The position numbers and the translations under genes are program-made. Below, in pieces: positions 1 through 64,000 of a stretch of 64,000 nt of DNA. Position 1 is the stretch's first letter. Each line of letters opens with the position of its first letter. Origin of the DNA: a virus. Under the pieces are notes generated by a model. The model worked only from the letters and a program-made list of their open reading frames with translations. It searched no databases and had not been told where the DNA came from. The stretch spans positions 1 to 64,000 of IMG/VR virus record IMGVR_UViG_3300009514_000018. One strand, written 5' to 3'.

Positions 1-939
1 GCAGGGGGAGGGGGAGGGGAGGGGGGAGGAATTGTTGAAGGAGGGGAGATCCTCGATAACCTCCTCCTCATCCGGCATGCCGTTCATGATGTCGAGGTTC
101 ACCTTGTTCATGGTCTCGAGTGCTGTCTCCAGGTCCCTGTTCTCCTTCCTGAGCGCGCGATAGTGATCCCTCCCCCTCTGCAGAGCGTTTCTGAGAGAGG
201 AGATCTGTCCCTCCATATCCTTAATCCCCTGGCGCGCCTGAGCGAGGTTCTGAGCGGTGATCTCCTTCTCCTGGCGCGCCTTGTCCCTCTCCTGGCGCGC
301 CTTGTCCCTCTCCTCCCCAGCACTGGCGATCATGGCCTTTCCGTTCTTGTAGATGCTAACCAGTTCAGACGGGGAGATGTTCTGGTCGTTCATGATGTTC
401 GCGATCTCGATCAAGTCGTTCCTGAATGCCTCGCGTCCATCGCGCTTGAGATCGGAATAGTGCTTTCCGAGCTTGGAATCCTTCTCGACAACCAGGTTGA
501 TGCTGGTGGTGGTAGCCTTGGGGACCATCTTGGCGATGGTGTCCCAGTCACGCTTGTGGATCAACCTGTCGAGCAAGTTCTCGATTGCCTTGATCTCGGT
601 TCCGGGGAGGGACTTGGCCCCTCCCATTATGGCATTGTAGTGAGCCATCACCGTACTGGCACGGTTCAAGCTTGGCATGAACTTGGTCCACCCCTTGGAA
701 TCGTGGAAGGCCAACTTGCTGTTAGCCTTGATGAGGGATCCCCCGCTGAAGAGTCCAGACGAGGTTCCCACCTTGTTGGCTACGTCGCTGAAGTTCTTGC
801 CATAGGTGGCGCTGATTCCCCGCACCTTGTGAACGATACCCCAGCACTGGGCCGTTCCCTTGCTCTCGAGCAAGTGAATCTCGGTGGAAAGAGTCTTACA
901 CTCACTCTCGAAGGTCTGAATTGTGTCATTCTTAGCCAT
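1..939 (-). CDS. Coiled-coil protein, 3' end outside window
   Basis: I do not recognise the family. The frame is open from the ATG at 937-939 to the left edge (313 codons), so the C-terminus is missing. The start has a good SD (AAAAGGAG) about 7 bases upstream on the minus strand. The N-terminus reads MAKNDTIQTFES. The first 200 residues look globular with mixed helices. From about residue 205 the protein becomes a charged heptad-like coiled coil, including two exact copies of the 7-residue unit RDKARQE, then an acidic stretch (PDEEEVIEDLP) and a Ser/Pro-rich tail. It is the first gene of the minus-strand group that reads away from the non-coding region at 1254-2481. The long plus-strand ORF over the same bases is a shadow: it has no SD and an implausible composition. 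Confidence 0.75.
   Translation of the reverse strand, partial: MAKNDTIQTFESECKTLSTEIHLLESKGTAQCWGIVHKVRGISATYGKNFSDVANKVGTSSGLFSGGSLIKANSKLAFHDSKGWTKFMPSLNRASTVMAHYNAIMGGAKSLPGTEIKAIENLLDRLIHKRDWDTIAKMVPKATTTSINLVVEKDSKLGKHYSDLKRDGREAFRNDLIEIANIMNDQNISPSELVSIYKNGKAMIASAGEERDKARQERDKARQEKEITAQNLAQARQGIKDMEGQISSLRNALQRGRDHYRALRKENRDLETALETMNKVNLDIMNGMPDEEEVIEDLPSFNNSSPLPSPSPC
271..312. repeat. Two exact tandem copies of a 21-bp unit inside a coding region
   Basis: Two identical 21-bp units (271-291 and 292-312), each with the 8-bp palindrome GGCGCGCC, encode the repeated RDKARQE heptad of the coiled-coil gene on the minus strand. A third GGCGCGCC lies just before them near 233-240. The length is a multiple of three, so copy-number changes would keep the frame and lengthen the coiled coil by one heptad each. 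Confidence 0.8.
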
Positions 940-968
940 TGTCTTTTCTCCTTTTGGTTAGTGGTGGT

Positions 969-1253
969 TTAGAGGCTCTCGATGGCCTCGGTTATCCACT
1001 GCTCTATCATCTGGCCCATCCGGAGGGCCTCAAAATCTACCTGAATCCATTGCGAACTAAGTGAGCCAAGGCCCATAGTTCTCTGTCCCTGGATTCTCGT
1101 CTCAAAGGCCCTCGTCTCTCGCTCAATCCTGAGGGCTTCAGGGTCGCTCAAGAGGTGAGGCCTCTTGATGCCGACGTCAATTGAGGAGGAGGAGTGATGC
1201 ACCACCGAAGGTGACATCATCTCTGTTGCAAAGGCCGTCAGGTTCGTAGCCAT
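969..1253 (-). CDS. Hypothetical protein, 94 aa
   Basis: Not recognised. I chose the ATG at 1251-1253 (MATNLTAFATEMM) over the ATG seven codons upstream, because an SD (GAGAGGAGAAG) lies directly before it and would otherwise be inside the gene. The protein is mostly helical with no membrane segment and no cysteines. The C-terminal part (QMIEQWITEAIESL) is amphipathic. It lies 29 bases upstream of the coiled-coil gene on the same strand, so the two are probably co-transcribed from the non-coding region to the right. Confidence 0.65.
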   Translation of the reverse strand: MATNLTAFATEMMSPSVVHHSSSSIDVGIKRPHLLSDPEALRIERETRAFETRIQGQRTMGLGSLSSQWIQVDFEALRMGQMIEQWITEAIESL

Positions 1254-1406
1254 TTTTCTTCTCCTCTCTTGCACAACCCCTATGACACAGTTTACAGACT
1301 CGGCGCCTAGTGTCCAGTCCCCATAGGCTCCTACCCCTCTGATCTGCCCATTTTCCCTCTAATTCCTCCCCATATCGGCCTTTTCTCCCCCACCCCGATC
1401 TCTCGG

Positions 1407-1560
1407 AAACCCAAGCCCAGCTTAGTCCAGAGCGATTTGTTGAAAAAAATTCAGGAGCCCTATAGAAAATTGCCATTGTTCCCTACTTTCCACCAAGTGA
1501 TCCCGAAAGGCCCTTTCAGGTTGCGTACAAACCTGTCTCAAACCCAAGCCCAGCTTAGTC
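1407..1560. repeat. Direct repeat pair of 21 bp (1407-1427 and 1540-1560)
   Basis: The two copies are identical over 21 bp and begin AAACCCAAGC. They are spaced 133 bp start to start. A shortened relative (TCCAAGCCCC) appears near 1621. No coding explanation is apparent. In the context of the neighbouring palindromes they may be iterons or remnants of duplication. Confidence 0.75.
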
Positions 1561-1580
1561 TCTGGAGATCATACCGAACA

Positions 1581-1639
1581 GACTGGGGCTCACTTGCCTG
1601 CCCAGTCAAGCTCCCGGAAATCCAAGCCCCGCGGGAGCT
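1581..1639. repeat. Two adjacent short inverted repeats
   Basis: GACTGGG at 1581-1587 pairs with CCCAGTC at 1601-1607. Directly after it, AGCTCCCG at 1609-1616 pairs with CGGGAGCT at 1632-1639. Each could form a 7-8 bp hairpin. The first contains the ACTGG/CCAGT core that recurs in the larger dyads further right. Confidence 0.6.
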
Positions 1640-1708
1640 CTGGGATGATTACCCTTTGTCTGATCCATGTCTGTTAGCCTCGAGAATGGCCTTTCTTTCG
1701 GTAGTTTC

Positions 1709-2017
1709 GGGGGGGAGGGGAGGGTCCCCCCGGGGGAGGGTCCCCAGGGGGGAGGGTCCATGGACAGGCTCAGGCTAGTTCGGCCTTTGTACGGTTTTTT
1801 TTCAGCCGAAGTACCGAACATCAGGCATTTTGGAGGGGTACACAGTATATATGCTTAACTCGGGGGGGGAGGGTCCCTTGACTGGCCTTCCCCTTGGAAA
1901 GCCAGTCCCCCCCTTAAGGGGGGACTGAAGTTTGATCATAGGCTTTGCAAGCTTTCCCGGGGGGACCGTCCCCCCGGGGGGAGGGGGGAGGAAGGGGGAC
2001 GGGGGACCCTCCCCCCC
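1709..2017. repeat. G-rich repeat cluster with G-quadruplex motif and long inverted repeat
   Basis: The motif GGGGAGGGTCC occurs at 1717-1727, 1733-1743, 1749-1759 and 1866-1876, and inverted at 2004-2014. The stretch 1709-1740 has four G-runs of at least three with loops of 1, 1 and 7 bases, a textbook G-quadruplex pattern on the plus strand. The bases at 1863-1877 and 2003-2017 form a 15-bp inverted repeat that brackets three smaller dyads: 1880-1907 (12 bp stem, one mismatch), 1903-1927 (10 bp arms around TTAA) and 1956-1978 (11 bp arms, one central base). Confidence 0.7.
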
Positions 2018-2090
2018 GATCATTGTCAATGATCAACTTTCATCATTGATGAAAATAAAGCCTATGATCGATTTTCATCATTGATGAAAA
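2018..2090. promoter_or_regulatory. Three palindromes, possible operator array
   Basis: Perfect dyads: 2018-2034 (8 bp arms, GATCATTG core half), 2038-2054 (TTTCATC/GATGAAA around ATT) and 2072-2090 (TTTTCATC/GATGAAAA around ATT). The last two are copies of the same site with centres 35 bp apart, between three and four helical turns. Size, symmetry and repetition fit binding sites for a dimeric regulator or initiator. The inverted pair GATCATAGGCTTT (1934) and AAAGCCTATGATC (2057) flanks the array. Protein partner unknown. Confidence 0.5.
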
Positions 2091-2198
2091 CTGGCCTTTC
2101 GGTAAATCGAATCCGAATATCCGAAAGGCCAGTTTTCGGCCTTGACTGGCCAGTCAAGAGGGGTGGTCAAAAATGGGGGTTTTGGCCATTTTTGACCA
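2087..2198. repeat. Three long perfect inverted repeats in a row
   Basis: (a) 2087-2102 with 2121-2136: 16 bp perfect arms, 18-base loop. (b) 2141-2158: an 18-bp perfect palindrome CTTGACTGGCCAGTCAAG. (c) 2164-2176 with 2186-2198: 13 bp perfect arms, 9-base loop. None is followed by a T-run on either strand, so simple intrinsic terminators are unlikely. Arm (a) overlaps the palindrome ending at 2090. Confidence 0.75.
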
Positions 2199-2420
2199 TG
2201 CCGAAAGGCATACCGAACATCGGCAAAGGGGACATCCAAAAGTTAGTTATCCGGCTTCCAAAATAAGGGGTATATTAGGCTTCCGCAGATACCGTATGAT
2301 CGGGGCATTTTTGGAAATAGGATACGGGCTCCCTTTCTATGGATCGGGGCTTTTCGGAAACAGAGTAAGTATCCCCTGACGAAACCTGGTGTGATCGGAA
2401 GTGACGAATTCAGCGATGTA

Positions 2421-2449
2421 TTGACGGGAGCAGCGAGGTGCTCTAGCAT
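2421..2449 (+). promoter_or_regulatory. Possible sigma70-type promoter for the terminase operon
   Basis: TTGACG (2421-2426, 5/6 match to the -35 consensus), a 17-base spacer, then TAGCAT (2444-2449, 4/6 match to -10). It would start transcription near 2456, about 26 bases before the ATG at 2482. The -10 match is modest. Confidence 0.4.
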
Positions 2450-2481
2450 GACTATGAGAGAACCAAGAACAGGAGGAAGCC

Positions 2482-2889
2482 ATGGGCCGCGTGGAAGTGC
2501 TGCCGGTGAAGGTCGAGGAGCCGGGTTACTGGAAGTCGTTGCGTCGGTTCGGTGGGGCCATCCCGCTGGATCCCCAGCAGGAGATCGCCGAGCTGATGCA
2601 AAACCTGGAGGAACTTCAATCCCTCCTCGAAACTGCCGAGACTCACAAGCAAACTATGAGTGCGATTACAGAAAAACGGAAGACGCTGAACTCCATCATC
2701 GAGGCGAAGCGGAGCATGGGAGTGATCACCGAGGACGCCCTCCGGCTCTATCTCAACCAGGTGATGCGGGTGATCCGGACCTTCGTGAAGGACGAGCTAC
2801 TCCTCAAGCGGATCTCGGACAACATTCGGAAGGTACCCCTGGCCACGACCAAGGCCAGCACCTCCCGCCTGAGCAAGGCCGCCAAGTAG
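2482..2889 (+). CDS. Helical protein before TerL, candidate small terminase subunit
   Basis: 135 residues with a strong SD (AGGAGG, 2471-2476) five bases before the ATG. The protein is almost entirely helical. Residues 32-75 form a charged coiled coil, and the segment around residues 65-105 (KRKTLNSIIEAKRSMGVITEDALRLYL) resembles the oligomerisation region of Nu1-type small terminases. The C-terminus is Lys/Ser-rich (KASTSRLSKAAK), as in DNA-binding tails. Position directly upstream of the large terminase supports a TerS role, but no N-terminal helix-turn-helix is evident, so this is an inference from context. It begins the rightward late operon. Confidence 0.5.
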   Translation: MGRVEVLPVKVEEPGYWKSLRRFGGAIPLDPQQEIAELMQNLEELQSLLETAETHKQTMSAITEKRKTLNSIIEAKRSMGVITEDALRLYLNQVMRVIRTFVKDELLLKRISDNIRKVPLATTKASTSRLSKAAK

Positions 2890-2930
2890 AGAAGAAGTAG
2901 AGAAGAAGTAGAGAAGAAGAAGAGAAGGAG
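2887..2930 (+). repeat. 11-bp tandem repeat giving stops in all three forward frames
   Basis: The unit TAGAGAAGAAG occurs exactly at 2887-2897, 2898-2908 and 2909-2919, with a degenerate fourth copy to 2930. Because 11 is not a multiple of three, the TAG at the start of each copy falls in a different forward frame (2887, 2898, 2909). The first TAG is the stop of the upstream gene. The purine-rich run ends in AAGGAG, the SD of terL. Confidence 0.8.
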
Positions 2931-2937
2931 CACTCCC

Positions 2938-5043
2938 ATGGGCAGCAACAAGCGGTATATTCACGGATCGGGAGCCCGGTACTTCCTCCGGGAGGAGGAT
3001 CTCGATCCCCTCCCTTCCGAGGAGGAGAGCCCCAACCTCGCGGCGGAGATCATGGTGACGGCGGCGGAGGGGCTGCAGGATCCCCTCCTGCTCGAGGATG
3101 GGGAAGCCGATCCGGAGTTCGACTACCTCTCGTCCGATATGACCGACCAGGAGATCGCCCACGACGCCGTGGAGATCCTGGATGAGGGGGCCCTCCGGGA
3201 GCCCATTCTTCCTCCGGAAGAATGGATCGAGAAGATCCACTTCGCGGGGCCGCACCAGTACGAACTCTGGCCCGGGGTGAAGGCTGACTTCGTCACCATA
3301 GTGAACCGCTTTTTGCATCGGGACACGAGCAAGAACGAGGAGGGAAAAGAGGCGGAGGAGCCCCTGAATTTGGGCATCCTGACGGGCGGGATCGGGGCCG
3401 GGAAGACCCGATGTGCCGAGGTGGTCCTTCAGTACCTCATCTACTGGCTCCTCTGCCACGCCTCTCCGGCCAAGGCCATCGGCATGGTCGCCAGCGCCAC
3501 TATCAACATCGCCATCTTCTCCACGAAGTTCGACAAGGCAAAAAAGGTGATGTACAAGCGCCTTCGGCGGTACATCGACAGCACCCCCTGGTTCAACGAA
3601 AATCACCCGCCAGATCACAACATTCGGAACTCGATGGAGTGGCCGGAAGGCATCGTTGTCGCGCCTTATCCTTCCACGGTTCAGTCCGCCATTTCGGAGG
3701 ATATGTGGCTCGCGGTCCTCGATGAGGCCAACTTCTGGATCTCCAGCCCCGAGGCGGACCGGGTGGACGAGGTCTATCTCTCCCTTCGGCGAAGGATGAG
3801 TTCCCGCTTCGAGGAGTATGACGAGAGGTGGCTGATTCTGGCCGTCTCTTCGGCCACGGATCACAACTCTTTCACCGAAAAAGTGAGGCCCGACGCGGGC
3901 ATTATTCTGTCCAGATCCAAGTGGGAAGCGAAGGGCGAAACCTTCGAGGGGGAGCCCCGCTTCCTCATCGATCTCGGGAACCAGCAGGTGGCCCCCCGGA
4001 TCGTCACCGACAGGAAGGACAAGATCCATGGCCGCCTCCTCCGGGTGCCCGTCCGGTTCCAGAAGTCGGCCAAGGCCGACCTGTCCAACTTCCTCCGTGA
4101 GACCTACGGTATCGGTGTGCAGACCCAGCGGCGCCTCTACGGGTCCTGGCTCCAGGGCTATCCGTGGGAGCCACCCACCTCAGAGGGGGACGAGTTCTAC
4201 GTGGATCCCGATCCCGCAGCGGAGATCCCCAAGCCCCGGCTCCTCGACTCCCCCATTGGCAGGTGCATCCATGTGGACCTCGCCGTCTCGGGCGACTGGG
4301 CCGGTATCTCCTGCGGCTACGTGGAGGACACCGAGTGGAAGGAGGTAGAGGAGGGTATCATGGAGCTGGTCCCCCGGGTGGTGGCCGACTTCGTGATCCG
4401 CTGGCGCTCCAAGATCAAGGCCGAGGAGCTGCCCCTCGAGAAGGTGAGGGAGCTGATCATCTGGATCGCCCAGCATATCCCGGTCCTCCGGGTGACTTTC
4501 GACGGCTGGCAGAGCAAGGACTCTATCCAGCAACTCAACAAGCGGGGCATCGTGGCGGAGCTGCTCTCCGTGGACAGGTCCCCCGCCCCTCACCACTATC
4601 TCAAGCGCCTCCTCGCCGAGCGCCGGATCCTCGTCCCCTATTCCTCCGCCCTTGTCTCCGAGCTAATCAACCTCATCGTCAACCCTACCAACGGGAAGAT
4701 CGACCACCCCAAGCGGGCCCGCGGGGAGGGGGTCAAGGGATCCAAGGATATGGCGGATGCCCTGGCCGGCATGGCCTACTCCTGTCACCAGACCCTCGAG
4801 GGCACCGCCGATGTCCTCGCCCCCGCTGATCTGGAGTTCGTCATTCTGGGTCAACCTCGAAATCGCCCAGTTGAACCTGGGAACGCCCTGGCTCAGGAGA
4901 AGCCAGGGGAGGAAGCTCCTTCTCAGAAGCCGCAGTCGTACCGGACCGTTTCCCAGAAGTCTTCGGCACAACCATTCGACGATGAGCCGCAACCGAGACG
5001 ATTCTTGGGATCTCTTCACCGTTTGGTTCGTCCTGGAGGATAG
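2938..5043 (+). CDS. terL: Terminase large subunit (ATPase-nuclease)
   Basis: DNA-packaging motor: the N-terminal ATPase drives translocation and the C-terminal RNase H-fold nuclease cuts the concatemer at the portal. Visible motifs are Walker A GGIGAGKT with Lys156, Walker B LAVLDEAN with Asp262-Glu263, and three nuclease acids in the expected order: Asp447 (HVDLAVSGDWAG), Asp522 (TFDGWQ) and Asp607 (KDMADALAG). At 701 residues it is longer than many TerL proteins, with an extra N-terminal stretch of about 110 acidic residues. The last ~80 residues after the nuclease domain are low-complexity and Pro/Gln-rich, and overlap the antisense gene at 4841-5401. SD AAGGAG lies 6-7 bases before the ATG. 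Confidence 0.93.
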   Translation: MGSNKRYIHGSGARYFLREEDLDPLPSEEESPNLAAEIMVTAAEGLQDPLLLEDGEADPEFDYLSSDMTDQEIAHDAVEILDEGALREPILPPEEWIEKIHFAGPHQYELWPGVKADFVTIVNRFLHRDTSKNEEGKEAEEPLNLGILTGGIGAGKTRCAEVVLQYLIYWLLCHASPAKAIGMVASATINIAIFSTKFDKAKKVMYKRLRRYIDSTPWFNENHPPDHNIRNSMEWPEGIVVAPYPSTVQSAISEDMWLAVLDEANFWISSPEADRVDEVYLSLRRRMSSRFEEYDERWLILAVSSATDHNSFTEKVRPDAGIILSRSKWEAKGETFEGEPRFLIDLGNQQVAPRIVTDRKDKIHGRLLRVPVRFQKSAKADLSNFLRETYGIGVQTQRRLYGSWLQGYPWEPPTSEGDEFYVDPDPAAEIPKPRLLDSPIGRCIHVDLAVSGDWAGISCGYVEDTEWKEVEEGIMELVPRVVADFVIRWRSKIKAEELPLEKVRELIIWIAQHIPVLRVTFDGWQSKDSIQQLNKRGIVAELLSVDRSPAPHHYLKRLLAERRILVPYSSALVSELINLIVNPTNGKIDHPKRARGEGVKGSKDMADALAGMAYSCHQTLEGTADVLAPADLEFVILGQPRNRPVEPGNALAQEKPGEEAPSQKPQSYRTVSQKSSAQPFDDEPQPRRFLGSLHRLVRPGG

Positions 5044-5401
5044 CGATCCGCCATTCTCCGCCGAAGGAGATCGATCCGTTGATGAGGGCCACGAGTTGCC
5101 TAGTCCACGCAATCCCACAACACCTCAGTCCGTTTTCCGCGAGGGTGAGGTAGTCTGTCATCCGTTTCGGGGGCAGGCAGGGGACCTCCTCCCCGACCCC
5201 CACCATGACCAGCTTCTGCTGCTGGTCTGTGAGGTAGGCCTTCCTCTCACCTAGCTTCGCGTACTCCTGATCGATCTTGTCGAGTTCGGGGTGAGCCCCG
5301 GTCTTGAGGATCTTGCGCCAGATCTCCATCTGCTTCTCGATTGCCTCGAGCTGCTCGTCGATGATGTTCTGGAGCATTAGGATGGTCTTTTCGTCTATCA
5401 T
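4841..5401 (-). CDS. Hypothetical coiled-coil protein overlapping terL in antisense
   Basis: 186 residues from the ATG at 5399-5401, which has a strong SD (GGAGGAG); the ORF extends further upstream but without an SD. The N-terminal 65 residues (MIDEKTILMLQNIIDEQLEAI onward) are a clear amphipathic coiled coil. The middle has two adjacent cysteines (RCCG) and a hydrophobic region, and the last ~60 residues are low-complexity. The final 203 bp lie opposite the terL 3' end, so the two C-terminal tails are encoded by the same DNA. Function unknown. It is the last gene of a three-gene minus-strand island. Confidence 0.6.
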   Translation of the reverse strand: MIDEKTILMLQNIIDEQLEAIEKQMEIWRKILKTGAHPELDKIDQEYAKLGERKAYLTDQQQKLVMVGVGEEVPCLPPKRMTDYLTLAENGLRCCGIAWTRQLVALINGSISFGGEWRIAILQDEPNGEEIPRIVSVAAHRRMVVPKTSGKRSGTTAASEKELPPLASPEPGRSQVQLGDFEVDPE

Positions 5402-5502
5402 GTTCTCCTCCAGGGAAAAGGTAGTAGTCCCCAGTGTGATGGACGAGCGGGAGGATGTCAATACGTATTCAGTGGAACGGTACTTTTGGGTAAAGCACTT
5501 TG

Positions 5503-5523
5503 GGGCGCTTTAAGCAAGCGCCC
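5503..5523. other. Hairpin in the gap between two minus-strand genes
   Basis: GGGCGCTT (5503-5510) and AAGCGCCC (5516-5523) are perfect 8-bp arms around TAAGC. No T-run follows on either strand, so it is at most a weak or factor-assisted terminator or an mRNA-stability element. The remainder of 5402-5606 shows no gene. Confidence 0.4.
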
Positions 5524-5606
5524 GGGCCAGTGCGGAGCCCTTCGTTATTGTGAGGAATCACTACAACGATTCTTTTGTATATATCCGTCCTGCTAGGAGG
5601 AGTCTC

Positions 5607-6137
5607 TTACCAGGCAACCCACATGCCCATGGTTGGGTCGAAGCGGAAGGTCCTGGTCTCGTAGGGAACCGTGAATACGAAGTTGGGCGCAGGGGGTCCA
5701 ACCAAGCCAGGGTAGACCACTCCAGGACCACCGAGGACATCGACGGGGTTGCTGAGGGGATCCGGGACTGTCACTACGACAGTGTTGCCCGGGGCCATGA
5801 GGGGGGTGATGTCCAGGGTTACAGCTGCTGCGGAGCCATCCAGCAAGACGTGGTAGTCACCGATCACTGCAGGCTCGATGTGAGGGGCTGGTGGAGCAGG
5901 GGGCACCACCATCCGGATGTTCTTCATCTCGGGCCCAATCTGAATCTGACTGATCTGGACGCGCTCGCCGATTGCAGTCTCGGCGCAGGTCAGGAAGGTG
6001 GCCCCGGCCATGGACTTCATCTCCATGGTCACGCGATCGTTGGGCTCGTCGTAGGCGACTTCGAGCACGGTTGCGGAGGGACCGCCGATCTCCTCTACCT
6101 GGATTCCGTCTTCTCCAAAAACTACTTTCTTTGGCAT
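5607..6137 (-). CDS. Hypothetical beta-rich protein, 176 aa
   Basis: Starts at the ATG 6135-6137 with SD AAGGAGAAG. The sequence is beta-strand rich with a proline stretch (VVPPAPPAPH near residues 79-88) that looks like a linker between two small domains. The C-terminus is aromatic (RTFRFDPTMGMWVAW). No catalytic motif or signal peptide. Composition resembles virion decoration or fiber-associated proteins. It lies downstream of the 97-residue gene on the same strand. Function unknown. Confidence 0.6.
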   Translation of the reverse strand: MPKKVVFGEDGIQVEEIGGPSATVLEVAYDEPNDRVTMEMKSMAGATFLTCAETAIGERVQISQIQIGPEMKNIRMVVPPAPPAPHIEPAVIGDYHVLLDGSAAAVTLDITPLMAPGNTVVVTVPDPLSNPVDVLGGPGVVYPGLVGPPAPNFVFTVPYETRTFRFDPTMGMWVAW

Positions 6138-6191
6138 CTTACTTCTCCTTCTGAGAGTTGGGTTCCAGGGTCACAAGCCTCTCAGCTGGGC

Positions 6192-6485
6192 TTAGCTGGG
6201 CTCGGTGCTCCAGCCGTTGGAGTCCAGGACGCCCTCGAGGTTATTGTTGATGTAGAACTCGATGGAGTTGTCCGTCGCGTTGAACTTCACGTAGGCGGTA
6301 TTCGCCGCGTTCAGGTAGACGGTCTTCTCCCCGGTTCCGGTGTCCGTACTGACGAGGTTGTTCAGCACGATGATGACACGGTTGATGAAGTTCTCCAGGA
6401 GATCCTGGTACTTCTTTACGATTCCACTGCCGTCCAGCTGGCTTCTGCCATAGACGCGCCGAGTGCGGAGCAGCTCCAAAGCCAT
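6192..6485 (-). CDS. Hypothetical protein, 97 aa
   Basis: Start at 6483-6485 with SD AAAGGAGGAG six bases upstream. The N-terminal half is helical (KKYQDLLENFINRVIIVLNNLV), the C-terminal half beta-like and Asn-rich (AYVKFNATDNSIEFYINNNLEG), reminiscent of small structural proteins with a helical trimerisation segment and beta head. Function unknown. It is the first gene of the minus-strand island and faces the divergent gap at 6486-6683. Confidence 0.6.
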   Translation of the reverse strand: MALELLRTRRVYGRSQLDGSGIVKKYQDLLENFINRVIIVLNNLVSTDTGTGEKTVYLNAANTAYVKFNATDNSIEFYINNNLEGVLDSNGWSTEPS

Positions 6486-6683
6486 GATTTCTCCTCCTTT
6501 GCAGGTGGGTCCCTTGTATCCGTTCCTATGTTGTTATTTCTCGCACAGTTCTGGGAGGATTTCAAGCGTACCTGCCCCATGAAAGAAAAGCCAACCGTTT
6601 TTCCTTCCACAGAGAATAAAATTTATCAAAGCGTAATAGACTATCAGTATTCTCTGATTGCCTTTTGTTCCAAGCCATGTAGG
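6486..6683. promoter_or_regulatory. AT-richer divergent gap, probable promoter region
   Basis: This 200-bp gap separates a minus-strand gene (start 6485) from a plus-strand gene (start near 6684). It is clearly AT-richer than its surroundings, especially 6600-6665, and contains the small dyad ATCAG/CTGAT around 6645-6660. No single -35/-10 pair is convincing. The plus-strand reading frame stays open through it, so part of it could instead encode an N-terminal extension of the downstream protein. Confidence 0.4.
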
Positions 6684-7352
6684 ATGAGTAGTAGAGACAG
6701 CATTTATGAATATGCGCATATTCACGGAGTAACTATGGATTACCTGGAACTTGCGAGCAAACTCAAAATTTCACAGAATATGGCTCGCAATATGCTGTCC
6801 GACAGGGGAACATCGCCGTCTTTACGGAGCCTTCCTTTTGAGGACATCAAGGAGATCTATCGGAGGGGGACGGAGCGGGAAGGTAGAACCAACTTCTCCC
6901 AGTTACGACCCGAGGAGTGGAGCAAGGTTTTCGGGCAAGAATGGGAGAAGATTCGTCGCTGTATGCGGTTAGTCGGATTAGGTCTTTACTCGGCCAAGAT
7001 GCCCATCTTGGAAATTCGTGCGCTCTTTTTGTGTGAACCGACCGAAGATGAGCCTGGCGACGTAAGTGAGCGGTTTATGGGAGTTTTCTCACACAACCTC
7101 GCCAGGGATAGATGTTACCGCCCTACCCTGGTACGCTCCAATGGTGATGGATCCTTCTCCACAATTCTGGGCCTCAATGAGACTCAGAAGTTGATGAGGG
7201 ACAAAACCAAGGGGTTCAAGGCTCATGTTTCCCAGTGGGAGCGATTGGTGCCAGGGATCACCCCCTTTCTGACCAAAAGGAGGGACGGATTCTATGAAAC
7301 CACTGAATACGTCGAAGTGATACGTAAGAAAATCAGGCAATCCCCTACTTGA
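6684..7352 (+). CDS. Putative DNA-binding regulator (HTH-like N-terminus)
   Basis: 222 residues if started at ATG 6684; alternatives are 6528, 6579 and 6735. The last has the best SD (CGGAG, 5 bases) and would give 205 residues. The open frame upstream is only the antisense of two minus-strand genes. Residues 17-45 (TMDYLELASKLKISQNMARNML) have the spacing of a helix-turn-helix. The rest is helical and basic with no recognised domain. Its divergent position, isolated from the structural operon and next to an AT-rich gap, suggests a transcriptional regulator. Family not recognised. Confidence 0.5.
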   Translation: MSSRDSIYEYAHIHGVTMDYLELASKLKISQNMARNMLSDRGTSPSLRSLPFEDIKEIYRRGTEREGRTNFSQLRPEEWSKVFGQEWEKIRRCMRLVGLGLYSAKMPILEIRALFLCEPTEDEPGDVSERFMGVFSHNLARDRCYRPTLVRSNGDGSFSTILGLNETQKLMRDKTKGFKAHVSQWERLVPGITPFLTKRRDGFYETTEYVEVIRKKIRQSPT

Positions 7353-7400
7353 CAAGATAACACTCCGTGGTGAAGCATAGACCTGAAAAGAGAGGTTGGA

Positions 7401-7664
7401 ATGGAAGCTGTCGAGCCGGTTTACTTCTGGTGCCTTATCTGCTCGCTCAGGACTGAGTGTGGGTCGCTTCAATGTGGTCCTTCCCGGTTTCCCAAGTTCT
7501 CCCCTCTCGAGAACTTGAGCCCCAACGTTTATTTCCTGTGTCCCCTATGCGGAGGTCCTACTGATGGCAGAAGAGAGCGGTGCAACTACTGTCGATGTGG
7601 CGAATCTGGAAGTCCGGAACCTGGGCGGGATGGATTCACCAACCGGCAAGGTAATCCGATCTAA
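7401..7664 (+). CDS. Small zinc-ribbon protein overlapping the portal start
   Basis: 87 residues starting at ATG 7401 with an AGAGAGG SD. Contains C11-x2-C14 and a classic ribbon C47-x2-C50-x10-C61-x2-C64. The second CxxC pair lies inside the 101-bp overlap with the portal gene, read in another frame, so the zinc site is complete only if the overlapping frame is truly translated. Proteins of this type bind nucleic acid or protein partners. Function unknown; co-transcribed with the portal gene. Confidence 0.5.
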   Translation: MEAVEPVYFWCLICSLRTECGSLQCGPSRFPKFSPLENLSPNVYFLCPLCGGPTDGRRERCNYCRCGESGSPEPGRDGFTNRQGNPI

Positions 7665-9162
7665 GCAGCTCCGCGATCCCTTCACCGAACTCTATCGGGA
7701 AGGGATCGTCATGGAGCCTCCCTTCGATCCTGACCTATGGGCGGAGCTGGTCCTCATCTCCACTCGCTATAATCAGCTTCTCAGGGTCTATGCCAGGAAC
7801 ACGGCTGGTCTCGGGTGGAAGGTCGTTCCCACTGTGGAGATCTCCAGGAACTCTTCCGAGGAGCTGAAGAAGCAGGTAGCCACGGACATCGAAATTCTCA
7901 AGAAGTTCTATGGTTACCCCCATACTGCCGAGCAGTCACGGGTCTGGATGGAGGAGTCCTTCAGTGAGCTTCTCTTCAAGATGGCGGTGGATCGGGAGGC
8001 CATCGGCAACGGGTATCTTGAGGTCTCCAAGAACCTTCAGGGGAAGCCAGCGGGAGTGTGGCACATCCCGGGGTCTACTGTCAGGCTCAGGGCGGATCTC
8101 GAGGGTTTTGTCCAGTACTCTGCGGGTCATTCGGAGTTCGTCTACTTCAAGAACTTCGGTGACCCAAGGATCATGGACTCACGCTCTGGGGAGTTCGTTA
8201 ACAAAGAGAAGGAAGAAATCCCCCTCAAGTATCATGCGAACGAGATCATCCACTTCCCTCTCTACTCTCCCATCTCGACTCACTATGGCTTCCCCAGGGG
8301 AATTGCCTCCAACCTGGCCATGACTGGTTCCAGGGCCGCGGCCTTGAGGAATTATGCTTTCTTCGATAACGACGCTGTTCCTCGAATGGCAGTCCTGGTT
8401 TCTGGCGGGTCTATTCCAGAGGCTTCCCTCCAGAGAATGGAGGAGTACTTCGCGGCCAGGGGCAAGGGGGCTGACCTGGCTCATCGGGTGGTGGTCATCC
8501 ACGCTCAGCCAGGGCAGGGGGTAGTAGCGGCGCCCACCATCAAGCTCGAGCCTCTCACTGTCGGGAGCACTGATGATGCTTCCTTCACTACATATAGAGA
8601 GGCCAACGACAAGGAGTTGAGAGAGGCCTTCGGACTTTCCGAGCTTCACCTCGGTACCGAGGGGTCGGCCAACAGAGCAGCGGCCATGACCATTCTGCGG
8701 CTGGTCAACCAGCAGGAGTTCTTCCCTGCCATCCTGGAGTTGGAGTATCGCCTGAACGCGACCATTTCCAAGGCTCTTGGCGTTCAGACCTCGGCTCTCC
8801 AGCTTGTCAGGCCGAAGGCTACGGATCCTCTGGATGAGGCCAAAGTACTTCAGCGGGCCCTTCCTGCTGGGGCTGTCGCTCCCAGGGACTTCAGGAAGTG
8901 GATCGAGACTACGCTCGGTTTCGACTGGCCACCAATGACTGAGCCCTGGACCGAGATTCCCTTCACCCTCCTCCTGACGCTCATCCGAGGTGAGCAGATT
9001 CAGCTCGGGGAGGCCGAGCAGATTCAAGAGTCGATGAGGGATATGGTCGATGAGTTCGATACCTCCAGCGATCAGGGGGCGGTCAAGGAGTTCATCGACG
9101 ATCTGAACATCGGTCTTGAGGAGCTGAAGAATGCCATCTCTCTCCAGTCTCAGCACAGATAA
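7564..9162 (+). CDS. Portal protein
   Basis: 532 residues; the SD GGAGG (7551-7555) fixes the ATG at 7564. The N-terminal half matches the PBSX/HK97-type portal pattern: PPFDPDLWAEL followed by a strand-rich wing (NQLLRVYARNTAGLGWKVVP), then the LKYHANEIIHFPLYSP, YGFPRG and YFAARGKG segments typical of these portals. The last 100 residues are acidic and helical, as in portal crown regions. The portal forms the dodecameric ring at one capsid vertex through which DNA passes, and works with terL. The gene overlaps the next one by 32 bases. Confidence 0.88.
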   Translation: MAEESGATTVDVANLEVRNLGGMDSPTGKVIRSKQLRDPFTELYREGIVMEPPFDPDLWAELVLISTRYNQLLRVYARNTAGLGWKVVPTVEISRNSSEELKKQVATDIEILKKFYGYPHTAEQSRVWMEESFSELLFKMAVDREAIGNGYLEVSKNLQGKPAGVWHIPGSTVRLRADLEGFVQYSAGHSEFVYFKNFGDPRIMDSRSGEFVNKEKEEIPLKYHANEIIHFPLYSPISTHYGFPRGIASNLAMTGSRAAALRNYAFFDNDAVPRMAVLVSGGSIPEASLQRMEEYFAARGKGADLAHRVVVIHAQPGQGVVAAPTIKLEPLTVGSTDDASFTTYREANDKELREAFGLSELHLGTEGSANRAAAMTILRLVNQQEFFPAILELEYRLNATISKALGVQTSALQLVRPKATDPLDEAKVLQRALPAGAVAPRDFRKWIETTLGFDWPPMTEPWTEIPFTLLLTLIRGEQIQLGEAEQIQESMRDMVDEFDTSSDQGAVKEFIDDLNIGLEELKNAISLQSQHR

Positions 9163-9544
9163 GCTGCGGCGTCGGCACGCTGCCCTCCACACAATTTACT
9201 CTTGGTTGGTCCAGGGGTTTCCCCAAGGGGACTGGGACAAGGAGTCTTTGGCTGAAGCTCACGAGGCTTCGGCTAAGGAACTGGAGCGCCGAGGGATTCA
9301 GCACGAGTCCCCTCTGGGAGAGGGTAGGCCGGACAGGTCTTCTCACAGTCGCCATGATATCGGGGCTATGACAGACGACGAAGTTTTACATGTCCACGCC
9401 AACCTGCATAGCCTGGCCTCCAAGATTCGCCAGGGCGTTGTGGGTACTGGCTGGACCATGGAGCAGGTCATAGCGGAGCACGAAATTGTAGTTCCTGAGC
9501 TGACAGGTAGGGGCTTCGAACACAACTCACCACTTGAGGGATAG
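9131..9544 (+). CDS. Two-repeat protein sharing a module with the downstream fusion protein
   Basis: 137 residues built of two copies of a ~58-residue unit (residues 7-63 and 80-137). Each has the pattern L-x(5-7)-H-x(2-3)-H, a GDW or GTGW segment, a mid-unit H, and an ending of the type RGI-x-H-x-SPL (RRGIQHESPL, GRGFEHNSPL). A third copy is found in the next gene (residues 297-352). The conserved His pattern suggests a metal- or ligand-binding helical module, but I do not recognise a family. It overlaps the portal 3' end and is followed by the large fusion gene after 2 bases, so it is probably co-translated. Confidence 0.65.
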   Translation: MPSLSSLSTDKLRRRHAALHTIYSWLVQGFPQGDWDKESLAEAHEASAKELERRGIQHESPLGEGRPDRSSHSRHDIGAMTDDEVLHVHANLHSLASKIRQGVVGTGWTMEQVIAEHEIVVPELTGRGFEHNSPLEG

Positions 9545-9546
9545 AA

Positions 9547-12500
9547 ATGACTGAAGGAGTATACGTAAGAGAGGTCCTTGCTGAACTCATCAAGAGCGGT
9601 GAGAAGACAGCTATCGTGTCTGGCTCTCCTATCAAGTGTTCTGAGGGGAAGGTCTTGGTTGGGGGTCGGAAGGCTCTTGGGATCGTAAAGCTGGGGTCTC
9701 CCGAGAAGATCAGCGGGACTGACTTTGACGAGCGAGCTGAGGCTCACATGATCTCAAAGGCTGACAAGAAGAAGCTCTGGCCGAGGAGGAAGATTCTCTT
9801 CTTCCACGAAATCGAGAGCTTCACTCCTTTTTCTGAGGAGCAGCCTGTTTCGAGCCATGGTCAGGCTGGCAACCTCATCAAGTTTTCCTTCGTGGAGGAG
9901 GGTAAGAGACATGCTGCCGTGATGCTGGATCTCGATGGGACAGTCCGTGAGTCTACGGGGCCTGCTCCCTTTCCTTCTTCGGCGTCCGAGGTCAGACTCA
10001 TCGAGGGTGTCATTCCCGCCATGATGGCTTGGCGGAGGAAGGGATATGCCCTCTTCGCTGTCAGCAACCAGGCTGGCGTAGCGAGGGGGACCATCACCGA
10101 GGAGGATTTCTGGGACACTTACAAGAGGACTCAGGAGCTTCTTGGTCCGGCAGCCTTCGATGATGTCCGGGTGGCCTTCGGTCCTGTGGAGTCTCCCGAG
10201 AGGAAGCCATACCCGACGATGGGGCTGGAGCTGGCCGCGGCCCATGATCTCTCTTTGAGGAATTCCTTCTATGTAGGTGATCGGGATGAGGATGCCGAAT
10301 TCGCTGCAAACCTCAGCGTCTACTTCATTCCCTCCAGAAACCTCACTGGCTTCACTCCTCCAGATCTTGATTCCAAGCTGGTGCCCTTCCCATCCAAGCT
10401 GGTGAAGATGCAGCGGAACGAGGTCCTCGAGGACCTCAGTGACCAGGAGCTGCTCGGTGCCCACTATTATGCTCACTCCGCCTGGAACAAGCTGAAGGAC
10501 GGCGGGAAGTTCGGGGACTGGACCAAGGAGGATGTGCAGACCTTCCACGACAGGATCGTCCGCGACATGGAGAGGCGTGGTATCCCCCATGACTCTCCCC
10601 TTAAGAGTCTCTCGAAGACGCCCCAGCTTCTCCGTGATCACATTGTGGCCCACAAGAGCAACAACCAGGAGCTTCATGATCAAGCCGTGGCTGGACTCAA
10701 GGAAGCTGGTATCGAGCATCCAGGGATGTCGGAGGACAACTCCATGGACAAGTCCTGGGTCCAGAAGGGAGGTTTCCTTCCGGTAGGTGGCTCCGGCGTC
10801 CAGAAGGGCACAGAGGTCCTCAAGGTTGAGGACATCGTTGAGAAGCTTGCTGGTCATACGGCTCACCTTCGTATGCCCTTCGTTTACCTGACCGGTGGTC
10901 TCGTGAACCGCGGGGAGACCGAGGGGGACATCGACATTTTGCTTCGCTGCGAGGATGGGGAGCTGGGTGACAAGCTGACTCGCCTTATCCAGTGGAGAAT
11001 CCTGAGATCCCTCCCCAAGGAACAGTGGGATCGGGTAGAGTTCCTCTTCGACGAGGATCATGGTCCCTTCACGAGCCACATCCCCCTCTTCGCGCTGACC
11101 CTTACTCCCTTGGAGCCCCAGGAGATCAAGATGGCTCTGGAGAAGGCCCAGGCGGAGATTAGCAAGTCGGTGAGAGTGGGCTCCTTCTTCAAGATGGTGA
11201 AGCCTATCAAGCCCGCTAAGCCAGGTCAGCGTCAGAGCCCCGAGGCCTTCTTGGAGCTATTCACCGGGGGATGGCCCTGGGAAGTCACCAAGAAGTACGA
11301 TGGGGTTCACGTCCAGGTCCACAAAAGCGGCGACTCGGTGAAGATCTTCACTGAGGATGGGACGGACATCACCTCCAAGGTCCCCGGCGTGATCAAGGTT
11401 GTCAAGGAAGTTGTTCCTGGAACAGCGATTCTGGACGCGGAGCTGGAGAAGTGGGATGGACGAACTCACATCCCGAGAGAAGAGGCAGCAGCTTTCCTCA
11501 ACTCCAAGGAGGGAGACGACATCGGTGTACTCCTCAATGTCTTTGACATGCTGCACAACGGTCAGGATCTTACTGGTCAGCCTCTCTCAGCTCGCCGGGC
11601 CCAGATGAAGAAGGTTTCCTGGCCCCAAAGCACAATGGGCGTCCCTTCTCACTCTGCCAGGCTCAACATGGCTCCCGCCGTAGAGGTGAAGGATAAGAAG
11701 GAACTGAGCGAAGCTCTCAGCAAGATTCGGTACTTACCTGGGTCTGAGGGTGTCGTCGCCAAGAAGCTGGACTCTACCTATCCCACTGGGAAGGATCGGA
11801 CCAACGATTGGGTCAAGTTCCACAACGTCGGGGTGGTGACCGGAGCTGTCATCGAGCGAATCGAGACCAAGACCAAGGGGGTGTACAACTACCTTCATGG
11901 TCTTCGTCGTGGCGACCGTGCAGTGGTTGATCCTGTTGTCCAGGCCGGGGAGTTCAGGGTGGTTCCAGCGGGGAAGACTTTCTCCTCCGATAGAAAGTTC
12001 GAGCCCGGAGATCTCATTCCCATCGAGTTCGAGACCTTCAACTACTTCGTGCAGGACGATGGCCAGGTGAAGGTGTCCCTCTGGGCACCCCGTATTCTGG
12101 ATGAGGAGCCTGCTGAGGCTCCCCACACCATCGGTGATGCGATGAAGATTGCTGAGAAGGAGAAGATCCTTTCCAGCAAGCTTCCTGACGAAGAAGAGCA
12201 GGAAGAAGGCAAGGAAGAGGAGAAGGCTCAGGAGGAAGTGGATAAGGCCCCCGCCGAGATCTCCGAGGAGGTAGGCCTGGAGGGCGAGGATCCTGTAGCG
12301 GCCATCGTTGGGAAGGCGGCCATGGGAGTAGGCCTCTTCGGTGCCTCCGCGTCCAGAGAGGTAGAGTCTTCCATATGGAAGTCTGCTGTGGAGGTTTTCG
12401 ATGGGGACGGGGTGGTCTTTTCGGTTGGGAGGGAGTATGAGGCTAGCGGTACTGATTTCGTTCATCTGGCTGATACTCTGTCTGCTTGCAAGGGAGGCTG

Positions 12501-14445
12501 GGTGATCGAGGTCGGGAAGAAGCATGGTCCCTATCTCGACTACATGGCTCTCAAGGGAGCTGAGGTCGCCACAGAGACAGAAGAGTCCGTCTTCTTCGCC
12601 AAGGCTGGGCTGACAACAGAGTCCTTCGATTCGGGAGGGCGTCTCGCCTCTGAGCAAGGCAACCGGTTCGAGCGGCCCTGGGAGGAGCTGGGGTGGAAGA
12701 AGCCCAGCTTCAAGAGTGGTGGTGAACCAGGAACCTTCATCCACGCGAGGGTAACGGATGATCTCTTTCCTTACCTTGCCGATGCCTGGGAAGTCCTCCT
12801 TGAGTCAGGTGGAACTCCAGAGTTCTATCCCCATGTGACTATTCTCTACAAGCCCAACGAGACGGTGGAGCTGCCAAAGGATCTTCCAGCCAATGTGCAG
12901 GTGAAGCTTGAAGCCGCCCCTGACAAGTTCAGGGGCTTCGATGGAGACAATGGGATCTGGCTTCCAGTCAGGTCGCCTCAGGCTGCGGAGCTTCATGAGC
13001 GACTCGAGGAAGAAGAGGGGAAGATCTTCACTCCCCACATCACCATCGGCTACATCGATGATCCTGATAGGGCTCTCGGTCGCATCAGAGAGATCTTCGA
13101 AGGGGTTCAGCTGGAGTGGTTAGGAGATATCTTTGCCTCCTACCGCAAGAAGTTTTTGGAGAAGGGGAGTGACCCCTACATGGACGCTCCTCCCGAAGGA
13201 GAGGGTAGGGACTACATCTTCCAGCGACACTTTAGAGGCAAGACCGAACATATCGACTTCCGGATCAAGGGGAGCAAGGGTTTCCTTATCGGTTGGACCA
13301 TCGCCGATCTCATAGCCGGGGCCATCAAAGATCCCGTGGAGACGGTCGAAGAGGCCAAAGCGATCCCCCAGAGTGCCTTCAAGGTGAACCTCGATACCGG
13401 AGAGTTCGTGCGTCGTCCTCCCCGGGAGGGTCAAAAGGAGGGGGCCCGGGCTGAGATCGTGGCTCGGAGGAAGGCACCGGAACCTCTCCCTTGGATGGAG
13501 GTCGAGGGGGTGGTTCCAGCAGGGAAGGGTACGGAAGAGGGTATCTCTCCCGGGGCGACCAAGAACTTCCCTGGTGTCTTCATCATCGACGGGAAGGGGA
13601 AGCTCCACTTCGGGACCCAGAAGCCTCACTTCCATGAGTACTTCCTCGAGGACGGCCCCATCAAGGGGCGGCTCATGTTCCGACAGCTCTCCACCGAAGC
13701 TATCGAGAAGGGCTTCTTGGAGGAGGGGGTAGTCAAGGCCATGGTTACTGTCCCCTCGGAGGAGCAGGACTTCAAGAGTGAGCTGGCCTGGTTTGCTATC
13801 CAGCCGGAGGATCAGGAACCATACGTTCTCTCCAACAGGGCGTCCAAGCAGGGATGGATTCCGTCGAAGGGAGTGTCTGCCCTTCCTCTATGGGTGAAGA
13901 GCAAGATCCCGGATGAGTTCCAGTACTGGGCGCATTCAGAGGAAAAGAAGCGTAAAGAGGTGCGTGACGCACTCAGGGAATCCATAAAGAGGGATGAAAC
14001 GAAGGTTTCTTTCGAGAAAAAGGCCGAATCAGGGGATTTCTCTATTCAGCGACAAACTTTTCGGGGTCAGACTGTAGTCAGGGAGGGCCCTTCCCTGACG
14101 AAGTGGCACTTCACTGTACGGAACGGAGAGAAGTTTCATTTCCTCGCTGAAGGACCGGATCCTTTCAAGGAATCCGAGGCTTCATTTCTCTTGACAGAGG
14201 GTTTCCCATACGACAAGATGTTCTCTGAAGGTGATGTTCCCCCTGGAAGCCCCTTAAATGACACGAAAGACACTCCTTCCTCTATCGAAGTCGTTGATCG
14301 AGGTAAGGCTACAGTCCTTATTGACAATCTCGATGCGAAGAAGGTAGAGATCAAGGGAAAGAAGATTAACGGGGTCTTTTTCTTCCGCAAGGGGGAGGGA
14401 GATATCTGGACGATGACCAGGTCGAAGGGACCGGAGGTGGAGTGA
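9547..14445 (+). CDS. Giant nucleic-acid end-processing fusion: HAD phosphatase, NTase, ATP ligase, 2H, LigD-like phosphoesterase
   Basis: 1632 residues in one frame. Domains: 1-115, PUA/ASCH-like region (tentative); 120-265, HAD phosphatase (D128-L-D130-G-T, S173, K220, GDRDED with D245 and D247); 297-352, His-rich module shared with the upstream gene; 445-505, nucleotidyltransferase-like (GG-x3-RG, D461-I-D463, E498); 560-890, ATP-dependent ligase (KYDG with K583, D630-A-E632, EGVVAK 734-739, DWVK757, then an OB-like region); 890-935, Glu-rich linker; 1065-1205, 2H phosphoesterase (H1096-V-T, H1164-I-T); 1220-1440, LigD 3'-phosphoesterase-like (H1228, H1235-I-D1237-F-R1239); a similar fold may repeat at 1510-1620. 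Known activities of these families are end healing and sealing. It lies in the head operon, between portal and protease. Combined role and packaging in the virion are inference. Confidence 0.8.
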   Translation: MTEGVYVREVLAELIKSGEKTAIVSGSPIKCSEGKVLVGGRKALGIVKLGSPEKISGTDFDERAEAHMISKADKKKLWPRRKILFFHEIESFTPFSEEQPVSSHGQAGNLIKFSFVEEGKRHAAVMLDLDGTVRESTGPAPFPSSASEVRLIEGVIPAMMAWRRKGYALFAVSNQAGVARGTITEEDFWDTYKRTQELLGPAAFDDVRVAFGPVESPERKPYPTMGLELAAAHDLSLRNSFYVGDRDEDAEFAANLSVYFIPSRNLTGFTPPDLDSKLVPFPSKLVKMQRNEVLEDLSDQELLGAHYYAHSAWNKLKDGGKFGDWTKEDVQTFHDRIVRDMERRGIPHDSPLKSLSKTPQLLRDHIVAHKSNNQELHDQAVAGLKEAGIEHPGMSEDNSMDKSWVQKGGFLPVGGSGVQKGTEVLKVEDIVEKLAGHTAHLRMPFVYLTGGLVNRGETEGDIDILLRCEDGELGDKLTRLIQWRILRSLPKEQWDRVEFLFDEDHGPFTSHIPLFALTLTPLEPQEIKMALEKAQAEISKSVRVGSFFKMVKPIKPAKPGQRQSPEAFLELFTGGWPWEVTKKYDGVHVQVHKSGDSVKIFTEDGTDITSKVPGVIKVVKEVVPGTAILDAELEKWDGRTHIPREEAAAFLNSKEGDDIGVLLNVFDMLHNGQDLTGQPLSARRAQMKKVSWPQSTMGVPSHSARLNMAPAVEVKDKKELSEALSKIRYLPGSEGVVAKKLDSTYPTGKDRTNDWVKFHNVGVVTGAVIERIETKTKGVYNYLHGLRRGDRAVVDPVVQAGEFRVVPAGKTFSSDRKFEPGDLIPIEFETFNYFVQDDGQVKVSLWAPRILDEEPAEAPHTIGDAMKIAEKEKILSSKLPDEEEQEEGKEEEKAQEEVDKAPAEISEEVGLEGEDPVAAIVGKAAMGVGLFGASASREVESSIWKSAVEVFDGDGVVFSVGREYEASGTDFVHLADTLSACKGGWVIEVGKKHGPYLDYMALKGAEVATETEESVFFAKAGLTTESFDSGGRLASEQGNRFERPWEELGWKKPSFKSGGEPGTFIHARVTDDLFPYLADAWEVLLESGGTPEFYPHVTILYKPNETVELPKDLPANVQVKLEAAPDKFRGFDGDNGIWLPVRSPQAAELHERLEEEEGKIFTPHITIGYIDDPDRALGRIREIFEGVQLEWLGDIFASYRKKFLEKGSDPYMDAPPEGEGRDYIFQRHFRGKTEHIDFRIKGSKGFLIGWTIADLIAGAIKDPVETVEEAKAIPQSAFKVNLDTGEFVRRPPREGQKEGARAEIVARRKAPEPLPWMEVEGVVPAGKGTEEGISPGATKNFPGVFIIDGKGKLHFGTQKPHFHEYFLEDGPIKGRLMFRQLSTEAIEKGFLEEGVVKAMVTVPSEEQDFKSELAWFAIQPEDQEPYVLSNRASKQGWIPSKGVSALPLWVKSKIPDEFQYWAHSEEKKRKEVRDALRESIKRDETKVSFEKKAESGDFSIQRQTFRGQTVVREGPSLTKWHFTVRNGEKFHFLAEGPDPFKESEASFLLTEGFPYDKMFSEGDVPPGSPLNDTKDTPSSIEVVDRGKATVLIDNLDAKKVEIKGKKINGVFFFRKGEGDIWTMTRSKGPEVE

Positions 14446-16043
14446 TGAATTTGAACACTGAAACCTTCCCGGTCGAGGTCAGCTACGCTGTTCCCATTCT
14501 GAAAGCCAGCGAGAATCCCCGGACTGGAGACTGGGTCGTTGAGGGCTTTGTTGCCACAGCCGACTTAGATCTTCAGGGGGACGTGATCACCGAGAGCGGA
14601 CTCAAGGAGGGGGCCGAGACGCTCAACGAAGCCAAGACTCTCCTCTGGAACCATGACGTAAACCAGCCCATTGGAAAACTCCTCCTTGCCAAGGTGAAGG
14701 ACAATGGGATCTGGGTGCGAGCCGTTGTCGATAAGACCTCGGAGATGGGTCAGCAGGTCTGGAAGTGGGTCAAGGAAGGGATCATCTCGCGTTTCTCGAT
14801 CCGGGGAGATGCACTGGCTTCGACAAAGGGGTACATCAAGGGTAAGCTGGTCAACCTTCTGACCAAGCTTCGCCTCATCGAAGCTTCTCTTGTCACCCTC
14901 CCAGCGAATCCAAAAGCCGAAGTAATGAACTGGTATGTGGCCAAGTCCTTTGAGGGCTACTACAGGCCTATAGAGGAATTCTTCCACCAGGAAGTGATTC
15001 CTCTCGTTTCTACGGAGACCGGATTCGAGGGGACGGTGGAGGTGGGAAAGCTGGCCGGGGATGTTGCTGAGGGCATCGAGGCCTCCCCTACCGTGTGTAA
15101 GAACAGCGACTCCAATCCCGTGGGCGTAGTGGAGGAGGTAGCCAAGATCGATGACGGCAACCTCTATCTCAAGATCCGCTACGCTTCCTCGGCCCAAGGA
15201 ACCGAAGGTGGTGTCTTTGTCCGCGGGAAGATCTTGAAGTCAGGCAATAGTGAGGTCCTGGGATTCCTTCCCCGGGGCGTATGGATTCTCGACAAGGAGA
15301 CAGCCATGAACAAGAACTTGGAAGGGGCCCAGGATGCCATCAAGCAGCTGTCGGCGCTCGGTGAGCAGCTGAAGGGCCTGCAGGATCAGTTCGCAAAGAT
15401 GACCGAAACCATCTCCAAGCTCAAGGTGGAGGAGCCCAAGGTGGAGCAGCACGCTGGCTCGACCAAGGCTCAGATGCCTGAGGAAGAGGAGAAGGAGTGC
15501 AAGCCTCTCGAGGAGAAGGCTCAGATGCCTCCCGAGGAGAAGCCCACCGAGGAACCCTCGGTGAAGGCGACTCCCAAGGAGGAGGAGAAGCCCCCCGAGG
15601 AGCCTTCCACGATGGCCGACAAGCCCGAGGAGAAGCCCATGGAGGAGGAGAAGGCCGAATCTCCCAAGGAGGAGAAGTATCCCCTCCCCGAGCCCAAGAA
15701 TAGGGACGAGGCGAAGTCCACCCTGAAGAGGGTGCTCCTTCTCGCCGCCAGGGCTCTCAGCAAGGGCCAGTACGAAGATATTGCCAAGAAGCTCGAAGGC
15801 CTCAGCGAGGCCGAGATGGAGGAGCTGAGTAAGAACCTCCTCGAAGAGAAGAAGGACAATACCCCCGCCGCCAGTTCCGATTCGACCGCGATCCTCGAGG
15901 CCATCAAGAGCCTCCAGGAGACCATCTCGCAGGCGCCCGCCTTCCAGAAGGGTGACTCCAAGGGTGGCAGGGTCGAGAAGAAGGGTGACGAGATTCCCTG
16001 GACTTCCGGGTTGGTGTACCCCCACTTCAACCAGGAGCAGTAG
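14445..16043 (+). CDS. Prohead serine protease fused to scaffold-like C-terminus
   Basis: 532 residues from ATG 14445, which overlaps the upstream TGA by one base; GGAGG (14433-14437) is the SD. Residues 1-165 match the HK97/XkdF-type prohead protease: His70 (LLWNHD-x-NQPIG), Ser118 (ISRFSIRG) and Glu146 in LIEASLVTLPANP are the likely catalytic set. Residues 165-285 form a beta-rich region. From Met288 on, the protein is helical and acidic with Lys/Glu/Pro repeats, typical of scaffolding proteins, and ends with WTSGLVYPHFN. The protease matures the prohead by cleaving scaffold and capsid precursors. The capsid gene follows 63 bases later. Confidence 0.85.
   Translation: MNLNTETFPVEVSYAVPILKASENPRTGDWVVEGFVATADLDLQGDVITESGLKEGAETLNEAKTLLWNHDVNQPIGKLLLAKVKDNGIWVRAVVDKTSEMGQQVWKWVKEGIISRFSIRGDALASTKGYIKGKLVNLLTKLRLIEASLVTLPANPKAEVMNWYVAKSFEGYYRPIEEFFHQEVIPLVSTETGFEGTVEVGKLAGDVAEGIEASPTVCKNSDSNPVGVVEEVAKIDDGNLYLKIRYASSAQGTEGGVFVRGKILKSGNSEVLGFLPRGVWILDKETAMNKNLEGAQDAIKQLSALGEQLKGLQDQFAKMTETISKLKVEEPKVEQHAGSTKAQMPEEEEKECKPLEEKAQMPPEEKPTEEPSVKATPKEEEKPPEEPSTMADKPEEKPMEEEKAESPKEEKYPLPEPKNRDEAKSTLKRVLLLAARALSKGQYEDIAKKLEGLSEAEMEELSKNLLEEKKDNTPAASSDSTAILEAIKSLQETISQAPAFQKGDSKGGRVEKKGDEIPWTSGLVYPHFNQEQ
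15306..16043 (+). CDS. Probable nested scaffold protein from internal in-frame start
   Basis: Inside the protease gene, AAGGAG (15294-15299) stands six bases before an in-frame ATG at 15306. Translation from there gives 245 residues starting MNKNLEGAQDAIKQL, exactly the acidic helical part without the protease domain. This is the arrangement of phage lambda C/Nu3, in which the scaffold is made from an internal start of the protease gene. The SD and domain boundary are seen directly; that it is used is inference. Confidence 0.5.
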   Translation: MNKNLEGAQDAIKQLSALGEQLKGLQDQFAKMTETISKLKVEEPKVEQHAGSTKAQMPEEEEKECKPLEEKAQMPPEEKPTEEPSVKATPKEEEKPPEEPSTMADKPEEKPMEEEKAESPKEEKYPLPEPKNRDEAKSTLKRVLLLAARALSKGQYEDIAKKLEGLSEAEMEELSKNLLEEKKDNTPAASSDSTAILEAIKSLQETISQAPAFQKGDSKGGRVEKKGDEIPWTSGLVYPHFNQEQ

Positions 16044-16106
16044 AGCGAAGGCCACAAAGGCTAGTTCCCGGCCAGTAAGGCCACAAGAAACCATGGAGGA
16101 CAAAAC

Positions 16107-17579
16107 ATGAGCTGGATGCTGCAGAACGAACAGCGTATCCGCAAGGCTTTGGAGGCCTTTGAGAGTGGGGCCTTCGCGCACGGTGGCGCACTGAACCCCG
16201 AGCAGGCCAAGCAGTTCCTGCGGATCATCAGAGACAACACGGCGGCCCTCGGCGCCATTCGCCTCGAGGAGATGGATCGTCTCCAGAAGGATATCGACAA
16301 GCTCTTTATCGGGGAGCCGGTGTCCGAGCACGTTCTCGAGGGACATGGACCTCCCGCCGCCAACGAGGTTCGCAGACCCGTGTTCGCACGGGTGCAGCTG
16401 GACTGCAACAACAAGAAGATCCGTTCCGTGTGGCCTGCCACCACGGAAGCCCTGCAGACTGGTATCGAGCGGGGCCGTCAGATGGAGCAGACCCTCTTCG
16501 AGTCCGCCGTGCAGAAGGTGGGCGACGATCAGGAGTTCCTCTTCTGGCAGGGTGATACCGCCTTCGCCGGTGGGATCACCCCCGCCGCCAAGCTCCTCGA
16601 GACCACCGACGGTATCGGCAAGATCTCCAGGGGAGCCCATATTCTCGACGCCGAGGGCGCTGTGATCTCCCACGAGCTGTTCGCCGTGGCGATCCGCACC
16701 CTTCCCAAGCACGTCATCCCCAGGCCGGATCTCCGATGGTGGATGTCCGTGAACACCGCGATCGACTGGATGTCCGTCTTCGGTGACAGGCAGACCGGTG
16801 GCGGAGATGCGGCCATCGAGGGCAGGATGATCAAGCCCTACGGTATCCCCATCTTTTCCAAGAGCTACGATGGTGTGGAGCGCTACGGCGTGCCCCACAT
16901 CCCATCGGATCTCCCCCTGCCCGTGTCCACCGACAGCCCGGCCTATGCGAAGGGCGTGCTGAACGGACCCTTCACCATCGATGCGACTCCCGGCTCTCCC
17001 ACCAAGAACAATCTCCTCGAGCTGCAGCTCGATGGTGTGGCGGCTAACGTCGTGATCACGTTGCCTGCGGGCGTCTGGACTGTGTCCGAGATCGCCGGGT
17101 TCGTCAATGAGGATCTGGCTGCGGATGTGAATTACGGAATCAACTACGCTCACGTCGCCTCGAACGACGGCTTCGGCCACCTGGTCTTCGAGAGCCCCAC
17201 TGTGGGCGCCGCTTCCAACATCAGCCTGCATTCCACCACTCCGGCTGGTGAGCAGGCCTACACAACCTTCGGGTTCCCCAGCCCCGGTGTGGGCCCCATC
17301 CCTGATCCCATGTCATACGATGGTGAGACGGGAGCTTCCGGTGACGCGGTGGTTTACGAGGGCAGCTGGTTCCTCCTCTCTCCCGCCAAGCTGATGATCA
17401 TGGGTCTCTATACCGGCCCCGCTGGTGGCCAGAGGAAGACCGGTCTCAGGGTCTACTCCGACTTCCGTCCCGAGGAGGATACCCTCAAGCTCTTCATCTA
17501 CTGGCAGACCGATGTCAAGGTGGAGAACCTGGACGCCATGGTCCGCGTGGACAACGTCCGTCAGCTCAACCTGGCCTAA
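16107..17579 (+). CDS. Major capsid protein with inserted domain
   Basis: 490 residues, SD GGAGGAC before ATG 16107. The N-terminal helical part (residues 1-75) precedes an HK97-fold core: RRPVFARVQLDC, a helix FESAVQKVGDDQEFLFW, and the C-terminal LSPAKLMIMGLYTG and LKLFIYWQTDVKVENLDAMVRVDNV strands typical of major capsid proteins. Between residues ~295 and 390 lies an inserted beta domain with flagellin-hook-like features that also occurs in the sheath protein of this phage. Position directly after protease/scaffold supports the call. The long minus-strand ORF opposite this gene and the scaffold is a shadow. Confidence 0.88.
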   Translation: MSWMLQNEQRIRKALEAFESGAFAHGGALNPEQAKQFLRIIRDNTAALGAIRLEEMDRLQKDIDKLFIGEPVSEHVLEGHGPPAANEVRRPVFARVQLDCNNKKIRSVWPATTEALQTGIERGRQMEQTLFESAVQKVGDDQEFLFWQGDTAFAGGITPAAKLLETTDGIGKISRGAHILDAEGAVISHELFAVAIRTLPKHVIPRPDLRWWMSVNTAIDWMSVFGDRQTGGGDAAIEGRMIKPYGIPIFSKSYDGVERYGVPHIPSDLPLPVSTDSPAYAKGVLNGPFTIDATPGSPTKNNLLELQLDGVAANVVITLPAGVWTVSEIAGFVNEDLAADVNYGINYAHVASNDGFGHLVFESPTVGAASNISLHSTTPAGEQAYTTFGFPSPGVGPIPDPMSYDGETGASGDAVVYEGSWFLLSPAKLMIMGLYTGPAGGQRKTGLRVYSDFRPEEDTLKLFIYWQTDVKVENLDAMVRVDNVRQLNLA

Positions 17580-17642
17580 ACAGCCAGTTCAAGGGAGTAG
17601 AAGGGGGGGGACTCCCTGACCGTATCGTTAGGAGGAATCACT

Positions 17643-18272
17643 ATGGCAGAGGATTATTCTTTGACCCTGACGGGTTCGATGAGCTACTCGGTTAGAGGTC
17701 CGTCATCGGGGAAGAAATACGTTTTCAAGAAGGGAGTGAAAACTCCTGTTCACCCGAGTGACTATCATTATTTCGAAGCTCTTCCTCAGCTCTTCGAGAT
17801 GCATGGGCCCGGTTCCGAAGATCGAAAGGGCCGTTCCGTCGTCCCCCTGTCCCACACTACCCTCAAGAGGGAGTACACGAAGGGACAGTCCATCCCTCAG
17901 CTCGAGGCTCTGAGCAAGTTCCGCCAGCGTAAGCGGGCGGAGAAGGCTCAGGCTCGGGCTGACTTCATGAATGCGCGGAAGCAGCAGAGCAACCAGGCTA
18001 CCGAGATCGAGGTTGCCGAGCTGAGGGAGAAGAACAGGCTTCTTCGTGAGCGGGAGGCCAAGCGTTTGGCGGAGGAGGCGAAGGCTGATGATGTAGCCGC
18101 CGATGCCGAGGCTAGGGCTAAGGCCAAAGCTCCATCCAAGAAGAAAGTCACCACGACGAAGACTGCTGCAACCAAAAAAAAGAAGGCCGCCCCGAAGAAG
18201 AAGGCGACCGCCACTAAGAAGGCGGCTACCACCAAAAAGGCTTCGAAGGCGAAGAAAACTGCAGCGAGCTAA
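17643..18272 (+). CDS. Capsid-adjacent protein with histone-H1-like lysine-rich tail
   Basis: 209 residues; SD TAGGAGG before ATG 17643. The N-terminal 70 residues are beta-like (SLTLTGSMSYSVRG). Residues 90-160 are a charged helix rich in Arg/Glu/Ala. The last ~50 residues are almost only Lys, Ala and Thr (TKKKKAAPKKKATATKKAAT), as in histone H1 tails and bacterial KTSC/HctB-like proteins. A head or neck component that contacts DNA is plausible from composition and place. Family not recognised. Confidence 0.65.
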   Translation: MAEDYSLTLTGSMSYSVRGPSSGKKYVFKKGVKTPVHPSDYHYFEALPQLFEMHGPGSEDRKGRSVVPLSHTTLKREYTKGQSIPQLEALSKFRQRKRAEKAQARADFMNARKQQSNQATEIEVAELREKNRLLREREAKRLAEEAKADDVAADAEARAKAKAPSKKKVTTTKTAATKKKKAAPKKKATATKKAATTKKASKAKKTAAS

Positions 18273-18284
18273 GGATGATAGAAC

Positions 18285-19220
18285 ATGGCTTACAGACCTC
18301 TACCAGACGATCGGTGGTACTCTACCCCGACGTTGATTCGAGAGGTAGCCACCTTTCCGGCGACGGTCACCGACATGATGCTTCGAGGGGCGATCAAGTC
18401 CTTCTCGAAGGCGTTGGATGTTGTCACCTCCCAGTTTTTCTGGCCCATCGCCAATGAGATTTTCACCAGGGGTCAGCGAGACTACCTGGTGATTCACCCA
18501 ACCCACGTTCCCATCATTGACGCCATATCGGTCCAGTACTCTACGAAGACAAGCAAGATGTCTGTCTTGGAGAGCGAGTGGGCCACCATCCTTAGTGCAA
18601 GTGGCGCGGAGAACTGGGTTTCTATCGATCCAAGCCTTTGGCAGATCAGGGATCGAGGGGTGTTCATGGGGATGGCCAAGTTCCCGGAGGGGTTTGGCAA
18701 CATCAAGGTGAACGGGGTCTTCGGGTGGATCGAGAACTCTCGAGGTCAGATAGAGACCGAACTGGCAGCCCCGGTGACTGCCGGAGACAACCAGATCCAG
18801 GTTGTGGATGGGAGCGCCTTCAGGAAGAGGGACATTATCGATATCGATGGGCCTGACGATACCACTCCACTTCGAGTGATTGCTGAGGGAGTGTCCGGCA
18901 ACATCATCGCCGTCGATACCATCGTAGATCCTGTGGACGCTCCTCTAGGTTCGGCGGTGACCTCCTGGGGTCAGGTTCCAAACCTTATCGAGATCGTCCT
19001 GGGGCGTTGGTTGGTGAAGCTGTTCACCGTAGATGGGGGCGGCGGTGGGGGAGGACCTATTATCCCTCCAGGAGCGATCAAGCGGGAGCGGATCGACTCA
19101 TATGAGTATGAGCGTTTCGAGCCTGATGACGATGAAATTCAGGGAGTTGTGACAGGCGATAGCATCGCCGATCGGCTGCTTCAAGCCTTCACAGCACCTC
19201 CACATGTAGGATTTGTCTAA
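18285..19220 (+). CDS. Putative head-tail connector / neck protein
   Basis: 311 residues from ATG 18285 (weak AAGGAT SD). The N-terminal 70 residues are helical, then follow beta segments. A Gly run (GGGGGGGGP at ~251-258) is followed by a Pro/Ile segment and an acidic stretch (EPDDDEIQG). Order after capsid and before head-closure proteins suggests a neck or connector role. No family recognised. The stop overlaps the next ATG by one base (19220). Confidence 0.5.
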   Translation: MAYRPLPDDRWYSTPTLIREVATFPATVTDMMLRGAIKSFSKALDVVTSQFFWPIANEIFTRGQRDYLVIHPTHVPIIDAISVQYSTKTSKMSVLESEWATILSASGAENWVSIDPSLWQIRDRGVFMGMAKFPEGFGNIKVNGVFGWIENSRGQIETELAAPVTAGDNQIQVVDGSAFRKRDIIDIDGPDDTTPLRVIAEGVSGNIIAVDTIVDPVDAPLGSAVTSWGQVPNLIEIVLGRWLVKLFTVDGGGGGGGPIIPPGAIKRERIDSYEYERFEPDDDEIQGVVTGDSIADRLLQAFTAPPHVGFV

Positions 19221-19519
19221 TGGCCAGAGTTATGCGACAGAATCCTGTCTACTATGAGGTGAACGTCACCACGGACTGGCAGGAAGTGAAGTGCAACTTC
19301 ATTCCCCAGGCTGTGATCATCGCCAACGTGTCCGCAGGTGCTGGGACGATCCGTTTCAAGACGCAGGATGATGGTCCCTCTGGAGATCCTGGTGGCCAGT
19401 TGATAGCCTTCAGTGCGTTGGATAAGCGCGTGATTGACTTTGTCATCTGTGACCGGGTTCTCTTTCGGAGTGATGATCTCAACCAAGTGATCTATGTGGA
19501 ATTCTGGAAGGGGCGCTGA
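19220..19519 (+). CDS. Small beta-rich structural protein, 99 aa
   Basis: Overlaps both neighbours by one base, so translationally coupled on each side. Sequence is beta-strand rich (QAVIIANVSAGAGTIRFKTQ, DFVICDRVLFRSDDLNQVIYVEFW), the profile of a small jelly-roll or Ig-like virion protein. Could be a decoration or neck protein. Family not recognised. Confidence 0.6.
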   Translation: MARVMRQNPVYYEVNVTTDWQEVKCNFIPQAVIIANVSAGAGTIRFKTQDDGPSGDPGGQLIAFSALDKRVIDFVICDRVLFRSDDLNQVIYVEFWKGR

Positions 19520-20460
19520 TGAGTGCAATCGGAAGTGCCCACATACTCGGTCCTCGAGGGACTGAGCTTCCGAGTGATGCCCCTGAAGGAGATCAGTTCT
19601 TCCATCTGCGTAAGAAGGCTTATTTCTCTCGGAGGGGAGATGCCTGGGTCCCCACTGCGTCCCTCTGTGATTCGATCCCTTTCGTCTCCGCTCCCCCTCG
19701 AATAGTGCTGGGTGAGCCTGGAGGTCGGTGGGAAGGGTGGTTTTTCAGTACCGGCTCCTGGGTGGCAGGCCTCAATGAACCGTTTCCTCTCCGTGTCTCT
19801 CATCGGGGTCAGGGCTTTGCCCTGGCTTGGCATCCCATGGTGGAGTCCCTGGTTTCCCAGGAAATTTCTACTTCCTTTGCCAGGCCAGCTGGATCCATGG
19901 TGGGAGTTGTGGTGGGAGCGCGTACCTCTACTCAGGGTTACCTGGTAACCCTTCGGGATAATGACCTGGCGATCCTTCGAATGAAGGCGGGCAATAGGGG
20001 TTTTGGTCTTGTCGAGTCGGTGTCCATCCCCAATAGGGAAGATTTCGTCGATCGAGAAGTCACTCTGAAGGTCGAGCGGGTTGGGAAGTCTTCCCTGAAG
20101 GCCAAGGTGTGGCCAGTGGGTTTGGAGGAGCCGGACTGGCAGCTGGAGACTCAGGATATCTCACCTTTCCAGGGAGAAGGAAAGGGCAAAGTCGGATTGG
20201 TCGTGAAGTGGGGAGAGATTGAGTTCTTGTCCTTCCAGGCGATGGAAAGGTTCCCTGACATTCCTGTTAAACACAGCATCCCGGTTAGGCCGAAGGTAAG
20301 CGTCTTTCTAGATGGTGAAGCTGCTTCCAATGTTAGTTTCAAGGTCTTGGATCCTACGACGCTGGCTTTGTGTGGCTTTCAGGTAGCGGGTAGATCAGGG
20401 GAAGTGCAGGTCAGGGCTCATCTTCCAAGCGCAAGATCTGGAATGAGGAGGAGACCATGA
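19519..20460 (+). CDS. Virion protein with lectin/LamG-like domain
   Basis: 313 residues. The first 60 residues carry the motif GTELPSDAPEGDQFFHLRKKAYF, a typical short collar or fiber-entry segment (compare the start of the next two genes). Residues 65-260 alternate strands in the way of concanavalin A/LamG folds (GFALAWHPMVES, VGVVVGARTSTQGYLVTLRDNDLAILRM, GEIEFLSFQAME). Likely a surface or fiber protein that binds glycans. The start overlaps the preceding stop, and the end overlaps the next gene by 4 bases. Confidence 0.5.
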   Translation: MSAIGSAHILGPRGTELPSDAPEGDQFFHLRKKAYFSRRGDAWVPTASLCDSIPFVSAPPRIVLGEPGGRWEGWFFSTGSWVAGLNEPFPLRVSHRGQGFALAWHPMVESLVSQEISTSFARPAGSMVGVVVGARTSTQGYLVTLRDNDLAILRMKAGNRGFGLVESVSIPNREDFVDREVTLKVERVGKSSLKAKVWPVGLEEPDWQLETQDISPFQGEGKGKVGLVVKWGEIEFLSFQAMERFPDIPVKHSIPVRPKVSVFLDGEAASNVSFKVLDPTTLALCGFQVAGRSGEVQVRAHLPSARSGMRRRP

Positions 20461-22901
20461 GTTCTGTCGGTGTAGATCTGACAATGCCCGCGGGCGATGC
20501 TTTCCCTCCAGATCCTATCCTGGGAGAGTTTTTCTACCGAACTGACCACGACAAGCCCTACGTGTACACCGGAGCTGGCTGGAGCGATATCACTGCCACT
20601 GGAGGTGGGCCTCCGGCGCCTCATGCTCCTTCGCATCAGCATGGCGGTCTCGATGAAGTTGCCGTGGCTGCTCCAGCTGCGAATGCAATACCGAAGGCTG
20701 ATGGATCCGGGACACTGGATGCGTGGGTTACAACAGCCTCCGACAAGCGAGTCCGGGTTACAGTTGCGGATACGACCAGTGGGTATCTTCAAGCCAAGTT
20801 GATTACCAGCACCTCTGCGGTCAATTTCGTTGTTGCTAGCCCTGGGGGTGATGAAGCGCTTGAAGTCAACATAGATGATGCGACTGTCGCGGTGCCTGGA
20901 TTGGTGGAGCTGGCAACCGATGGGGAATCGGCTCCCAATGTTGCGGTCCAAGGGAATGATTCGCGACTCAGTGATGCCAGACCACCTACAGGTGCGGCAG
21001 GAGGTGATCTGAACGGGACTTATCCCAACCCTGGGGTAGATGACGGCGCAGATGGAACCGCTATTCACGACAATATATCAGGAGAGATTGCAGCCATTCC
21101 TCCGAAGGGAGTTCCGATTGGTGGTGACTTCTTGCTGATAGAGGATAGTGGGGATGGGAACTCAAAGAAGCGCATTTTGATCAGTGCTCTTCCTGCTGGA
21201 CCTGATGAGAAGGTCAAGGTTACTTCGAACGATACTACCCCTGGGTATCTGAAGGACAAGCTGACAGCTCAACCTCCTGCAGTGACTTGGACTGAGGTGG
21301 GTGACCCCGGAGATGAAGATCTCAGACTCGATATAGCAAATGCGAGTACAGCGCAGCCCGGCCTTGTGGAGCTGGCGACTGATGGAGAGTCAGCTCCCAA
21401 TGTAGTTGTTCAAGGAAACGATTCGAGACTTTCGGATGCCAGGACACCGACGTTGCATGGGGCAACTCATACTAATGGAGTTGATGATGTAGCGGATCTG
21501 GTAGGAGACTCTGGAGCGGGTGGTGTTCACGGTCTTGTCCCAGCGCCTGCCGCAGGAGATGCTGCCGCAGGGAAATTTCTGAAGGCGGATGGTGTTTGGA
21601 CTGTTCCCCCTAGTGCGACAGGACACATCTATTATGATGCACTCGTGGCTCCGGCTGGTGGGGATTATACATCTGTGGCTGCGGCTTTCGCGGGTGGGGC
21701 TACTTCAGTCTTTGTCCGGGACGGGGTCTATAATGAAACGGCTGATATTGTCGTTCCAAACGGTGGTCGATTGACTGCCGAGAGTCCCGGGAGAGTCATC
21801 ATCAACTTCGGGGGTGGCGCTTTTTCCATCACGTCGGATGGAAATGGCGGAACGAAGCAGACCGCAGGAACTATCTCGATCAACCACAACTCTTCAACTG
21901 TGAATGGGATCGGTACTTTCTTCACCAATCTCTCTCCTGGTGATTGGATCGTGGTTGACTGCTTCTACTATGAGATCGCCAGTATCACAAATGATCTGCA
22001 GCTGACTTTGACTCGTACTTATCGAGGCGTCTCATTGAGCGGTTTCTCCTACCAGGCCCACTCAATGAATGTCGGGGTCCATCTGGATGGGTTCTACGTG
22101 ACCAATAGCTCGGGCCCTGGAATCTACCTCCGAGGAGTTTATGCTGCTTTCTTGAATGACATCATGGTCGTCGCCTGCGGATATGGTTACCGCATTATTG
22201 ATTCAGGGGGCGTAATCCTCAATGCGGTACATAGCGCTCATTCATCAGCTGACGGAGCTGAGATAGAAGACTCTTACAATGTGTCGATGGAACAGTGCGG
22301 CATATATAACGCGGCCCAGGATGGAATCGATGTAAAGGGTTCATGTAGTGTCTTCTTCGACACCTGCAGCTTTCAGCAAAACTCCGATCATGGCGTGTAC
22401 ATCCTCATGTCCTCCGACAGAGTGACGCTCTCTGACTGCATGGTAAACAGAAACGACGGTAAGGGGATTGAGACAGATCCTTCAACTTCCCAATGCTTGA
22501 TGTCTGATTGCCAGATTATCGGAAATGGGGCTCAAGGAATCGATTTTGATGGTCCCTCGAATAAGGTCGAGGGTTGCTTGATCAAAGACAACGGTTCTCA
22601 TGGCATCGGGCCCGGAGATGATGGCATCATCAATGCCAATATCATCGAGGATAATGCGGGTGACGGAATACGGCTCATTGATGACCCTAGGTGTGTCACT
22701 ACCGGGAATCGTTGTTCCGGAAACACAGGATACGGTATTTATTCCAATGCCGACGATAACGTCATTTCTGGTAATTACTGCGGTGGCAATGGTAGCGTTG
22801 GAGTTTTGATCGGGGGGAGTGCCAATGGGAATAATGTCCAGGGGAATCTAGGTGGATTTATAGATAACGGGGTGGGAACGATAACCACAGGGAATGGATA
22901 A
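20457..22901 (+). CDS. Tail fiber / tailspike with right-handed beta-helix
   Basis: 814 residues. The N-terminus (PPDPILGEFFYRTDHDKPYVYTGAGW) is the usual virion-attachment style of fibers. Residues ~145-345 contain two copies of a module around VELATDGESAPN and NDSRLSDAR (bases 20900-20990 and 21360-21450). From residue ~395 (DYTSVAAAFAGGATSVFVRDGVYNE) to the end it is a right-handed parallel beta-helix with many Asn/Gly turns, the fold of pectate-lyase-like depolymerases. It probably recognises or cleaves host surface polysaccharide; no catalytic residues can be assigned. Confidence 0.75.
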   Translation: MSSVGVDLTMPAGDAFPPDPILGEFFYRTDHDKPYVYTGAGWSDITATGGGPPAPHAPSHQHGGLDEVAVAAPAANAIPKADGSGTLDAWVTTASDKRVRVTVADTTSGYLQAKLITSTSAVNFVVASPGGDEALEVNIDDATVAVPGLVELATDGESAPNVAVQGNDSRLSDARPPTGAAGGDLNGTYPNPGVDDGADGTAIHDNISGEIAAIPPKGVPIGGDFLLIEDSGDGNSKKRILISALPAGPDEKVKVTSNDTTPGYLKDKLTAQPPAVTWTEVGDPGDEDLRLDIANASTAQPGLVELATDGESAPNVVVQGNDSRLSDARTPTLHGATHTNGVDDVADLVGDSGAGGVHGLVPAPAAGDAAAGKFLKADGVWTVPPSATGHIYYDALVAPAGGDYTSVAAAFAGGATSVFVRDGVYNETADIVVPNGGRLTAESPGRVIINFGGGAFSITSDGNGGTKQTAGTISINHNSSTVNGIGTFFTNLSPGDWIVVDCFYYEIASITNDLQLTLTRTYRGVSLSGFSYQAHSMNVGVHLDGFYVTNSSGPGIYLRGVYAAFLNDIMVVACGYGYRIIDSGGVILNAVHSAHSSADGAEIEDSYNVSMEQCGIYNAAQDGIDVKGSCSVFFDTCSFQQNSDHGVYILMSSDRVTLSDCMVNRNDGKGIETDPSTSQCLMSDCQIIGNGAQGIDFDGPSNKVEGCLIKDNGSHGIGPGDDGIINANIIEDNAGDGIRLIDDPRCVTTGNRCSGNTGYGIYSNADDNVISGNYCGGNGSVGVLIGGSANGNNVQGNLGGFIDNGVGTITTGNG

Positions 22902-23457
22902 AATGTCTGGTATCGGATTCGTTCCAGCCATATCATTCCGGGGAACTACATTCCCTACCGGGCCCTTTCCAGGGATGCTCTTCTGGAAGGAGCCCGAGAA
23001 TGATCCCTACTACTGGGATGGATCCGCCTGGCAGTCTTTTTCTCCTGGTTCTGTAGGAGCCCATGGACCTACCCACATCGAGTGGGGCTCTGATCCCATT
23101 CCTAATATCGAGGCTCTAGAGGAAGAGTACGTCTGTGATGTAGCCATCGTACCAGGTGATATCGTATACCAAGATGCTGCGAACCATGTTGACCTAGCCT
23201 CTGCCGACGATCCTAGTAAGATGCCTGCTATCGGAATTGTAAACAGTAAGCCTGACCCAACCACAGCTAGGATTATTTCTCGAGGTTGGTACAATGGCTT
23301 GACAGGGTTGCCTGCGGGAGTGGTCTGGGTGGGTCTGAATGGGACCATTACTCAGGTTCCCCCTGAGCAGCCAGTAAGCGCGGTACTTCAGGAGTTTGGA
23401 GTAGTGAAGTCTGCTAATGAGCTTCAAGTAGCGCCTCAGCGAATCATTCTTCTCTAA
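22894..23457 (+). CDS. Fiber-associated virion protein, 187 aa
   Basis: ATG 22894 overlaps the upstream gene by 8 bases; ATG 22903 (three codons later) is an equally possible start, both with weak SDs. The N-terminus (GTTFPTGPFPGMLFWKEPENDPYYWDGSAW) repeats the theme of the neighbouring fiber genes: a tryptophan/tyrosine-rich segment that describes a small beta head. The C-terminal ~110 residues (VAIVPGDIVYQDAANHVDLASADD) resemble the repeated beta domain also seen at the end of the 772-residue protein at 23711. Probably a fiber or decoration subunit. Confidence 0.55.
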   Translation: MDKMSGIGFVPAISFRGTTFPTGPFPGMLFWKEPENDPYYWDGSAWQSFSPGSVGAHGPTHIEWGSDPIPNIEALEEEYVCDVAIVPGDIVYQDAANHVDLASADDPSKMPAIGIVNSKPDPTTARIISRGWYNGLTGLPAGVVWVGLNGTITQVPPEQPVSAVLQEFGVVKSANELQVAPQRIILL

Positions 23458-23468
23458 GGGAGAGCATT

Positions 23469-23672
23469 ATGTCTCAGTTCAAGTACATAGGAGATTTGGC
23501 ACCACAGAAGGATGGGAAGGTTCGGATCAAGTATCCCCGCTATAAGTTCAGCATCGCGGTAGCTCCCAATGAGACCTTCGAGGTCCCGAGCGAGGATACA
23601 GAGTTGATTGACTGGCTCAAGGAAGTGAAGAGCCCCTTCACTAAGGTGCCGCTCTACCAGTTTTTGGGGTAG
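23469..23672 (+). CDS. Small hypothetical protein, 67 aa
   Basis: Starts at ATG 23469 with a GGGAG SD. Beta-rich N-terminus (KVRIKYPRYKFSIAVAPNETFEVPSED) and a short helix (TELIDWLKEVK). It sits between two fiber-type genes. Size and content fit a small virion accessory protein. Not recognised. Confidence 0.55.
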   Translation: MSQFKYIGDLAPQKDGKVRIKYPRYKFSIAVAPNETFEVPSEDTELIDWLKEVKSPFTKVPLYQFLG

Positions 23673-23710
23673 GGTTTTCTACGGTTGTTTACTTATAGGA
23701 GGATAGGAGT

Positions 23711-26029
23711 ATGTCAGTAATCCCTCTGATTGTCGATAGTGGCCTTACTAAGAGGCTGAATCCCGCTAGCGATGTGATCAACGGCGGTGGATATGAGATC
23801 AACAGCGTGGCTCTCGCATCCACGGACCTTTCAGACACAGCAGAGTTGATCCGCACCAACCAGGCAGCAGCTCAGAATATCACCCCCGCCAGTGGGGATA
23901 TCGAAACTCTTGTGGTCCGGGCCTCCCCAGGGATCTCCACCAAGAACGTTTTCGAGGTCCTGAATGACGGTGGTACACAGATCTTCCGGATCAACAACGA
24001 CGGTGACATTACTGTTGCTGGCGGCGAGACCATCGTCGGTTCCATCACCTTCACCGACAGTATAACCTTCGGTCAGGGTGGTGACGACACCGTGACTTTT
24101 GGTGATGCCACTGTGGTAGTCCCTGAGAATGATGGTGGCGTCAATATCGGTACTGCGGCCAAGCGATTCGGAATTGTGTTCCTCGACACTCTCGGTGACT
24201 CCGGCCAGGATCTCACCGTGGCCACTAACCTCGAGTCCAATCTGAACTGGACGGTACAGGGTGGAGACGGGGCTACCGAGACTGCTGGTTACACTCTGGA
24301 CGTGCGCGGCGGTGACGGCGGTGGAACAGTGGCCGGTTCTGCAGGTGCTGGTGGAGCAAGTACACTCCGTGCCGGTGATGGAGGCGATGCTTCGGGCGCT
24401 GGTACCTCGGGAGCTGGTGGTGCGCTGACTGTCCGTGGCGGTGATGCTGGTACCAACGTTGGTGGTGTTCCTGGCGCTGGTGGGGACCTGACTATTCGAG
24501 GTGGAAACGCAACGGATGCTACGATCAATGGTGGTGACCTCTACCTGGATTCTGGATCGGGTTCCGCGCCGAACGTGTTCATTGCTGATACCAATGCTGC
24601 TGCGGTTACCATCGGTGCCAGCGGCGGCAACGAGCCTGCTGTGAGCATCTACGGTGCTGTCTCTCAGATCGGGTCGAGCAACCAGGTTTCCTTCGCAGGT
24701 AACGTAGATGCTAGCAACGGACTGGATGTGTCCGGTGCAGCTCTTACTCTCGCTTCCGGCATTCATATTACAGGCGTGGCTAACGCCAACAATCTCGGTG
24801 CTACTGGTACGGAGTGGGGCGACATCTTCATGGCTGGACCTATCCGACTGGCCGAGCACGCAGATCCGGGTCAGGTGGCTGATAAGGGATATCTCTACGC
24901 CAAGGCCGATGGGGATGATGTCGAGCTGTTCTATTTCGACGACAACTCCAACGCCGTCCAGATCACCAAGGATGGTGCAGTCAACGCAGGTGGGACCAGT
25001 TCCCTCCAGACAGCCTACGACAACGGCGCCACCATCACGACAGCTGGTTCCGTGAACATTGCCTATACTCTCACGGCTGGGAACTTTACTGTTGGTGGTG
25101 CTGGTACCATGGACGTGAGCGCCAACGCTAACTTCACAGGCGGGGTGGACCTCACCACCGTGGGCCAGACCATGGCGAATGATCTTGCCATCACCTTCGG
25201 TGGTGACAGCGATGTGACCGTCCAGTTCGTGTCGGCGACTCCGGCTTTCGCTGTGGTCACCAAGAACGAGGCGACCGCAGGGTCTGCCGGGATCTCGCTG
25301 ACCTCGGGCAACGCTACGACCTCGGGCAATACCGGTCCCGTTTCTCTGGTTTCCGGTGATGCGACCAGTGGCAACAGCGGCGACATCAACCTGACTATCG
25401 GTTCTGCTTCCGGCACAGCGGGGAAGGTGAAGGTGTCTGGTGGTAACTTTGAGGTGGCCAGCGGGATCCATATCCTTCCTGCTGCGGATAGCACCTCCAA
25501 CATCGGAACGGATACCGAGAGATTCCTCGAGGTCTTCACCGACGAGATCAACATCCCGCTCCAGGGGTTGACCATCAACAGCGTCACCGTGGGCAACACG
25601 GTGACCTCGGCCAACCTGGATACCCTGACTGATGGCTCTAACGCTGATGCCCTCCACTCGCACGCTGCAGCCTCCTCGACGCAGATCACGGCTACCCTGA
25701 CTGCGGGTGAGAACCTCGTGGCCGGGGACTTCGTCTACATCAAGGACACTGACGACAAGGCGTGGAAGGTGGATGCGGATGCCGAGGAATCAGCTCAGCT
25801 GATCGGTGTGGCAGCTGCCACCATCAACGCCGATGCCTCTGGTACCGTGGTTATGTGGGGCGTGATGACCGGCCTCTCCGGTCTGGACGCTGGCAAGAAG
25901 TATTGGGTCAGTGCCACTGCTGGGCAGATCACTTCGACACCTCCCGCTACAGGGTATCTTTGCTTCGCTGGGTACGCCCTTTCCGCTACCAGCATGATGT
26001 TCCGTCCAGAGAGGCCCATCGGTCTCTAG
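23711..26029 (+). CDS. Long Gly-rich repetitive fiber protein
   Basis: 772 residues, SD AGGAGGATAGG. The whole protein is beta-repetitive: strands of the type TVTFGDATVVVPENDGGVNIGT, then a collagen-like Gly/Ala region (residues ~195-275, repeats of GAGGALTVRGGDAG), then repeats of SSNIGTDTERFLEVF-like units known from phage fibers (a similar unit occurs at residues ~140 and ~595). The C-terminal 100 residues (ENLVAGDFVYIKDTDDKAWKV) form a small beta domain. No chaperone/autoprotease domain is visible. The long antisense ORF here (610 codons) is a shadow of the low-complexity sequence. Confidence 0.65.
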   Translation: MSVIPLIVDSGLTKRLNPASDVINGGGYEINSVALASTDLSDTAELIRTNQAAAQNITPASGDIETLVVRASPGISTKNVFEVLNDGGTQIFRINNDGDITVAGGETIVGSITFTDSITFGQGGDDTVTFGDATVVVPENDGGVNIGTAAKRFGIVFLDTLGDSGQDLTVATNLESNLNWTVQGGDGATETAGYTLDVRGGDGGGTVAGSAGAGGASTLRAGDGGDASGAGTSGAGGALTVRGGDAGTNVGGVPGAGGDLTIRGGNATDATINGGDLYLDSGSGSAPNVFIADTNAAAVTIGASGGNEPAVSIYGAVSQIGSSNQVSFAGNVDASNGLDVSGAALTLASGIHITGVANANNLGATGTEWGDIFMAGPIRLAEHADPGQVADKGYLYAKADGDDVELFYFDDNSNAVQITKDGAVNAGGTSSLQTAYDNGATITTAGSVNIAYTLTAGNFTVGGAGTMDVSANANFTGGVDLTTVGQTMANDLAITFGGDSDVTVQFVSATPAFAVVTKNEATAGSAGISLTSGNATTSGNTGPVSLVSGDATSGNSGDINLTIGSASGTAGKVKVSGGNFEVASGIHILPAADSTSNIGTDTERFLEVFTDEINIPLQGLTINSVTVGNTVTSANLDTLTDGSNADALHSHAAASSTQITATLTAGENLVAGDFVYIKDTDDKAWKVDADAEESAQLIGVAAATINADASGTVVMWGVMTGLSGLDAGKKYWVSATAGQITSTPPATGYLCFAGYALSATSMMFRPERPIGL

Positions 26030-26075
26030 GCTGGAGCTAGGGGGGGAGTATTCTCTTCTTGAGGGATGAGGGACC

Positions 26076-26675
26076 ATGGCTGAGAAATCTGCTCTCACCA
26101 TAGCTGATGGAGTCATCCAGGTTCCAGGTAGCTCGGATGACCTGGTGGCGAATGCGTTTGTGCAGAGTTCGACCACCAAGTACGAGTCCATCTGGATTCC
26201 GTCTACATCCGTGCGCCTCCACAACACCTCCCCTCCTGGAGAGACTGATATTTGGTCAGGGGCATATCGGGCTCTTGCGTTCGATCCTGATACGGAAGAG
26301 TCCGTTTTTACAGAAATATTGATTCCCAGAGCTTACGTGGAAGGCCAGGCTCTTCGAGTGGCTGTTCATGTTGTGCCAGCGGATAATGGATCAGGGGTGA
26401 TTCGCTTCGGATTCGAGTACAGGAAGGCCAACATTAACGACGCCTTCTCATCGACCTCAACGGTTTTGATGAACGTGACCATGCAGGGTATTACGGATCG
26501 ACACTACCGAACATCCGACACGTATATTACCGGCTCTACAATGGATCGGAACCTGGTTCTGGCCGGGAGGCTCTACCGTGACGCGACCAGCGGAACTGAC
26601 TCATATGCAAACGATGCCTATCTCCTGGGACTCGAGATCAGGATCCCAGTAGATCGGATAGGCGCAGCTCTCTAA
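26076..26675 (+). CDS. Beta-rich virion protein, 199 aa
   Basis: Starts at ATG 26076 with a GAGGGA SD. It is predicted beta-sandwich-like (LRVAVHVVPADNGSGVIRFGFEYRKA is a typical strand pair), with no motif I recognise. It stands at the end of the fiber block and before the neck genes, and resembles fiber tip or decoration proteins. Confidence 0.55.
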   Translation: MAEKSALTIADGVIQVPGSSDDLVANAFVQSSTTKYESIWIPSTSVRLHNTSPPGETDIWSGAYRALAFDPDTEESVFTEILIPRAYVEGQALRVAVHVVPADNGSGVIRFGFEYRKANINDAFSSTSTVLMNVTMQGITDRHYRTSDTYITGSTMDRNLVLAGRLYRDATSGTDSYANDAYLLGLEIRIPVDRIGAAL

Positions 26676-26691
26676 CTGACGTGGAGGAATC

Positions 26692-27264
26692 ATGACAACC
26701 AAGAAACTGAAGAAGGCTTCTCCCAAGGGAGGAGTAAAGCCTAAGACCGAGAAGAAGAGGGTGACCTTTGCCGACGAGGTCCTCAAGTACCTCGAGGAAG
26801 GAAAAGATCTTGCCTCTCTCGACCAAAAGGAGCTGCCAGCTACTCTGGCCAAATTGGTGATGGAGGACAAGGCTTCCTTGGTGAGCGTTCCAATACCGCT
26901 CCTCAATTCGGTCTACCTGGAAGTCCCGAAGCTGGAGCCCAAGAGTGAAGATCTCACGAAGATCTCCGAGCAGGATCTAGCCTCCCTTCAGGCCTTTGGT
27001 GGAAGCGCCAACACGTTGACCAGCTCTTTGGGAAGCCTGACCAAGAGGTACATGAATCTGGAGCGCCAGCAGGAGCAGATCGAGGCGGAATTGGAGAAGA
27101 CTAGGGCCGAGATGGACAACATCGCCGCCCAGGCCAAGGAGGCTGATTCCGTGGTTGAGGCGTTCATGTCATTCCTCTCCTTCAAGTACATCATCTCCAG
27201 TGGCACGGTGATCTTCGAGACCGGGGAGATCCAGCGGAAAGATGCCAAGGAGAAAAAGGAATGA
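26692..27264 (+). CDS. Hypothetical Lys-rich/coiled-coil protein, 190 aa
   Basis: SD GGAGG before ATG 26692. The N-terminal 23 residues are strongly basic (KKLKKASPKGGVKPKTEKKR). Residues 105-150 form a coiled coil (RYMNLERQQEQIEAELEKTRAEM). The C-terminus is a strand pair and a charged end (DAKEKKE). The stop overlaps the start of the next gene by 4 bases. Function unknown. Confidence 0.55.
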   Translation: MTTKKLKKASPKGGVKPKTEKKRVTFADEVLKYLEEGKDLASLDQKELPATLAKLVMEDKASLVSVPIPLLNSVYLEVPKLEPKSEDLTKISEQDLASLQAFGGSANTLTSSLGSLTKRYMNLERQQEQIEAELEKTRAEMDNIAAQAKEADSVVEAFMSFLSFKYIISSGTVIFETGEIQRKDAKEKKE

Positions 27265-27677
27265 CCCTTCTTCCCCTCCGCATGAACTGGAACCAAATTC
27301 TTATTGCTCCACTTGAGTGGAACAATGCGGCGGTGGATCCTGACTTTAGGGAGACTGTTGGGGCGAAGGTGTGGGGTACGCCAATCCAGATCAGGGCCCA
27401 AATCACCTACAAGCGTCAGGGTCTCAAGACCCGAACCTGGACAGGTGATGGGGACGAGACCGATGGCCACCTGGTGATCAAGCAGTCTGATCTCACCAAT
27501 GCGGGGATAGAGATCAAGAAGGGTGATCGGATAGTGGGGGTCATGATCCATACCGGTGCCTTCAAGGATGTGGATTACGAGATAGTGGAGACCATGGATA
27601 GGGGCCACCTCCCTGCTTCTTTGACTCTCCATGTGGCCTTTGTTGAGCGCACTGAGGAGCGAGCGTCAGTCCGATGA
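27261..27677 (+). CDS. Putative head-closure / neck protein, 138 aa
   Basis: Translationally coupled to both neighbours (4-base overlaps). The beta content and length (TPIQIRAQITYKRQG, DRIVGVMIHTGAFKDVDYEIVE) fit small head-completion proteins that sit between connector and tail, and it is followed directly by the gp10/Mu-G-like tail completion gene. Family assignment is by context only. Confidence 0.45.
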   Translation: MTLLPLRMNWNQILIAPLEWNNAAVDPDFRETVGAKVWGTPIQIRAQITYKRQGLKTRTWTGDGDETDGHLVIKQSDLTNAGIEIKKGDRIVGVMIHTGAFKDVDYEIVETMDRGHLPASLTLHVAFVERTEERASVR

Positions 27678-28339
27678 GTGGAGACTACGGTATCGAAATA
27701 CGAACTTCTGGTGGTCGGTCAGTCAAGCCTGAGCAGCTTGACTTTGCTAGGCATCCAGGTCGTGCTATCGATATGATCCAGCAGGGTACGCTTACTGCCT
27801 TTGCTAATGAGATGAAGGCCCATATCCGCAACCATATCCAGAGCGGCGGCGTTACTCCAGCGTTGAGCTGGGTCACTACTTACACCCGCAATGCCTCTGG
27901 AATGGGTATCTCCCCACTCTATGCGACTGGGCAACTGGCCAACTCGGTGAACGTGAAGATTCTGGGGCCTTCTCTCATCGGGGTCGGTATTCCCTGGGAT
28001 AAGGCTCATGTTGGCCCAACTGGGACCATTCCTATGGGACAGCTTGCCAAGATTCACCAGGAAGGTGCCACCATTATTGTGACCCCAGAAATGAAGAAGT
28101 ACTTCATCTTCATGGCGAACGAAGGTAGGATGCCGATGACGATGGCCCAAGTTGCTGTCGGCCAGGAGATTGTCATCCCTCCTCGTCCGTTCATGAATCA
28201 GGCTACCAAGGATGCACCGAAGATGGCCATGAAGTATGCCATGGCTTCAGCATCGGTGATTAGGCAGTACCTGTTCAGTGGAGTGAACCAACTGTTCACG
28301 CCAATTGCACAGATCATGAGAGGCTTGTTCCGGTTTTAG
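27674..28339 (+). CDS. Tail completion / virion morphogenesis protein (HK97 gp10 / Mu gpG type)
   Basis: 221 residues. The N-terminal helix, a middle beta domain with SPLYATGQLANSVNVKI, and the PRPFMNQATKDAPKMA motif near residues 170-185 are typical of the gp10/gpG 'tail completion' family (IPPRPF motif). Such proteins connect the tail tube to the head-neck complex. The C-terminal helix continues into a hydrophobic end. Overlaps the preceding gene by 4 bases. Confidence 0.7.
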   Translation: MSGDYGIEIRTSGGRSVKPEQLDFARHPGRAIDMIQQGTLTAFANEMKAHIRNHIQSGGVTPALSWVTTYTRNASGMGISPLYATGQLANSVNVKILGPSLIGVGIPWDKAHVGPTGTIPMGQLAKIHQEGATIIVTPEMKKYFIFMANEGRMPMTMAQVAVGQEIVIPPRPFMNQATKDAPKMAMKYAMASASVIRQYLFSGVNQLFTPIAQIMRGLFRF

Positions 28340-28342
28340 AAA

Positions 28343-29638
28343 ATGGCTTATTCAATTTTGAGAATAGAGGATTTCAATTACGATCCGGAAGTGCTGGCAT
28401 TCATTCCGCCAGCATTGGCTCTCCGTCGTGTGGATTCCTCTGGTCGTTATAACCGACTCAGGCCTCTTCCCCCCGATGGAGGAGTCTTCTCCACCAGGAT
28501 CTTCACCTGCGGCGCCATGGACATTGAGGAGGGCTGGAGGTTGGTCATTCCTGGGGCTTATCGCTGCTACCGGGTGGGAGAAGAGCTGGGGTTGCTCGAG
28601 CTTCAAATTTTCGATGGCTCCTCCTGGTGGTTCTACAACGCGGCGACTCCTGCGTGGGAGGCCGTGGTAACCCCAGCAGCTGATTGGGGATCCGAGAGGG
28701 ATACTCTCGTCAACTTCGCGTCTTACCCAGGTCGTAATAGCCGAACTATCCAGGTCAGATGCAGGGTACTTCCCGATAGCGCCGGAAGGTGGGCTCCGAA
28801 GCCTAGCTACATGATGCTTGTCTGGCCTGTTGACCTAGAATTCGATCCTGTTGAAGATTTACTACGTTCAGTGAAGCGGAAAATCGATTCCTTGGCCTTT
28901 CCTGGAAGGTTGAAGACGATTTTGTCCTCTGCTACTGACCTTGTTCCCTTTGAGCACGGATTTACTCCACTTGCTTCGGGAAGATGGCGGGTGTACAATC
29001 TATCCGTAGATCCAAGAAGGGAAAGTGACCTATTCAGCGCTTGGGTGGATCCTAACGTCCAGCTGACCGCAGTTCAGCCCGCTGGGTCGGTGATCGAGGT
29101 CAGGTTCGAGGGGTCGGTTCAGACTTTTCTCTCCGCTGATGAGGAAGGGTACCTGAGCGCCAACCCCTCAGTAGTAGTCTTTCAGGATGGCGATGGTATG
29201 TTGGCTCGGGATGTTTCTCAGGCTGGACATGAGACAGTAATTGAAGAGGCTGGCCTGGAGACTTTCCGGAATGAGCATGTGGCGGAGACCGAGGAGATCC
29301 CTGTTAGGATCGTCGCCCAATCCAATCGCCATAAGGAGGCTCTCAACATTCTAAACAGGATCTCAGCGTGGTTCCAGAAGTACCCCAGGGTTCCCTCAGT
29401 CGGCCTTGGGGGCGAACCCGTTCAGCTGCGCTCAATGTTGAGGCCTCCAATCAACCAAGCCAACGAGATCGGACGTGGCTTGTTTATGTATACTATGTTG
29501 CTTCGGGCCCTGCCCAAGCAATGGAACCTGAGCGCAAGTGACAACGGAAGCGATATTGAGTATGCTATGAAGGAACTTCACGTGACTCTGGGAGATCCTT
29601 CGGCAATCCTTCACGAAGTCACACTGTTGACAGGATGA
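28343..29638 (+). CDS. Putative neck / tail-terminator-region protein, 431 aa
   Basis: Starts at ATG 28343, three bases after the preceding stop, without a strong SD, so probably coupled. Mixed alpha/beta: a beta half (residues 40-150, Trp-rich: SSWWFYNAATPAWEAV), then a linker, and a C-terminal alpha-helical part (EALNILNRISAWFQKYP; TMLLRALPKQWNLS). No family recognised. Its place just before the sheath gene suggests it helps end the tail or join it to the neck. Confidence 0.45.
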   Translation: MAYSILRIEDFNYDPEVLAFIPPALALRRVDSSGRYNRLRPLPPDGGVFSTRIFTCGAMDIEEGWRLVIPGAYRCYRVGEELGLLELQIFDGSSWWFYNAATPAWEAVVTPAADWGSERDTLVNFASYPGRNSRTIQVRCRVLPDSAGRWAPKPSYMMLVWPVDLEFDPVEDLLRSVKRKIDSLAFPGRLKTILSSATDLVPFEHGFTPLASGRWRVYNLSVDPRRESDLFSAWVDPNVQLTAVQPAGSVIEVRFEGSVQTFLSADEEGYLSANPSVVVFQDGDGMLARDVSQAGHETVIEEAGLETFRNEHVAETEEIPVRIVAQSNRHKEALNILNRISAWFQKYPRVPSVGLGGEPVQLRSMLRPPINQANEIGRGLFMYTMLLRALPKQWNLSASDNGSDIEYAMKELHVTLGDPSAILHEVTLLTG

Positions 29639-29649
29639 GGAGATAGATC

Positions 29650-32421
29650 ATGGTCGAAACACTGCATCCGGGAACTTATTTCACGGAGGAAGCCATTTCG
29701 GTCGCTGCCGAAGGTGTCTCAGCTTCCGTGGGAGGTTTCGTGGGGATGTCCCGCAAGGGACCCATCCACGTTTCCAAGCGCGTCACCTCCTGGGCTTCCT
29801 ACAGGGAGTGGTACGGCGAGTACTTCTTCGACGCCGACAACCCCCACCTTCCCATCGCCGTGAGGGCTTACTTCGACAACGGCGGAGCCTCGGCGTGGAT
29901 CGCCAGGGCCGTCGGCGCCGGAGCTGACTGGGCCAGGCGGGCTCTCTACGATCACGGCGTTGACCCATTGTTGATCAGTAACGTGACCTTCACAGGCTGG
30001 GCCGGGAACCCTGGTCAGTGGGGCAACGAAGTGGCCGTCTGGACCACCAAGGCCCTCTCCCAGGGAGACACGGGGACAACTCTCTCCCCTCTGGATAATT
30101 CCTTGCTCCTCAAGTCGGTCACAGGCCTCGAGGTTGGTGATGTGGCCTACTTCTGGGTAGGCGCGGACTATGCTTCCGCGGTTATCCGGTCCATCTCGGG
30201 CAACACCATCAACTTCGATACTCTGGTGTGGTCCAACGTGGGCGTCGCTTCCTTCTCCGAGCCCTTCGTGGCTACCAGCACCGTTCACAGGGCCAGGACC
30301 AGAACATCGCAGGCCGTCACCGCTGGTTCCTCTCTCACCAGCCTCGATCTGGCCTCAGCTTCCGGGATCAAGGAAGGTGGCCATGTGATGGTGGTTCCCG
30401 CTAACGTCGCCGACGACACCGTAGAACTGATTATCTCCAGGGTGGATGGGAACACCATCTTCTTTCCCTCCACGACCTTCCCAGATGCGCTCCTTTCGGG
30501 GACGAGAGTAGTCTCTATGGAGTTCGACCTTCTGGTTTACGAGGAGGGTGTCCTCATCGAGGAGCATCGTTTCCTTTCCATGGAGTCTGGGTGCGAGGAC
30601 TATATTCAGCGCCGCCTCGGGTGGAACCCTTCCTACCCACCCCCTAGCCCCGCTGTGGCCGATGATAGCGAGAGCAGGAACATCGTGCTGCTGGATGCCA
30701 ACTCCAACCACTCTGTGGGTGGGAGGGCCTTCATCCCGATGTCCAACGTTCCGACTTGGGACTTTGGCCTCGTGGCTAGCCGCTCTTTCCTCCTCACCTA
30801 CGACATTGGCGCAGGTCCGGTGGCAGTAACTCCTACATGGTCCGGAGCCCGAGCCATCCTCCAGTCTGACTCGACCTCCAACCTCGTTTCTGGGGATCCT
30901 CCCTGGGATTCCACGGGAGTTGCTTGGGTTACGCCTAAGATCCTGGTGGTGGAGGTGAATGGAGGGATTGACCAGATCATCACCATCCAGAACACCTGGA
31001 CTACCAGGGCCGAGGTACTCAACAACATCAATACTTTCATGGTGGGTGGTGCGGCTATTGAGGATCCCAATCCCGGCAAGATGAACTTCACTTCCGATAC
31101 CATCGGGAACGACTCCAGTGTCGAGGTGAAGCCCGGAACGGATCCTGAGGTTCTGGATCTCCTGGGCTATACCGTTCCCATGGGTCACTTCGAAGCCGGT
31201 CACGATTTCGCCGATTCCAGGGCTGTGACCTCGACAGAGGTGGACGCTGTCATTCAGGCCGCTACTGGCCCCGGTAATGTCGAGCTGGATTACACGGTCT
31301 CCCCTCCTCAGCTGCTCATGTCCACTGCGTCGCCGACCTGGGGTATGAACGTCGCTGACAACGGCGGTGATGACCTCGCCAGCTCGGTCTTCGGCTTCAG
31401 TCCCCTCTCCACCTGGGTGTGGGGTTCTGCCCTGTCTACCAAGATTTGGCTCTCTCTGCCCAGGCCTGTTCGTAAGGCCTATTTCGATAACGGCCTCGAC
31501 GGAGCCGAGCCTGGCCCCGGTACTGGCGCCGAGACCTACATCGGGGACGTGTCTCCCGACTCGGGTCTCCAACTCTTCAACAACGTTGAAGAGGTGTCCT
31601 TCTTCTCCATCCCTGGGGCTGTGGGATCCTCCTCGCTGTTGCCCACCACCATGCAGGCAGCTTCTGACTGGGCTGACTCCAGGGCCAACCTGGTGTACAT
31701 CAGCGCTGTTCCCCTGGATCGGGATCTGCCGGATGAGGCGGCGACCTGGAGAACCTCGCTCCTCAACAGGGACTCCAGCTACATGGGGCTCTACTATCCC
31801 TACCTGAAGATCGCTCACCCTCTCTATGCTGGGCGGCTCTTCGATACGCCTCCTGACGGCTTCGTGGCTGGCGTTTACGCGGCCCAGATCTCTGCGCGAG
31901 GTCCTCACATCGCTCCGGCTAATGTGGCCCTCAAGGGTGTCCAGGATGTCTTCTATAGGACCAGCAACGCCGATGGAGATCTGCTGAACCCCATCGGCGT
32001 GAACATCGTCAAGGTGTTCCCCACCAGGGGTATCAGGATCTGGGGTGCGAGGACTCTCTGGGCTTCCGAGGATGGCCGTCACCTGGTGACCGTCAGGAAT
32101 CTCCTCAACTTCGTCAAGAAGACCGGTGAGGAGGCCCTCCAGATCTTCATCTTCGAGCCCATCAACAACGACCTCTTCTTGCGCATCAGGACTACCATGC
32201 AGGATATCCTGGAGAACCTGTGGCGCTCGGGAGCCTTCCCCTCTGCCACGAAGGCCGGGGCCTACCTGGTCAAGTGTGATGCCGAGACTACACCGCCATC
32301 GGAGCAGGCGAGGAACAGGGTGTTCTGTGATGTGACGCTCTACAATCCTGCTCGATTCGCCGAAGCAGTGGTGGTCCGTTTGGCCATCTCTTCTGGTGGC
32401 GTCAGCACTACGGAGTTGTAA
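29650..32421 (+). CDS. Contractile tail sheath protein with inserted beta domain
   Basis: 923 residues. The N-terminus (PGTYFTEEAISVAAEGVSASV, GFVGMSRKGP, AYFDNGGASAWIARAVG) and the C-terminus (NIVKVFPTRGIRIWGARTLW, FVKKTGEEALQIFIFEPINN, FPSATKAGAYLVKC) are typical of the phage/T6SS sheath family, whose subunits contract to drive the tube. The protein is longer than usual sheaths because of large middle insertions. Residues 431-507 are a beta module like the one inserted in the capsid protein, and residues ~520-580 look like a second, partial copy. It starts a rightward block after a 10-base gap, with a GAGGAG SD. Confidence 0.93.
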   Translation: MVETLHPGTYFTEEAISVAAEGVSASVGGFVGMSRKGPIHVSKRVTSWASYREWYGEYFFDADNPHLPIAVRAYFDNGGASAWIARAVGAGADWARRALYDHGVDPLLISNVTFTGWAGNPGQWGNEVAVWTTKALSQGDTGTTLSPLDNSLLLKSVTGLEVGDVAYFWVGADYASAVIRSISGNTINFDTLVWSNVGVASFSEPFVATSTVHRARTRTSQAVTAGSSLTSLDLASASGIKEGGHVMVVPANVADDTVELIISRVDGNTIFFPSTTFPDALLSGTRVVSMEFDLLVYEEGVLIEEHRFLSMESGCEDYIQRRLGWNPSYPPPSPAVADDSESRNIVLLDANSNHSVGGRAFIPMSNVPTWDFGLVASRSFLLTYDIGAGPVAVTPTWSGARAILQSDSTSNLVSGDPPWDSTGVAWVTPKILVVEVNGGIDQIITIQNTWTTRAEVLNNINTFMVGGAAIEDPNPGKMNFTSDTIGNDSSVEVKPGTDPEVLDLLGYTVPMGHFEAGHDFADSRAVTSTEVDAVIQAATGPGNVELDYTVSPPQLLMSTASPTWGMNVADNGGDDLASSVFGFSPLSTWVWGSALSTKIWLSLPRPVRKAYFDNGLDGAEPGPGTGAETYIGDVSPDSGLQLFNNVEEVSFFSIPGAVGSSSLLPTTMQAASDWADSRANLVYISAVPLDRDLPDEAATWRTSLLNRDSSYMGLYYPYLKIAHPLYAGRLFDTPPDGFVAGVYAAQISARGPHIAPANVALKGVQDVFYRTSNADGDLLNPIGVNIVKVFPTRGIRIWGARTLWASEDGRHLVTVRNLLNFVKKTGEEALQIFIFEPINNDLFLRIRTTMQDILENLWRSGAFPSATKAGAYLVKCDAETTPPSEQARNRVFCDVTLYNPARFAEAVVVRLAISSGGVSTTEL

Positions 32422-32422
32422 A

Positions 32423-32941
32423 ATGGCACTTCAGCTTCCAAAGTCCAGAAGGACTGACCCCCAGGTCGCCTACTCCTTCGAGGTGTTCACCGAGGATACG
32501 ACCATTCCTCGGGGAACCCTCGGGTTCAGTGAGGTCAGCGGCTTGAGATCGACGACCAACGTGATCGAGTACAAGGAGGGAACGGACAACTACGTTCGGA
32601 AGCTGCTTGGGCGCACCACCGTAGAGAACCTGACCCTCCGTCGTGGCTTGGATCTCCAGGCCTACCTTCGCCGCTGGTATGACCTCGTGCGCGAGGACAT
32701 CCACTCTACGGCGAGTGGGCAGCCCTCTCCAGAGGTTCGGAAGACCCTGTACGTCAAGCAGAAGTCCAGGGGTGCCGGGCGGGATGGGGAAGAGCTGAGG
32801 ACTTGGATCCTTCGCCATGCGTGGCCCTGCTCTCTGGAGGTCTCCGACTTCCGTGGTGACGCTGATGAGGCCACCATCGAGAGCCTGGAGATCTGCTACG
32901 AGATCCAGGAAGAGGACATCACGATTCTGAACGACTTGTAG
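32423..32941 (+). CDS. Tail tube protein (T4 gp19-like)
   Basis: 172 residues. ATG 32423 (MALQLPKSRRTDP) has SD CGGAG at the end of the sheath gene; an upstream in-frame start inside the sheath gene was rejected. Typical gp19 features: FTGxxGFSEVSGL-like segment (TLGFSEVSGLRSTTNVIEYKEG) and the repeating beta pattern ending with LEICYEIQEED. The protein stacks in hexameric rings as the inner tail tube. Right after the sheath, as in almost all myoviruses. Confidence 0.85.
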   Translation: MALQLPKSRRTDPQVAYSFEVFTEDTTIPRGTLGFSEVSGLRSTTNVIEYKEGTDNYVRKLLGRTTVENLTLRRGLDLQAYLRRWYDLVREDIHSTASGQPSPEVRKTLYVKQKSRGAGRDGEELRTWILRHAWPCSLEVSDFRGDADEATIESLEICYEIQEEDITILNDL

Positions 32942-32985
32942 CCTGAGGCTCTGGTCGATTATTCACTTGCACTTCGGGCTTCGAA

Positions 32986-33021
32986 CAGGCTGAGGAAAGA
33001 TCATGGTCTTTCCTCAGCCTG
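32986..33021 (+). terminator. 15-bp perfect hairpin after tube gene
   Basis: Arms 32986-33000 and 33007-33021 are perfectly complementary (15 bp), loop TCATGG. No T-run follows, so if it terminates transcription it would be partial or factor-dependent; it could also protect the 3' end of the abundant sheath/tube mRNA. It lies 24 bases before the ATG of the tail chaperone gene, which is expected to be expressed at lower level. Confidence 0.5.
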
Positions 33022-33045
33022 AGTTCAGGCCAGTGGAGGAGCATT

Positions 33046-33858
33046 ATGTCGAAGTATACTCACCGAACCAAGAAGCTTTCTGAATTCTCTCCCCTAGTAC
33101 TTCCCATCGGGGTAGCGCACGAGGGCAGCATCGACAAGACCTGCAAGGTCAAGGGTCTGAGCGCTGGTGCCAGGAGGAATTTGTCTCTCCTGTTCGAGCG
33201 TTACAAAGGAAAGATCACCAGTGATCGCTATCATGAGCTGGTGACTGTTCTCCTCCAGGATACAGTTGTCCAGGTGGGCCCCTTTATGGCGGAAGATGGG
33301 AGACCGCTCAACACCTCCATCCTCGACGGGCTCAGTTCCATCGATCGTGAGTTTCTCGCCTGGATGGGCATCCTCAAGAACTACGAAGGCGAGAACCGCA
33401 AGCATGGAGTTCAGCTGGTGGCCTTCAAGTGTCACAGCTGCGGGAAGACGGAGAAGGTCGAGTTCGATCCCTGGATCTTGCCCTGCGTCGATGTGGATCC
33501 CGCCTCCTGGGATGTTGAGGGGCAGTCAGTGCGGTATAGCTGCGAGTTCCAGGGTCACCAGCTGCTCGTCATGGTGCCTAGCGGTAGCATCGAGAAGTCC
33601 CTCCCTGATGAGTCAGATCTTCACGGGCGGGCCATGGATGCGCTGGTGAAGCTGGTCGTCCAGATGGGCGACAAGAAGTTTCCCCTCACCATGGAGAGTC
33701 TCTCCAAGGAGCACTTCCTGTACCAGGACCAGCTGAACCGAGCTATCAGGTTGGATCCCAACCCTGGCATCGACACTGTCCTTCAGACGGAGTGCGACTG
33801 CGGCGAGACGATGGAGGTGGTTCTGTCCTTCATCCCCTTTCTGTTTCCAGGAATGTAA
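33046..33858 (+). CDS. Probable tail assembly chaperone with zinc site
   Basis: 270 residues, SD GTGGAGGAG. It lies between tube and tape measure, the position of tail assembly chaperones in long-tailed phages. Contains C129-H-S-C-type knuckle (KCHSCGKTEKVEFDP) and a later CDC pair (TECDCGETMEVVL), as in T4 gp26-like hub assembly proteins and related tail chaperones. The C-terminus (SFIPFLFPGM) is hydrophobic. A second open frame continues after the stop (see next feature). Function by position and Cys pattern, not by strong homology. Confidence 0.6.
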   Translation: MSKYTHRTKKLSEFSPLVLPIGVAHEGSIDKTCKVKGLSAGARRNLSLLFERYKGKITSDRYHELVTVLLQDTVVQVGPFMAEDGRPLNTSILDGLSSIDREFLAWMGILKNYEGENRKHGVQLVAFKCHSCGKTEKVEFDPWILPCVDVDPASWDVEGQSVRYSCEFQGHQLLVMVPSGSIEKSLPDESDLHGRAMDALVKLVVQMGDKKFPLTMESLSKEHFLYQDQLNRAIRLDPNPGIDTVLQTECDCGETMEVVLSFIPFLFPGM

Positions 33859-34033
33859 GCCTGAGGAGGTAGAGCAAGTTCGAAGGGAGTGTTTCTTGAT
33901 TTCGGCGAATCATTCAACCTCTTGGGGCTTCGATCCTAGTGTGGTGATGAAGATGCCTCGCAGTGAAGTTTGGTGGTACCTGGAGGAGATGGTCAAGGTC
34001 CGGAAAGAGCTTGACGCTAGGTCGGAGAAGTAA
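33854..34033 (+). CDS. Frameshift extension of the tail chaperone, or a small separate protein
   Basis: The codon frame shifted +1 (or -2) from the chaperone gene is open from before its stop to 34031-34033. It encodes CKPEEVEQVRRECF followed by about 45 residues ending KVRKELDARSEK, with a MKMPRSEVWWYLEEM segment like the second part of tail chaperones. A +1 slip at TTT-C (33844-33847) would join the frames as FLFQECKPEE. Alternatively the region is a small gene from TTG 33896 (45 residues), with AAGGGAG as SD. The frame is too short to be found as an ORF by length filters. A frameshifted G/GT-like pair is the classic arrangement upstream of the tape measure gene. Confidence 0.5.
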   Translation, partial: CKPEEVEQVRRECFLISANHSTSWGFDPSVVMKMPRSEVWWYLEEMVKVRKELDARSEK

Positions 34034-34036
34034 TCG

Positions 34037-36685
34037 ATGTTCTCTACTTTTGGTCTCTATTTTGTCCTTAGAGGACAGGACTTCTTGTCCCGCCATCTTC
34101 GTGCTGCCACAGGCGAGATGAAGAAGCTGGGCAAGGAGACCAAGGTCTCCACCCAGGCCCTTGAGCGCTATGAGCTGAAGCAGCGATCTGCTGCTGCCGA
34201 GGCAGCTCGCTGGGCTATGGTCAGCTACGGGGCTCTCCGAGCCATCCACGGGGCCACCAAGGCCGCTGGTGATTACCAATACCAGATGGTCGATCTCAAG
34301 AACGTTCTGGGCACCACTACCTCACAGACCAAGGAGCTAGGGAACGTCTTCAAGGATCTCTCTGGCAAGGTGGAGTACGGAAGCACCGCTCTGGCCAAGG
34401 GTGCTACGGATCTGGCTCGTTCTGGTATGTCCATGAAGGAGATTGCCACGGCAGTTCCGGTCATGGCCGATGTCATGACCGCTGGCCAGATCGATGCCAA
34501 CTCTGCTGTGTCCCTCATGGTTCAGACCATGAGGGCCTTCAATATCGAGGCTGATCAAGTCCGTAGCACGATGGACAAACTGACTTATTTGTCCATCGCT
34601 ACTCCTGCCTCTCTGAAGTTCCTCTCCGAGGGTATGAAGTACACAACCCGTGCCTCTGGGCTGCTCAAGCTCTCCCTCGAAGATACCATGTCCACGGTCG
34701 GTCTCCTGTCCCCCTTCATGATGAAGGCTGGTGCCACCTCCAGGGCCTTCTCCCAGTTCATGATGCGCGTCGTCAAGCCCTCAGGGGCTGCTGTGGAGGC
34801 CATGAAGAAGCATGGGATCGCGGTCAAGACGACCTTCAAGGATGCCGGTGGAATCGAACAGACTAGACATCCACTTGAGATCCTGAACGATGTTATTACC
34901 CAGGCTAACGAGAAGATCTCGGGCAAGGAAGCCAGGGATAAGTTCCTGGCGACTTACCTTGGTATGCGGGCTGCGGCTGTAGCCGGTCTTGAGTTCGGGG
35001 CGGCGGTGAGAGATTCCAGCGGTAAGCTTCATCGAGGAATGATTCCTGCTCTCCGGGTTCTCCAGAAGGGCCTTGCAAACGCTGATGGTCTTCTCAAGGA
35101 ACACTCTGGAAACCTCCGTAGTACCTACAACGTCAGCGTAGAGCGTCTGAACGCTCAGTGGTTGGGGTTCAAGAGGACTCTTGGTGAGAAGCTCTTGCCA
35201 GTCATGTCCAAGCTTCTCGAGGTGATGTCGGGATTCCTGGAGATCCTGGAGAAGACCGATAAGATGACTGGTGGGGGTGCCTCTACCATGATGGCCTATG
35301 GCATGATGGGTATAGCAGGTGGGGCACTCATCAATACCCTTCGGTATGCTGGGGCAGGTCTCATGGCTCTACGTGGCTGGCATGTGGAGAGGATGGCTCT
35401 TGCTGGCGCCGGTACCGGTTCGCCTGCCATGCGTAGTGCTGGTGCGGCACTTATGGGAGGATCGGGTCAAAAGAATCTTGCATCGATTTCCAGGGGAGTA
35501 GGCAGCATCGGTATGCTTCTCAAGGGAACCCTGGCAGTGGGAGTGGCTTACATTGCTGCTGAGGCCATCGCCCAGTGGTTCAGCCAGAAGGGTATCGAGG
35601 AGCAGAAAGCAGCCCGGGAGAGGGCAGGAGGAAGAGCGGCTCTTACCTCGGCAGTGATGGCTGTTTACAAGACCGGCAAGATGACCAAGGCGCAGGGTGC
35701 AGCCCTCGGTACGGGGGGGCATAGCGAGCTTATGGCGGCCATGCTGATTCGTGCCAAGGAGCTGGAGTCTAAGCTTCCTGCGAAGGGCGAGGGCAGGAGA
35801 GCGATGGCACTCCGGATGGGTGAGTCGTTCTACGATGAGATGTCGATGTTCCACTCTGATCTCCTTCAAAAGGTCAAGGCTTCCCGTAAAGACGTAGTCG
35901 GATGGATGGCTACTATTCTCGAAGGTGATCCTGGAGGCCCTGGGCGGCCAGGGGAGCCTGGTAGGACTGCACGCGGTAAGCTTGACTACGGGACGAAGTT
36001 CACTGGCCCTCATGCAGCAGCTATGAAGGCACATGGGATGTTCTTTGAGCTGTCTATGTTGAGTGAGCAGCTAAAGCCCTATGAACAGGAGCGTTTGCGA
36101 CATGCCATAATGACGGAGTGGATAGATCGCAAACGCCTGGAGATTGAAAAGAAGCGCCTTTACCTGGCTTGGGGTTCTACGGATCCTGTCACAGGAGTTA
36201 GCGATCAGGCCCAGAAAGGCTGGAAAGAGGCCAAAGATCTCGGTGCCCCTGACTGGGTAGCCGGATTGGCCGCAGGGGGCGGGATTGCTAAGGCTCTCTT
36301 TACGTTTGTTCCGGCTGTGCTAGAGGGAATCTTTACCAAGGGCGTTCCTCTAGCTCGTCTCAGCGAAAAGGAACTGGAGTCAGCCTATAGGGCGGAGAGT
36401 GCTATAAATCCCGAAAAGATAGCTCGATCTCTTGTAGCTGGAGGAGTCCCAGACTTTATGGGTGATTTGACACCCGAGCAGCAGAAGAATTATGCCAAGT
36501 CTCTGAAACAAACTGCTGACTCTTTTCTACTATCCACTAATCGGTGGGAGAAGCTCTTGGCTAAGCCTCCAGAGGCTAAGTTCCAGGTACAGCTGGTGAC
36601 ACCGGATGGCGTCCTAACAGGTGAGGCGACCGGACAGAGCCACAGTAACACCACTGTCCAATTGACCGCGAAGGGGACAAACTGA
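34037..36685 (+). CDS. Tail tape measure protein
   Basis: 882 residues, starting 3 bases after the upstream reading frame. Residues 70-330 match the TP901-type tape measure core (YQMVDLKNVLGTTTSQTKELG; GATDLARSGMSMKEIATAVP; KDAGGIEQTRHPLEI), then a hydrophobic segment (MMAYGMMGIAGGALINTLRYAG, ~415-440) and a second Gly/Ala-rich hydrophobic stretch. The last 200 residues are helical. The protein fills the tail tube during assembly and sets tail length; at about 0.15 nm per residue this would be a tail near 130 nm, a rule of thumb. No lysozyme domain is visible. Stop/start overlap (ATGA) with the next gene. Confidence 0.88.
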   Translation: MFSTFGLYFVLRGQDFLSRHLRAATGEMKKLGKETKVSTQALERYELKQRSAAAEAARWAMVSYGALRAIHGATKAAGDYQYQMVDLKNVLGTTTSQTKELGNVFKDLSGKVEYGSTALAKGATDLARSGMSMKEIATAVPVMADVMTAGQIDANSAVSLMVQTMRAFNIEADQVRSTMDKLTYLSIATPASLKFLSEGMKYTTRASGLLKLSLEDTMSTVGLLSPFMMKAGATSRAFSQFMMRVVKPSGAAVEAMKKHGIAVKTTFKDAGGIEQTRHPLEILNDVITQANEKISGKEARDKFLATYLGMRAAAVAGLEFGAAVRDSSGKLHRGMIPALRVLQKGLANADGLLKEHSGNLRSTYNVSVERLNAQWLGFKRTLGEKLLPVMSKLLEVMSGFLEILEKTDKMTGGGASTMMAYGMMGIAGGALINTLRYAGAGLMALRGWHVERMALAGAGTGSPAMRSAGAALMGGSGQKNLASISRGVGSIGMLLKGTLAVGVAYIAAEAIAQWFSQKGIEEQKAARERAGGRAALTSAVMAVYKTGKMTKAQGAALGTGGHSELMAAMLIRAKELESKLPAKGEGRRAMALRMGESFYDEMSMFHSDLLQKVKASRKDVVGWMATILEGDPGGPGRPGEPGRTARGKLDYGTKFTGPHAAAMKAHGMFFELSMLSEQLKPYEQERLRHAIMTEWIDRKRLEIEKKRLYLAWGSTDPVTGVSDQAQKGWKEAKDLGAPDWVAGLAAGGGIAKALFTFVPAVLEGIFTKGVPLARLSEKELESAYRAESAINPEKIARSLVAGGVPDFMGDLTPEQQKNYAKSLKQTADSFLLSTNRWEKLLAKPPEAKFQVQLVTPDGVLTGEATGQSHSNTTVQLTAKGTN

Positions 36686-37356
36686 TGCCTCGACCTCAGG
36701 TAGCTACAGGTGCTCCCGCGCAGCACAAGGGTTCCATGTACTTGCGGGATAATGACAATATTTACATGCCATTTCAGTACTTTCCCGAGACCATCAGTAT
36801 CAATCGGACTCGGAACATCGATGAGAGGCCCTTACCTCTTCGGTTCGCGCCGGTGAACTTCGATGCTTCGGCCAACGCTCCAACTGTCGAATTCACTGCG
36901 CTGTTCAACTCCTTCTTCGAGGATCTGAACCGCAGTCCGTTAGGTTGGCAGAACGTCATCCTTGAGTCTGACTGGGGTCAGACCGTTCCAGCGGTGGCCA
37001 TCAATGACTTAAACCAGCTTTGGCGTCCAGATATGTACGAGGTAGATCACGTCTGGGTATTGGATCTAGGCTTTCCTGTAGCTCCTCGAGAAGTTCTTAT
37101 CGAGAGTTACGAGGAGACTCATATGTTCTACGAGCAGAACACAGCTTCTCCTCGTCGCACAGAGTATACTGTCAAGGCCAGGTTCTACTATGAGCTGGAT
37201 GACCCGGAACGAGAGTACAGGCAGCCTACGGTCTCCAAGAAAACTGGTCCGTTCTTGTGTCCTAATCCAGATCTCGATTCTTTGGAGGCTGCCATTGGGA
37301 TGAGCCTTACTCCTAATCAGCGGACTAAGGTGGCAAAGGCACTTCAGGGAGGCTGA
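36685..37356 (+). CDS. Putative baseplate protein after tape measure, 223 aa
   Basis: Overlaps the tape measure stop by one base. Begins with a proline/alanine segment, then a beta-rich domain (YMPFQYFPETISINRTRN; FDASANAPTVEFTALFNSFF). This pattern, a beta protein that follows the tape measure, is shared by tube-initiator/LysM-type baseplate proteins of contractile systems. A C-terminal helical part (LEAAIGMSLTPNQRTKVAKAL). Exact family uncertain. Confidence 0.5.
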   Translation: MPRPQVATGAPAQHKGSMYLRDNDNIYMPFQYFPETISINRTRNIDERPLPLRFAPVNFDASANAPTVEFTALFNSFFEDLNRSPLGWQNVILESDWGQTVPAVAINDLNQLWRPDMYEVDHVWVLDLGFPVAPREVLIESYEETHMFYEQNTASPRRTEYTVKARFYYELDDPEREYRQPTVSKKTGPFLCPNPDLDSLEAAIGMSLTPNQRTKVAKALQGG

Positions 37357-37357
37357 G

Positions 37358-37651
37358 ATGCGGCGATACAGAAACACAGAGTGGTTTTTGGTTCAGCGAA
37401 GTGGCGAGCCCATCAGAGCATTTCATGAGCGCTTGGATCTTTTCACCACGAACGACTTCGATCTCAAGCGTACAAGGACGCTGCTGACTACCTCACGCCA
37501 AGATCTGGATGAAGTTTCTTATGAATTCCTGTTTGATACAAGGAAGTGGTATGTCATCGGGGAGATCAACTGGCCTACCATTGATGACCCTCTGGACCTC
37601 CCCGATGCGAAAACAGTCTTGATTCCCTCGGCGGAGCAGGTATTCGATTAG
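37358..37651 (+). CDS. Small baseplate-region protein, 97 aa
   Basis: ATG 37358 directly follows the upstream TGA (separated by one base). Beta-rich with many aromatic residues (YEFLFDTRKWYVIGEINWPTIDD). Not recognised; the placement before the hub gene suggests a baseplate hub component or its chaperone. Confidence 0.5.
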   Translation: MRRYRNTEWFLVQRSGEPIRAFHERLDLFTTNDFDLKRTRTLLTTSRQDLDEVSYEFLFDTRKWYVIGEINWPTIDDPLDLPDAKTVLIPSAEQVFD

Positions 37652-37659
37652 GGTAGAAG

Positions 37660-39024
37660 ATGGTTTATAGCTGGACCATATCAGTCGATGGGCAGACCTT
37701 CGAGGAGATGAATCTCCGCGACAGGGTGACTGAATTTTCGGTGTCCCACCAGGTCCCCAAGGCGGCCAAGAAAAAGAAGAAGAAAAAATCAAAGTCCAAT
37801 AAGGAGACTTCTTCTGGCAGGAGGGGTGGCCATGAGGCTTCGGTAACTTTGGTCAACCATGATCAGAAATTGACCAAGTTCTTCCGTACTCTGGACAAAG
37901 TGAAGATTTGGTTGGGCCTCAACGGAGAGCAGTTTTATCAGGGGACCTTCAGGATTACGAAGGTTAGCCACAGTGGGAATGAATCTCAGCGACCGACCGT
38001 GACCCTCAGTTTTGGCTGTAAGTCCTTCGATGCTGTTCGCCAGATGAAGACCCGGGTTTGGAATGCCCACACAGTTCTGATGGTGCTCGAGTCGATAGCT
38101 TCGGATTATGGCTGGGATCTGAGCGTCGATGAAGACATAGCAGCCGCCACTTCTGTGGTGAATCTCGCCAAGTCAGCCTATGTTTCTGACTGGGATTTCC
38201 TGAATCAGTTGGGAGAAGACCTCGGCGACATGGATGTTCTCCTCACTTACCCAGCGAAGGTTAAGCTGAGGGAGGAGGCTACCCCAACACTCAAGATCGT
38301 CAAGGAGCGCTACGAGGCTGCCACCTCTCCGGATGGTCGTCCCATCAAGCTTTACTACGGGCAGTATTCCGATCCCAACGGTTACTATATCCAATCCTAC
38401 GAGACTTCTTCCGACGTGAAGGAGCCCAAGGCGACCAAGGGTGGAGATGTAGACAAGACCGGGGCGAAGAAGGGTGAGGAAAAGAAGGACGATACTTGGG
38501 GTCTGAAGGGGCCCCCACGATATGGTTCTACTGGGGAAGTAATCTTCGAGGAGGACCCCGCTGCTGCCGTTGAGAATTCTGATGGTAGCTCCGGGGGAGT
38601 TGCTGAGATGCAGCCCAGCGGCCCCATTTCCTCCAAGGATACTAAGAACTTGACTACCAAGGTCAATGTTGCCATCGAGAACAGCAAGAAGACCGAGTTG
38701 AACATTACTTTGGCTCATCCCATGCCGTTCCTTACTATCCAGTCGCAGGTTGAGTTATACGGCATCCTGGGCTTTGAGGGAGTGTGGGATGTCAAGACCG
38801 TGAAGCACGGCTTCTCTGGTACAGCGTTCCTGAGAACTGAGATGACGCTGAACAAGAAGATTGCGGGTGTTCCCAAGAAGAAGGATGACACCGGTAAGAA
38901 GCAGGATCCTAGAGAAGGGGATGACACCTGGGAGCTGAAGTTCAAGGCTAGGAGTGCTTCAGCAGTTTTTCAGAATGAGCCTCCTAGTGCTCCAAGTCCG
39001 AATGAAGTAAGGCGGACGAACTAA
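37660..39024 (+). CDS. Baseplate hub protein (P2 gpD / T4 gp27-like)
   Basis: 454 residues. The segment SAYVSDWDFLNQLGEDLGDMDVL (residues 171-193) is the signature of gpD-like hub proteins ('SDWDFLxRLA'). The middle and the C-terminal part (PMPFLTIQSQVELYGILGFEGVWDVKTVKHGFSG) fit the same family. The hub trimer joins tube and spike. Odd: a run of Lys (AKKKKKKKSKSNK, residues 36-48) is inserted near the N-terminus, and a second lysine-rich linker lies near residues 255-280. Overlaps the next gene at 39024. Confidence 0.75.
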   Translation: MVYSWTISVDGQTFEEMNLRDRVTEFSVSHQVPKAAKKKKKKKSKSNKETSSGRRGGHEASVTLVNHDQKLTKFFRTLDKVKIWLGLNGEQFYQGTFRITKVSHSGNESQRPTVTLSFGCKSFDAVRQMKTRVWNAHTVLMVLESIASDYGWDLSVDEDIAAATSVVNLAKSAYVSDWDFLNQLGEDLGDMDVLLTYPAKVKLREEATPTLKIVKERYEAATSPDGRPIKLYYGQYSDPNGYYIQSYETSSDVKEPKATKGGDVDKTGAKKGEEKKDDTWGLKGPPRYGSTGEVIFEEDPAAAVENSDGSSGGVAEMQPSGPISSKDTKNLTTKVNVAIENSKKTELNITLAHPMPFLTIQSQVELYGILGFEGVWDVKTVKHGFSGTAFLRTEMTLNKKIAGVPKKKDDTGKKQDPREGDDTWELKFKARSASAVFQNEPPSAPSPNEVRRTN

Positions 39025-40436
39025 TGCAGTTTGCTGGCCATTTCAAAGGTCGGGTTGTCGATGTGGAGGATCCGCTCAAGAAGGGTCGGGTGCGGGTAGA
39101 GGTACCTGCACTGGGTCCAGGGGTGGGTGAAGAAGCGTCCCCTTTCATCACGGACTGGCTGCCTGTGGAGGTAAGTCCCGGTTCTGTCAGCTCCCCTGAC
39201 CTGGGAGAGACAGTCGAAGTTTCCATGGGGGCCTTTGGCCTCACGGAGAATGATGGCTCTGTGACAGGGGTCCTCCCTAGAGAAGATCTGGATGGGACTC
39301 CCCTTGTTCCCAACCCCGCCAAGGGTGTGGAAGATTATCCCGATGATCTTGGTCTCGAGGAGATGCGAGTTGTTCCCCCTGACCAGGGCGATGACAAAGC
39401 TCCTCCTGACTTTACTCCTCCTCTCTCGGGTGACGAGGATGTGCCGAAGGGAAGTATCAACTTCCACGACACTCAGTCGCAGTACCAGGAAGATGTGGCG
39501 TGGCCCAGGACCTCTTCGCGGCAGCAGGGGTGGGTGCGCACCGAGCTAGATCCTGATGGAGGTCGGGCCAAGATTCTGGCCAGGGGTGGAAACCAGGCTG
39601 AGGTGGGGCCTTCTGGAATCACAATGAAGGGTGGCTCCCTCTCCTTTACCTCCAGAGGCCGGACTGCCTGTTTTACAGCTGGGAACAAGGGCGAAGAGGT
39701 AGGGCGCTTCCGGTTTCTCAAGGTAGGGGGTGGCGAGAAGATAGAGACCAGGAACCGGGACATCTCAGCCATCCGGCTGAAGACCAACAGCAGCGTCGAG
39801 GAGAAGACCATCCTCGTCAGCAGGACCCTTACCGTCAAGGGCTGGTCCGAGCACAATGTGGGCCTCAAGTACACCCGCTCTGTTGGGAAGGATGCGAACC
39901 TCATATGCTTCAGCGAGAATCGTGAGGTGGTCAACAAGAAGATCGAGCTGATCGGTGGTGGCCTCGCAGCAACCGCTGGCCCTGGGGTTCTGGCCTCCGA
40001 TATAAAGATCGTTACTGCCGGTAACACTATTGAGAGTCTCCTGATAGGTAACCGGGATATCATTTTCTTGAACCCCCTGAATCGTCTTCGAGTGGGATAC
40101 TCTTCGGTTGCTGGGGTAGCGACAGCTGGTATGCTGCCGCTCGCTGGGGCTCCACTGTTCAACGAAACTTACGGCGCTTCTTTACTGTCCCCTTTAGGGG
40201 CTCCAGGGGCTCACTACTTTAATGCTCTGGTGAAGGGGAGTTTCATCCAGTCGCTCGTCCTTACCTTGGGGGCTCTGGCCGTTGAGTTCGGGAGCCTGGC
40301 TGTCAACCTTCCCCTGGGATCCCCACAGTTCCTGGCAATCCAGACGACTCTCACTACCTTTGCGGGCATACTTCAGAGTGATCTCCTGGCTTATCCAGCG
40401 AGTTTCTATACCACGAATTCTATCGAGGCAATTTGA
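39024..40436 (+). CDS. Baseplate spike protein (gpV / VgrG / gp5 OB-fold type)
   Basis: 470 residues. Residues 5-85 form an OB-fold as in gp5/gpV/VgrG N-terminal domains (FKGRVVDVEDPLKKGRVRVEVPAL; DLGETVEVSMGAF). The middle has a Pro/Asp-rich linker and repeated beta segments (GGNQAEVGPSGITMKGGSLSFTS) that could form a beta-helix needle. The C-terminus has a hydrophobic Leu/Ala/Gly region of ~120 residues. Lysozyme-type catalytic residues are not seen. It is the membrane-piercing tip of the tail. Confidence 0.7.
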   Translation: MQFAGHFKGRVVDVEDPLKKGRVRVEVPALGPGVGEEASPFITDWLPVEVSPGSVSSPDLGETVEVSMGAFGLTENDGSVTGVLPREDLDGTPLVPNPAKGVEDYPDDLGLEEMRVVPPDQGDDKAPPDFTPPLSGDEDVPKGSINFHDTQSQYQEDVAWPRTSSRQQGWVRTELDPDGGRAKILARGGNQAEVGPSGITMKGGSLSFTSRGRTACFTAGNKGEEVGRFRFLKVGGGEKIETRNRDISAIRLKTNSSVEEKTILVSRTLTVKGWSEHNVGLKYTRSVGKDANLICFSENREVVNKKIELIGGGLAATAGPGVLASDIKIVTAGNTIESLLIGNRDIIFLNPLNRLRVGYSSVAGVATAGMLPLAGAPLFNETYGASLLSPLGAPGAHYFNALVKGSFIQSLVLTLGALAVEFGSLAVNLPLGSPQFLAIQTTLTTFAGILQSDLLAYPASFYTTNSIEAI

Positions 40437-41515
40437 TGGCTACCTGGGGCGTATTAGGTCTTCCTGATGCTGACGAATTCATTGAGAAGCTTCAGGAAGC
40501 GCGTTCTCTCCTTGAGGATCTGGACGCCGGTTTCGAGGCCATCGATACCGTTCTCGAGGCTGCCCAGGGGCCGCTCGAGCTGGCTGAGGGAATCCTAAGG
40601 GTTCTCTTCGATCCTGACGCGGTGGATGTCACCCTGGGACTCCTAGCTGGAGTCGTCGAGCAGCTGTTGGCCCAGCTGTTTCAGCAGGGAGCCTGGTTCC
40701 TCCCCGTGTGGCCTCAGAATGTCCGAAGGTGGGGCGAGCCTCAGCCTCTTCTGGGGAAGAGCTTTTACAAGCCTGCCGAGGTTCCTCAGGTCATCAATGA
40801 TCTCGATGCAGCCACTGACGAGATCTCTGCTTATCTCGAGGCGGCCAGGACGGATACCGGGATTCAGTACCTCACTGAAACTTTCCGAGCAGCTGTCGAG
40901 GATCCATGGGATCCTTACAAGCCCATTCTCAGTGACAACGGCTTCGCTGGAGGAATCGTCCTGGCTGTTAGTGCTGACGATCCAGCTTCCCTGGCTCAGT
41001 CGGCGGAGCTGATCAACTTCATCTTCCAATCTCGTGAAGCTGCGGCTTTCTTTAGGTCACTGGATTTCAGCAGATTGAGTGCCATCGAGGTGAGGGAGCA
41101 GGGTATCCCTCCCGATTTCGTCAGTGTGACCATAGCGGATCTCTTCCCTCCCTTCTCGGATTACGTGAGGGCGTTGGTGGCATTTCTGGAACAGGCAGCA
41201 GGAATTGACTCGTATATCGGCAAAATCATCGATGGTATACAGCTCGCCATCGAGATGGTGCAGTACATCCTGGGACTGGTTATCGCCATCCTCAAGTTCT
41301 TCGAGATTCTTCTCTCGATCAACTTTGCAGCGCTCAAGATCCCGGTGGAGCGAGGTGGGATACCTCGGTTCATCGAGGAGATGGAGGACGCCAACAACCA
41401 GCCGACCGGGAATTATGCGGCTGGATTTATTATCATGGTAGGTGCGGAGGATCTGACAAGTGTCGATGCAGCATTCGAATTTCTCTCGAGAATCCTTTTC
41501 GTCGAGAGCGAATGA
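40436..41515 (+). CDS. Baseplate-region protein, 359 aa
   Basis: ATG 40436 overlaps the spike stop by one base (TGATG). Helical with many acidic residues in the N-terminal half. Residues ~255-300 (GIDSYIGKIIDGIQLAIEMVQYILGLVIAILKFFEILLSI) are strongly hydrophobic and may insert in membrane or pack in the hub. Not recognised. It is encoded between spike and gp25-like wedge, a place often used by proteins plugging the hub or spike. Confidence 0.5.
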   Translation: MATWGVLGLPDADEFIEKLQEARSLLEDLDAGFEAIDTVLEAAQGPLELAEGILRVLFDPDAVDVTLGLLAGVVEQLLAQLFQQGAWFLPVWPQNVRRWGEPQPLLGKSFYKPAEVPQVINDLDAATDEISAYLEAARTDTGIQYLTETFRAAVEDPWDPYKPILSDNGFAGGIVLAVSADDPASLAQSAELINFIFQSREAAAFFRSLDFSRLSAIEVREQGIPPDFVSVTIADLFPPFSDYVRALVAFLEQAAGIDSYIGKIIDGIQLAIEMVQYILGLVIAILKFFEILLSINFAALKIPVERGGIPRFIEEMEDANNQPTGNYAAGFIIMVGAEDLTSVDAAFEFLSRILFVESE

Positions 41516-41858
41516 GGACGGTGTCATATCTTCCGTCCTGGGAGATGTGTCCGAGGAAAAGGAACGTAGGCTTCAGCAGAGCCTGGCTGACCTCGAGAAG
41601 GAGAAGGATACCAAGCAGCAGGAGTACGAGCACGCTCTCTTCGAGTGGAACGAGCGGCTCCGGCAAGCTGATGAGCAGCCCTGGGCTTCTATCCTTCTCT
41701 ATCTCCAGCTCCAGGGACTGAGCAACGTCCTGGAGCGCACCCAGTCTCAATATGTGAGGCTGACGGCCAGGACTAGGGCCGCCAAACTAGAGCTACTTTG
41801 GATAAGGGGAGCACGATGGATAATATCGGTACTGGATGGGCGTTTCCTGTCCGAGTAG
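41460..41858 (+). CDS. Small coiled-coil baseplate protein, 132 aa
   Basis: Start GTG 41460 with SD GGAGG nine bases upstream, or ATG 41466; overlaps the preceding gene by up to 56 bases. Residues 30-70 form a coiled coil (EEKERRLQQSLADLEKEKDTK). Ends with IRGARWIISVLDGRFLSE. The 3' end overlaps the next gene by 43 bases. Function unknown. Confidence 0.5.
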   Translation: MSMQHSNFSRESFSSRANEDGVISSVLGDVSEEKERRLQQSLADLEKEKDTKQQEYEHALFEWNERLRQADEQPWASILLYLQLQGLSNVLERTQSQYVRLTARTRAAKLELLWIRGARWIISVLDGRFLSE

Positions 41859-42544
41859 AGCAGTCTGGCCGCGCCAAGGTTCAGAGTCGATCTACCAGCC
41901 CTTACGACTTCTCGGCCTTTCCTGGCGGAGCCCTTCTTTGGGTATACATGAACGATGGTATCCGTCAGGAATTCTCCATCGATCAGGGTGTCTGGTCAAC
42001 GACCATGATAGTGAGCTTCCTGAGTGACCTTAACGGCGGGAGAGCCCACAACAACGAGGGTTACCTTGAGATTATTTCTGACGAGGAGATTCCTGGTAAA
42101 TCCTTTATTACTATCGATGCTCCTTCGCTCGCCGACGCTGCAGTTCCTCTCTCGCTTCCCAAAGGAACAGTCAAGGGGTATGGTCGGGGAACGATCGCAT
42201 GGTCTCGCAACCCCGACTTCGAGCTGGTGACGGATGAGGAGACAAAGCAAGAGCTGGCCCAAGCCATGCTCATCCTTCTTCTCACGGCCAAGGGCGAGCT
42301 TCCCATGGTTCGGTCCTACGGTGTGGGTCTCCGGGAGCTGGTTTTCCAGCCCATCAATCCCCGGTTGTTGTCGGTCATCAGGCATCGCATAGCCAAGGAG
42401 ACTCTCCGCTGGGACCCTCGGGTTTTTCCTGAGAGGATCGACGTGGTAGGATCGGACAATAGGTTGTTTTTGGATGTGGGATTCGCGGCCAAGGATCAGC
42501 AGATCACCGGCCAGGTTCCTATTCCTTTGAAGGGACCGGAGTAG
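41816..42544 (+). CDS. Baseplate wedge protein (gp25 / GPW-like)
   Basis: 242 residues; ATG 41816 has AAGGGGAG upstream, preferred over a TTG six codons earlier. The gp25/GPW segment is at residues ~160-230: TAKGELPMVRSYGVGLRELVFQPINP, then an alpha helix (RLLSVIRHRIAKETLRWDPRV), the family's 'GERxxxPxxG ... EPRI' layout. The extra N-terminal ~120 residues are a beta domain (LWVYMNDGIRQEFSID) not usual in short gp25 proteins. It links the hub to the sheath. Confidence 0.75.
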   Translation: MDNIGTGWAFPVRVEQSGRAKVQSRSTSPYDFSAFPGGALLWVYMNDGIRQEFSIDQGVWSTTMIVSFLSDLNGGRAHNNEGYLEIISDEEIPGKSFITIDAPSLADAAVPLSLPKGTVKGYGRGTIAWSRNPDFELVTDEETKQELAQAMLILLLTAKGELPMVRSYGVGLRELVFQPINPRLLSVIRHRIAKETLRWDPRVFPERIDVVGSDNRLFLDVGFAAKDQQITGQVPIPLKGPE

Positions 42545-42548
42545 AAAG

Positions 42549-44285
42549 ATGGGACTTCCTGATGCCGTATTCACCACACTGAAGAAGGATTTCCAGTCTC
42601 TCGTCGATGAGATGCTGGATAGAATTCCTTACTTTACTCCAGAGTGGACCGACAGGACTCTCTCGGATCCTGGCATTGCCCTCATTCACGTCTTCGCGTG
42701 GGTGCTGGATGCGTACTACTGGACGAACGAGCTTCTCCTCAACGAGGGGTTCCTCTTTACCTGCAGGAGGAGATCTTCGCTTCTCCTTCATCTCCAGCAG
42801 CTGGGAACAACCATGCTCCCACCCAATGCGGCCACTGCCAACGTGACCGTAACAGTGGAGAGTGTGGATCCAACGGTTGGTCCCGGGGTTACCTACTTGA
42901 GGAGCGGGTTTCAGCTCCAGGCTACTCTTCCTGACGACGTGCTGATCTTCGAGATGATCGATGACTCGGTGGCTCTTCCGGGTGCGAATCAGACTGTGGA
43001 CATAGCCGTGAGAGAGCAGATTACCATTGGCAGCCCCGTATCTCTGGGCAACTCGAATGGTCGTCCCTTTCAGACTTTTCTCATTCCGTCCGATAGCGTG
43101 CTCCACAACGACATCCAGCAGACCATCGAGATTCAAGTAGGGGGAGTACAGTGGACAGAGGCCAACCTTGCCTATTCCGGTCCCCTGGATCAGCACTACA
43201 TGGTGCTATGGCAGGCTGACGGTCGTCCTCTTATCGTTTTCGGTGATGGCGATGCCGGAGCCATTCCTGCTCTCGGCTCCAATATCTCAGCTATCTACGC
43301 CGAGGGCGGCGGTATCAGGGGTAATAAGGCGTCAGAAGGCACTATCCTCCAGACCGTGAGCGCAGCTCCTCGGGGATACCGTCTTTCCGTTACCAATAGT
43401 GAGGGAGCTTCCGGTGGAAGTGACTGGGAGACCTTCGAGCGGGCTCGTCGAAGGGGCCCGATCTTCTGGGCCACTCAGGACCGTGCTGTCACGGCGGCAG
43501 ATTATGAGGCCCTGGTCCTTTCTGTTCCTGGTGTGGCCAAGGTGAGGGCGGAGCCTTCAGGGTATTCGACAGTCATGATCTGGATTGTCCCTTCCGGTGG
43601 TGGGCAAGCTTCCTCTCTTCTCCGGGCTGTTGCTCTCTTCGCCCTCGAGGATCGCATCGGCACTGATGTGGTCTCAATGGGAACCTGGGATCCAGGTCTT
43701 GGAGATTACCGGACCGCCTACTATGCCGAGGTCGATATTGCCCTCAATCTCAGAGTAGAAGATCGATATTCCAGGACTCAGGTCCGCGGAGCGGTAGGGC
43801 TGGCCATCCAGAGTTGGCTTTCCATCTCCGAGAGAAACTTTGGGGAGGTTCCCAGCGGCTACCTTTATCTTTCGGATCTCTTCGAGGTGGTGGAGGGAGT
43901 AGTAGGGGTAAACTCTGTGGATGTGGGCCGCTTCTCCCGGGCTACAGAGGTTTACTGGGATCAGAAGACCGGCGATGGGGTGGTGACTAGCATTACCCCC
44001 ACTTCTTCCGCGGTGAATGAGACCTGGACGGTTACCTTTATCTCCAGCTCCTCCTTCACTGTGGCGGGGAGCCTATCAGGTGGGCAGGGGTTTGGTTTCG
44101 TGGATACAGAGTTTACTGCTGCTGACGGGCAACTGGTCATGCTGATATCTAGCGGGGCTACCTCCTACCAGAACGGAGACAACTTCTGGTTCAAGACCTC
44201 CAGAAGAGTAGGGAACATTCCGCTGGATCCCAGGGAGTTCCCCACGCTCAGGAACTTGGTGATCGCCGCAGAAGGTGGGTACTGA
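42549..44285 (+). CDS. Baseplate wedge protein J-like (P2 gpJ / Mu gp47 / T4 gp6)
   Basis: 578 residues, GGACCGGAG upstream as SD. The N-terminus (IPYFTPEWTDRTLSDPGIALIHVFAWVLDAYYWTNELLL) and the middle (RARRRGPIFWATQDRAVTAADYEALVLSVPGVAKVRA) are the conserved J-like segments. The C-terminal half contains an added beta region (VVTSITPTSSAVNETWTVTFISSSSFTV), perhaps decorating the wedge. Follows the gp25-like gene, the universal order of contractile baseplates. Confidence 0.85.
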   Translation: MGLPDAVFTTLKKDFQSLVDEMLDRIPYFTPEWTDRTLSDPGIALIHVFAWVLDAYYWTNELLLNEGFLFTCRRRSSLLLHLQQLGTTMLPPNAATANVTVTVESVDPTVGPGVTYLRSGFQLQATLPDDVLIFEMIDDSVALPGANQTVDIAVREQITIGSPVSLGNSNGRPFQTFLIPSDSVLHNDIQQTIEIQVGGVQWTEANLAYSGPLDQHYMVLWQADGRPLIVFGDGDAGAIPALGSNISAIYAEGGGIRGNKASEGTILQTVSAAPRGYRLSVTNSEGASGGSDWETFERARRRGPIFWATQDRAVTAADYEALVLSVPGVAKVRAEPSGYSTVMIWIVPSGGGQASSLLRAVALFALEDRIGTDVVSMGTWDPGLGDYRTAYYAEVDIALNLRVEDRYSRTQVRGAVGLAIQSWLSISERNFGEVPSGYLYLSDLFEVVEGVVGVNSVDVGRFSRATEVYWDQKTGDGVVTSITPTSSAVNETWTVTFISSSSFTVAGSLSGGQGFGFVDTEFTAADGQLVMLISSGATSYQNGDNFWFKTSRRVGNIPLDPREFPTLRNLVIAAEGGY

Positions 44286-44287
44286 TC

Positions 44288-45967
44288 ATGAATGACTACT
44301 GGATCTGGAAGTGGCAGGCTTCGGCCAATGGCTTGCCAGATACAGGGCGTCCCTTGAGGTGGCCCATCACTGCGATTGGGGCCCCGGTCTATGGTATCGT
44401 TGGTAATTACTTGGCTCTTGCTGCGCCCCAGGCTTCCACCTTCATAGCCTCCAAGGCGTTCCCTCAGAGCGACTGGGCGTACTACCGCAATAACATGGAA
44501 GCTCGCTTCCAGGTGTTCAACATCTCACCTTCCTTGAGCCCAAACTCCTCCGATAATACCGGGCCGGTAATTGTCTTGGACGATGGGGTCAAGAGGATCA
44601 CTGTGGGACTGGTTGTGGCCTCTCGCCAGGATATCCGTGTTGACTATCTGGGCGTGTTGGGAGGCTTGAATCCCTACGACATCTCCAGTTGGTATTGGCG
44701 GCGCGAGATCGATCTGGATGGAAGGTGGCATACAGTTCAGATTAGATCTTATCCGGGTTCCTGGGTGCAGATCTATCTGAATGGCCTTCTCTGGCTGGAG
44801 ATGCCCTACGCGAATCTCCCTGCCTCTACTGCCAGGGAGGTTGCTTGGGGCTATGACATCGGTAGAAGCGGCGTCGAGATGCTGTGGGATTACGTCCAGT
44901 TCTATCACGATGCCGTGGGGAGGATTCAGCCTGCCTGGTCCGTCTATGATGCTGCCCTGAAGACTTACCCTGTAGACACTTACGTAGCCTCGGCCATCTC
45001 GAGGCCCCCCTTCACTCTGTCTGCAGGGCTTGTTCCTCTCTCTCAGGTTCGATCTTTTCTGGAGCCTGTCCTGACCAACGCTGGGTGGACTGTCCTTCTC
45101 TCGGGTCCGACTGGGAGTCCAGTGACCAACGGTCCCTTCGTGGTCTATCAGCCCCCAGCTGCTTCCTTCTGGCTGTATCTGTGGTGCGAGCCGGGCGTGC
45201 TGAATGCCCTGGTCTTTGACGCCCCTTACGGCAACATCGCTGACCTGTTCACCTTCCCTCCGCCCGTCCCTGTGACGACTCATCCACCGGTTTCGTGCCG
45301 GATGAATGAGTTCCTTCAGCCTTTTGTGACGGCGACGGATACGTCATTTCACTTCTTCGCTTATGGGGAATCTCCGGCGACGGAGTTCGGGGGCTACCTC
45401 GAAGTGGATCTCGGAAGGACTATCTATCCGACGGTGACGGATCCTGCTCCCGCAATGATTACGGGAGGAACGGAGTCAGCCTGGGTGGCCTTCCACCGGG
45501 GTCCAACGGGGGTGTGGTCGGAGCTGCAGCCCTCCTGGATTCTGGATCCAGGGAACATTGGTAACGGGGACGCTTCCTGGAGGTACTTGGGGCTTCTCCA
45601 TACGCAGCCCAGTGAACTTACCTTCGTGACCCTGGCGGATCTCTTCGATGAGATTCTGGAGAACAACTTTCTCCCCGTTGGTGACGAGGTGATTGTTCAG
45701 ACGGATGACCCCAGGAGGACCATCACCCGCTACCAGCTCTACCAATACCACTGGGGCGAAGCTGCTTCCATCCCTGGTGTTCCTGAGACCAGGTTCTTCC
45801 CTCGGAGTTCTCTCCTGACTTCGGAAGGCTTGATGGGATCGGTGATTCGTTCTTCTAATCTGAACTTCTTCATTCGGCCTCCCATGGGGCCGGAGTCTGG
45901 AATGACGTTCCCACTCTCTCACTTTGTAGGAGGTCTCTTCGATAGGGACTTGATTATCGATGGGTGA
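44288..45967 (+). CDS. Baseplate-associated lectin-like protein, 559 aa
   Basis: The N-terminal ~220 residues have the beta layout of a concanavalin/LamG-like fold (ARFQVFNISPSLSPNS; LDGRWHTVQIRSYPGSWVQIYLNGLLW; FYHDAV). The C-terminal part contains a repeated type of beta domain (PPVSCRMNEFLQPFVTATDTSFHFFAYGESPATEFGGYLEVDLGR), which resembles a second sugar-binding or structural module. The end overlaps the next gene by 8 bases. Likely a receptor-binding or baseplate-decorating protein. Confidence 0.5.
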   Translation: MNDYWIWKWQASANGLPDTGRPLRWPITAIGAPVYGIVGNYLALAAPQASTFIASKAFPQSDWAYYRNNMEARFQVFNISPSLSPNSSDNTGPVIVLDDGVKRITVGLVVASRQDIRVDYLGVLGGLNPYDISSWYWRREIDLDGRWHTVQIRSYPGSWVQIYLNGLLWLEMPYANLPASTAREVAWGYDIGRSGVEMLWDYVQFYHDAVGRIQPAWSVYDAALKTYPVDTYVASAISRPPFTLSAGLVPLSQVRSFLEPVLTNAGWTVLLSGPTGSPVTNGPFVVYQPPAASFWLYLWCEPGVLNALVFDAPYGNIADLFTFPPPVPVTTHPPVSCRMNEFLQPFVTATDTSFHFFAYGESPATEFGGYLEVDLGRTIYPTVTDPAPAMITGGTESAWVAFHRGPTGVWSELQPSWILDPGNIGNGDASWRYLGLLHTQPSELTFVTLADLFDEILENNFLPVGDEVIVQTDDPRRTITRYQLYQYHWGEAASIPGVPETRFFPRSSLLTSEGLMGSVIRSSNLNFFIRPPMGPESGMTFPLSHFVGGLFDRDLIIDG

Positions 45968-48488
45968 TATACGATTTCCATATACTTCGGCCCTGAACCT
46001 GTGGGGCCAGCTGATCACCTTCCTGGTCAGCGAGGGGTGGACCGTTCGCATGAGGAGGCTCACCACCGATCCTCTCCTTCCGGGCATCTGTATTCTCGAA
46101 GGCGGAAAGGAGTCGAAGTGGACAGCTCCTCCGGTCATCGGTATCCACTACCTTCCCACAGCTCCCAACGGGACGATTGCCTTCCAAGCGTTCAAGCAGA
46201 GGGCTTACCTTCCCACAGGTCTCTCGGACTTCTTCGATGATGGGAATCTCAGCTTCCGCTGGATCCTTCATCTCGAAGGGACCAACGTGGAGGATCCGGA
46301 GGAGACCGCTGCCCAGACCCTCCAGCTAAAGCCTGGGATCGGTTCCTGGGCCGTGGGAGTGGACACCTATACCTACGTCTACCAGGGTGTACCGGGAGAG
46401 CCCTATGCCTTCGAGGCCAGGATCGTTGCCTATGATGGCTTTGTCAATGATGGGGCTGTTGGAGTAGCCATAAGGAACAACGTCAATGACCACTTCGTCC
46501 GCTTTTACGCCGAGCGCTCAGGCGGCGTCTACAGCCTCGTGGCGGACTACTCTGACGGAGTCGGCGTCTTCGTCATCAAGTCGGCTCTCATTGTGCTCAG
46601 TCCCCCGACTGACCTCTACATCGAGCAACTCGGCGGCCTCCTGCTCTTCTACTATCGCCAGAACAATGGAGCCTGGCAGCTGTTCGACTTCATCTCCTTA
46701 GATGAGAGGGTCTACTTCGATGGAGACGAGGAAGCCGGGATGTTTGCCTACTCCACGGTGGATACCTGGGAGCCTCAGTTCGGGTACTTCACCTGGCAGC
46801 GGTATTTCTATGGAGCTGGAAATCCGCTCTACTTCGCCAACATCTTCGAGATCGATCCCGCTGCGCCGGGTCAGTGTGTGGTCGCTTCCGACCAGTCGAA
46901 GTTCACTCTCTTGACCGATCCTGTCGCTGGGACAGAGGAGATTGTCCATGCCGGGGCCTTCCAGGATCACACCGATTCGAGGTTCTTCGACTCCAAGGTC
47001 TGTCTCATCAAGCCCCTCGAGAACAAGCTGGGCCTCTACGTCAGCGATATGGACGTTCCCAAGGCCAGGGAGGGTCTCAATCCCGAGCAGGCTACTGCTG
47101 CCCTGGGTCGTCCTTACGTGCGCACCACAGCTCTCTCCTGGGCCTTAGAGGATCAGCCTCAGACCAGGGATGGGAGCTTTATCCTTCATCCCCTCTTTGT
47201 GGGTGTCCAGTTCAGCGACAAGCAGTCTGCGGGTGAGACGGAGAACCTCTACATCACTGGCTCCGGAATCGGGGCTCCATCGGATTATGATTTGCTGGAA
47301 TTCCAGTCCGAGCACTACCTCTACTTCGGAGGTGTGGTCTTTGGACCAGTCACTCCCATCGGTGGGGAGACCATCTACGATGCCATGCTGGTTACCTGGG
47401 TGGATCCCGGGCTCCGCTGGACCATCAACCAGCTCCTCCCCGCCACCTTCTCTGTCTACGAGGGAGCCGAGCAGCCACAGATTGTGGTGGAGTGGGGTGA
47501 GCCTCCAGCTGGTTGGGACGCCATCGATTCTCTCCGGGTGGTGAGGAAGCAGCAAGAGTATCCTCGGGATGTGGATGACGGCTTGACCGTCTACACTGGA
47601 GATGGTCTCGACGGAGGGATCTCCGATCGAGTTTTGCTGCCAGATCTCTTCTACTACTACAAGCTCTTCATCTTGAGAGATGGCTATGGCTGGGTCAGCG
47701 ATGACAGCGTCCAGGGTAATGCCCTCTCCTGGCAGTCAGGTTGGGGCGAGTCGAAGATCTACAATAACCTTCCTTCGGTTTTCCGGGTCTATGATGCAAT
47801 CCAGAAGTTCATCATGGAGCTGTCTCAGCGAAGTCCCGAGATTCTGAACTTTCAAGAGAATGAGCTGGCCAAGGGTTTTCTCAATCGAATGATCAAGAAT
47901 TACGGCCTCGAGGTTGATCGCATCAGAGCGTTCCTCAAGGCCTTCGAGCTGTCCTGGAACCCTCTCGAGGGAAAGCTGGATTGGCTCACCCACATGGGAG
48001 GGAGGTACTTCTTTGCCCCCTTCCAGGGAGACCCGGGCATCCGGCAGCGCTTCGACTTTCTGGCGTGGCCTCACTGGCTACGCAAGAAGGGTACAGAGCT
48101 GCTCTATACCTCCATAATCGAGCAATCCCTTGGAGTAACCCCCAACATCTTGATTGGGTCGGAGAGGACGCTCTGGGCCTCGGTCTACCCCCAGTCACAC
48201 ACTTTCAATTTCGGGCCGACTTTCAACCCCGGCGTCGATCAAGGTAACTTCGACAAGATTGGCCACGAGGACGACCCGAACGTCTACACCCACGGGTATC
48301 GGACAGCGTATAATATCAAGGGGATTTTCGTTTACGTGACAGGAACTTTCACACCGGATCAGCTGGTGGAGGTGAAGGCGAAGCTCCGCCAGTTCACTCC
48401 CATCTCCTCGGTGATCCTGTTTCACGTCAACAACAACCTGGTCTTCACGCTCAAGGTAGAGGAAGAAGATGGGACAGTTTACTGGTAA
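45960..48488 (+). CDS. Tail protein I-like baseplate protein with lectin-like N-terminal part
   Basis: 842 residues. Residues ~130-280 again show a LamG-like beta pattern (FVRFYAERSGGVYSLVADYSD; GGLLLFYYRQNNGAWQLF). The part from ~595 on (YNNLPSVFRVYDAIQKFIMELSQ; PLEGKLDWLTHMGG; RQRFDFLAWPHWLRKKGTELLYTSIIEQSLG) fits P2 gpI/Mu gp48-type tail protein I, the wedge partner that anchors fibers. The gene overlaps both neighbours (8 and 20 bases). So the fiber anchor and a sugar-binding module are joined in one chain. Confidence 0.65.
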   Translation: MGDIRFPYTSALNLWGQLITFLVSEGWTVRMRRLTTDPLLPGICILEGGKESKWTAPPVIGIHYLPTAPNGTIAFQAFKQRAYLPTGLSDFFDDGNLSFRWILHLEGTNVEDPEETAAQTLQLKPGIGSWAVGVDTYTYVYQGVPGEPYAFEARIVAYDGFVNDGAVGVAIRNNVNDHFVRFYAERSGGVYSLVADYSDGVGVFVIKSALIVLSPPTDLYIEQLGGLLLFYYRQNNGAWQLFDFISLDERVYFDGDEEAGMFAYSTVDTWEPQFGYFTWQRYFYGAGNPLYFANIFEIDPAAPGQCVVASDQSKFTLLTDPVAGTEEIVHAGAFQDHTDSRFFDSKVCLIKPLENKLGLYVSDMDVPKAREGLNPEQATAALGRPYVRTTALSWALEDQPQTRDGSFILHPLFVGVQFSDKQSAGETENLYITGSGIGAPSDYDLLEFQSEHYLYFGGVVFGPVTPIGGETIYDAMLVTWVDPGLRWTINQLLPATFSVYEGAEQPQIVVEWGEPPAGWDAIDSLRVVRKQQEYPRDVDDGLTVYTGDGLDGGISDRVLLPDLFYYYKLFILRDGYGWVSDDSVQGNALSWQSGWGESKIYNNLPSVFRVYDAIQKFIMELSQRSPEILNFQENELAKGFLNRMIKNYGLEVDRIRAFLKAFELSWNPLEGKLDWLTHMGGRYFFAPFQGDPGIRQRFDFLAWPHWLRKKGTELLYTSIIEQSLGVTPNILIGSERTLWASVYPQSHTFNFGPTFNPGVDQGNFDKIGHEDDPNVYTHGYRTAYNIKGIFVYVTGTFTPDQLVEVKAKLRQFTPISSVILFHVNNNLVFTLKVEEEDGTVYW

Positions 48489-51400
48489 TTACTCACGGAG
48501 CATGTTCAATGAGCACAAGAGGAATATAATCCTCTTGCTGCAGAAGTCCACCGATGCCAAGCCGATCCCCGTCGTAGATGCTGACACTAACGACGGCCAG
48601 TACATGAAGGTCGCCTTCATACGGCGAGCCCTTCAGGTCGCCTTCGGGAACGGGTCTCCTGACGCGATCGGCTTCAGGATCTCTCGAGCTAGCTCCACCA
48701 TCAACAACTTCCAGGTGGATGGCGGGGAGGATACCATTGAGAGTTCCGGGCGCTACTACGTGGGAGGTTACCCCTGTCTTAACGAAGACGATGTGGACTA
48801 TACCTCCGGCGATGTGGGGACCCCGTCGGCACCTGGGGATGCTAGCCGGATCCACCATGTCAGCACAGCGGTTACCGTCGATACCCTCCAGGATACAGCG
48901 GGGTGCTTTGGTCCTGGTGAGCTGGTGGATCGTTTCTTGGTCCCCAATATCGATCCTGCGGCAGGGGCTTTGCCTTACCAGATCGTGGCCAACACCGCTG
49001 ACACTATCACGGTCAACCTTGGCGGCAACCCCAACATGGATACCGTTGCTTCGGCTGGGGATTACTACAGGATCAACCTGCTGACCCCAACCGGTGGTGA
49101 CAGGAGAGATTTCGTCTGGCTTGACGCTTACATCGACGAGATCGATGTGGTCGATGACCCAACCTTGAACCACAACATTGGCTCTCCCCCTAGTGGCGCC
49201 ATCGAGGCTTGCCGAAGGGGAAGGCTGATCCAGAGGGTCTTCGTCAATGAGAGAGGGGATGGGCTCGATATCAAGCTCCAGGCTCTCACCGCGGATGCGG
49301 ATGCAGGGGCCACGGTTCTTAACGTGACCTCTGGTACTCCCTTCGCCAGCGACAAGGTTCTCCTGCTGGGGTGTGGTCGGAACGAGGAGAGGGTCTACGT
49401 CCAGTCGGTGGGCGTGAACACCATCACCCTCGCCGAACCACTCGAGTGGGATCACTTCTTTGGTGACTGGATTCACCAGGTCTCCGTGCTCGACTCCGAC
49501 CTCAACCGGCACTACTTCAGCCTCCTGGCTGTCGTTGATCGCCTTGACACCAACGTCAACATCACCTCGGCCATGATCACGGACTACCGGGAGCAGCACT
49601 GGGGCTCTTCGGCTGAGGTCCGGGATCTGAGGAGGGTGATAGGGGGGTCGGCAGCTGATGCGTTCACTGCCATGCAGCATGTGGTCACCCTGGGAACAGG
49701 AGTTGGCTCCTCCATAGGTGACTTTAACGTGGTGGACTTTCCCACTGCGGAGGCCTGCTTCAACGCTGCCATCGATTCCCTCACCAGCGGAGGGGTGGTT
49801 TGGATCAAGCCTGGAACTTACACGCTGTCCAGCGGGCCTATCTTGCTAGATGACGACAACGTCCAACTCGTCGCCCAGTCCAGGATGGTTAGGATCGATG
49901 GGGCTGCTGGGAATGAGACCATTCTGGTCACAGCCGACCGCAGTGGGATCATCAACGGCAGAATCGTTCCATCGGTAGGACAGCCAGGTATCCTCATCGA
50001 GGACATCTCCGATCTGACAATCGAGAATATCCGTGGTGATGGTACCAACGCTCCTGCGGCTCACATCAAGGTGAACAACATCTACACCCCCAACAAGGTG
50101 AAGATCAAGGGCTGCAACTTTGACAACGGTACCAATGGTTCCGCTTACTACATCGAGTTGGAGCGGACCACCGAGTTCGCTATCGATCACTGTACCTTCA
50201 GTAATGCCGGAGGTAGCTCTTCCATCAGCATCTCCAACGGATCTACTGTAGGCAGAGTCCGGGGTTGCGTCGTAGACAGTGGTGATTATGGTATTCACCT
50301 GAACAACGCTGCTGGGGCAGCCTGCTCCAAGATCCGAGTGCTGGACTGTGTCTTCACTGGTTTGAGCAGCCCGAGCATCTACGTGGATTCGGCTCCAGGG
50401 GCCACGGAGCTGGTCTTCCGGGGTCTCATCATCAGGACTAGCACTGGCATCTTCATCAGCGAGGGGAATGGCATCGATATCTCCGCGATTTCGGTGATCA
50501 ACCCCGTGAACTTCGGCTTGAAGTGTCAGGGTTCAGCTAGCCCGATCAATGTGCGGGGGCTGTGGATCGAGAACACTGGTGGAGTGGATGCTATTCAGTT
50601 CCTGGGCAATGTGGTTGTCCAGGGAAGTGATATCAACGTCAGCACCTTCACCGGTGTCTCTGCTATCGATATCTCTGGAAATGTCATCGCCTCACTGAAC
50701 AACGTTCGTTTGTCAACCGGACAGCGTGGGATTGTGGTCTCCTCGGCGGAGCCCTGTCACTTCGCTGACATTACCTGCTGGAACGTCTCGAAGCAGAGCA
50801 TCAGACTGAGCACTGATGGTCACACGGTGGAGGGCTTCATTTCCCGCGACGCAGGAAATCCGGCAGACGCCAGCCTTGCCATCGTTGAGTCAACAGGGAA
50901 TGGCAATTCCCTCTCTGGTGTCAGAGTGGAGGGTTTCGAGGGAGCCACCAATGCCGTGGCAATTCAGCTCTCTGGTATCGATTGCTCTGTCAACGACTTC
51001 TTCATCTCCAACGGATCGGGGACTACTCCCCACGGTATCCTGACTTACACTGGGACCGGAGCCAGCATCTCCAATGGCTACATAGAGGATTTGGATGGGC
51101 GAGGTATCGGAATCGGAGCTGGTGGGAACGCCAGAATTTCTGATGTTCGTATGGCCAGTGTTGGCCAAGCCGTTGGATTCGAAGCTGTAGCCTGTGATGG
51201 CTGGACCGACATCTCCAACATCGATGCTACTGGAGGTGTAGCAGCCGCTATTCGTCTCAATGCTGGCGGCAACATTTCCGACTCGAGCTTTACCCTCCCC
51301 AACACTTCCAACCCTGTGGTGGAGATTACTGGTGCTGCGGCTCGACTCGAGAACGTGAAGGCCAGCGGCGGCGTCACCTCCTTCAAGGTGGAAGACCAGA

Positions 51401-52869
51401 GCGATGTCCACTTCTACAACTGCAAGGCCGCCAACTTCGTGAGCTACGGCTTTGTATACACAGGGGCAACCGGCATCAGGTTCAACTCCGTGGTTCGAAA
51501 CTGCGAGATCCAGGGACCTGGAGCTGGAGGTCTGGCTGGCATCTTTCTCGACAACAGCTACCGGAAGAACTCCATCGTGGGTTGCTACATCGATGGCAAC
51601 GCCTCCATGCAGCATGGCGTGGATGCTCTGGACTTAGAGACTCAAGTTTCTAGCTGTAAAGTCATCAATACCACCCAGCGTGGTGTCAGGGTCAGGAAGG
51701 ATGACTCCACCGTATCTGACTGCGATATCCTGGTGACTGCTTCTGGAATGGGCATTGAGGTGGGGTCGGGTTCTGGCGTAGAGCGGAACTTCATCGTGGA
51801 CTCCTGCTGGGTCAACGGTGGCCTCGAGGGAGTCTGGGTTCGAGGTGAGGCCACTATCGTTACTGGTTGCCGAATCAAGGGCTTCACGAACTTCGGCATC
51901 AACATCAACATTACCAGTCCCAACAATGAGAATGTGGTAGTGGGCGACTGCTTCATCTCTTCTTCGGCCAGCGGAGTGGGTATCTTCTCCAACGCGGCTA
52001 AGACCAACATCAGCAACGTCCACATCCAGACACCGGCTCTCGGTGGTATCCAGATCCAGGGGAACTCTTCCACGGTGGAGGCCTGTACCATCGAGGCGTC
52101 CGGTGCCGAAGGTATCGAGGTCGATGGTGCCTCCTACGTCAATGTCTCCAACTGCCTCATCAAGGACTGCGTCGATGTTGGGATTCGGGGAACCAACACC
52201 GAGCACATTGTTATAGAGGGTAACAGGATCATCATCACTGCAGCTGTTCCAAACCCCCAGTTTGGGATTGGCCTTGTGGGCGGGAATTCCCCCATCATCG
52301 CCAAGAACCAGATCAATGGTCTGAACCAGACCACGGCGGCCAACGGCATCAATGTCTCGAACTGCACCAGGGTTATCGCGGAGCAGAACAGAATTTCTAT
52401 CTGCAACTACGGCATTCACATCGATAACGGGGACTATTCCAAGATCTCCGAGAACAACATCGATAGTGATATCGCTGGAGCGATTCGACTCGTCAACTCT
52501 GACGTGAGCATCATCAGCAAGAACCACTCAACGCAGTCGGGTGGCGACGGTATTGACGTTGACGCTTGTGGGTTCCCCACTGTCGAGGGGAACGTCGTCG
52601 TTCGGGCTACTCTTTTGGGGCTTCGTTACCGTAACGCCGTAGGTGATGGCTTCATCATCATGAGCAACAACCAGTTCCACGACAACAGTGGCAACACCAT
52701 CGTCCAGGTCAACCTGGATGGGTTCCATGGCACTATCACGGGGAACATACTTACCTACAGTGGTGGCACCAAGGGGCAGATTACCTTCACGGTTAGCAAG
52801 ACTGGGTTCTATCCTCTCGACAAGACTACGGCAATCGAGGATATCGACAACCATAACTTCTCGGTCTAG
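48469..52869 (+). CDS. Giant tail fiber with beta-helix repeats, 1466 aa
   Basis: N-terminal ~340 residues resemble the phage-tail-attached segment of large fibers (NNFQVDGGEDTIESSGRYYVGGYPCL; then SDLNRHYFSLLAVVDRLDTNVNIT). From residue ~430 on, long right-handed parallel beta-helix of many rungs (repeats like VSNCLIKDCVDVGI, VEACTIEASGAEGI), the fold of polysaccharide-binding or -degrading tailspikes. The catalytic site cannot be assigned. The start overlaps the upstream gene by 20 bases, and its TAG stop at 52867-52869 is shared in part with the opposite gene (CTAG). It is the last plus-strand gene in the window. Confidence 0.75.
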   Translation: MGQFTGNYSRSMFNEHKRNIILLLQKSTDAKPIPVVDADTNDGQYMKVAFIRRALQVAFGNGSPDAIGFRISRASSTINNFQVDGGEDTIESSGRYYVGGYPCLNEDDVDYTSGDVGTPSAPGDASRIHHVSTAVTVDTLQDTAGCFGPGELVDRFLVPNIDPAAGALPYQIVANTADTITVNLGGNPNMDTVASAGDYYRINLLTPTGGDRRDFVWLDAYIDEIDVVDDPTLNHNIGSPPSGAIEACRRGRLIQRVFVNERGDGLDIKLQALTADADAGATVLNVTSGTPFASDKVLLLGCGRNEERVYVQSVGVNTITLAEPLEWDHFFGDWIHQVSVLDSDLNRHYFSLLAVVDRLDTNVNITSAMITDYREQHWGSSAEVRDLRRVIGGSAADAFTAMQHVVTLGTGVGSSIGDFNVVDFPTAEACFNAAIDSLTSGGVVWIKPGTYTLSSGPILLDDDNVQLVAQSRMVRIDGAAGNETILVTADRSGIINGRIVPSVGQPGILIEDISDLTIENIRGDGTNAPAAHIKVNNIYTPNKVKIKGCNFDNGTNGSAYYIELERTTEFAIDHCTFSNAGGSSSISISNGSTVGRVRGCVVDSGDYGIHLNNAAGAACSKIRVLDCVFTGLSSPSIYVDSAPGATELVFRGLIIRTSTGIFISEGNGIDISAISVINPVNFGLKCQGSASPINVRGLWIENTGGVDAIQFLGNVVVQGSDINVSTFTGVSAIDISGNVIASLNNVRLSTGQRGIVVSSAEPCHFADITCWNVSKQSIRLSTDGHTVEGFISRDAGNPADASLAIVESTGNGNSLSGVRVEGFEGATNAVAIQLSGIDCSVNDFFISNGSGTTPHGILTYTGTGASISNGYIEDLDGRGIGIGAGGNARISDVRMASVGQAVGFEAVACDGWTDISNIDATGGVAAAIRLNAGGNISDSSFTLPNTSNPVVEITGAAARLENVKASGGVTSFKVEDQSDVHFYNCKAANFVSYGFVYTGATGIRFNSVVRNCEIQGPGAGGLAGIFLDNSYRKNSIVGCYIDGNASMQHGVDALDLETQVSSCKVINTTQRGVRVRKDDSTVSDCDILVTASGMGIEVGSGSGVERNFIVDSCWVNGGLEGVWVRGEATIVTGCRIKGFTNFGININITSPNNENVVVGDCFISSSASGVGIFSNAAKTNISNVHIQTPALGGIQIQGNSSTVEACTIEASGAEGIEVDGASYVNVSNCLIKDCVDVGIRGTNTEHIVIEGNRIIITAAVPNPQFGIGLVGGNSPIIAKNQINGLNQTTAANGINVSNCTRVIAEQNRISICNYGIHIDNGDYSKISENNIDSDIAGAIRLVNSDVSIISKNHSTQSGGDGIDVDACGFPTVEGNVVVRATLLGLRYRNAVGDGFIIMSNNQFHDNSGNTIVQVNLDGFHGTITGNILTYSGGTKGQITFTVSKTGFYPLDKTTAIEDIDNHNFSV

Positions 52870-53504
52870 ATCTCTTCCTTGGGGGCCCAGGCAGGCATAG
52901 TCCACTTCATCAGCCAGCAGATATCCCTCAACATGGGCTCCACATAGTGGCTCCCCTTGAACCTGACCAGGCCTTCCTCGGTGATGGTGCAGAAGCCCTT
53001 CCACCAGGTCTTCTTGGGGGCGTTGGTTGTTTTGGTGACTGCTCCATCGGTGCTGAACATGTAGTTTGCTCTGACCGTTCCGTCGTCAAACCAGGCCTTG
53101 AAACAGATATGATCTGGGGTCTCCTCTGGACACCATATGCGGATGTGGACGAAGTCTATCTCGCATCGGAGGTACTTCTTGTTCTCGATCAGGTTGTGGT
53201 GCCGAATCCAGGTGGCAGCTTCGGAGATCAGCTCGTCGGTGGCGGTGATATGCTGCATCTGCTTGCTCACCGCCTCCATGGAGTTCACGGCGTGGGCTTT
53301 CAGGGCCCAGTTGTCTTCCGGTCCATCGCGGTAGATGATTTCGCTGATCTTCCACCTCCCCTGGGCCAAGCTCCTGCCAACCACCCGATCACCTACCTCG
53401 AAGGGGCACTCGGTGTTGGCGATGGCCTTCTCGAGAAGATGGACTTCTACCAAGGCGTTCTCCCTTTGCTGGTGGAGCTTCTTCAACTCCTCTGCGTTAC
53501 CCAT
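52866..53504 (-). CDS. Hypothetical protein, 212 aa
   Basis: Starts at ATG 53502-53504 in an 8-base overlap with the upstream gene. N-terminal coiled coil (ELKKLHQQRENALVEVHLLEKAIAN), then a small beta domain (FEVGDRVVGRSLAQGRWKISEIIYRDGPEDNWALKA, an SH3/KOW-like look), then an acidic/aromatic part (IWCPEETPDHICFKAWFDDGTV). Not recognised. Last gene of the minus-strand module; its TAG stop lies within the CTAG shared with the fiber gene. Confidence 0.6.
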   Translation of the reverse strand: MGNAEELKKLHQQRENALVEVHLLEKAIANTECPFEVGDRVVGRSLAQGRWKISEIIYRDGPEDNWALKAHAVNSMEAVSKQMQHITATDELISEAATWIRHHNLIENKKYLRCEIDFVHIRIWCPEETPDHICFKAWFDDGTVRANYMFSTDGAVTKTTNAPKKTWWKGFCTITEEGLVRFKGSHYVEPMLRDICWLMKWTMPAWAPKEEI

Positions 53505-53841
53505 CCTTCTTCCTTCCTTTCAGCCTGTGCATCGGGTTGGCCGACTTGATCTCGAAGCCGCCCTTCACCTTGGTGTAGATGAAGGGATCCTGAGCGAGCT
53601 TGATGATGTTCTGGTCGAGGATGTTGGATCGGCCCGTGGCAAAGGCATTGAGGTCGAAGGGGATGAAGAGCGTCTGCTCCGGGCTGTTCCGCATGTGGTA
53701 GGCCAGGGCAACGGCCATCATGAACACTTCCACCGGCTGCTCATAGACTGCAGTGGCTTTGGGATCCTTCTTGGGCCCGGGATCGGCCCTGACATCGGGC
53801 CCGAGATTAAGTTGCACTTCCTTTTTCTTCTTCTCGTTCAT
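53497..53841 (-). CDS. Hypothetical protein, 114 aa
   Basis: True start is ATG 53839-53841 (MNEKKKKEVQLNLG) with SD GGAG five bases upstream; the longer ORF starts inside the methylase gene without an SD. N-terminal 30 residues are charged and flexible, the rest globular (VEVFMMAVALAYHMRNSPEQTLFIPFDLNAFATGRSNILDQ). Overlaps the methylase gene by 35 bases and the next gene by 8. Function unknown. Confidence 0.6.
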   Translation of the reverse strand: MNEKKKKEVQLNLGPDVRADPGPKKDPKATAVYEQPVEVFMMAVALAYHMRNSPEQTLFIPFDLNAFATGRSNILDQNIIKLAQDPFIYTKVKGGFEIKSANPMHRLKGRKKDG

Positions 53842-54637
53842 CGTCGCTCCAATTCTGAGCCAGGATATCAGGGGTGTCCTTGCGGACTCCACAGGATACC
53901 GACTGGACGGTTGAGGTGGTATGGATGGTGTGCCTCCCGAACAACTCCCGGGCCGCTGGGACATCGGCGTTGGAGAGGAGGGCCTTGATCCCCCTTTCTC
54001 CCAGCCTGGTGAAGATCTTGGCAAGCTTCTCCTGCTCCTCTAGGGGGAAGTCTCCCTTGGTGTAAGAGGAGAAGCTATCTTCCTTCCTGGGCAGGTAGGG
54101 AGGATCGAAGTAGGCGAAGTCTCCGGGAGCAGGCTTGATGCCAGTGAAGGGGCCCGAGTTCAGCTCCACGTTCTCGAGAGCCTTGGCCACGGCATGGATG
54201 TTCTCCGGATCGCACCAGCTGGGGTTGGTGTACTTGCCGAAGGGGACGTTGAATTCGCCCTTCTTGTTGACCCTCCACAGCCCATTGTAGCAGGTCTTGT
54301 TGAGGAAGATCGTCCTGGCCGCCCACCTGATGACCCCATGTTCTTCCCTCTTCCAGCCTCGCACCTCGTAGTAGGTGTCCTTGTCATATTTGAAGAGATC
54401 ACTGTTCAGAAGTTCAATGAGTTCTTCTGGCCAGTTCTTCACCGCATACCAGCACTGGACGAGGTCCGGGTTGGTGTCCGAGAGGACCGCTCTCTTGAAG
54501 CGTCCATGGAGGGCGAAGAAGACGGCTCCGCTGCCCAGGAAGGGCTCCCAGTAGGTGTCGAAAGACTTGGGGGCCTTGGAGGCGATCCACTCGGCGGAGC
54601 GTCGCTTTCCGCCCACCCACTTTAAAAAAGGGTACAT
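53807..54637 (-). CDS. dam: DNA adenine methyltransferase (Dam, D12 class)
   Basis: 276 residues, typical of the family. Motifs: FLKWVGGKR (residues 4-12), EPFLGSGAVFF (31-41, AdoMet site), DPPYLP (178-183, catalytic) and a C-terminal target-recognition part between. It transfers methyl from AdoMet to N6 of adenine, commonly in GATC; it may protect phage DNA from restriction or mark it for replication or packaging. Sites with GATC occur in the palindrome at 2018-2034. No cognate restriction enzyme nearby. Confidence 0.92.
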   Translation of the reverse strand: MYPFLKWVGGKRRSAEWIASKAPKSFDTYWEPFLGSGAVFFALHGRFKRAVLSDTNPDLVQCWYAVKNWPEELIELLNSDLFKYDKDTYYEVRGWKREEHGVIRWAARTIFLNKTCYNGLWRVNKKGEFNVPFGKYTNPSWCDPENIHAVAKALENVELNSGPFTGIKPAPGDFAYFDPPYLPRKEDSFSSYTKGDFPLEEQEKLAKIFTRLGERGIKALLSNADVPAARELFGRHTIHTTSTVQSVSCGVRKDTPDILAQNWSDDEREEEKGSAT

Positions 54638-54638
54638 C

Positions 54639-54884
54639 TTATGCTAAACCTTTTTCTTTTGCCCGCACCAAGATTTGATCTGCTATTTTCTTTTTACGAG
54701 GGAGATACCTCTGCGCGGAGGAATAGATAATGCGATGAATCGTTGCGAGCTTCTTGAAGCCTGAAATTCTCAATGATCCTATTCTTGGATCTACGCGCTT
54801 TTCTAGAGATCTCGCTGGTGTCAGGGACAGTTGTGTAAGCGAGGCTAATTCTGATCGGAGTCTTTCTAAGAAGGGCTTAGCCAT
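54639..54884 (-). CDS. Small basic protein, 81 aa
   Basis: Start ATG 54882-54884 (MAKPFLERLRSEL) with GGAGGG four bases upstream; an ATG four codons earlier lacks an SD. Rich in Arg/Lys (LATIHRIIYSSAQRYLPRKKKIADQILVRAKEKG), helical, no Cys. May bind nucleic acid. Overlaps the upstream gene by 8 bases. Codes in a lower-GC stretch than the surrounding genes. Not recognised. Confidence 0.55.
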   Translation of the reverse strand: MAKPFLERLRSELASLTQLSLTPARSLEKRVDPRIGSLRISGFKKLATIHRIIYSSAQRYLPRKKKIADQILVRAKEKGLA

Positions 54885-55365
54885 GTGGCCCTCCATAGCG
54901 GATTGTGGCTATGGCGCAGGGGAAGACCAGGAGGTGCAGGAGGCCGCCCCTTCCCCGGATCCACTTCTCGCCATCGGCCTCGTAGATGGCGCTCACCGCC
55001 TCGTCAGCCGGGGCGCTGATGTCGATCTTGATGCCCGCTCCCGACTTGAGGGCGATAGTCATCCTGGTGTACTCCTTGGTCTCGCCCCAGTTGGCGGCAG
55101 CGGAGGTCCAGTCTGCATGGCCGGTCTCAGGATCCACGTTGTGGTCTTTGTACTGTTGCTGAATCTCGAGATCAACAGCAACGATGGCCTCCCACAGGTC
55201 CGTGAAGATAAACACGTCCTCCGATACTCGGGTAGGATCGATGTTGGGGACGATGACGATCCTCTCTGGAGAGAACAGAATCTTACCGGGATGAGTGGTG
55301 CTCTCCACTGAGGTAGCCCTGTTCTCCCCCATGATTTGATATGCGTACTTCTTCTTCTTGCTCAT
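54877..55365 (-). CDS. Hypothetical protein, 162 aa
   Basis: ATG 55363-55365. Begins with a basic stretch (MSKKKKYAYQIMG) and contains alternating strands and helices (RVSEDVFIFTDLWEAIVAVDLEIQQ; YTRMTIALKSGAGIKIDISAPAD). No signal or membrane segment. Not recognised. Part of the minus-strand small-gene cluster downstream of the resolvase. Confidence 0.5.
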   Translation of the reverse strand: MSKKKKYAYQIMGENRATSVESTTHPGKILFSPERIVIVPNIDPTRVSEDVFIFTDLWEAIVAVDLEIQQQYKDHNVDPETGHADWTSAAANWGETKEYTRMTIALKSGAGIKIDISAPADEAVSAIYEADGEKWIRGRGGLLHLLVFPCAIATIRYGGPHG

Positions 55366-55371
55366 GATTCC

Positions 55372-55626
55372 TCACATCGCAACGAATAGCTGCTCCACCG
55401 TTACCCCGCCTTTCAGGCAGATGATGCAGGCGAAGCCGATGATGAAGATGCCCAAGATGACCCAGTACCAGTGGGGCAGGTTCCGTGGGTGAAGTCTGGG
55501 TAGCTCTTCATAGTTGGGGTTTGGCTCCTTGCAAAGGATGCTCAGGATTGCGCGGCCCAGAAGAAATGCTCCAAGGATCCCTATGATGTTTCCTGGTACG
55601 ACTAGGCTAAGATCCCATCCGCTCAT
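55372..55626 (-). CDS. Two-helix membrane protein, 84 aa (possible holin)
   Basis: The real gene starts at ATG 55624-55626 (MSGWDLSLVVPG), overlapping the upstream stop as ATGA; the longer ORF upstream is a shadow of the neighbouring gene. Two membrane segments at residues ~6-30 and ~53-72 (GNIIGILGAFLLGRAIL; YWVILGIFIIGFACIICL) with a charged linker. Small two-helix membrane proteins in phages are often holins, but no endolysin lies next to it, so the role is open. Confidence 0.55.
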   Translation of the reverse strand: MSGWDLSLVVPGNIIGILGAFLLGRAILSILCKEPNPNYEELPRLHPRNLPHWYWVILGIFIIGFACIICLKGGVTVEQLFVAM

Positions 55627-55961
55627 CAGTATGTGTCCTCCTTCATATCGTTGACGATCTCGTCCAGCTTCTTCTCGAAGATGGAGAGGACATCGTCCAG
55701 CTCGGCCAGGGATAGCTCTACGGCCAGGCGCTGACCCTTCCGCATCTCCTCGATGGAGTTCTCCACAGGGATCTCCACGGAGGTGGTGACCCTGATGGAC
55801 TGGTAGCTCCTCGACAGGGTGGCCGTGAGGCCTCCCGTGCTCCTGGCTACCTCGCCCTTGATGACCCTGGGCTTGGAGTAGTGCCGGTGAAAGTCGGCCA
55901 TGCCATTGGCCACGCTGGACTCTACCTGTGTATCCACGGTGATGTTCTCTTTCTTGCCCAT
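55626..55961 (-). CDS. Hypothetical protein, 111 aa
   Basis: ATG 55959-55961 with GGAGGA upstream. The N-terminal half is Ser/Thr- and strand-rich (GGLTATLSRSYQSIRVTTSVEIPVEN), and the C-terminal half a helix with a coiled-coil character (LAELDDVLSIFEKKLDEIV). Such a fold occurs in small phage DNA-replication accessory proteins but I cannot assign one. ATGA overlap with the membrane protein gene. Confidence 0.55.
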   Translation of the reverse strand: MGKKENITVDTQVESSVANGMADFHRHYSKPRVIKGEVARSTGGLTATLSRSYQSIRVTTSVEIPVENSIEEMRKGQRLAVELSLAELDDVLSIFEKKLDEIVNDMKEDTY

Positions 55962-55973
55962 GTGATTCCTCCT

Positions 55974-56192
55974 CTATACCCAGCGCTTGGGCGGCTTGGG
56001 TACGTCTTTCGAGGAACAAGGCCTACCACAGGACTCCAGGTAATCCTGGATGGACTGGTGGTAGCTCGTTCCTGAAATGATTCGTTTCATCGGTTCTCCA
56101 CACTCCGGGCACTCCACGGTTTCGTCTCGGTTTTTTACGAGAATGTCCTCGGCGATGCCGTGCTCGGCGCACTCGAAGTCAAACAGTATCAT
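55974..56192 (-). CDS. Zinc-ribbon protein of FmdB-like type, 72 aa
   Basis: Layout of the FmdB/CxxC-CxxC-SSSS family: MILFDFECAEHG (first knuckle Cys-x2-His instead of Cys-x2-Cys), then ECPECGEPMKRIIS with an intact second knuckle and the usual Arg-Ile-Ser. Metal-binding regulatory or accessory protein by family; exact role unknown. Starts inside the end of the resolvase gene (14-base overlap). Confidence 0.65.
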   Translation of the reverse strand: MILFDFECAEHGIAEDILVKNRDETVECPECGEPMKRIISGTSYHQSIQDYLESCGRPCSSKDVPKPPKRWV

Positions 56193-56703
56193 CTATCACC
56201 TCCCAGTTCTCGAGTGCCCAGAAGCCGATGCAGATGGCCGCGGCCTCATCTTCGGAGCGGATCTTCTTGCCAAGCCTGTCCGAGGCCATCCACATGGAAT
56301 GCTCCTTTATTTGGGGACTCGTAGCGTTGCCTATTCCCAGGATATATTTCCACTGGGAAGCAGCGACCTCCAGCACAGGGATGCGCTGTCCCCTCTCTTT
56401 CGCAAGGGCGTGGACCGCGTAGATCCAGCCCATCTTCTCACGGACCAAGGTTTCGAAGGCCTTGAAGTTGTACTTCATGAAGAGCTTCTCGATAATCACC
56501 GTCCTTGGCTGAAGCTCCCGCAGGATCTTCGAAGCTTTACAGAACAGGTCGTACTCATCGACCATGGTGAACCATCCTGAGGTATCGGGGATCCTGGAGC
56601 AGAACCTGGCATAGCCCGTGTCCTGTCCTGGATCGATGGTTACTACGGGAAACCTTATCCTATGTACAGTCTTCTTAGTCCTGCCAGACTTTTTCTTTAC
56701 CAT
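56179..56703 (-). CDS. RuvC-like Holliday junction resolvase
   Basis: 174 residues. RNase H-fold resolvase signature: Asp24 in TIDPGQDTG, Glu72 in TVIIEKL, and the final acids Glu151-Asp152 in RSEDEAAAICIG. Also ASQWKYILGIGNATSPQIKEHSMW, resembling the RuvC segment that contacts DNA. It cleaves branched recombination intermediates, probably resolving replication concatemers or repairing branched DNA before packaging. The N-terminus is basic (MVKKKSGRTKKTVHR), likely for DNA binding. Lies in the recombination module with RecA-like and nuclease genes. Confidence 0.8.
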   Translation of the reverse strand: MVKKKSGRTKKTVHRIRFPVVTIDPGQDTGYARFCSRIPDTSGWFTMVDEYDLFCKASKILRELQPRTVIIEKLFMKYNFKAFETLVREKMGWIYAVHALAKERGQRIPVLEVAASQWKYILGIGNATSPQIKEHSMWMASDRLGKKIRSEDEAAAICIGFWALENWEVIDDTV

Positions 56704-56738
56704 ATTTCCAGAACTCCCTTTATTTCTTCAGGCCGTTC

Positions 56739-57056
56739 TTATGCTACCAGGTGCTCACAGAAGAAGAGCGCATGGGCGCTACAGAACCTTGGCCGCATGA
56801 AGTAAATACATGGCCCTCCGAAGCGCTTGGGGTAGGAGCATCGGGAGGGCAAGTCGTAGTCTATGTGAACGCCATCGATCTCTCCATCGGGCAGAAGGAT
56901 CAGAGCCTGACCTTTCCACCGGATGCTAGGGCCGAACTCGGTCATCACAGGACCAAGCTCCCCCTGGTCAGGGCCCGGGAGGTTTATCACAAGGGTCCTT
57001 TCGGTCATGTGATAGACCCAGCTCCACTGTAGAGCTTCTTCAAACGGCGAGAACAT
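56739..57056 (-). CDS. Hypothetical protein, 105 aa
   Basis: ATG 57054-57056 overlaps the helicase stop (ATGA). Alternatively starts at Met17 (MTERTLVINLPG). Small mixed alpha/beta sequence; ends with a Cys-containing segment (PCIYFMRPRFCSAHALFFCEHL). Not recognised; coupled to the helicase. Confidence 0.5.
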   Translation of the reverse strand: MFSPFEEALQWSWVYHMTERTLVINLPGPDQGELGPVMTEFGPSIRWKGQALILLPDGEIDGVHIDYDLPSRCSYPKRFGGPCIYFMRPRFCSAHALFFCEHLVA

Positions 57057-58351
57057 CAGAGGGCGAAGACCTCCTTGATTAGATCCCGGGTGCTGTCGAT
57101 GATTCGTCTCAGCTTCGCTGCCAGCATGGAGTGACGGTCTTGGAGCACGATGACGATGACGTGCTTCTTCCCCTCCACCACCCGCTGGACCCTGCCCAGG
57201 AGCTGCCTGAACTCTCTGCCCGAGTAGGAGTATACTCCTGTGACGATGAGTGTGTCCAGGTCAACTCGGTTGAAGCCCCGGCCCAGCAGGTTGGTGGCGA
57301 AGATGATCTGCTTTGAGAAGTCCCTGTCCTTCTCCTTCACCTTGGAGTGGGCGAGGGAAGACTCCAGCTTCATCTCCTGGGCCAGCCTATGGTACCACTC
57401 GGCCTGATCGATCCTCTCGCAGAGGACGAAGACCTTCCTGTCCTTGGCCGTGGCCTTCCTGATGTACTCGAAGACCAGTTTCTGCTTGGCGGGGTGCATG
57501 GAAGCCGCGGTGATCTCCCTGGCGATGGGGGCAGAGGGGTTCAGGAAGATACCAGTTGCCTTCACCCACAGGTTTGGCTTCACCGAATCGGGCATCTGGG
57601 TGTTCTCGTAGATGGGGGGACCAATGTGGAGATCCCCAAGGATGTCCATCTTGTCCTCCCTGTGCTTCGTCGCTGTCAGGCCCACCCGCTCCGTGTTGAG
57701 GGCGGGGAAGGCCTTGGAGAGCTGTACGGCGTTGGCTACGTCGATCTCGTCGTAGACGGTGACCCCGAACTGCTCGTAGAACCCCTCCGGGAGGGGATGA
57801 AGTGCGATCTGCTGGTAAGTGGTCACCGACAGGTGTTCTGCTGCCTCCCAGTTCTTGGAGGTGATCTTCTTGGCTCCGCCCTTCCCGTTGAAGACGTTGT
57901 TGAAGTACTCCACCCACTGGCCCACCAAGGTCTTCGTGGGAACCAGGACCAGAGCCCGCTGTCCTCGCTTGGCGAGGTAGAGGAGGGTGAGGATGGACTT
58001 CCCGCTCCCGCAGGGGAGGATGATGGTACCCTCCTTCTTCTCCTCGAGGACCTTGAGGGGCATGATCTGGTGGGGCCGGGGAGTCCAGGTAGTCTTGGGC
58101 CACTTCACCGGGACGGACTGGTACTCGGGCTCTTTCTCGAAGCGAGAGTTTCCGAAGTTCCGGGGCACCAGGAATACGCCCTCTCCCCGCTCCCAGGCCT
58201 GAATCAGCTGGGGAGCGTTTCCCGTTGGGTAGCCCAGTCTCTCGAGCTTGGTATGCTGGGGGTTCTTCCAGGTGAGATGTTGACGGAGCTTCTCGTAGCT
58301 CTCCGTCGTCATCTCCGCGAATGGTATCTCTTTCCAGCCCGTAGTCTTCAT
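57056..58351 (-). CDS. SF2 DNA/RNA helicase (UvsW/RAD25-like)
   Basis: 431 residues. Motif I PCGSGKS, Ia LVPTKTL, II YDEID (variant of DEAD), III GLTAT, V ATNLLGRGFN and VI QLLGRVQR are present in order. The preceding part (LTWKNPQHTKLERLGYP) is a small N-terminal domain like that of UvsW. Such helicases unwind branched DNA or R-loops and switch phage replication to a recombination-dependent mode. SD GAGAGAGGG. Lies between resolvase and the structural-unknown gene in the replication module. Confidence 0.85.
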   Translation of the reverse strand: MKTTGWKEIPFAEMTTESYEKLRQHLTWKNPQHTKLERLGYPTGNAPQLIQAWERGEGVFLVPRNFGNSRFEKEPEYQSVPVKWPKTTWTPRPHQIMPLKVLEEKKEGTIILPCGSGKSILTLLYLAKRGQRALVLVPTKTLVGQWVEYFNNVFNGKGGAKKITSKNWEAAEHLSVTTYQQIALHPLPEGFYEQFGVTVYDEIDVANAVQLSKAFPALNTERVGLTATKHREDKMDILGDLHIGPPIYENTQMPDSVKPNLWVKATGIFLNPSAPIAREITAASMHPAKQKLVFEYIRKATAKDRKVFVLCERIDQAEWYHRLAQEMKLESSLAHSKVKEKDRDFSKQIIFATNLLGRGFNRVDLDTLIVTGVYSYSGREFRQLLGRVQRVVEGKKHVIVIVLQDRHSMLAAKLRRIIDSTRDLIKEVFAL

Positions 58352-58413
58352 CCCTCTCTCCTCAGACGCTGCTGATCATGTACCTATAGTTATACCCCAC
58401 AGTATGTGCATAG

Positions 58414-58647
58414 TCAAGGGAGTTTTCGCCCAAACCGACGAAAAAGGTTCCCCACGATCACCCGGCGTCCGCAGATCTCGCAGTTCCCAGCAGCGAAAAG
58501 TTCAAGGAATCCAGGTCTACGGCTAGCGCACTCCCAGCAGAGAAGAATGGATCGCTTTCTGATCCAACAGGTGAAGCAGTCCTCTCCACACCACTTCTTC
58601 TCTACTGGACAGAAGATTTTCTCTAGCGACCAAAGGCCTCGAAGCAT
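58414..58647 (-). CDS. Cysteine-rich small protein, 77 aa
   Basis: ATG 58645-58647, inside the 3' end of the upstream gene (25-base overlap), weak SD. Nine cysteines: CPVEKKWCGEDCFTC (four within 15 residues), CWEC and CEIC, enough for two zinc sites. It ends basic (RRFGRKLP). Not recognised; a zinc-binding protein by composition. Confidence 0.5.
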   Translation of the reverse strand: MLRGLWSLEKIFCPVEKKWCGEDCFTCWIRKRSILLCWECASRRPGFLELFAAGNCEICGRRVIVGNLFRRFGRKLP

Positions 58648-59600
58648 CGTTTTATCACCACAGGGTTACACTCACTGCAGAGGAGCTGGCAGCGCTGCTT
58701 CTCCATCCAGTTCTGGACCTCGGGCTGGTGGGAGTTGAAGCGGAACTTCTTCTCCAGGATCTTCACCATCTCGTCCACTCCTTCCACCTGACTCTGGATG
58801 GGGGGAGGAGGATGCTCGGCGGGGACCACATTCTCGAACTTCTCGGCCTGAGGGCCCACGCTGGCCGGTGTCTTCTTCAGCTCCTCGTGGTGGACCAAGA
58901 TTCCCTCCCGGAGGAGCTTCAGGGAGATTCCCTTGGTCTTGATCTGGATCTGATGGACCTTGACGTACTCCAAGATCTCATCCCGTTTCATGCCCTTCAG
59001 CTTCCCCTCGAGGCTGTCGGAGTCCACCTTCTCGACCTTCTTCTTGTTAGCCTTCTTCTTCTTTTCCTCCTTCTCCGGCTCCGGTGGAGGATCGGGTTCA
59101 GGCTTCGGCTTGGCAGTCCCACTGGTGAGCGGCCAGGGCTTAGGTCCTTTGGAGACAGCAGTTCTCAGGGGGGTCAGCGCGGAGAGGGGGGCATCGAGGT
59201 TGGGCGCATCAGCCTTCTGTACCGCCTCAGCTGGCTCCTCTTGGACTTTCTCCTCCTTGGTGGGCTCCTCGGTCGTCTTGGGCTCCTCAGGGGGCTCAGG
59301 AGGCGCCTCGGAGGGGAGGAAGGTGTTCTCCATGACTCCCCACAGCGTTCCGGGAGAGATGGGTCCCCTGAAGGTGGCGAGGGTTTTCAATACCAGCTTC
59401 TGGAGCCGAGGATCCAGGGAGGCGAAGACATCGGTCCACCTGTCTTCCGTGATCTCCGGCTCGGACTCCTCCTGCCAGTCGTCTAGCTCCTGGAAGATGG
59501 CGTCGGCGGCTCCTCGGAGGGTCACTCCGAGGAGGTAGAACTGGTTCTCGGTATCGGTTCGTACTCTCGTTTTCGACTTATTGAATTGACTGAAATCCAT
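58623..59600 (-). CDS. Hypothetical protein with low-complexity centre, 325 aa
   Basis: SD AGGAG before ATG 59598-59600. N-terminal ~90 residues are globular helical (NQFYLLGVTLRGAADAIFQELDDW). The middle (95-200) is Pro/Glu/Lys-rich (PPEPPEEPKTTEEP; PPPEPEKEEKKKKANKKK). From ~200 it has a SAP-like short helical region (EGKLKGMKRDEILEYVKVHQI), then an end with Cys (RCQLLCSECNPVVIKRCF). SAP-like motifs bind DNA; that reading is uncertain. Function unknown. Confidence 0.5.
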   Translation of the reverse strand: MDFSQFNKSKTRVRTDTENQFYLLGVTLRGAADAIFQELDDWQEESEPEITEDRWTDVFASLDPRLQKLVLKTLATFRGPISPGTLWGVMENTFLPSEAPPEPPEEPKTTEEPTKEEKVQEEPAEAVQKADAPNLDAPLSALTPLRTAVSKGPKPWPLTSGTAKPKPEPDPPPEPEKEEKKKKANKKKVEKVDSDSLEGKLKGMKRDEILEYVKVHQIQIKTKGISLKLLREGILVHHEELKKTPASVGPQAEKFENVVPAEHPPPPIQSQVEGVDEMVKILEKKFRFNSHQPEVQNWMEKQRCQLLCSECNPVVIKRCFEAFGR

Positions 59601-59602
59601 GG

Positions 59603-60019
59603 CTACTCCTTCACCCTGATGGTAATCTCCCGGCTGAGGACCTCCTTCCCGGCCATGAAGCCATCGCAGAGGCCGGAGTAGAGATCGATCTCCGCCTCAA
59701 GGATGGCCAGCTGCTCGACCAGATCGGCGTTCTCTGACTTCACGATGCGCTCCACATGGGCGAAACTCTTCCCCTCCTGAACCTGCCGCATGCGAACCTC
59801 GTTCTTGAAGCCTACCTTGGTGGTCTTCAGCTCGGCTCGCTTCTTTGCCAGGGCCTGGCAGGTCCACCGGAACATTTCGGTGAATTGGAAGAGTAGGCTT
59901 CTGATTTTGGCCATGGGGAGGATCGTGGGATCGGGGGGCAGCTGGAGCTGCTTGTTCTTGGGCTCCAGCACCCAGGGGAGACCCTTGGTCTGCTCCTTGA
60001 GATCATCAAAAGCGCTCAT
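59603..60019 (-). CDS. Coiled-coil protein, 138 aa
   Basis: SD AGAAGGAG before ATG 60017-60019. All-helical: residues 40-120 are amphipathic (MFRWTCQALAKKRAELKTTKV; NADLVEQLAILEAEIDLYSG). Such proteins in phage replication operons can be accessory or recombination mediators. Not recognised. It lies directly between the Cas4-like nuclease and the low-complexity gene. Confidence 0.5.
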   Translation of the reverse strand: MSAFDDLKEQTKGLPWVLEPKNKQLQLPPDPTILPMAKIRSLLFQFTEMFRWTCQALAKKRAELKTTKVGFKNEVRMRQVQEGKSFAHVERIVKSENADLVEQLAILEAEIDLYSGLCDGFMAGKEVLSREITIRVKE

Positions 60020-60032
60020 TGTGTGACTCCTT

Positions 60033-60776
60033 CTAAGTTTCTATAGCACCGCAACACCAGACGAAGGGGCAGATCTTGCAGTGGTAGTCCTTCTTGCTGG
60101 CAGGGGGGATCTGCCTCATCTTGGCCGCTACCCTGATGGACTCGAGGACGCTGGCGGCCTTGTCCTTGGCAGCGGGTAGCCAGCCTTCGTAGCCCATGGA
60201 AACCGGGCTCTCGAATTCCTTGGCCTGGCCGCTGTCCTGGTTGATGTAGAGGATGGAGGCGGAGGAGTAGCCCAGAGCATGGGCGTAACCCCCCACCTGG
60301 AGCTTAGCGCTAGGGAAGGGCTGCTTCAGATCCTTGAACAGATCGTGCCGGGTGGACTTGATCTCCAGGAGGAAAGGTCCATCACAGTGGGAGTGGAGGA
60401 TCCCATCGAGGTATCCGAACACTCCCTTCCGGCTGATGTGGATTTCAGTGCTGAACTCGCTACCCAGCTTCTCGGCGTAGACCTCGATGAGGGCTTGGGT
60501 CATGGCGTGGGTGTTGTGACCCATCTGAAAGCGCAGCCACTGTTTCATCTGGATGGGTTGCTTCTTTCGCTCCATCTTGATGAACTCGAAGTAGACTCTC
60601 CGCCGACAGCCTCCCAGGGTGGAGGGTGCCACTGTCTCCTCGGGACGACGGACGATCTCCTTCATGCGGCTATCGTCTGGCTGGACGATCTCGCCCATCC
60701 GCTGCTTGACGCGATCCTCGAAGGCCCGGTTCAGGCCAGCTTCCTTGGAGGCTTCATAGTACCACTCCTTGAACAT
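60033..60776 (-). CDS. Cas4-like PD-(D/E)XK exonuclease with Fe-S cysteines
   Basis: 247 residues from ATG 60774-60776 (MFKEWYYEAS), SD GAGGTG; a longer upstream ORF lies in the neighbouring gene. Motifs: GHNTHAMTQ (His90), GYLDG (Asp124) and LLEIKST (Glu138-x-Lys140) match the RecB/Cas4 nuclease core. Cys57 with Cys233-x2-Cys236 and Cys241/242 matches the four-cysteine Fe-S cluster of Cas4/AddB. No CRISPR array or other cas genes are in the window, so it is likely used for phage recombination or DNA end processing, with the RecA-like protein. Metal-dependent exonuclease by family. Confidence 0.75.
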   Translation of the reverse strand: MFKEWYYEASKEAGLNRAFEDRVKQRMGEIVQPDDSRMKEIVRRPEETVAPSTLGGCRRRVYFEFIKMERKKQPIQMKQWLRFQMGHNTHAMTQALIEVYAEKLGSEFSTEIHISRKGVFGYLDGILHSHCDGPFLLEIKSTRHDLFKDLKQPFPSAKLQVGGYAHALGYSSASILYINQDSGQAKEFESPVSMGYEGWLPAAKDKAASVLESIRVAAKMRQIPPASKKDYHCKICPFVWCCGAIET

Positions 60777-60777
60777 G

Positions 60778-61245
60778 TCACACCTCGAAAATCTGTCTGA
60801 AGACTCTGACGGGAACGGTGGCCACCTTCCGCACTCCAATGGTGTGATAGAAGACCCAGTCGCCTCCATAGGGTACGTTACCCCGAGTCACAGTGAGGCG
60901 CTTGCCTCTCTGTGCCTGGGGCTCGGGGAGGATAAGCCCATCAGGTCTGTTGAGGCGGTAGGTCAGCTGGGCCATGGTGACGGTGATGATGTCGGGGAGG
61001 TTGGGATCCTCGGACTCGGTGGCAGCCACGACCAGCCAGTCCAGGGCCCTGTGCTTTCCCTCTGCTCTGATCTTCTCGATGATGGGGGCGGTGACGAGGA
61101 CCTGCTTCTTTCCGGTCTTCACCTCGATGGCGAAGGTGTCCGTGTGGCCGTCCCCAGGGTTCCACCAGTGCTTCCCAGAATCCTGATGATGCTTTCCTCC
61201 CAGCATCTCCACCACCTTCTTCTCCAACTCCTGCCACTTCTTCAT
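60778..61245 (-). CDS. Small PD-(D/E)XK nuclease / Holliday-junction-resolvase-like protein
   Basis: 155 residues. ELEKKVVEMLGG (Glu8), GHTDTFAIEVKTGKK with Asp36 and Glu41-x-Lys43 fit the PD-(D/E)XK core in the usual order, similar to Hjc/VRR-NUC-size enzymes. The C-terminal part (HTIGVRKVATVPVRVFRQI) is a basic beta segment. It overlaps the recA-like gene stop by ATGA and ends two bases before the Cas4-like start, so the three are translated together. It may be a second resolvase in addition to the RuvC-like one. Confidence 0.6.
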   Translation of the reverse strand: MKKWQELEKKVVEMLGGKHHQDSGKHWWNPGDGHTDTFAIEVKTGKKQVLVTAPIIEKIRAEGKHRALDWLVVAATESEDPNLPDIITVTMAQLTYRLNRPDGLILPEPQAQRGKRLTVTRGNVPYGGDWVFYHTIGVRKVATVPVRVFRQIFEV

Positions 61246-62414
61246 CAGAAAAACTCCCTTACCTTGGCCTCTATATCGTAAAGAATGGCTGGATCATCTT
61301 CGAGGAGCCGGAGGAACTGGGCCTTCCCGTGGTACTTCTGGTTGTCGTAAATGATCCAGGATCCGGCCTGTTCGACCACACCATGGAGGGAGGCCAAGGC
61401 AAGGACTTCTAGTCCGCGATCTATCTCCCCAGCTCGCTTGCCCTCCCAGTCCTCGGTGTAGAGGAGGTAGTCTCCATAACGACCTTCCGGGGCGATCTGG
61501 CAGGAGGTGGTCTTGATGGAGATCTCCCTGCCATAGGTCTTCTGGGTGGGGAACTTTCCGGCGCTGACGGCCTTGCTCTTGAAGAGGACATCAGCTCGCT
61601 GGAGGTACTTCAGAGCCCAGCCTCCCAGGGCGTCCGGGGGCAACGACATGGTGGCGATGCGGTCCCTGAGCTGGTTGATGATGACGATGGCGCAGGAGTT
61701 GCTCCCTCCGGTATCCTCCTTCGTCACCGCTCCGGTAGCAGGATCGAACTTCAGGCCATAGCCGGAGTAGATCCGCTCCACGAGGCGGGTGTTCATCCCT
61801 GCCTTCCTCAACCTCATTTCCCCATCGGTCATCTCCTTCTTGAGCAGCTCCTGAGGGGTGAGGGAGGAAATGGAGTCGATGACCAGGAGATCCAGGCCAC
61901 CGGAGCGGAATAGCCTCAAAGCTATCTCCAGCAGCTCCTCGGCCCGAGATCCCTCAATGAAGAGGAATTGCTCCGGGTCGATGGTATCTCCCCCCAGTTG
62001 GGCCATGATATCGTCAGCCCGGTCCTTCTCATCTGGACCTGGGGGAAGGGCGAGGCCCAGCTTCCTGGCCCAGGGGCGGGAAAAATCCTCCCCTTTGAGC
62101 CACGCAGCGGTTCCTCCCTGAGCGAGGATGTTGGCCACGGTGGTGATGCAGGCAGAGGTCTTCCCCGAATTGTCGTAGCCCTTGAACTGGACCGCTCTCC
62201 CCTGGAGAAGCCCTCCGCCCAGCAGATAGTCCAGGGTCAGGGATCCGGTGCTCCACCTCTCCTCGAGGCTCCGGGCCTTGTCGGCGGTGGTTATCACGCC
62301 GGAGCCAAACTCCTTCTGGAGGGGCTTGAGGATGGAGCCCAAGATCTTTCGCTTGTCGAGCTTGGTGGCGGGATCCACTACCTGCTCTTCCTTCTTTTTT
62401 TCTTTCTTGGGCAT
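61245..62414 (-). CDS. RecA/UvsX-like recombinase
   Basis: 389 residues; SD AGGAGG. Features of the RecA fold: GSLTLDYLLGGGLLQGRAVQFKG, Walker A in the form GYDNSGKTS, Walker B LLVIDSISSL, then the segment INQLRDRIATM and the L2-like GGWALKYL (L2 region), and a basic N-terminus (MPKKEKKKEE). The Walker A has Asn where RecA has Ser/Thr (GPESSGKT), and the whole is as divergent as UvsX-type phage recombinases. It promotes strand exchange with the nucleases and helicase of this module. Confidence 0.85.
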   Translation of the reverse strand: MPKKEKKKEEQVVDPATKLDKRKILGSILKPLQKEFGSGVITTADKARSLEERWSTGSLTLDYLLGGGLLQGRAVQFKGYDNSGKTSACITTVANILAQGGTAAWLKGEDFSRPWARKLGLALPPGPDEKDRADDIMAQLGGDTIDPEQFLFIEGSRAEELLEIALRLFRSGGLDLLVIDSISSLTPQELLKKEMTDGEMRLRKAGMNTRLVERIYSGYGLKFDPATGAVTKEDTGGSNSCAIVIINQLRDRIATMSLPPDALGGWALKYLQRADVLFKSKAVSAGKFPTQKTYGREISIKTTSCQIAPEGRYGDYLLYTEDWEGKRAGEIDRGLEVLALASLHGVVEQAGSWIIYDNQKYHGKAQFLRLLEDDPAILYDIEAKVREFF

Positions 62415-62426
62415 AATGCCCTCCTT

Positions 62427-62753
62427 CTAGTTTTCTTGGCGGACCTCGAATCTCCGCCACCCGGCTTTCCTCGTTTCCAAGATGGTTCTGTACCTGGTGC
62501 CATCAGGAGCCACCCAGAGCCGCTTGGCGCCGCAGAGCCTGCATTTTCTCTTTCCCGCCCAGGTGTGCTTCGGCTTGGGATCCTCTGGGCACTGTTCCCC
62601 CAGCTTCAAGTAGGTGGCGCAGACGTAGCGGGTCTGGTCGTCCTCCTTGTAGGTGGCCAGTCTTCCACAAGGCATACACATCCCCATACCGCAGGGCCAG
62701 ATCGAGGCCTTCTTGCTGTAGTAGGCTTTCTCGGCGGTGAGGGGTCTAGTCAT
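62427..62753 (-). CDS. Two-zinc-ribbon small protein, 108 aa
   Basis: The true start is ATG 62751-62753 (MTRPLTAEKAYYSKK), overlapping the polymerase stop by 8 bases; the longer ORF above it is a shadow of the polymerase gene. Contains CGMGMCMPCG and CRLCGAKRLW (Cys-x2-Cys pairs), plus VCATYLKLGEQC. Probably two zinc sites. The role is unknown; its place between polymerase and recombinase suggests a replication accessory. Confidence 0.6.
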   Translation of the reverse strand: MTRPLTAEKAYYSKKASIWPCGMGMCMPCGRLATYKEDDQTRYVCATYLKLGEQCPEDPKPKHTWAGKRKCRLCGAKRLWVAPDGTRYRTILETRKAGWRRFEVRQEN

Positions 62754-64000
62754 CCTTCGCCTCCTTCCAGGACTTGCCCACGGCAGGCTCGGCCTCGAGG
62801 GGAATGGAGAGGTCCCGCTTGAAGGGGTGCTCCATGAGGTGCTGGATGATGGGGACGGCCTTCTCGGCGTTCTCCTCGGGGATCTCGAAGATGATCTCAT
62901 CATGGATCTGGAGGAGCATCTTCGCCCCCAGCTCCTTTAGCTTCTTGTCCCGATCGATCTTGATCATGGCCGCCGTCAGGATGTCAGCAGCAGAACCCTG
63001 GACGCGGGCGTTGAAAGCTTGACGCTGTGCTCTCCCCTTCTTGGCGGGATCCCAGCTCATGATGTCGGGGAGGCGTCTCTTCCGCCCTCCAATGGTCTCC
63101 ACGAAGCCGTTCATACGGCAGAACTCGTGGACCTGCTTCAGGTAGAGGGACATGACGGGGAAGCGCCGGAAGTACTCATCCATGAGCTGCCTGGCCTCCT
63201 TGACGGAGATACCGAGCTGATCGGCCAGGGACTGGGGACCCATCCCGTAGAGGATGCCGAAGTTGAGGGTCTTGCCCTTATTTCTCAGATCGGAGTGAAG
63301 CTCCTTCACCTCCGCCACGGAGCAGTCCAGGTGGAACATCTCCTTGGTCACGCCGGAGTGGACATCGTGACCACCCTTGATGATCTCCATAAGGATGGGA
63401 TCCTGGGAAATCTCGGCCACGATGCGATACTCCAGCTGGCCGAAGTCGGCTCCCACGATGGAGTCCTGCTCCTCGCAGATGAAGGCCTTCCTGATGCCCC
63501 ACTCGCTCTCTCTGGCAGGAACGTTTTGGAGGTTCGGATTGGAGCTAGAGAGTCTCCCGGTGACGGCTCCATAGATACGGAAGGTGGTGTGGATCCGCCC
63601 CCACGGTTTGATCATCTCCTTGTAGTTCTCGCAGTAGCTGCGGAGCTTCACCAGCTCACCACGCTCGACCATCAGCTTCGCCACGGGATGATCCATCTTC
63701 TTGAGGGCCTTGGCGGCCACTGAGGGAATCTCCTCCAGGTAGACATCGCCGTGTTCGGGGCAGGTGTAGTCGTAGCGCTTGGTAGCCTTCTTTCCGCACT
63801 TCTTGCACTTCTTGGTGTCGGTGGCGAGGGTGGCCTTGAGCTTGAGTTGACCGAAGAGGACCTGAGCCTTCTGGTCGGGGGAGTCGAGGTTGATGGCCTT
63901 GCCTACCAGCTCGAAGATGTCTCCTTCCATCTGAAGGATCTTCTCGCTCATCTTCCTGGCGGACTTGTCCAGGTAGGATTCGTCCATCTTGATGCCCCGG
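62746..64000 (-). CDS. polA: Family A DNA polymerase (Pol I-like), N-terminus outside window
   Basis: The frame is open to the right edge (RGIKMDESYLDKSA is in frame), so the gene continues beyond 64000. Residue numbers here count from Met at 63985-63987. Palm motif A GADFGQLEYR, motif B RNKGKTLNFGILYG and motif C QIHDEIIFE are complete, so the polymerase should be active. Motif B has Phe at the Pol I 762 position. A C-x2-C-x11-C-x2-H insertion (residues 61-79) replaces part of the region before the palm. Any 3'-5' exonuclease domain would be off the window. Confidence 0.93.
   Translation of the reverse strand, partial: RGIKMDESYLDKSARKMSEKILQMEGDIFELVGKAINLDSPDQKAQVLFGQLKLKATLATDTKKCKKCGKKATKRYDYTCPEHGDVYLEEIPSVAAKALKKMDHPVAKLMVERGELVKLRSYCENYKEMIKPWGRIHTTFRIYGAVTGRLSSSNPNLQNVPARESEWGIRKAFICEEQDSIVGADFGQLEYRIVAEISQDPILMEIIKGGHDVHSGVTKEMFHLDCSVAEVKELHSDLRNKGKTLNFGILYGMGPQSLADQLGISVKEARQLMDEYFRRFPVMSLYLKQVHEFCRMNGFVETIGGRKRRLPDIMSWDPAKKGRAQRQAFNARVQGSAADILTAAMIKIDRDKKLKELGAKMLLQIHDEIIFEIPEENAEKAVPIIQHLMEHPFKRDLSIPLEAEPAVGKSWKEAKDD

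Follow-up and report, generated by a model that had tools for sequence, protein, structure and literature searches.

A head-operon protein of an uncultured virus that joins a DNA ligase to LigD-like phosphoesterase domains

LigD of bacteria and archaea (POL-PE-LIG) holds a ligase and a phosphoesterase (PE) in one protein, and its PE fold, found also in archaeal stand-alone PEs (3P43, 3P4H), is marked by a His/His/Asp metal triad and an Arg; the viral protein described here resembles both in these respects. In the Pseudomonas aeruginosa LigD, H42/H48/D50 and H84/Y88 are essential, and His84 and Tyr88 bind phosphate (PMC8656161). Mycobacteriophages Omega and Corndog rely on end-joining enzymes for genome circularisation (Pitcher et al. 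2006, as cited in PMC7719229). T4 Pnkp/Rnl1 and the ligase-RlaP sets have a HAD phosphatase, a 2H domain, a Pol-beta nucleotidyltransferase (NTase) and a ligase as partners (PMC7824862). Polyvalent proteins of phages and conjugative elements (Iyer et al. 2017) are large and multidomain, their genes lie next to portal/MuF genes, and packaging is predicted for them; 2H domains occur in them, 2H-portal and 2H-MuF fusions included, and this 2H is reported never to be seen with RNA ligases (PMC5512222).

Here, we describe P0001, a protein from a 75-kb IMG/VR virus record of which we analyzed positions 1 to 64,000 (the window). Like polyvalent proteins, P0001 combines several unrelated enzymatic domains and is encoded with portal and terminase head genes.

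Place of the gene and domains of the protein

P0001 is encoded among the following genes of the window:

2938..5043, plus strand: terminase large subunit (phrog_2, 4e-10)
7564..9162, plus strand: portal protein (phrog_12, 3e-30)
9131..9544, plus strand: small ORF built from two copies of a ~50-aa helical element, preceding P0001 (profile)
9547..14445, plus strand: P0001, 1632-aa multidomain head-operon protein (open frame, domain families, relatives)
14442..16043, plus strand: head maturation protease / head protein (phrog_80, 1e-18)
16107..17579, plus strand: virion structural protein (phrog_1623, 3e-40)

The P0001 frame has no stop across 1632 codons, begins 2 nt past the small ORF at 9131-9544, and overlaps by 4 nt the ORF of the protease (start 14442). 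An initial annotation, made from the sequence alone, had read this ORF correctly, with each residue that it named at its true position, and had placed the gene between portal and protease, away from the replication genes. The PHROG matches agree with that placement, and the replication genes (helicase, nuclease, RecA with a bacterial C-terminal domain and PolA) lie at 57-64 kb on the minus strand. No second ATP ligase was found in the virus record, replication genes included. Outside the window, the record also holds a ribonucleotide reductase gene with intein and LAGLIDADG domains (bases 68880-73178 of the 75 kb; L070:4880-9178, minus strand).

Within P0001, we assigned these domains:

9916..10317, plus strand: HAD phosphatase domain (PNK3P / HAD-IIIA), residues 124-257 (PF08645, TIGR01662; conserved in locus L006)
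10435..10590, plus strand: ~50-aa helical element, residues 297-348 (family profile; 37/46 loci)
10822..11136, plus strand: Pol-beta-type NTase domain, residues 426-530 (family profile, AF2 model, conservation)
11179..12162, plus strand: ATP-dependent DNA ligase, adenylation and OB domains, residues 545-872 (PF01068, AF2, Foldseek, conservation)
12727..13161, plus strand: 2H phosphoesterase domain, residues 1061-1205, with H1096-V-T and H1164-I-T (PF13563, 30 bits against a cut-off of 27)
13165..13701, plus strand: LigD-type phosphoesterase domain PE1, residues 1207-1385 (family profile, AF2/Foldseek, conservation)
14017..14442, plus strand: second, degenerate LigD-PE-like domain PE2, residues ~1491-1632 (profile, hhalign, repeated strand order)

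For the ligase, we found that DNA_ligase_A_M (PF01068) matches residues 580-758 above its curated cut-off (6e-23), that the NCBIfam ligase matches (TIGR00574, dnl1) agree, and that a PDB sequence search with P0001 returns archaeal and human DNA ligases. The AF2 model of residues 410-884, covering NTase and ligase, has a pLDDT of 90.6, and its nearest fold by Foldseek is that of archaeal DNA ligases (1e-21). Motif I (K583-x-D-G) and motifs III-V (E632, E734-G, K739, K757) are intact, in order and invariant: among the relatives that cover them, K583 is found in 30/30, E632 and E734 in 32/32, and K739 and K757 in 31/31. No RNA-ligase family in Pfam or NCBIfam matches this domain. By profile and predicted structure, the ligase is of the DNA-ligase type and not of the RNA-ligase type, and the complete ATP-dependent ligase first proposed from K583 to K757 is borne out by PF01068, the model and the invariant motifs.

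Matches of the NTase family profile are weak (0.028) and fall in one superfamily, nearly all being Pol beta, TdT, Pol mu and Mnt. In the G-[GS]...D-x-D motif of this superfamily, G450, D461 and D463 are invariant, with D461/D463 in 29/29 relatives, and the position of the third carboxylate is D in 13/29 relatives and A516 in P0001. These results suggest a Pol-beta-type NTase at residues 426-530 whose third acid is missing here. Of the three acids originally named, D461 and D463 stand; E498 does not hold as the third carboxylate, since it is E in 1/29 relatives. No AEP polymerase family in Pfam or NCBIfam matches P0001, which has the Pol-beta-type NTase instead.

Family alignments were needed to detect the PE domains, and PF13298 (LigD_N) gives no direct match to P0001. 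A six-member PE profile reached 0.13 at best; the 35-member family profile of residues 1201-1390 retrieved only five LigD-PE structures from the PDB, the best at 2e-6, and the PE2 family profile placed the same five first (best 1.7e-9). The two profiles also align with each other (hhalign, E 7e-10). In the AF2 model of residues 1200-1632 (pLDDT 88.1), the strand order of PE1 repeats in PE2, and the only significant Foldseek matches of this model in the PDB are four LigD PE entries; a BFVD structure search gave one marginal match only. Because the PE1 and PE2 profiles match LigD PEs and each other, the C-terminal part of P0001 is, on sequence and model, two LigD-PE domains in tandem.

PE1 has the LigD metal triad and Arg intact, with H1228, H1235 and D1237 in 35/35 relatives and R1239 in 34/35. 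The equivalents of LigD H84 and Y88 are E/Q (30/35) and Trp (35/35), respectively. Since both are replaced family-wide, the PE1 reaction may differ from that of LigD or be weak. In PE2, the metal motif is lost in P0001 (WHFTVR), and HYDLR or HWDLR is kept in L019, L033 and L057. The LigD-like 3'-phosphoesterase recognized early on by H1228, H1235, D1237 and R1239 agrees with the family profile and with Foldseek on the predicted structures, which recover both the ligase fold and the LigD-PE fold. All the domain families named at that stage are supported, the NTase by weak profile matches; PE2 (~1491-1632) and the helical element (297-348) had been missed.

The HAD domain has the DxDGT, Ser/Thr, Lys and acidic motifs of the PNK 3'-phosphatases intact, and PNK3P (PF08645) matches residues 126-246 (4e-5, 24.0 bits against a cut-off of 22). 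HAD-IIIA (TIGR01662) exceeds its NCBIfam cut-off, histidinol-phosphatase (TIGR01656) reaches 1e-16 yet stays below its own, and HisB/GmhB/PNK phosphatases are among the PDB sequence-search matches. PF08645 and TIGR01662 uphold the HAD call made on D128/D130, S173, K220 and D245. The HisB/GmhB branch scores comparably to or better than PNK3P, so the profiles do not fix the HAD substrate. For the 2H domain, both HxT/S motifs of the family are intact (H1096-V-T and H1164-I-T, as initially read), and 2_5_RNA_ligase2 (PF13563) matches residues 1126-1187 above its curated cut-off (6e-7).

The ~50-aa helical element is present in 37/46 loci, nearly always inside module proteins, and its 37-member profile had no convincing PDB match. 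A Pyr_excise (T4 endonuclease V) identity was weak (0.0067-0.14), is unsupported by this profile and was rejected. This element of head-operon proteins appears undescribed. The module of L006 is also preceded by a small helical-element ORF of the same kind.

Distribution of the core and its head-operon position

With the whole of P0001 as query, a first scan of viral contigs gave no relatives. Among 50,697 phage records, ANMV-1 virus alone carries a relative of the combination, and it was again the only real match among phage records when three further relatives served as queries. The ANMV-1 protein has 866 aa and matches P0001 residues 412-1630 at 30% identity; the host is given as an uncultured archaeon from a methane seep, and the gene lies immediately 3' of the portal gene and 5' of a minor-head protein. 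A Bradyrhizobium phage ligase was rejected as a relative, since it is of the ordinary kind and not encoded in a head operon. When alignments served as queries, viral contigs yielded 7 and later 53 loci, and four genome contigs with the module are binned as Dehalococcoidia, Aenigmatarchaeota, Archaeoglobales and Thermoprotei.

The loci were reduced to 46 non-redundant ones, found by a PE-based search that is blind to ligase and to position; the ligase is present in 44, the NTase in 37, and ligase plus PE in a single ORF in 24. By sequence comparison, what stays constant across the family is a core of NTase, DNA ligase and PE-PE, plus the ~50-aa helical element, and the architecture that the initial annotation proposed to seek in other phages recurs as this core. 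Six usable pairs of close relatives (one further, misframed pair was left out) gave dN/dS of 0.06-0.14. Hence, selection on the product is strongly purifying in the relatives.

Around the core, the partners vary. An MBL fold occurs in 14 scanned regions and a D12 N6-adenine DNA methyltransferase in 11. A scan for HAD-type relatives found HAD in the window protein and the L006 group only, and 2H was not found in relatives, the window protein alone carrying it. Hence, the initial description of an all-in-one protein holds for the end-healing and sealing domains in one ORF, and HAD and 2H are a local elaboration rather than family core.

Several module proteins have unusual arrangements. Hint/LAGLIDADG intein-type domains lie in L062:4284-5264, L060:7065-8045, L039:283-2973 and L061:5262-8612; the intein of L062 interrupts the ligase, and L060 has its insert at the same place. 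In L029, L030, L031, L033, L034 and L057 (e.g. L057:2365-6345), the ligase is split across consecutive ORFs with the NTase after the ligase, which reads as a naturally split or permuted ligase. In L036, the module is immediately followed by another PE2-ligase ORF (L036:9983-11290), so that this head operon has two ligases. Just upstream of the L025 module, a MuF head protein is fused to a zincin-like metallopeptidase (L025:6326-8161); this module has NTase and PE, and a ligase was not detectable in its 77-kb record. The module ligase is the sole ATP ligase found in most records.

In PHROG scans, the genes upstream of the modules included portals of several families (phrog_12, 113, 18178, 9232, 146 and others), and those downstream included major head proteins and head maturation proteases. 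Iterated profiles, whose small seed set makes the counts lower bounds, placed a portal upstream in at least 24 of the 36 loci that have 2 kb or more of upstream sequence, and a protease or capsid protein downstream in at least 30/46. L011 and L012 carry the module as a fusion with an XkdF prohead protease (7e-14 and 2.5e-17). In L010 and in L065, a Dehalococcoidia contig, it is the PE-PE half that is joined to a protease-like head protein (phrog_15531, 0.001). As far as these gene orders go, the position is conserved across unrelated head types, and this, with the protease fusions of the relatives, disfavours chance insertion.

Proposed function and alternatives

We propose, with a probability of about 0.55, that P0001 is a head-associated machine for healing and sealing DNA ends, probably delivered by the virion and acting like LigD. 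The Pol-beta-type NTase, the ATP-dependent DNA ligase and the two LigD-type 3'-phosphoesterases would form the core machine, and the HAD 3'-phosphatase-like and 2H domains would be additions of the window virus. Made alongside portal and protease, the protein would probably enter the prohead and most likely exit the capsid with the DNA. Once ejected, it would repair nicks or damaged 3' ends, or close the entering genome by sealing (circularisation), ahead of expression of the viral repair genes. The core would act as LigD does, without Ku or an AEP polymerase, converting damaged DNA 3' ends to ligatable ones and then sealing them, and methyltransferase, MBL, HAD and 2H would protect or trim. 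We infer the enzymatic activity, packaging and ejection in this scheme, as well as the precise substrate. Of the genome ends and host RNA suggested initially, DNA is favoured over host RNA because the ligase is DNA-type, with an archaeal DNA-ligase fold, and the relatives carry D12 methyltransferases.

Ku (PF02735) was absent from 21 virus records, which may be incomplete. Hence, classical NHEJ was rejected, and joining two ends would call for some other bridging factor. Nick or cohesive-end sealing requires no Ku. The place of the module among capsid-building genes and its occasional fusion to the capsid-maturation protease suggest that these viruses may have a DNA-repair kit of their own inside the particle. 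More tentatively, and at somewhat under even odds, we extend this to a broad group of uncultured bacterial and archaeal tailed viruses: they would package a self-contained, Ku-independent DNA repair/protection kit consisting of the core plus lineage-specific MBL, DNA methyltransferase, HAD or 2H. Produced together with the capsid protease or as a fusion with it, the kit would be ejected on entry to mend and seal the genome.

Portal adjacency would suit a packaging function equally well, and damaged DNA hinders packaging. Both fit a protein that is not injected and instead, docked at portal or terminase, repairs nicks, gaps and ends of concatemers before or during packaging, or works as a late general ligase; because it holds the sole ATP ligase in most records, which also favours such a role, the module possibly serves replication too. 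We consider a role confined to the producing cell unlikely, as by itself it leaves unexplained the prohead-protease fusion and the methyltransferase partners, which suit protection on entry. Less likely again is an anti-defence effector whose ejected domains counter host attack on DNA or nucleotide signals, with 2H directed at cyclic or 2'-5' oligonucleotides, the methyltransferase at restriction, and ligase/PE at cleavage. The D12 methyltransferases of relatives, the pairing of the L025 module with a MuF-zincin protein and an architecture matching that of polyvalent proteins near portal genes (PMC5512222) speak for it; it overlaps with end repair, and the invariant core looks repair-like rather than immunity-specific.

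Repair of RNA (tRNA) against host anticodon nucleases, in which 2H and HAD heal 2',3'-cyclic ends and the ligase seals RNA, would draw on a 2H domain that exceeds its Pfam cut-off and on 2H, HAD and Pol-beta NTase being the phage RNA-repair partner set (PMC7824862). We regard it as improbable and rejected it as the main function on ligase type and domain distribution: the ligase is DNA-type with an OB domain (PF01068, dnl1, archaeal DNA ligases by Foldseek) and matches no RNA-ligase family, PE is an enzyme of DNA repair in its known settings, nearly all relatives are without HAD and 2H, and relatives carry DNA methyltransferases. A structural or scaffold-like head protein with co-opted dead enzyme folds would account for the degenerate PE2 and third NTase acid of P0001 and for the replaced PE H84/Y88; we give it hardly any weight, as ligase motifs and a PE1 metal triad that are invariant across 30% identity distances are not expected of dead folds.

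Comparison with known systems

We found no published description of the module architecture in the open-access literature, and as far as that literature shows, the early impression that combination and place are undescribed held. To our knowledge, no other family has LigD-type end-healing enzymes and a DNA ligase in the capsid gene block; the module family would be the first such, conserved across unrelated tailed-virus heads in archaeal and bacterial viruses. Our proposal offers a concrete, testable answer to a long-standing question: what repairs a linear viral genome that is nicked, gapped or damaged at its 3' ends before any viral protein can be made. The phosphoesterases of the module form a subfamily of their own (H84 to E/Q, Y88 to Trp), and its DNA ligases, from hot and anaerobic settings, are possible reagents.

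AJP62006.1 of ANMV-1 virus ('ATP-dependent DNA ligase') is a true relative with the order NTase-ligase-PE-PE; in contrast to P0001, it is annotated as a ligase only and has no HAD, 2H or helical element. We found no paper describing this protein in the open-access literature, and no ligase is named in the ANME-1 virome paper (PMC9894754). Unlike LigD, the module has two PEs with H84 and Y88 replaced and a Pol-beta NTase in the place of the AEP polymerase; it is without Ku, virus-encoded and in a head operon. The ligases of T4 Pnkp/Rnl1 and the ligase-RlaP sets are RNA ligases, in separate proteins and outside the head operon (PMC7824862), and P0001 does not have their RNA-ligase-type ligase. 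No architecture of DNA ligase plus PE appears among polyvalent proteins in the accessible part of PMC5512222. Omega and Corndog bring Ku and borrow the host LigD (cited in PMC7719229), whereas the module virus supplies the ligase and PE itself, without Ku. These mycobacteriophages, which use Ku and host LigD to circularise, are the nearest functional precedent. The module is best compared to a head-operon polyvalent protein with a new LigD-like core, representing a widespread and apparently undescribed family in uncultured viruses.
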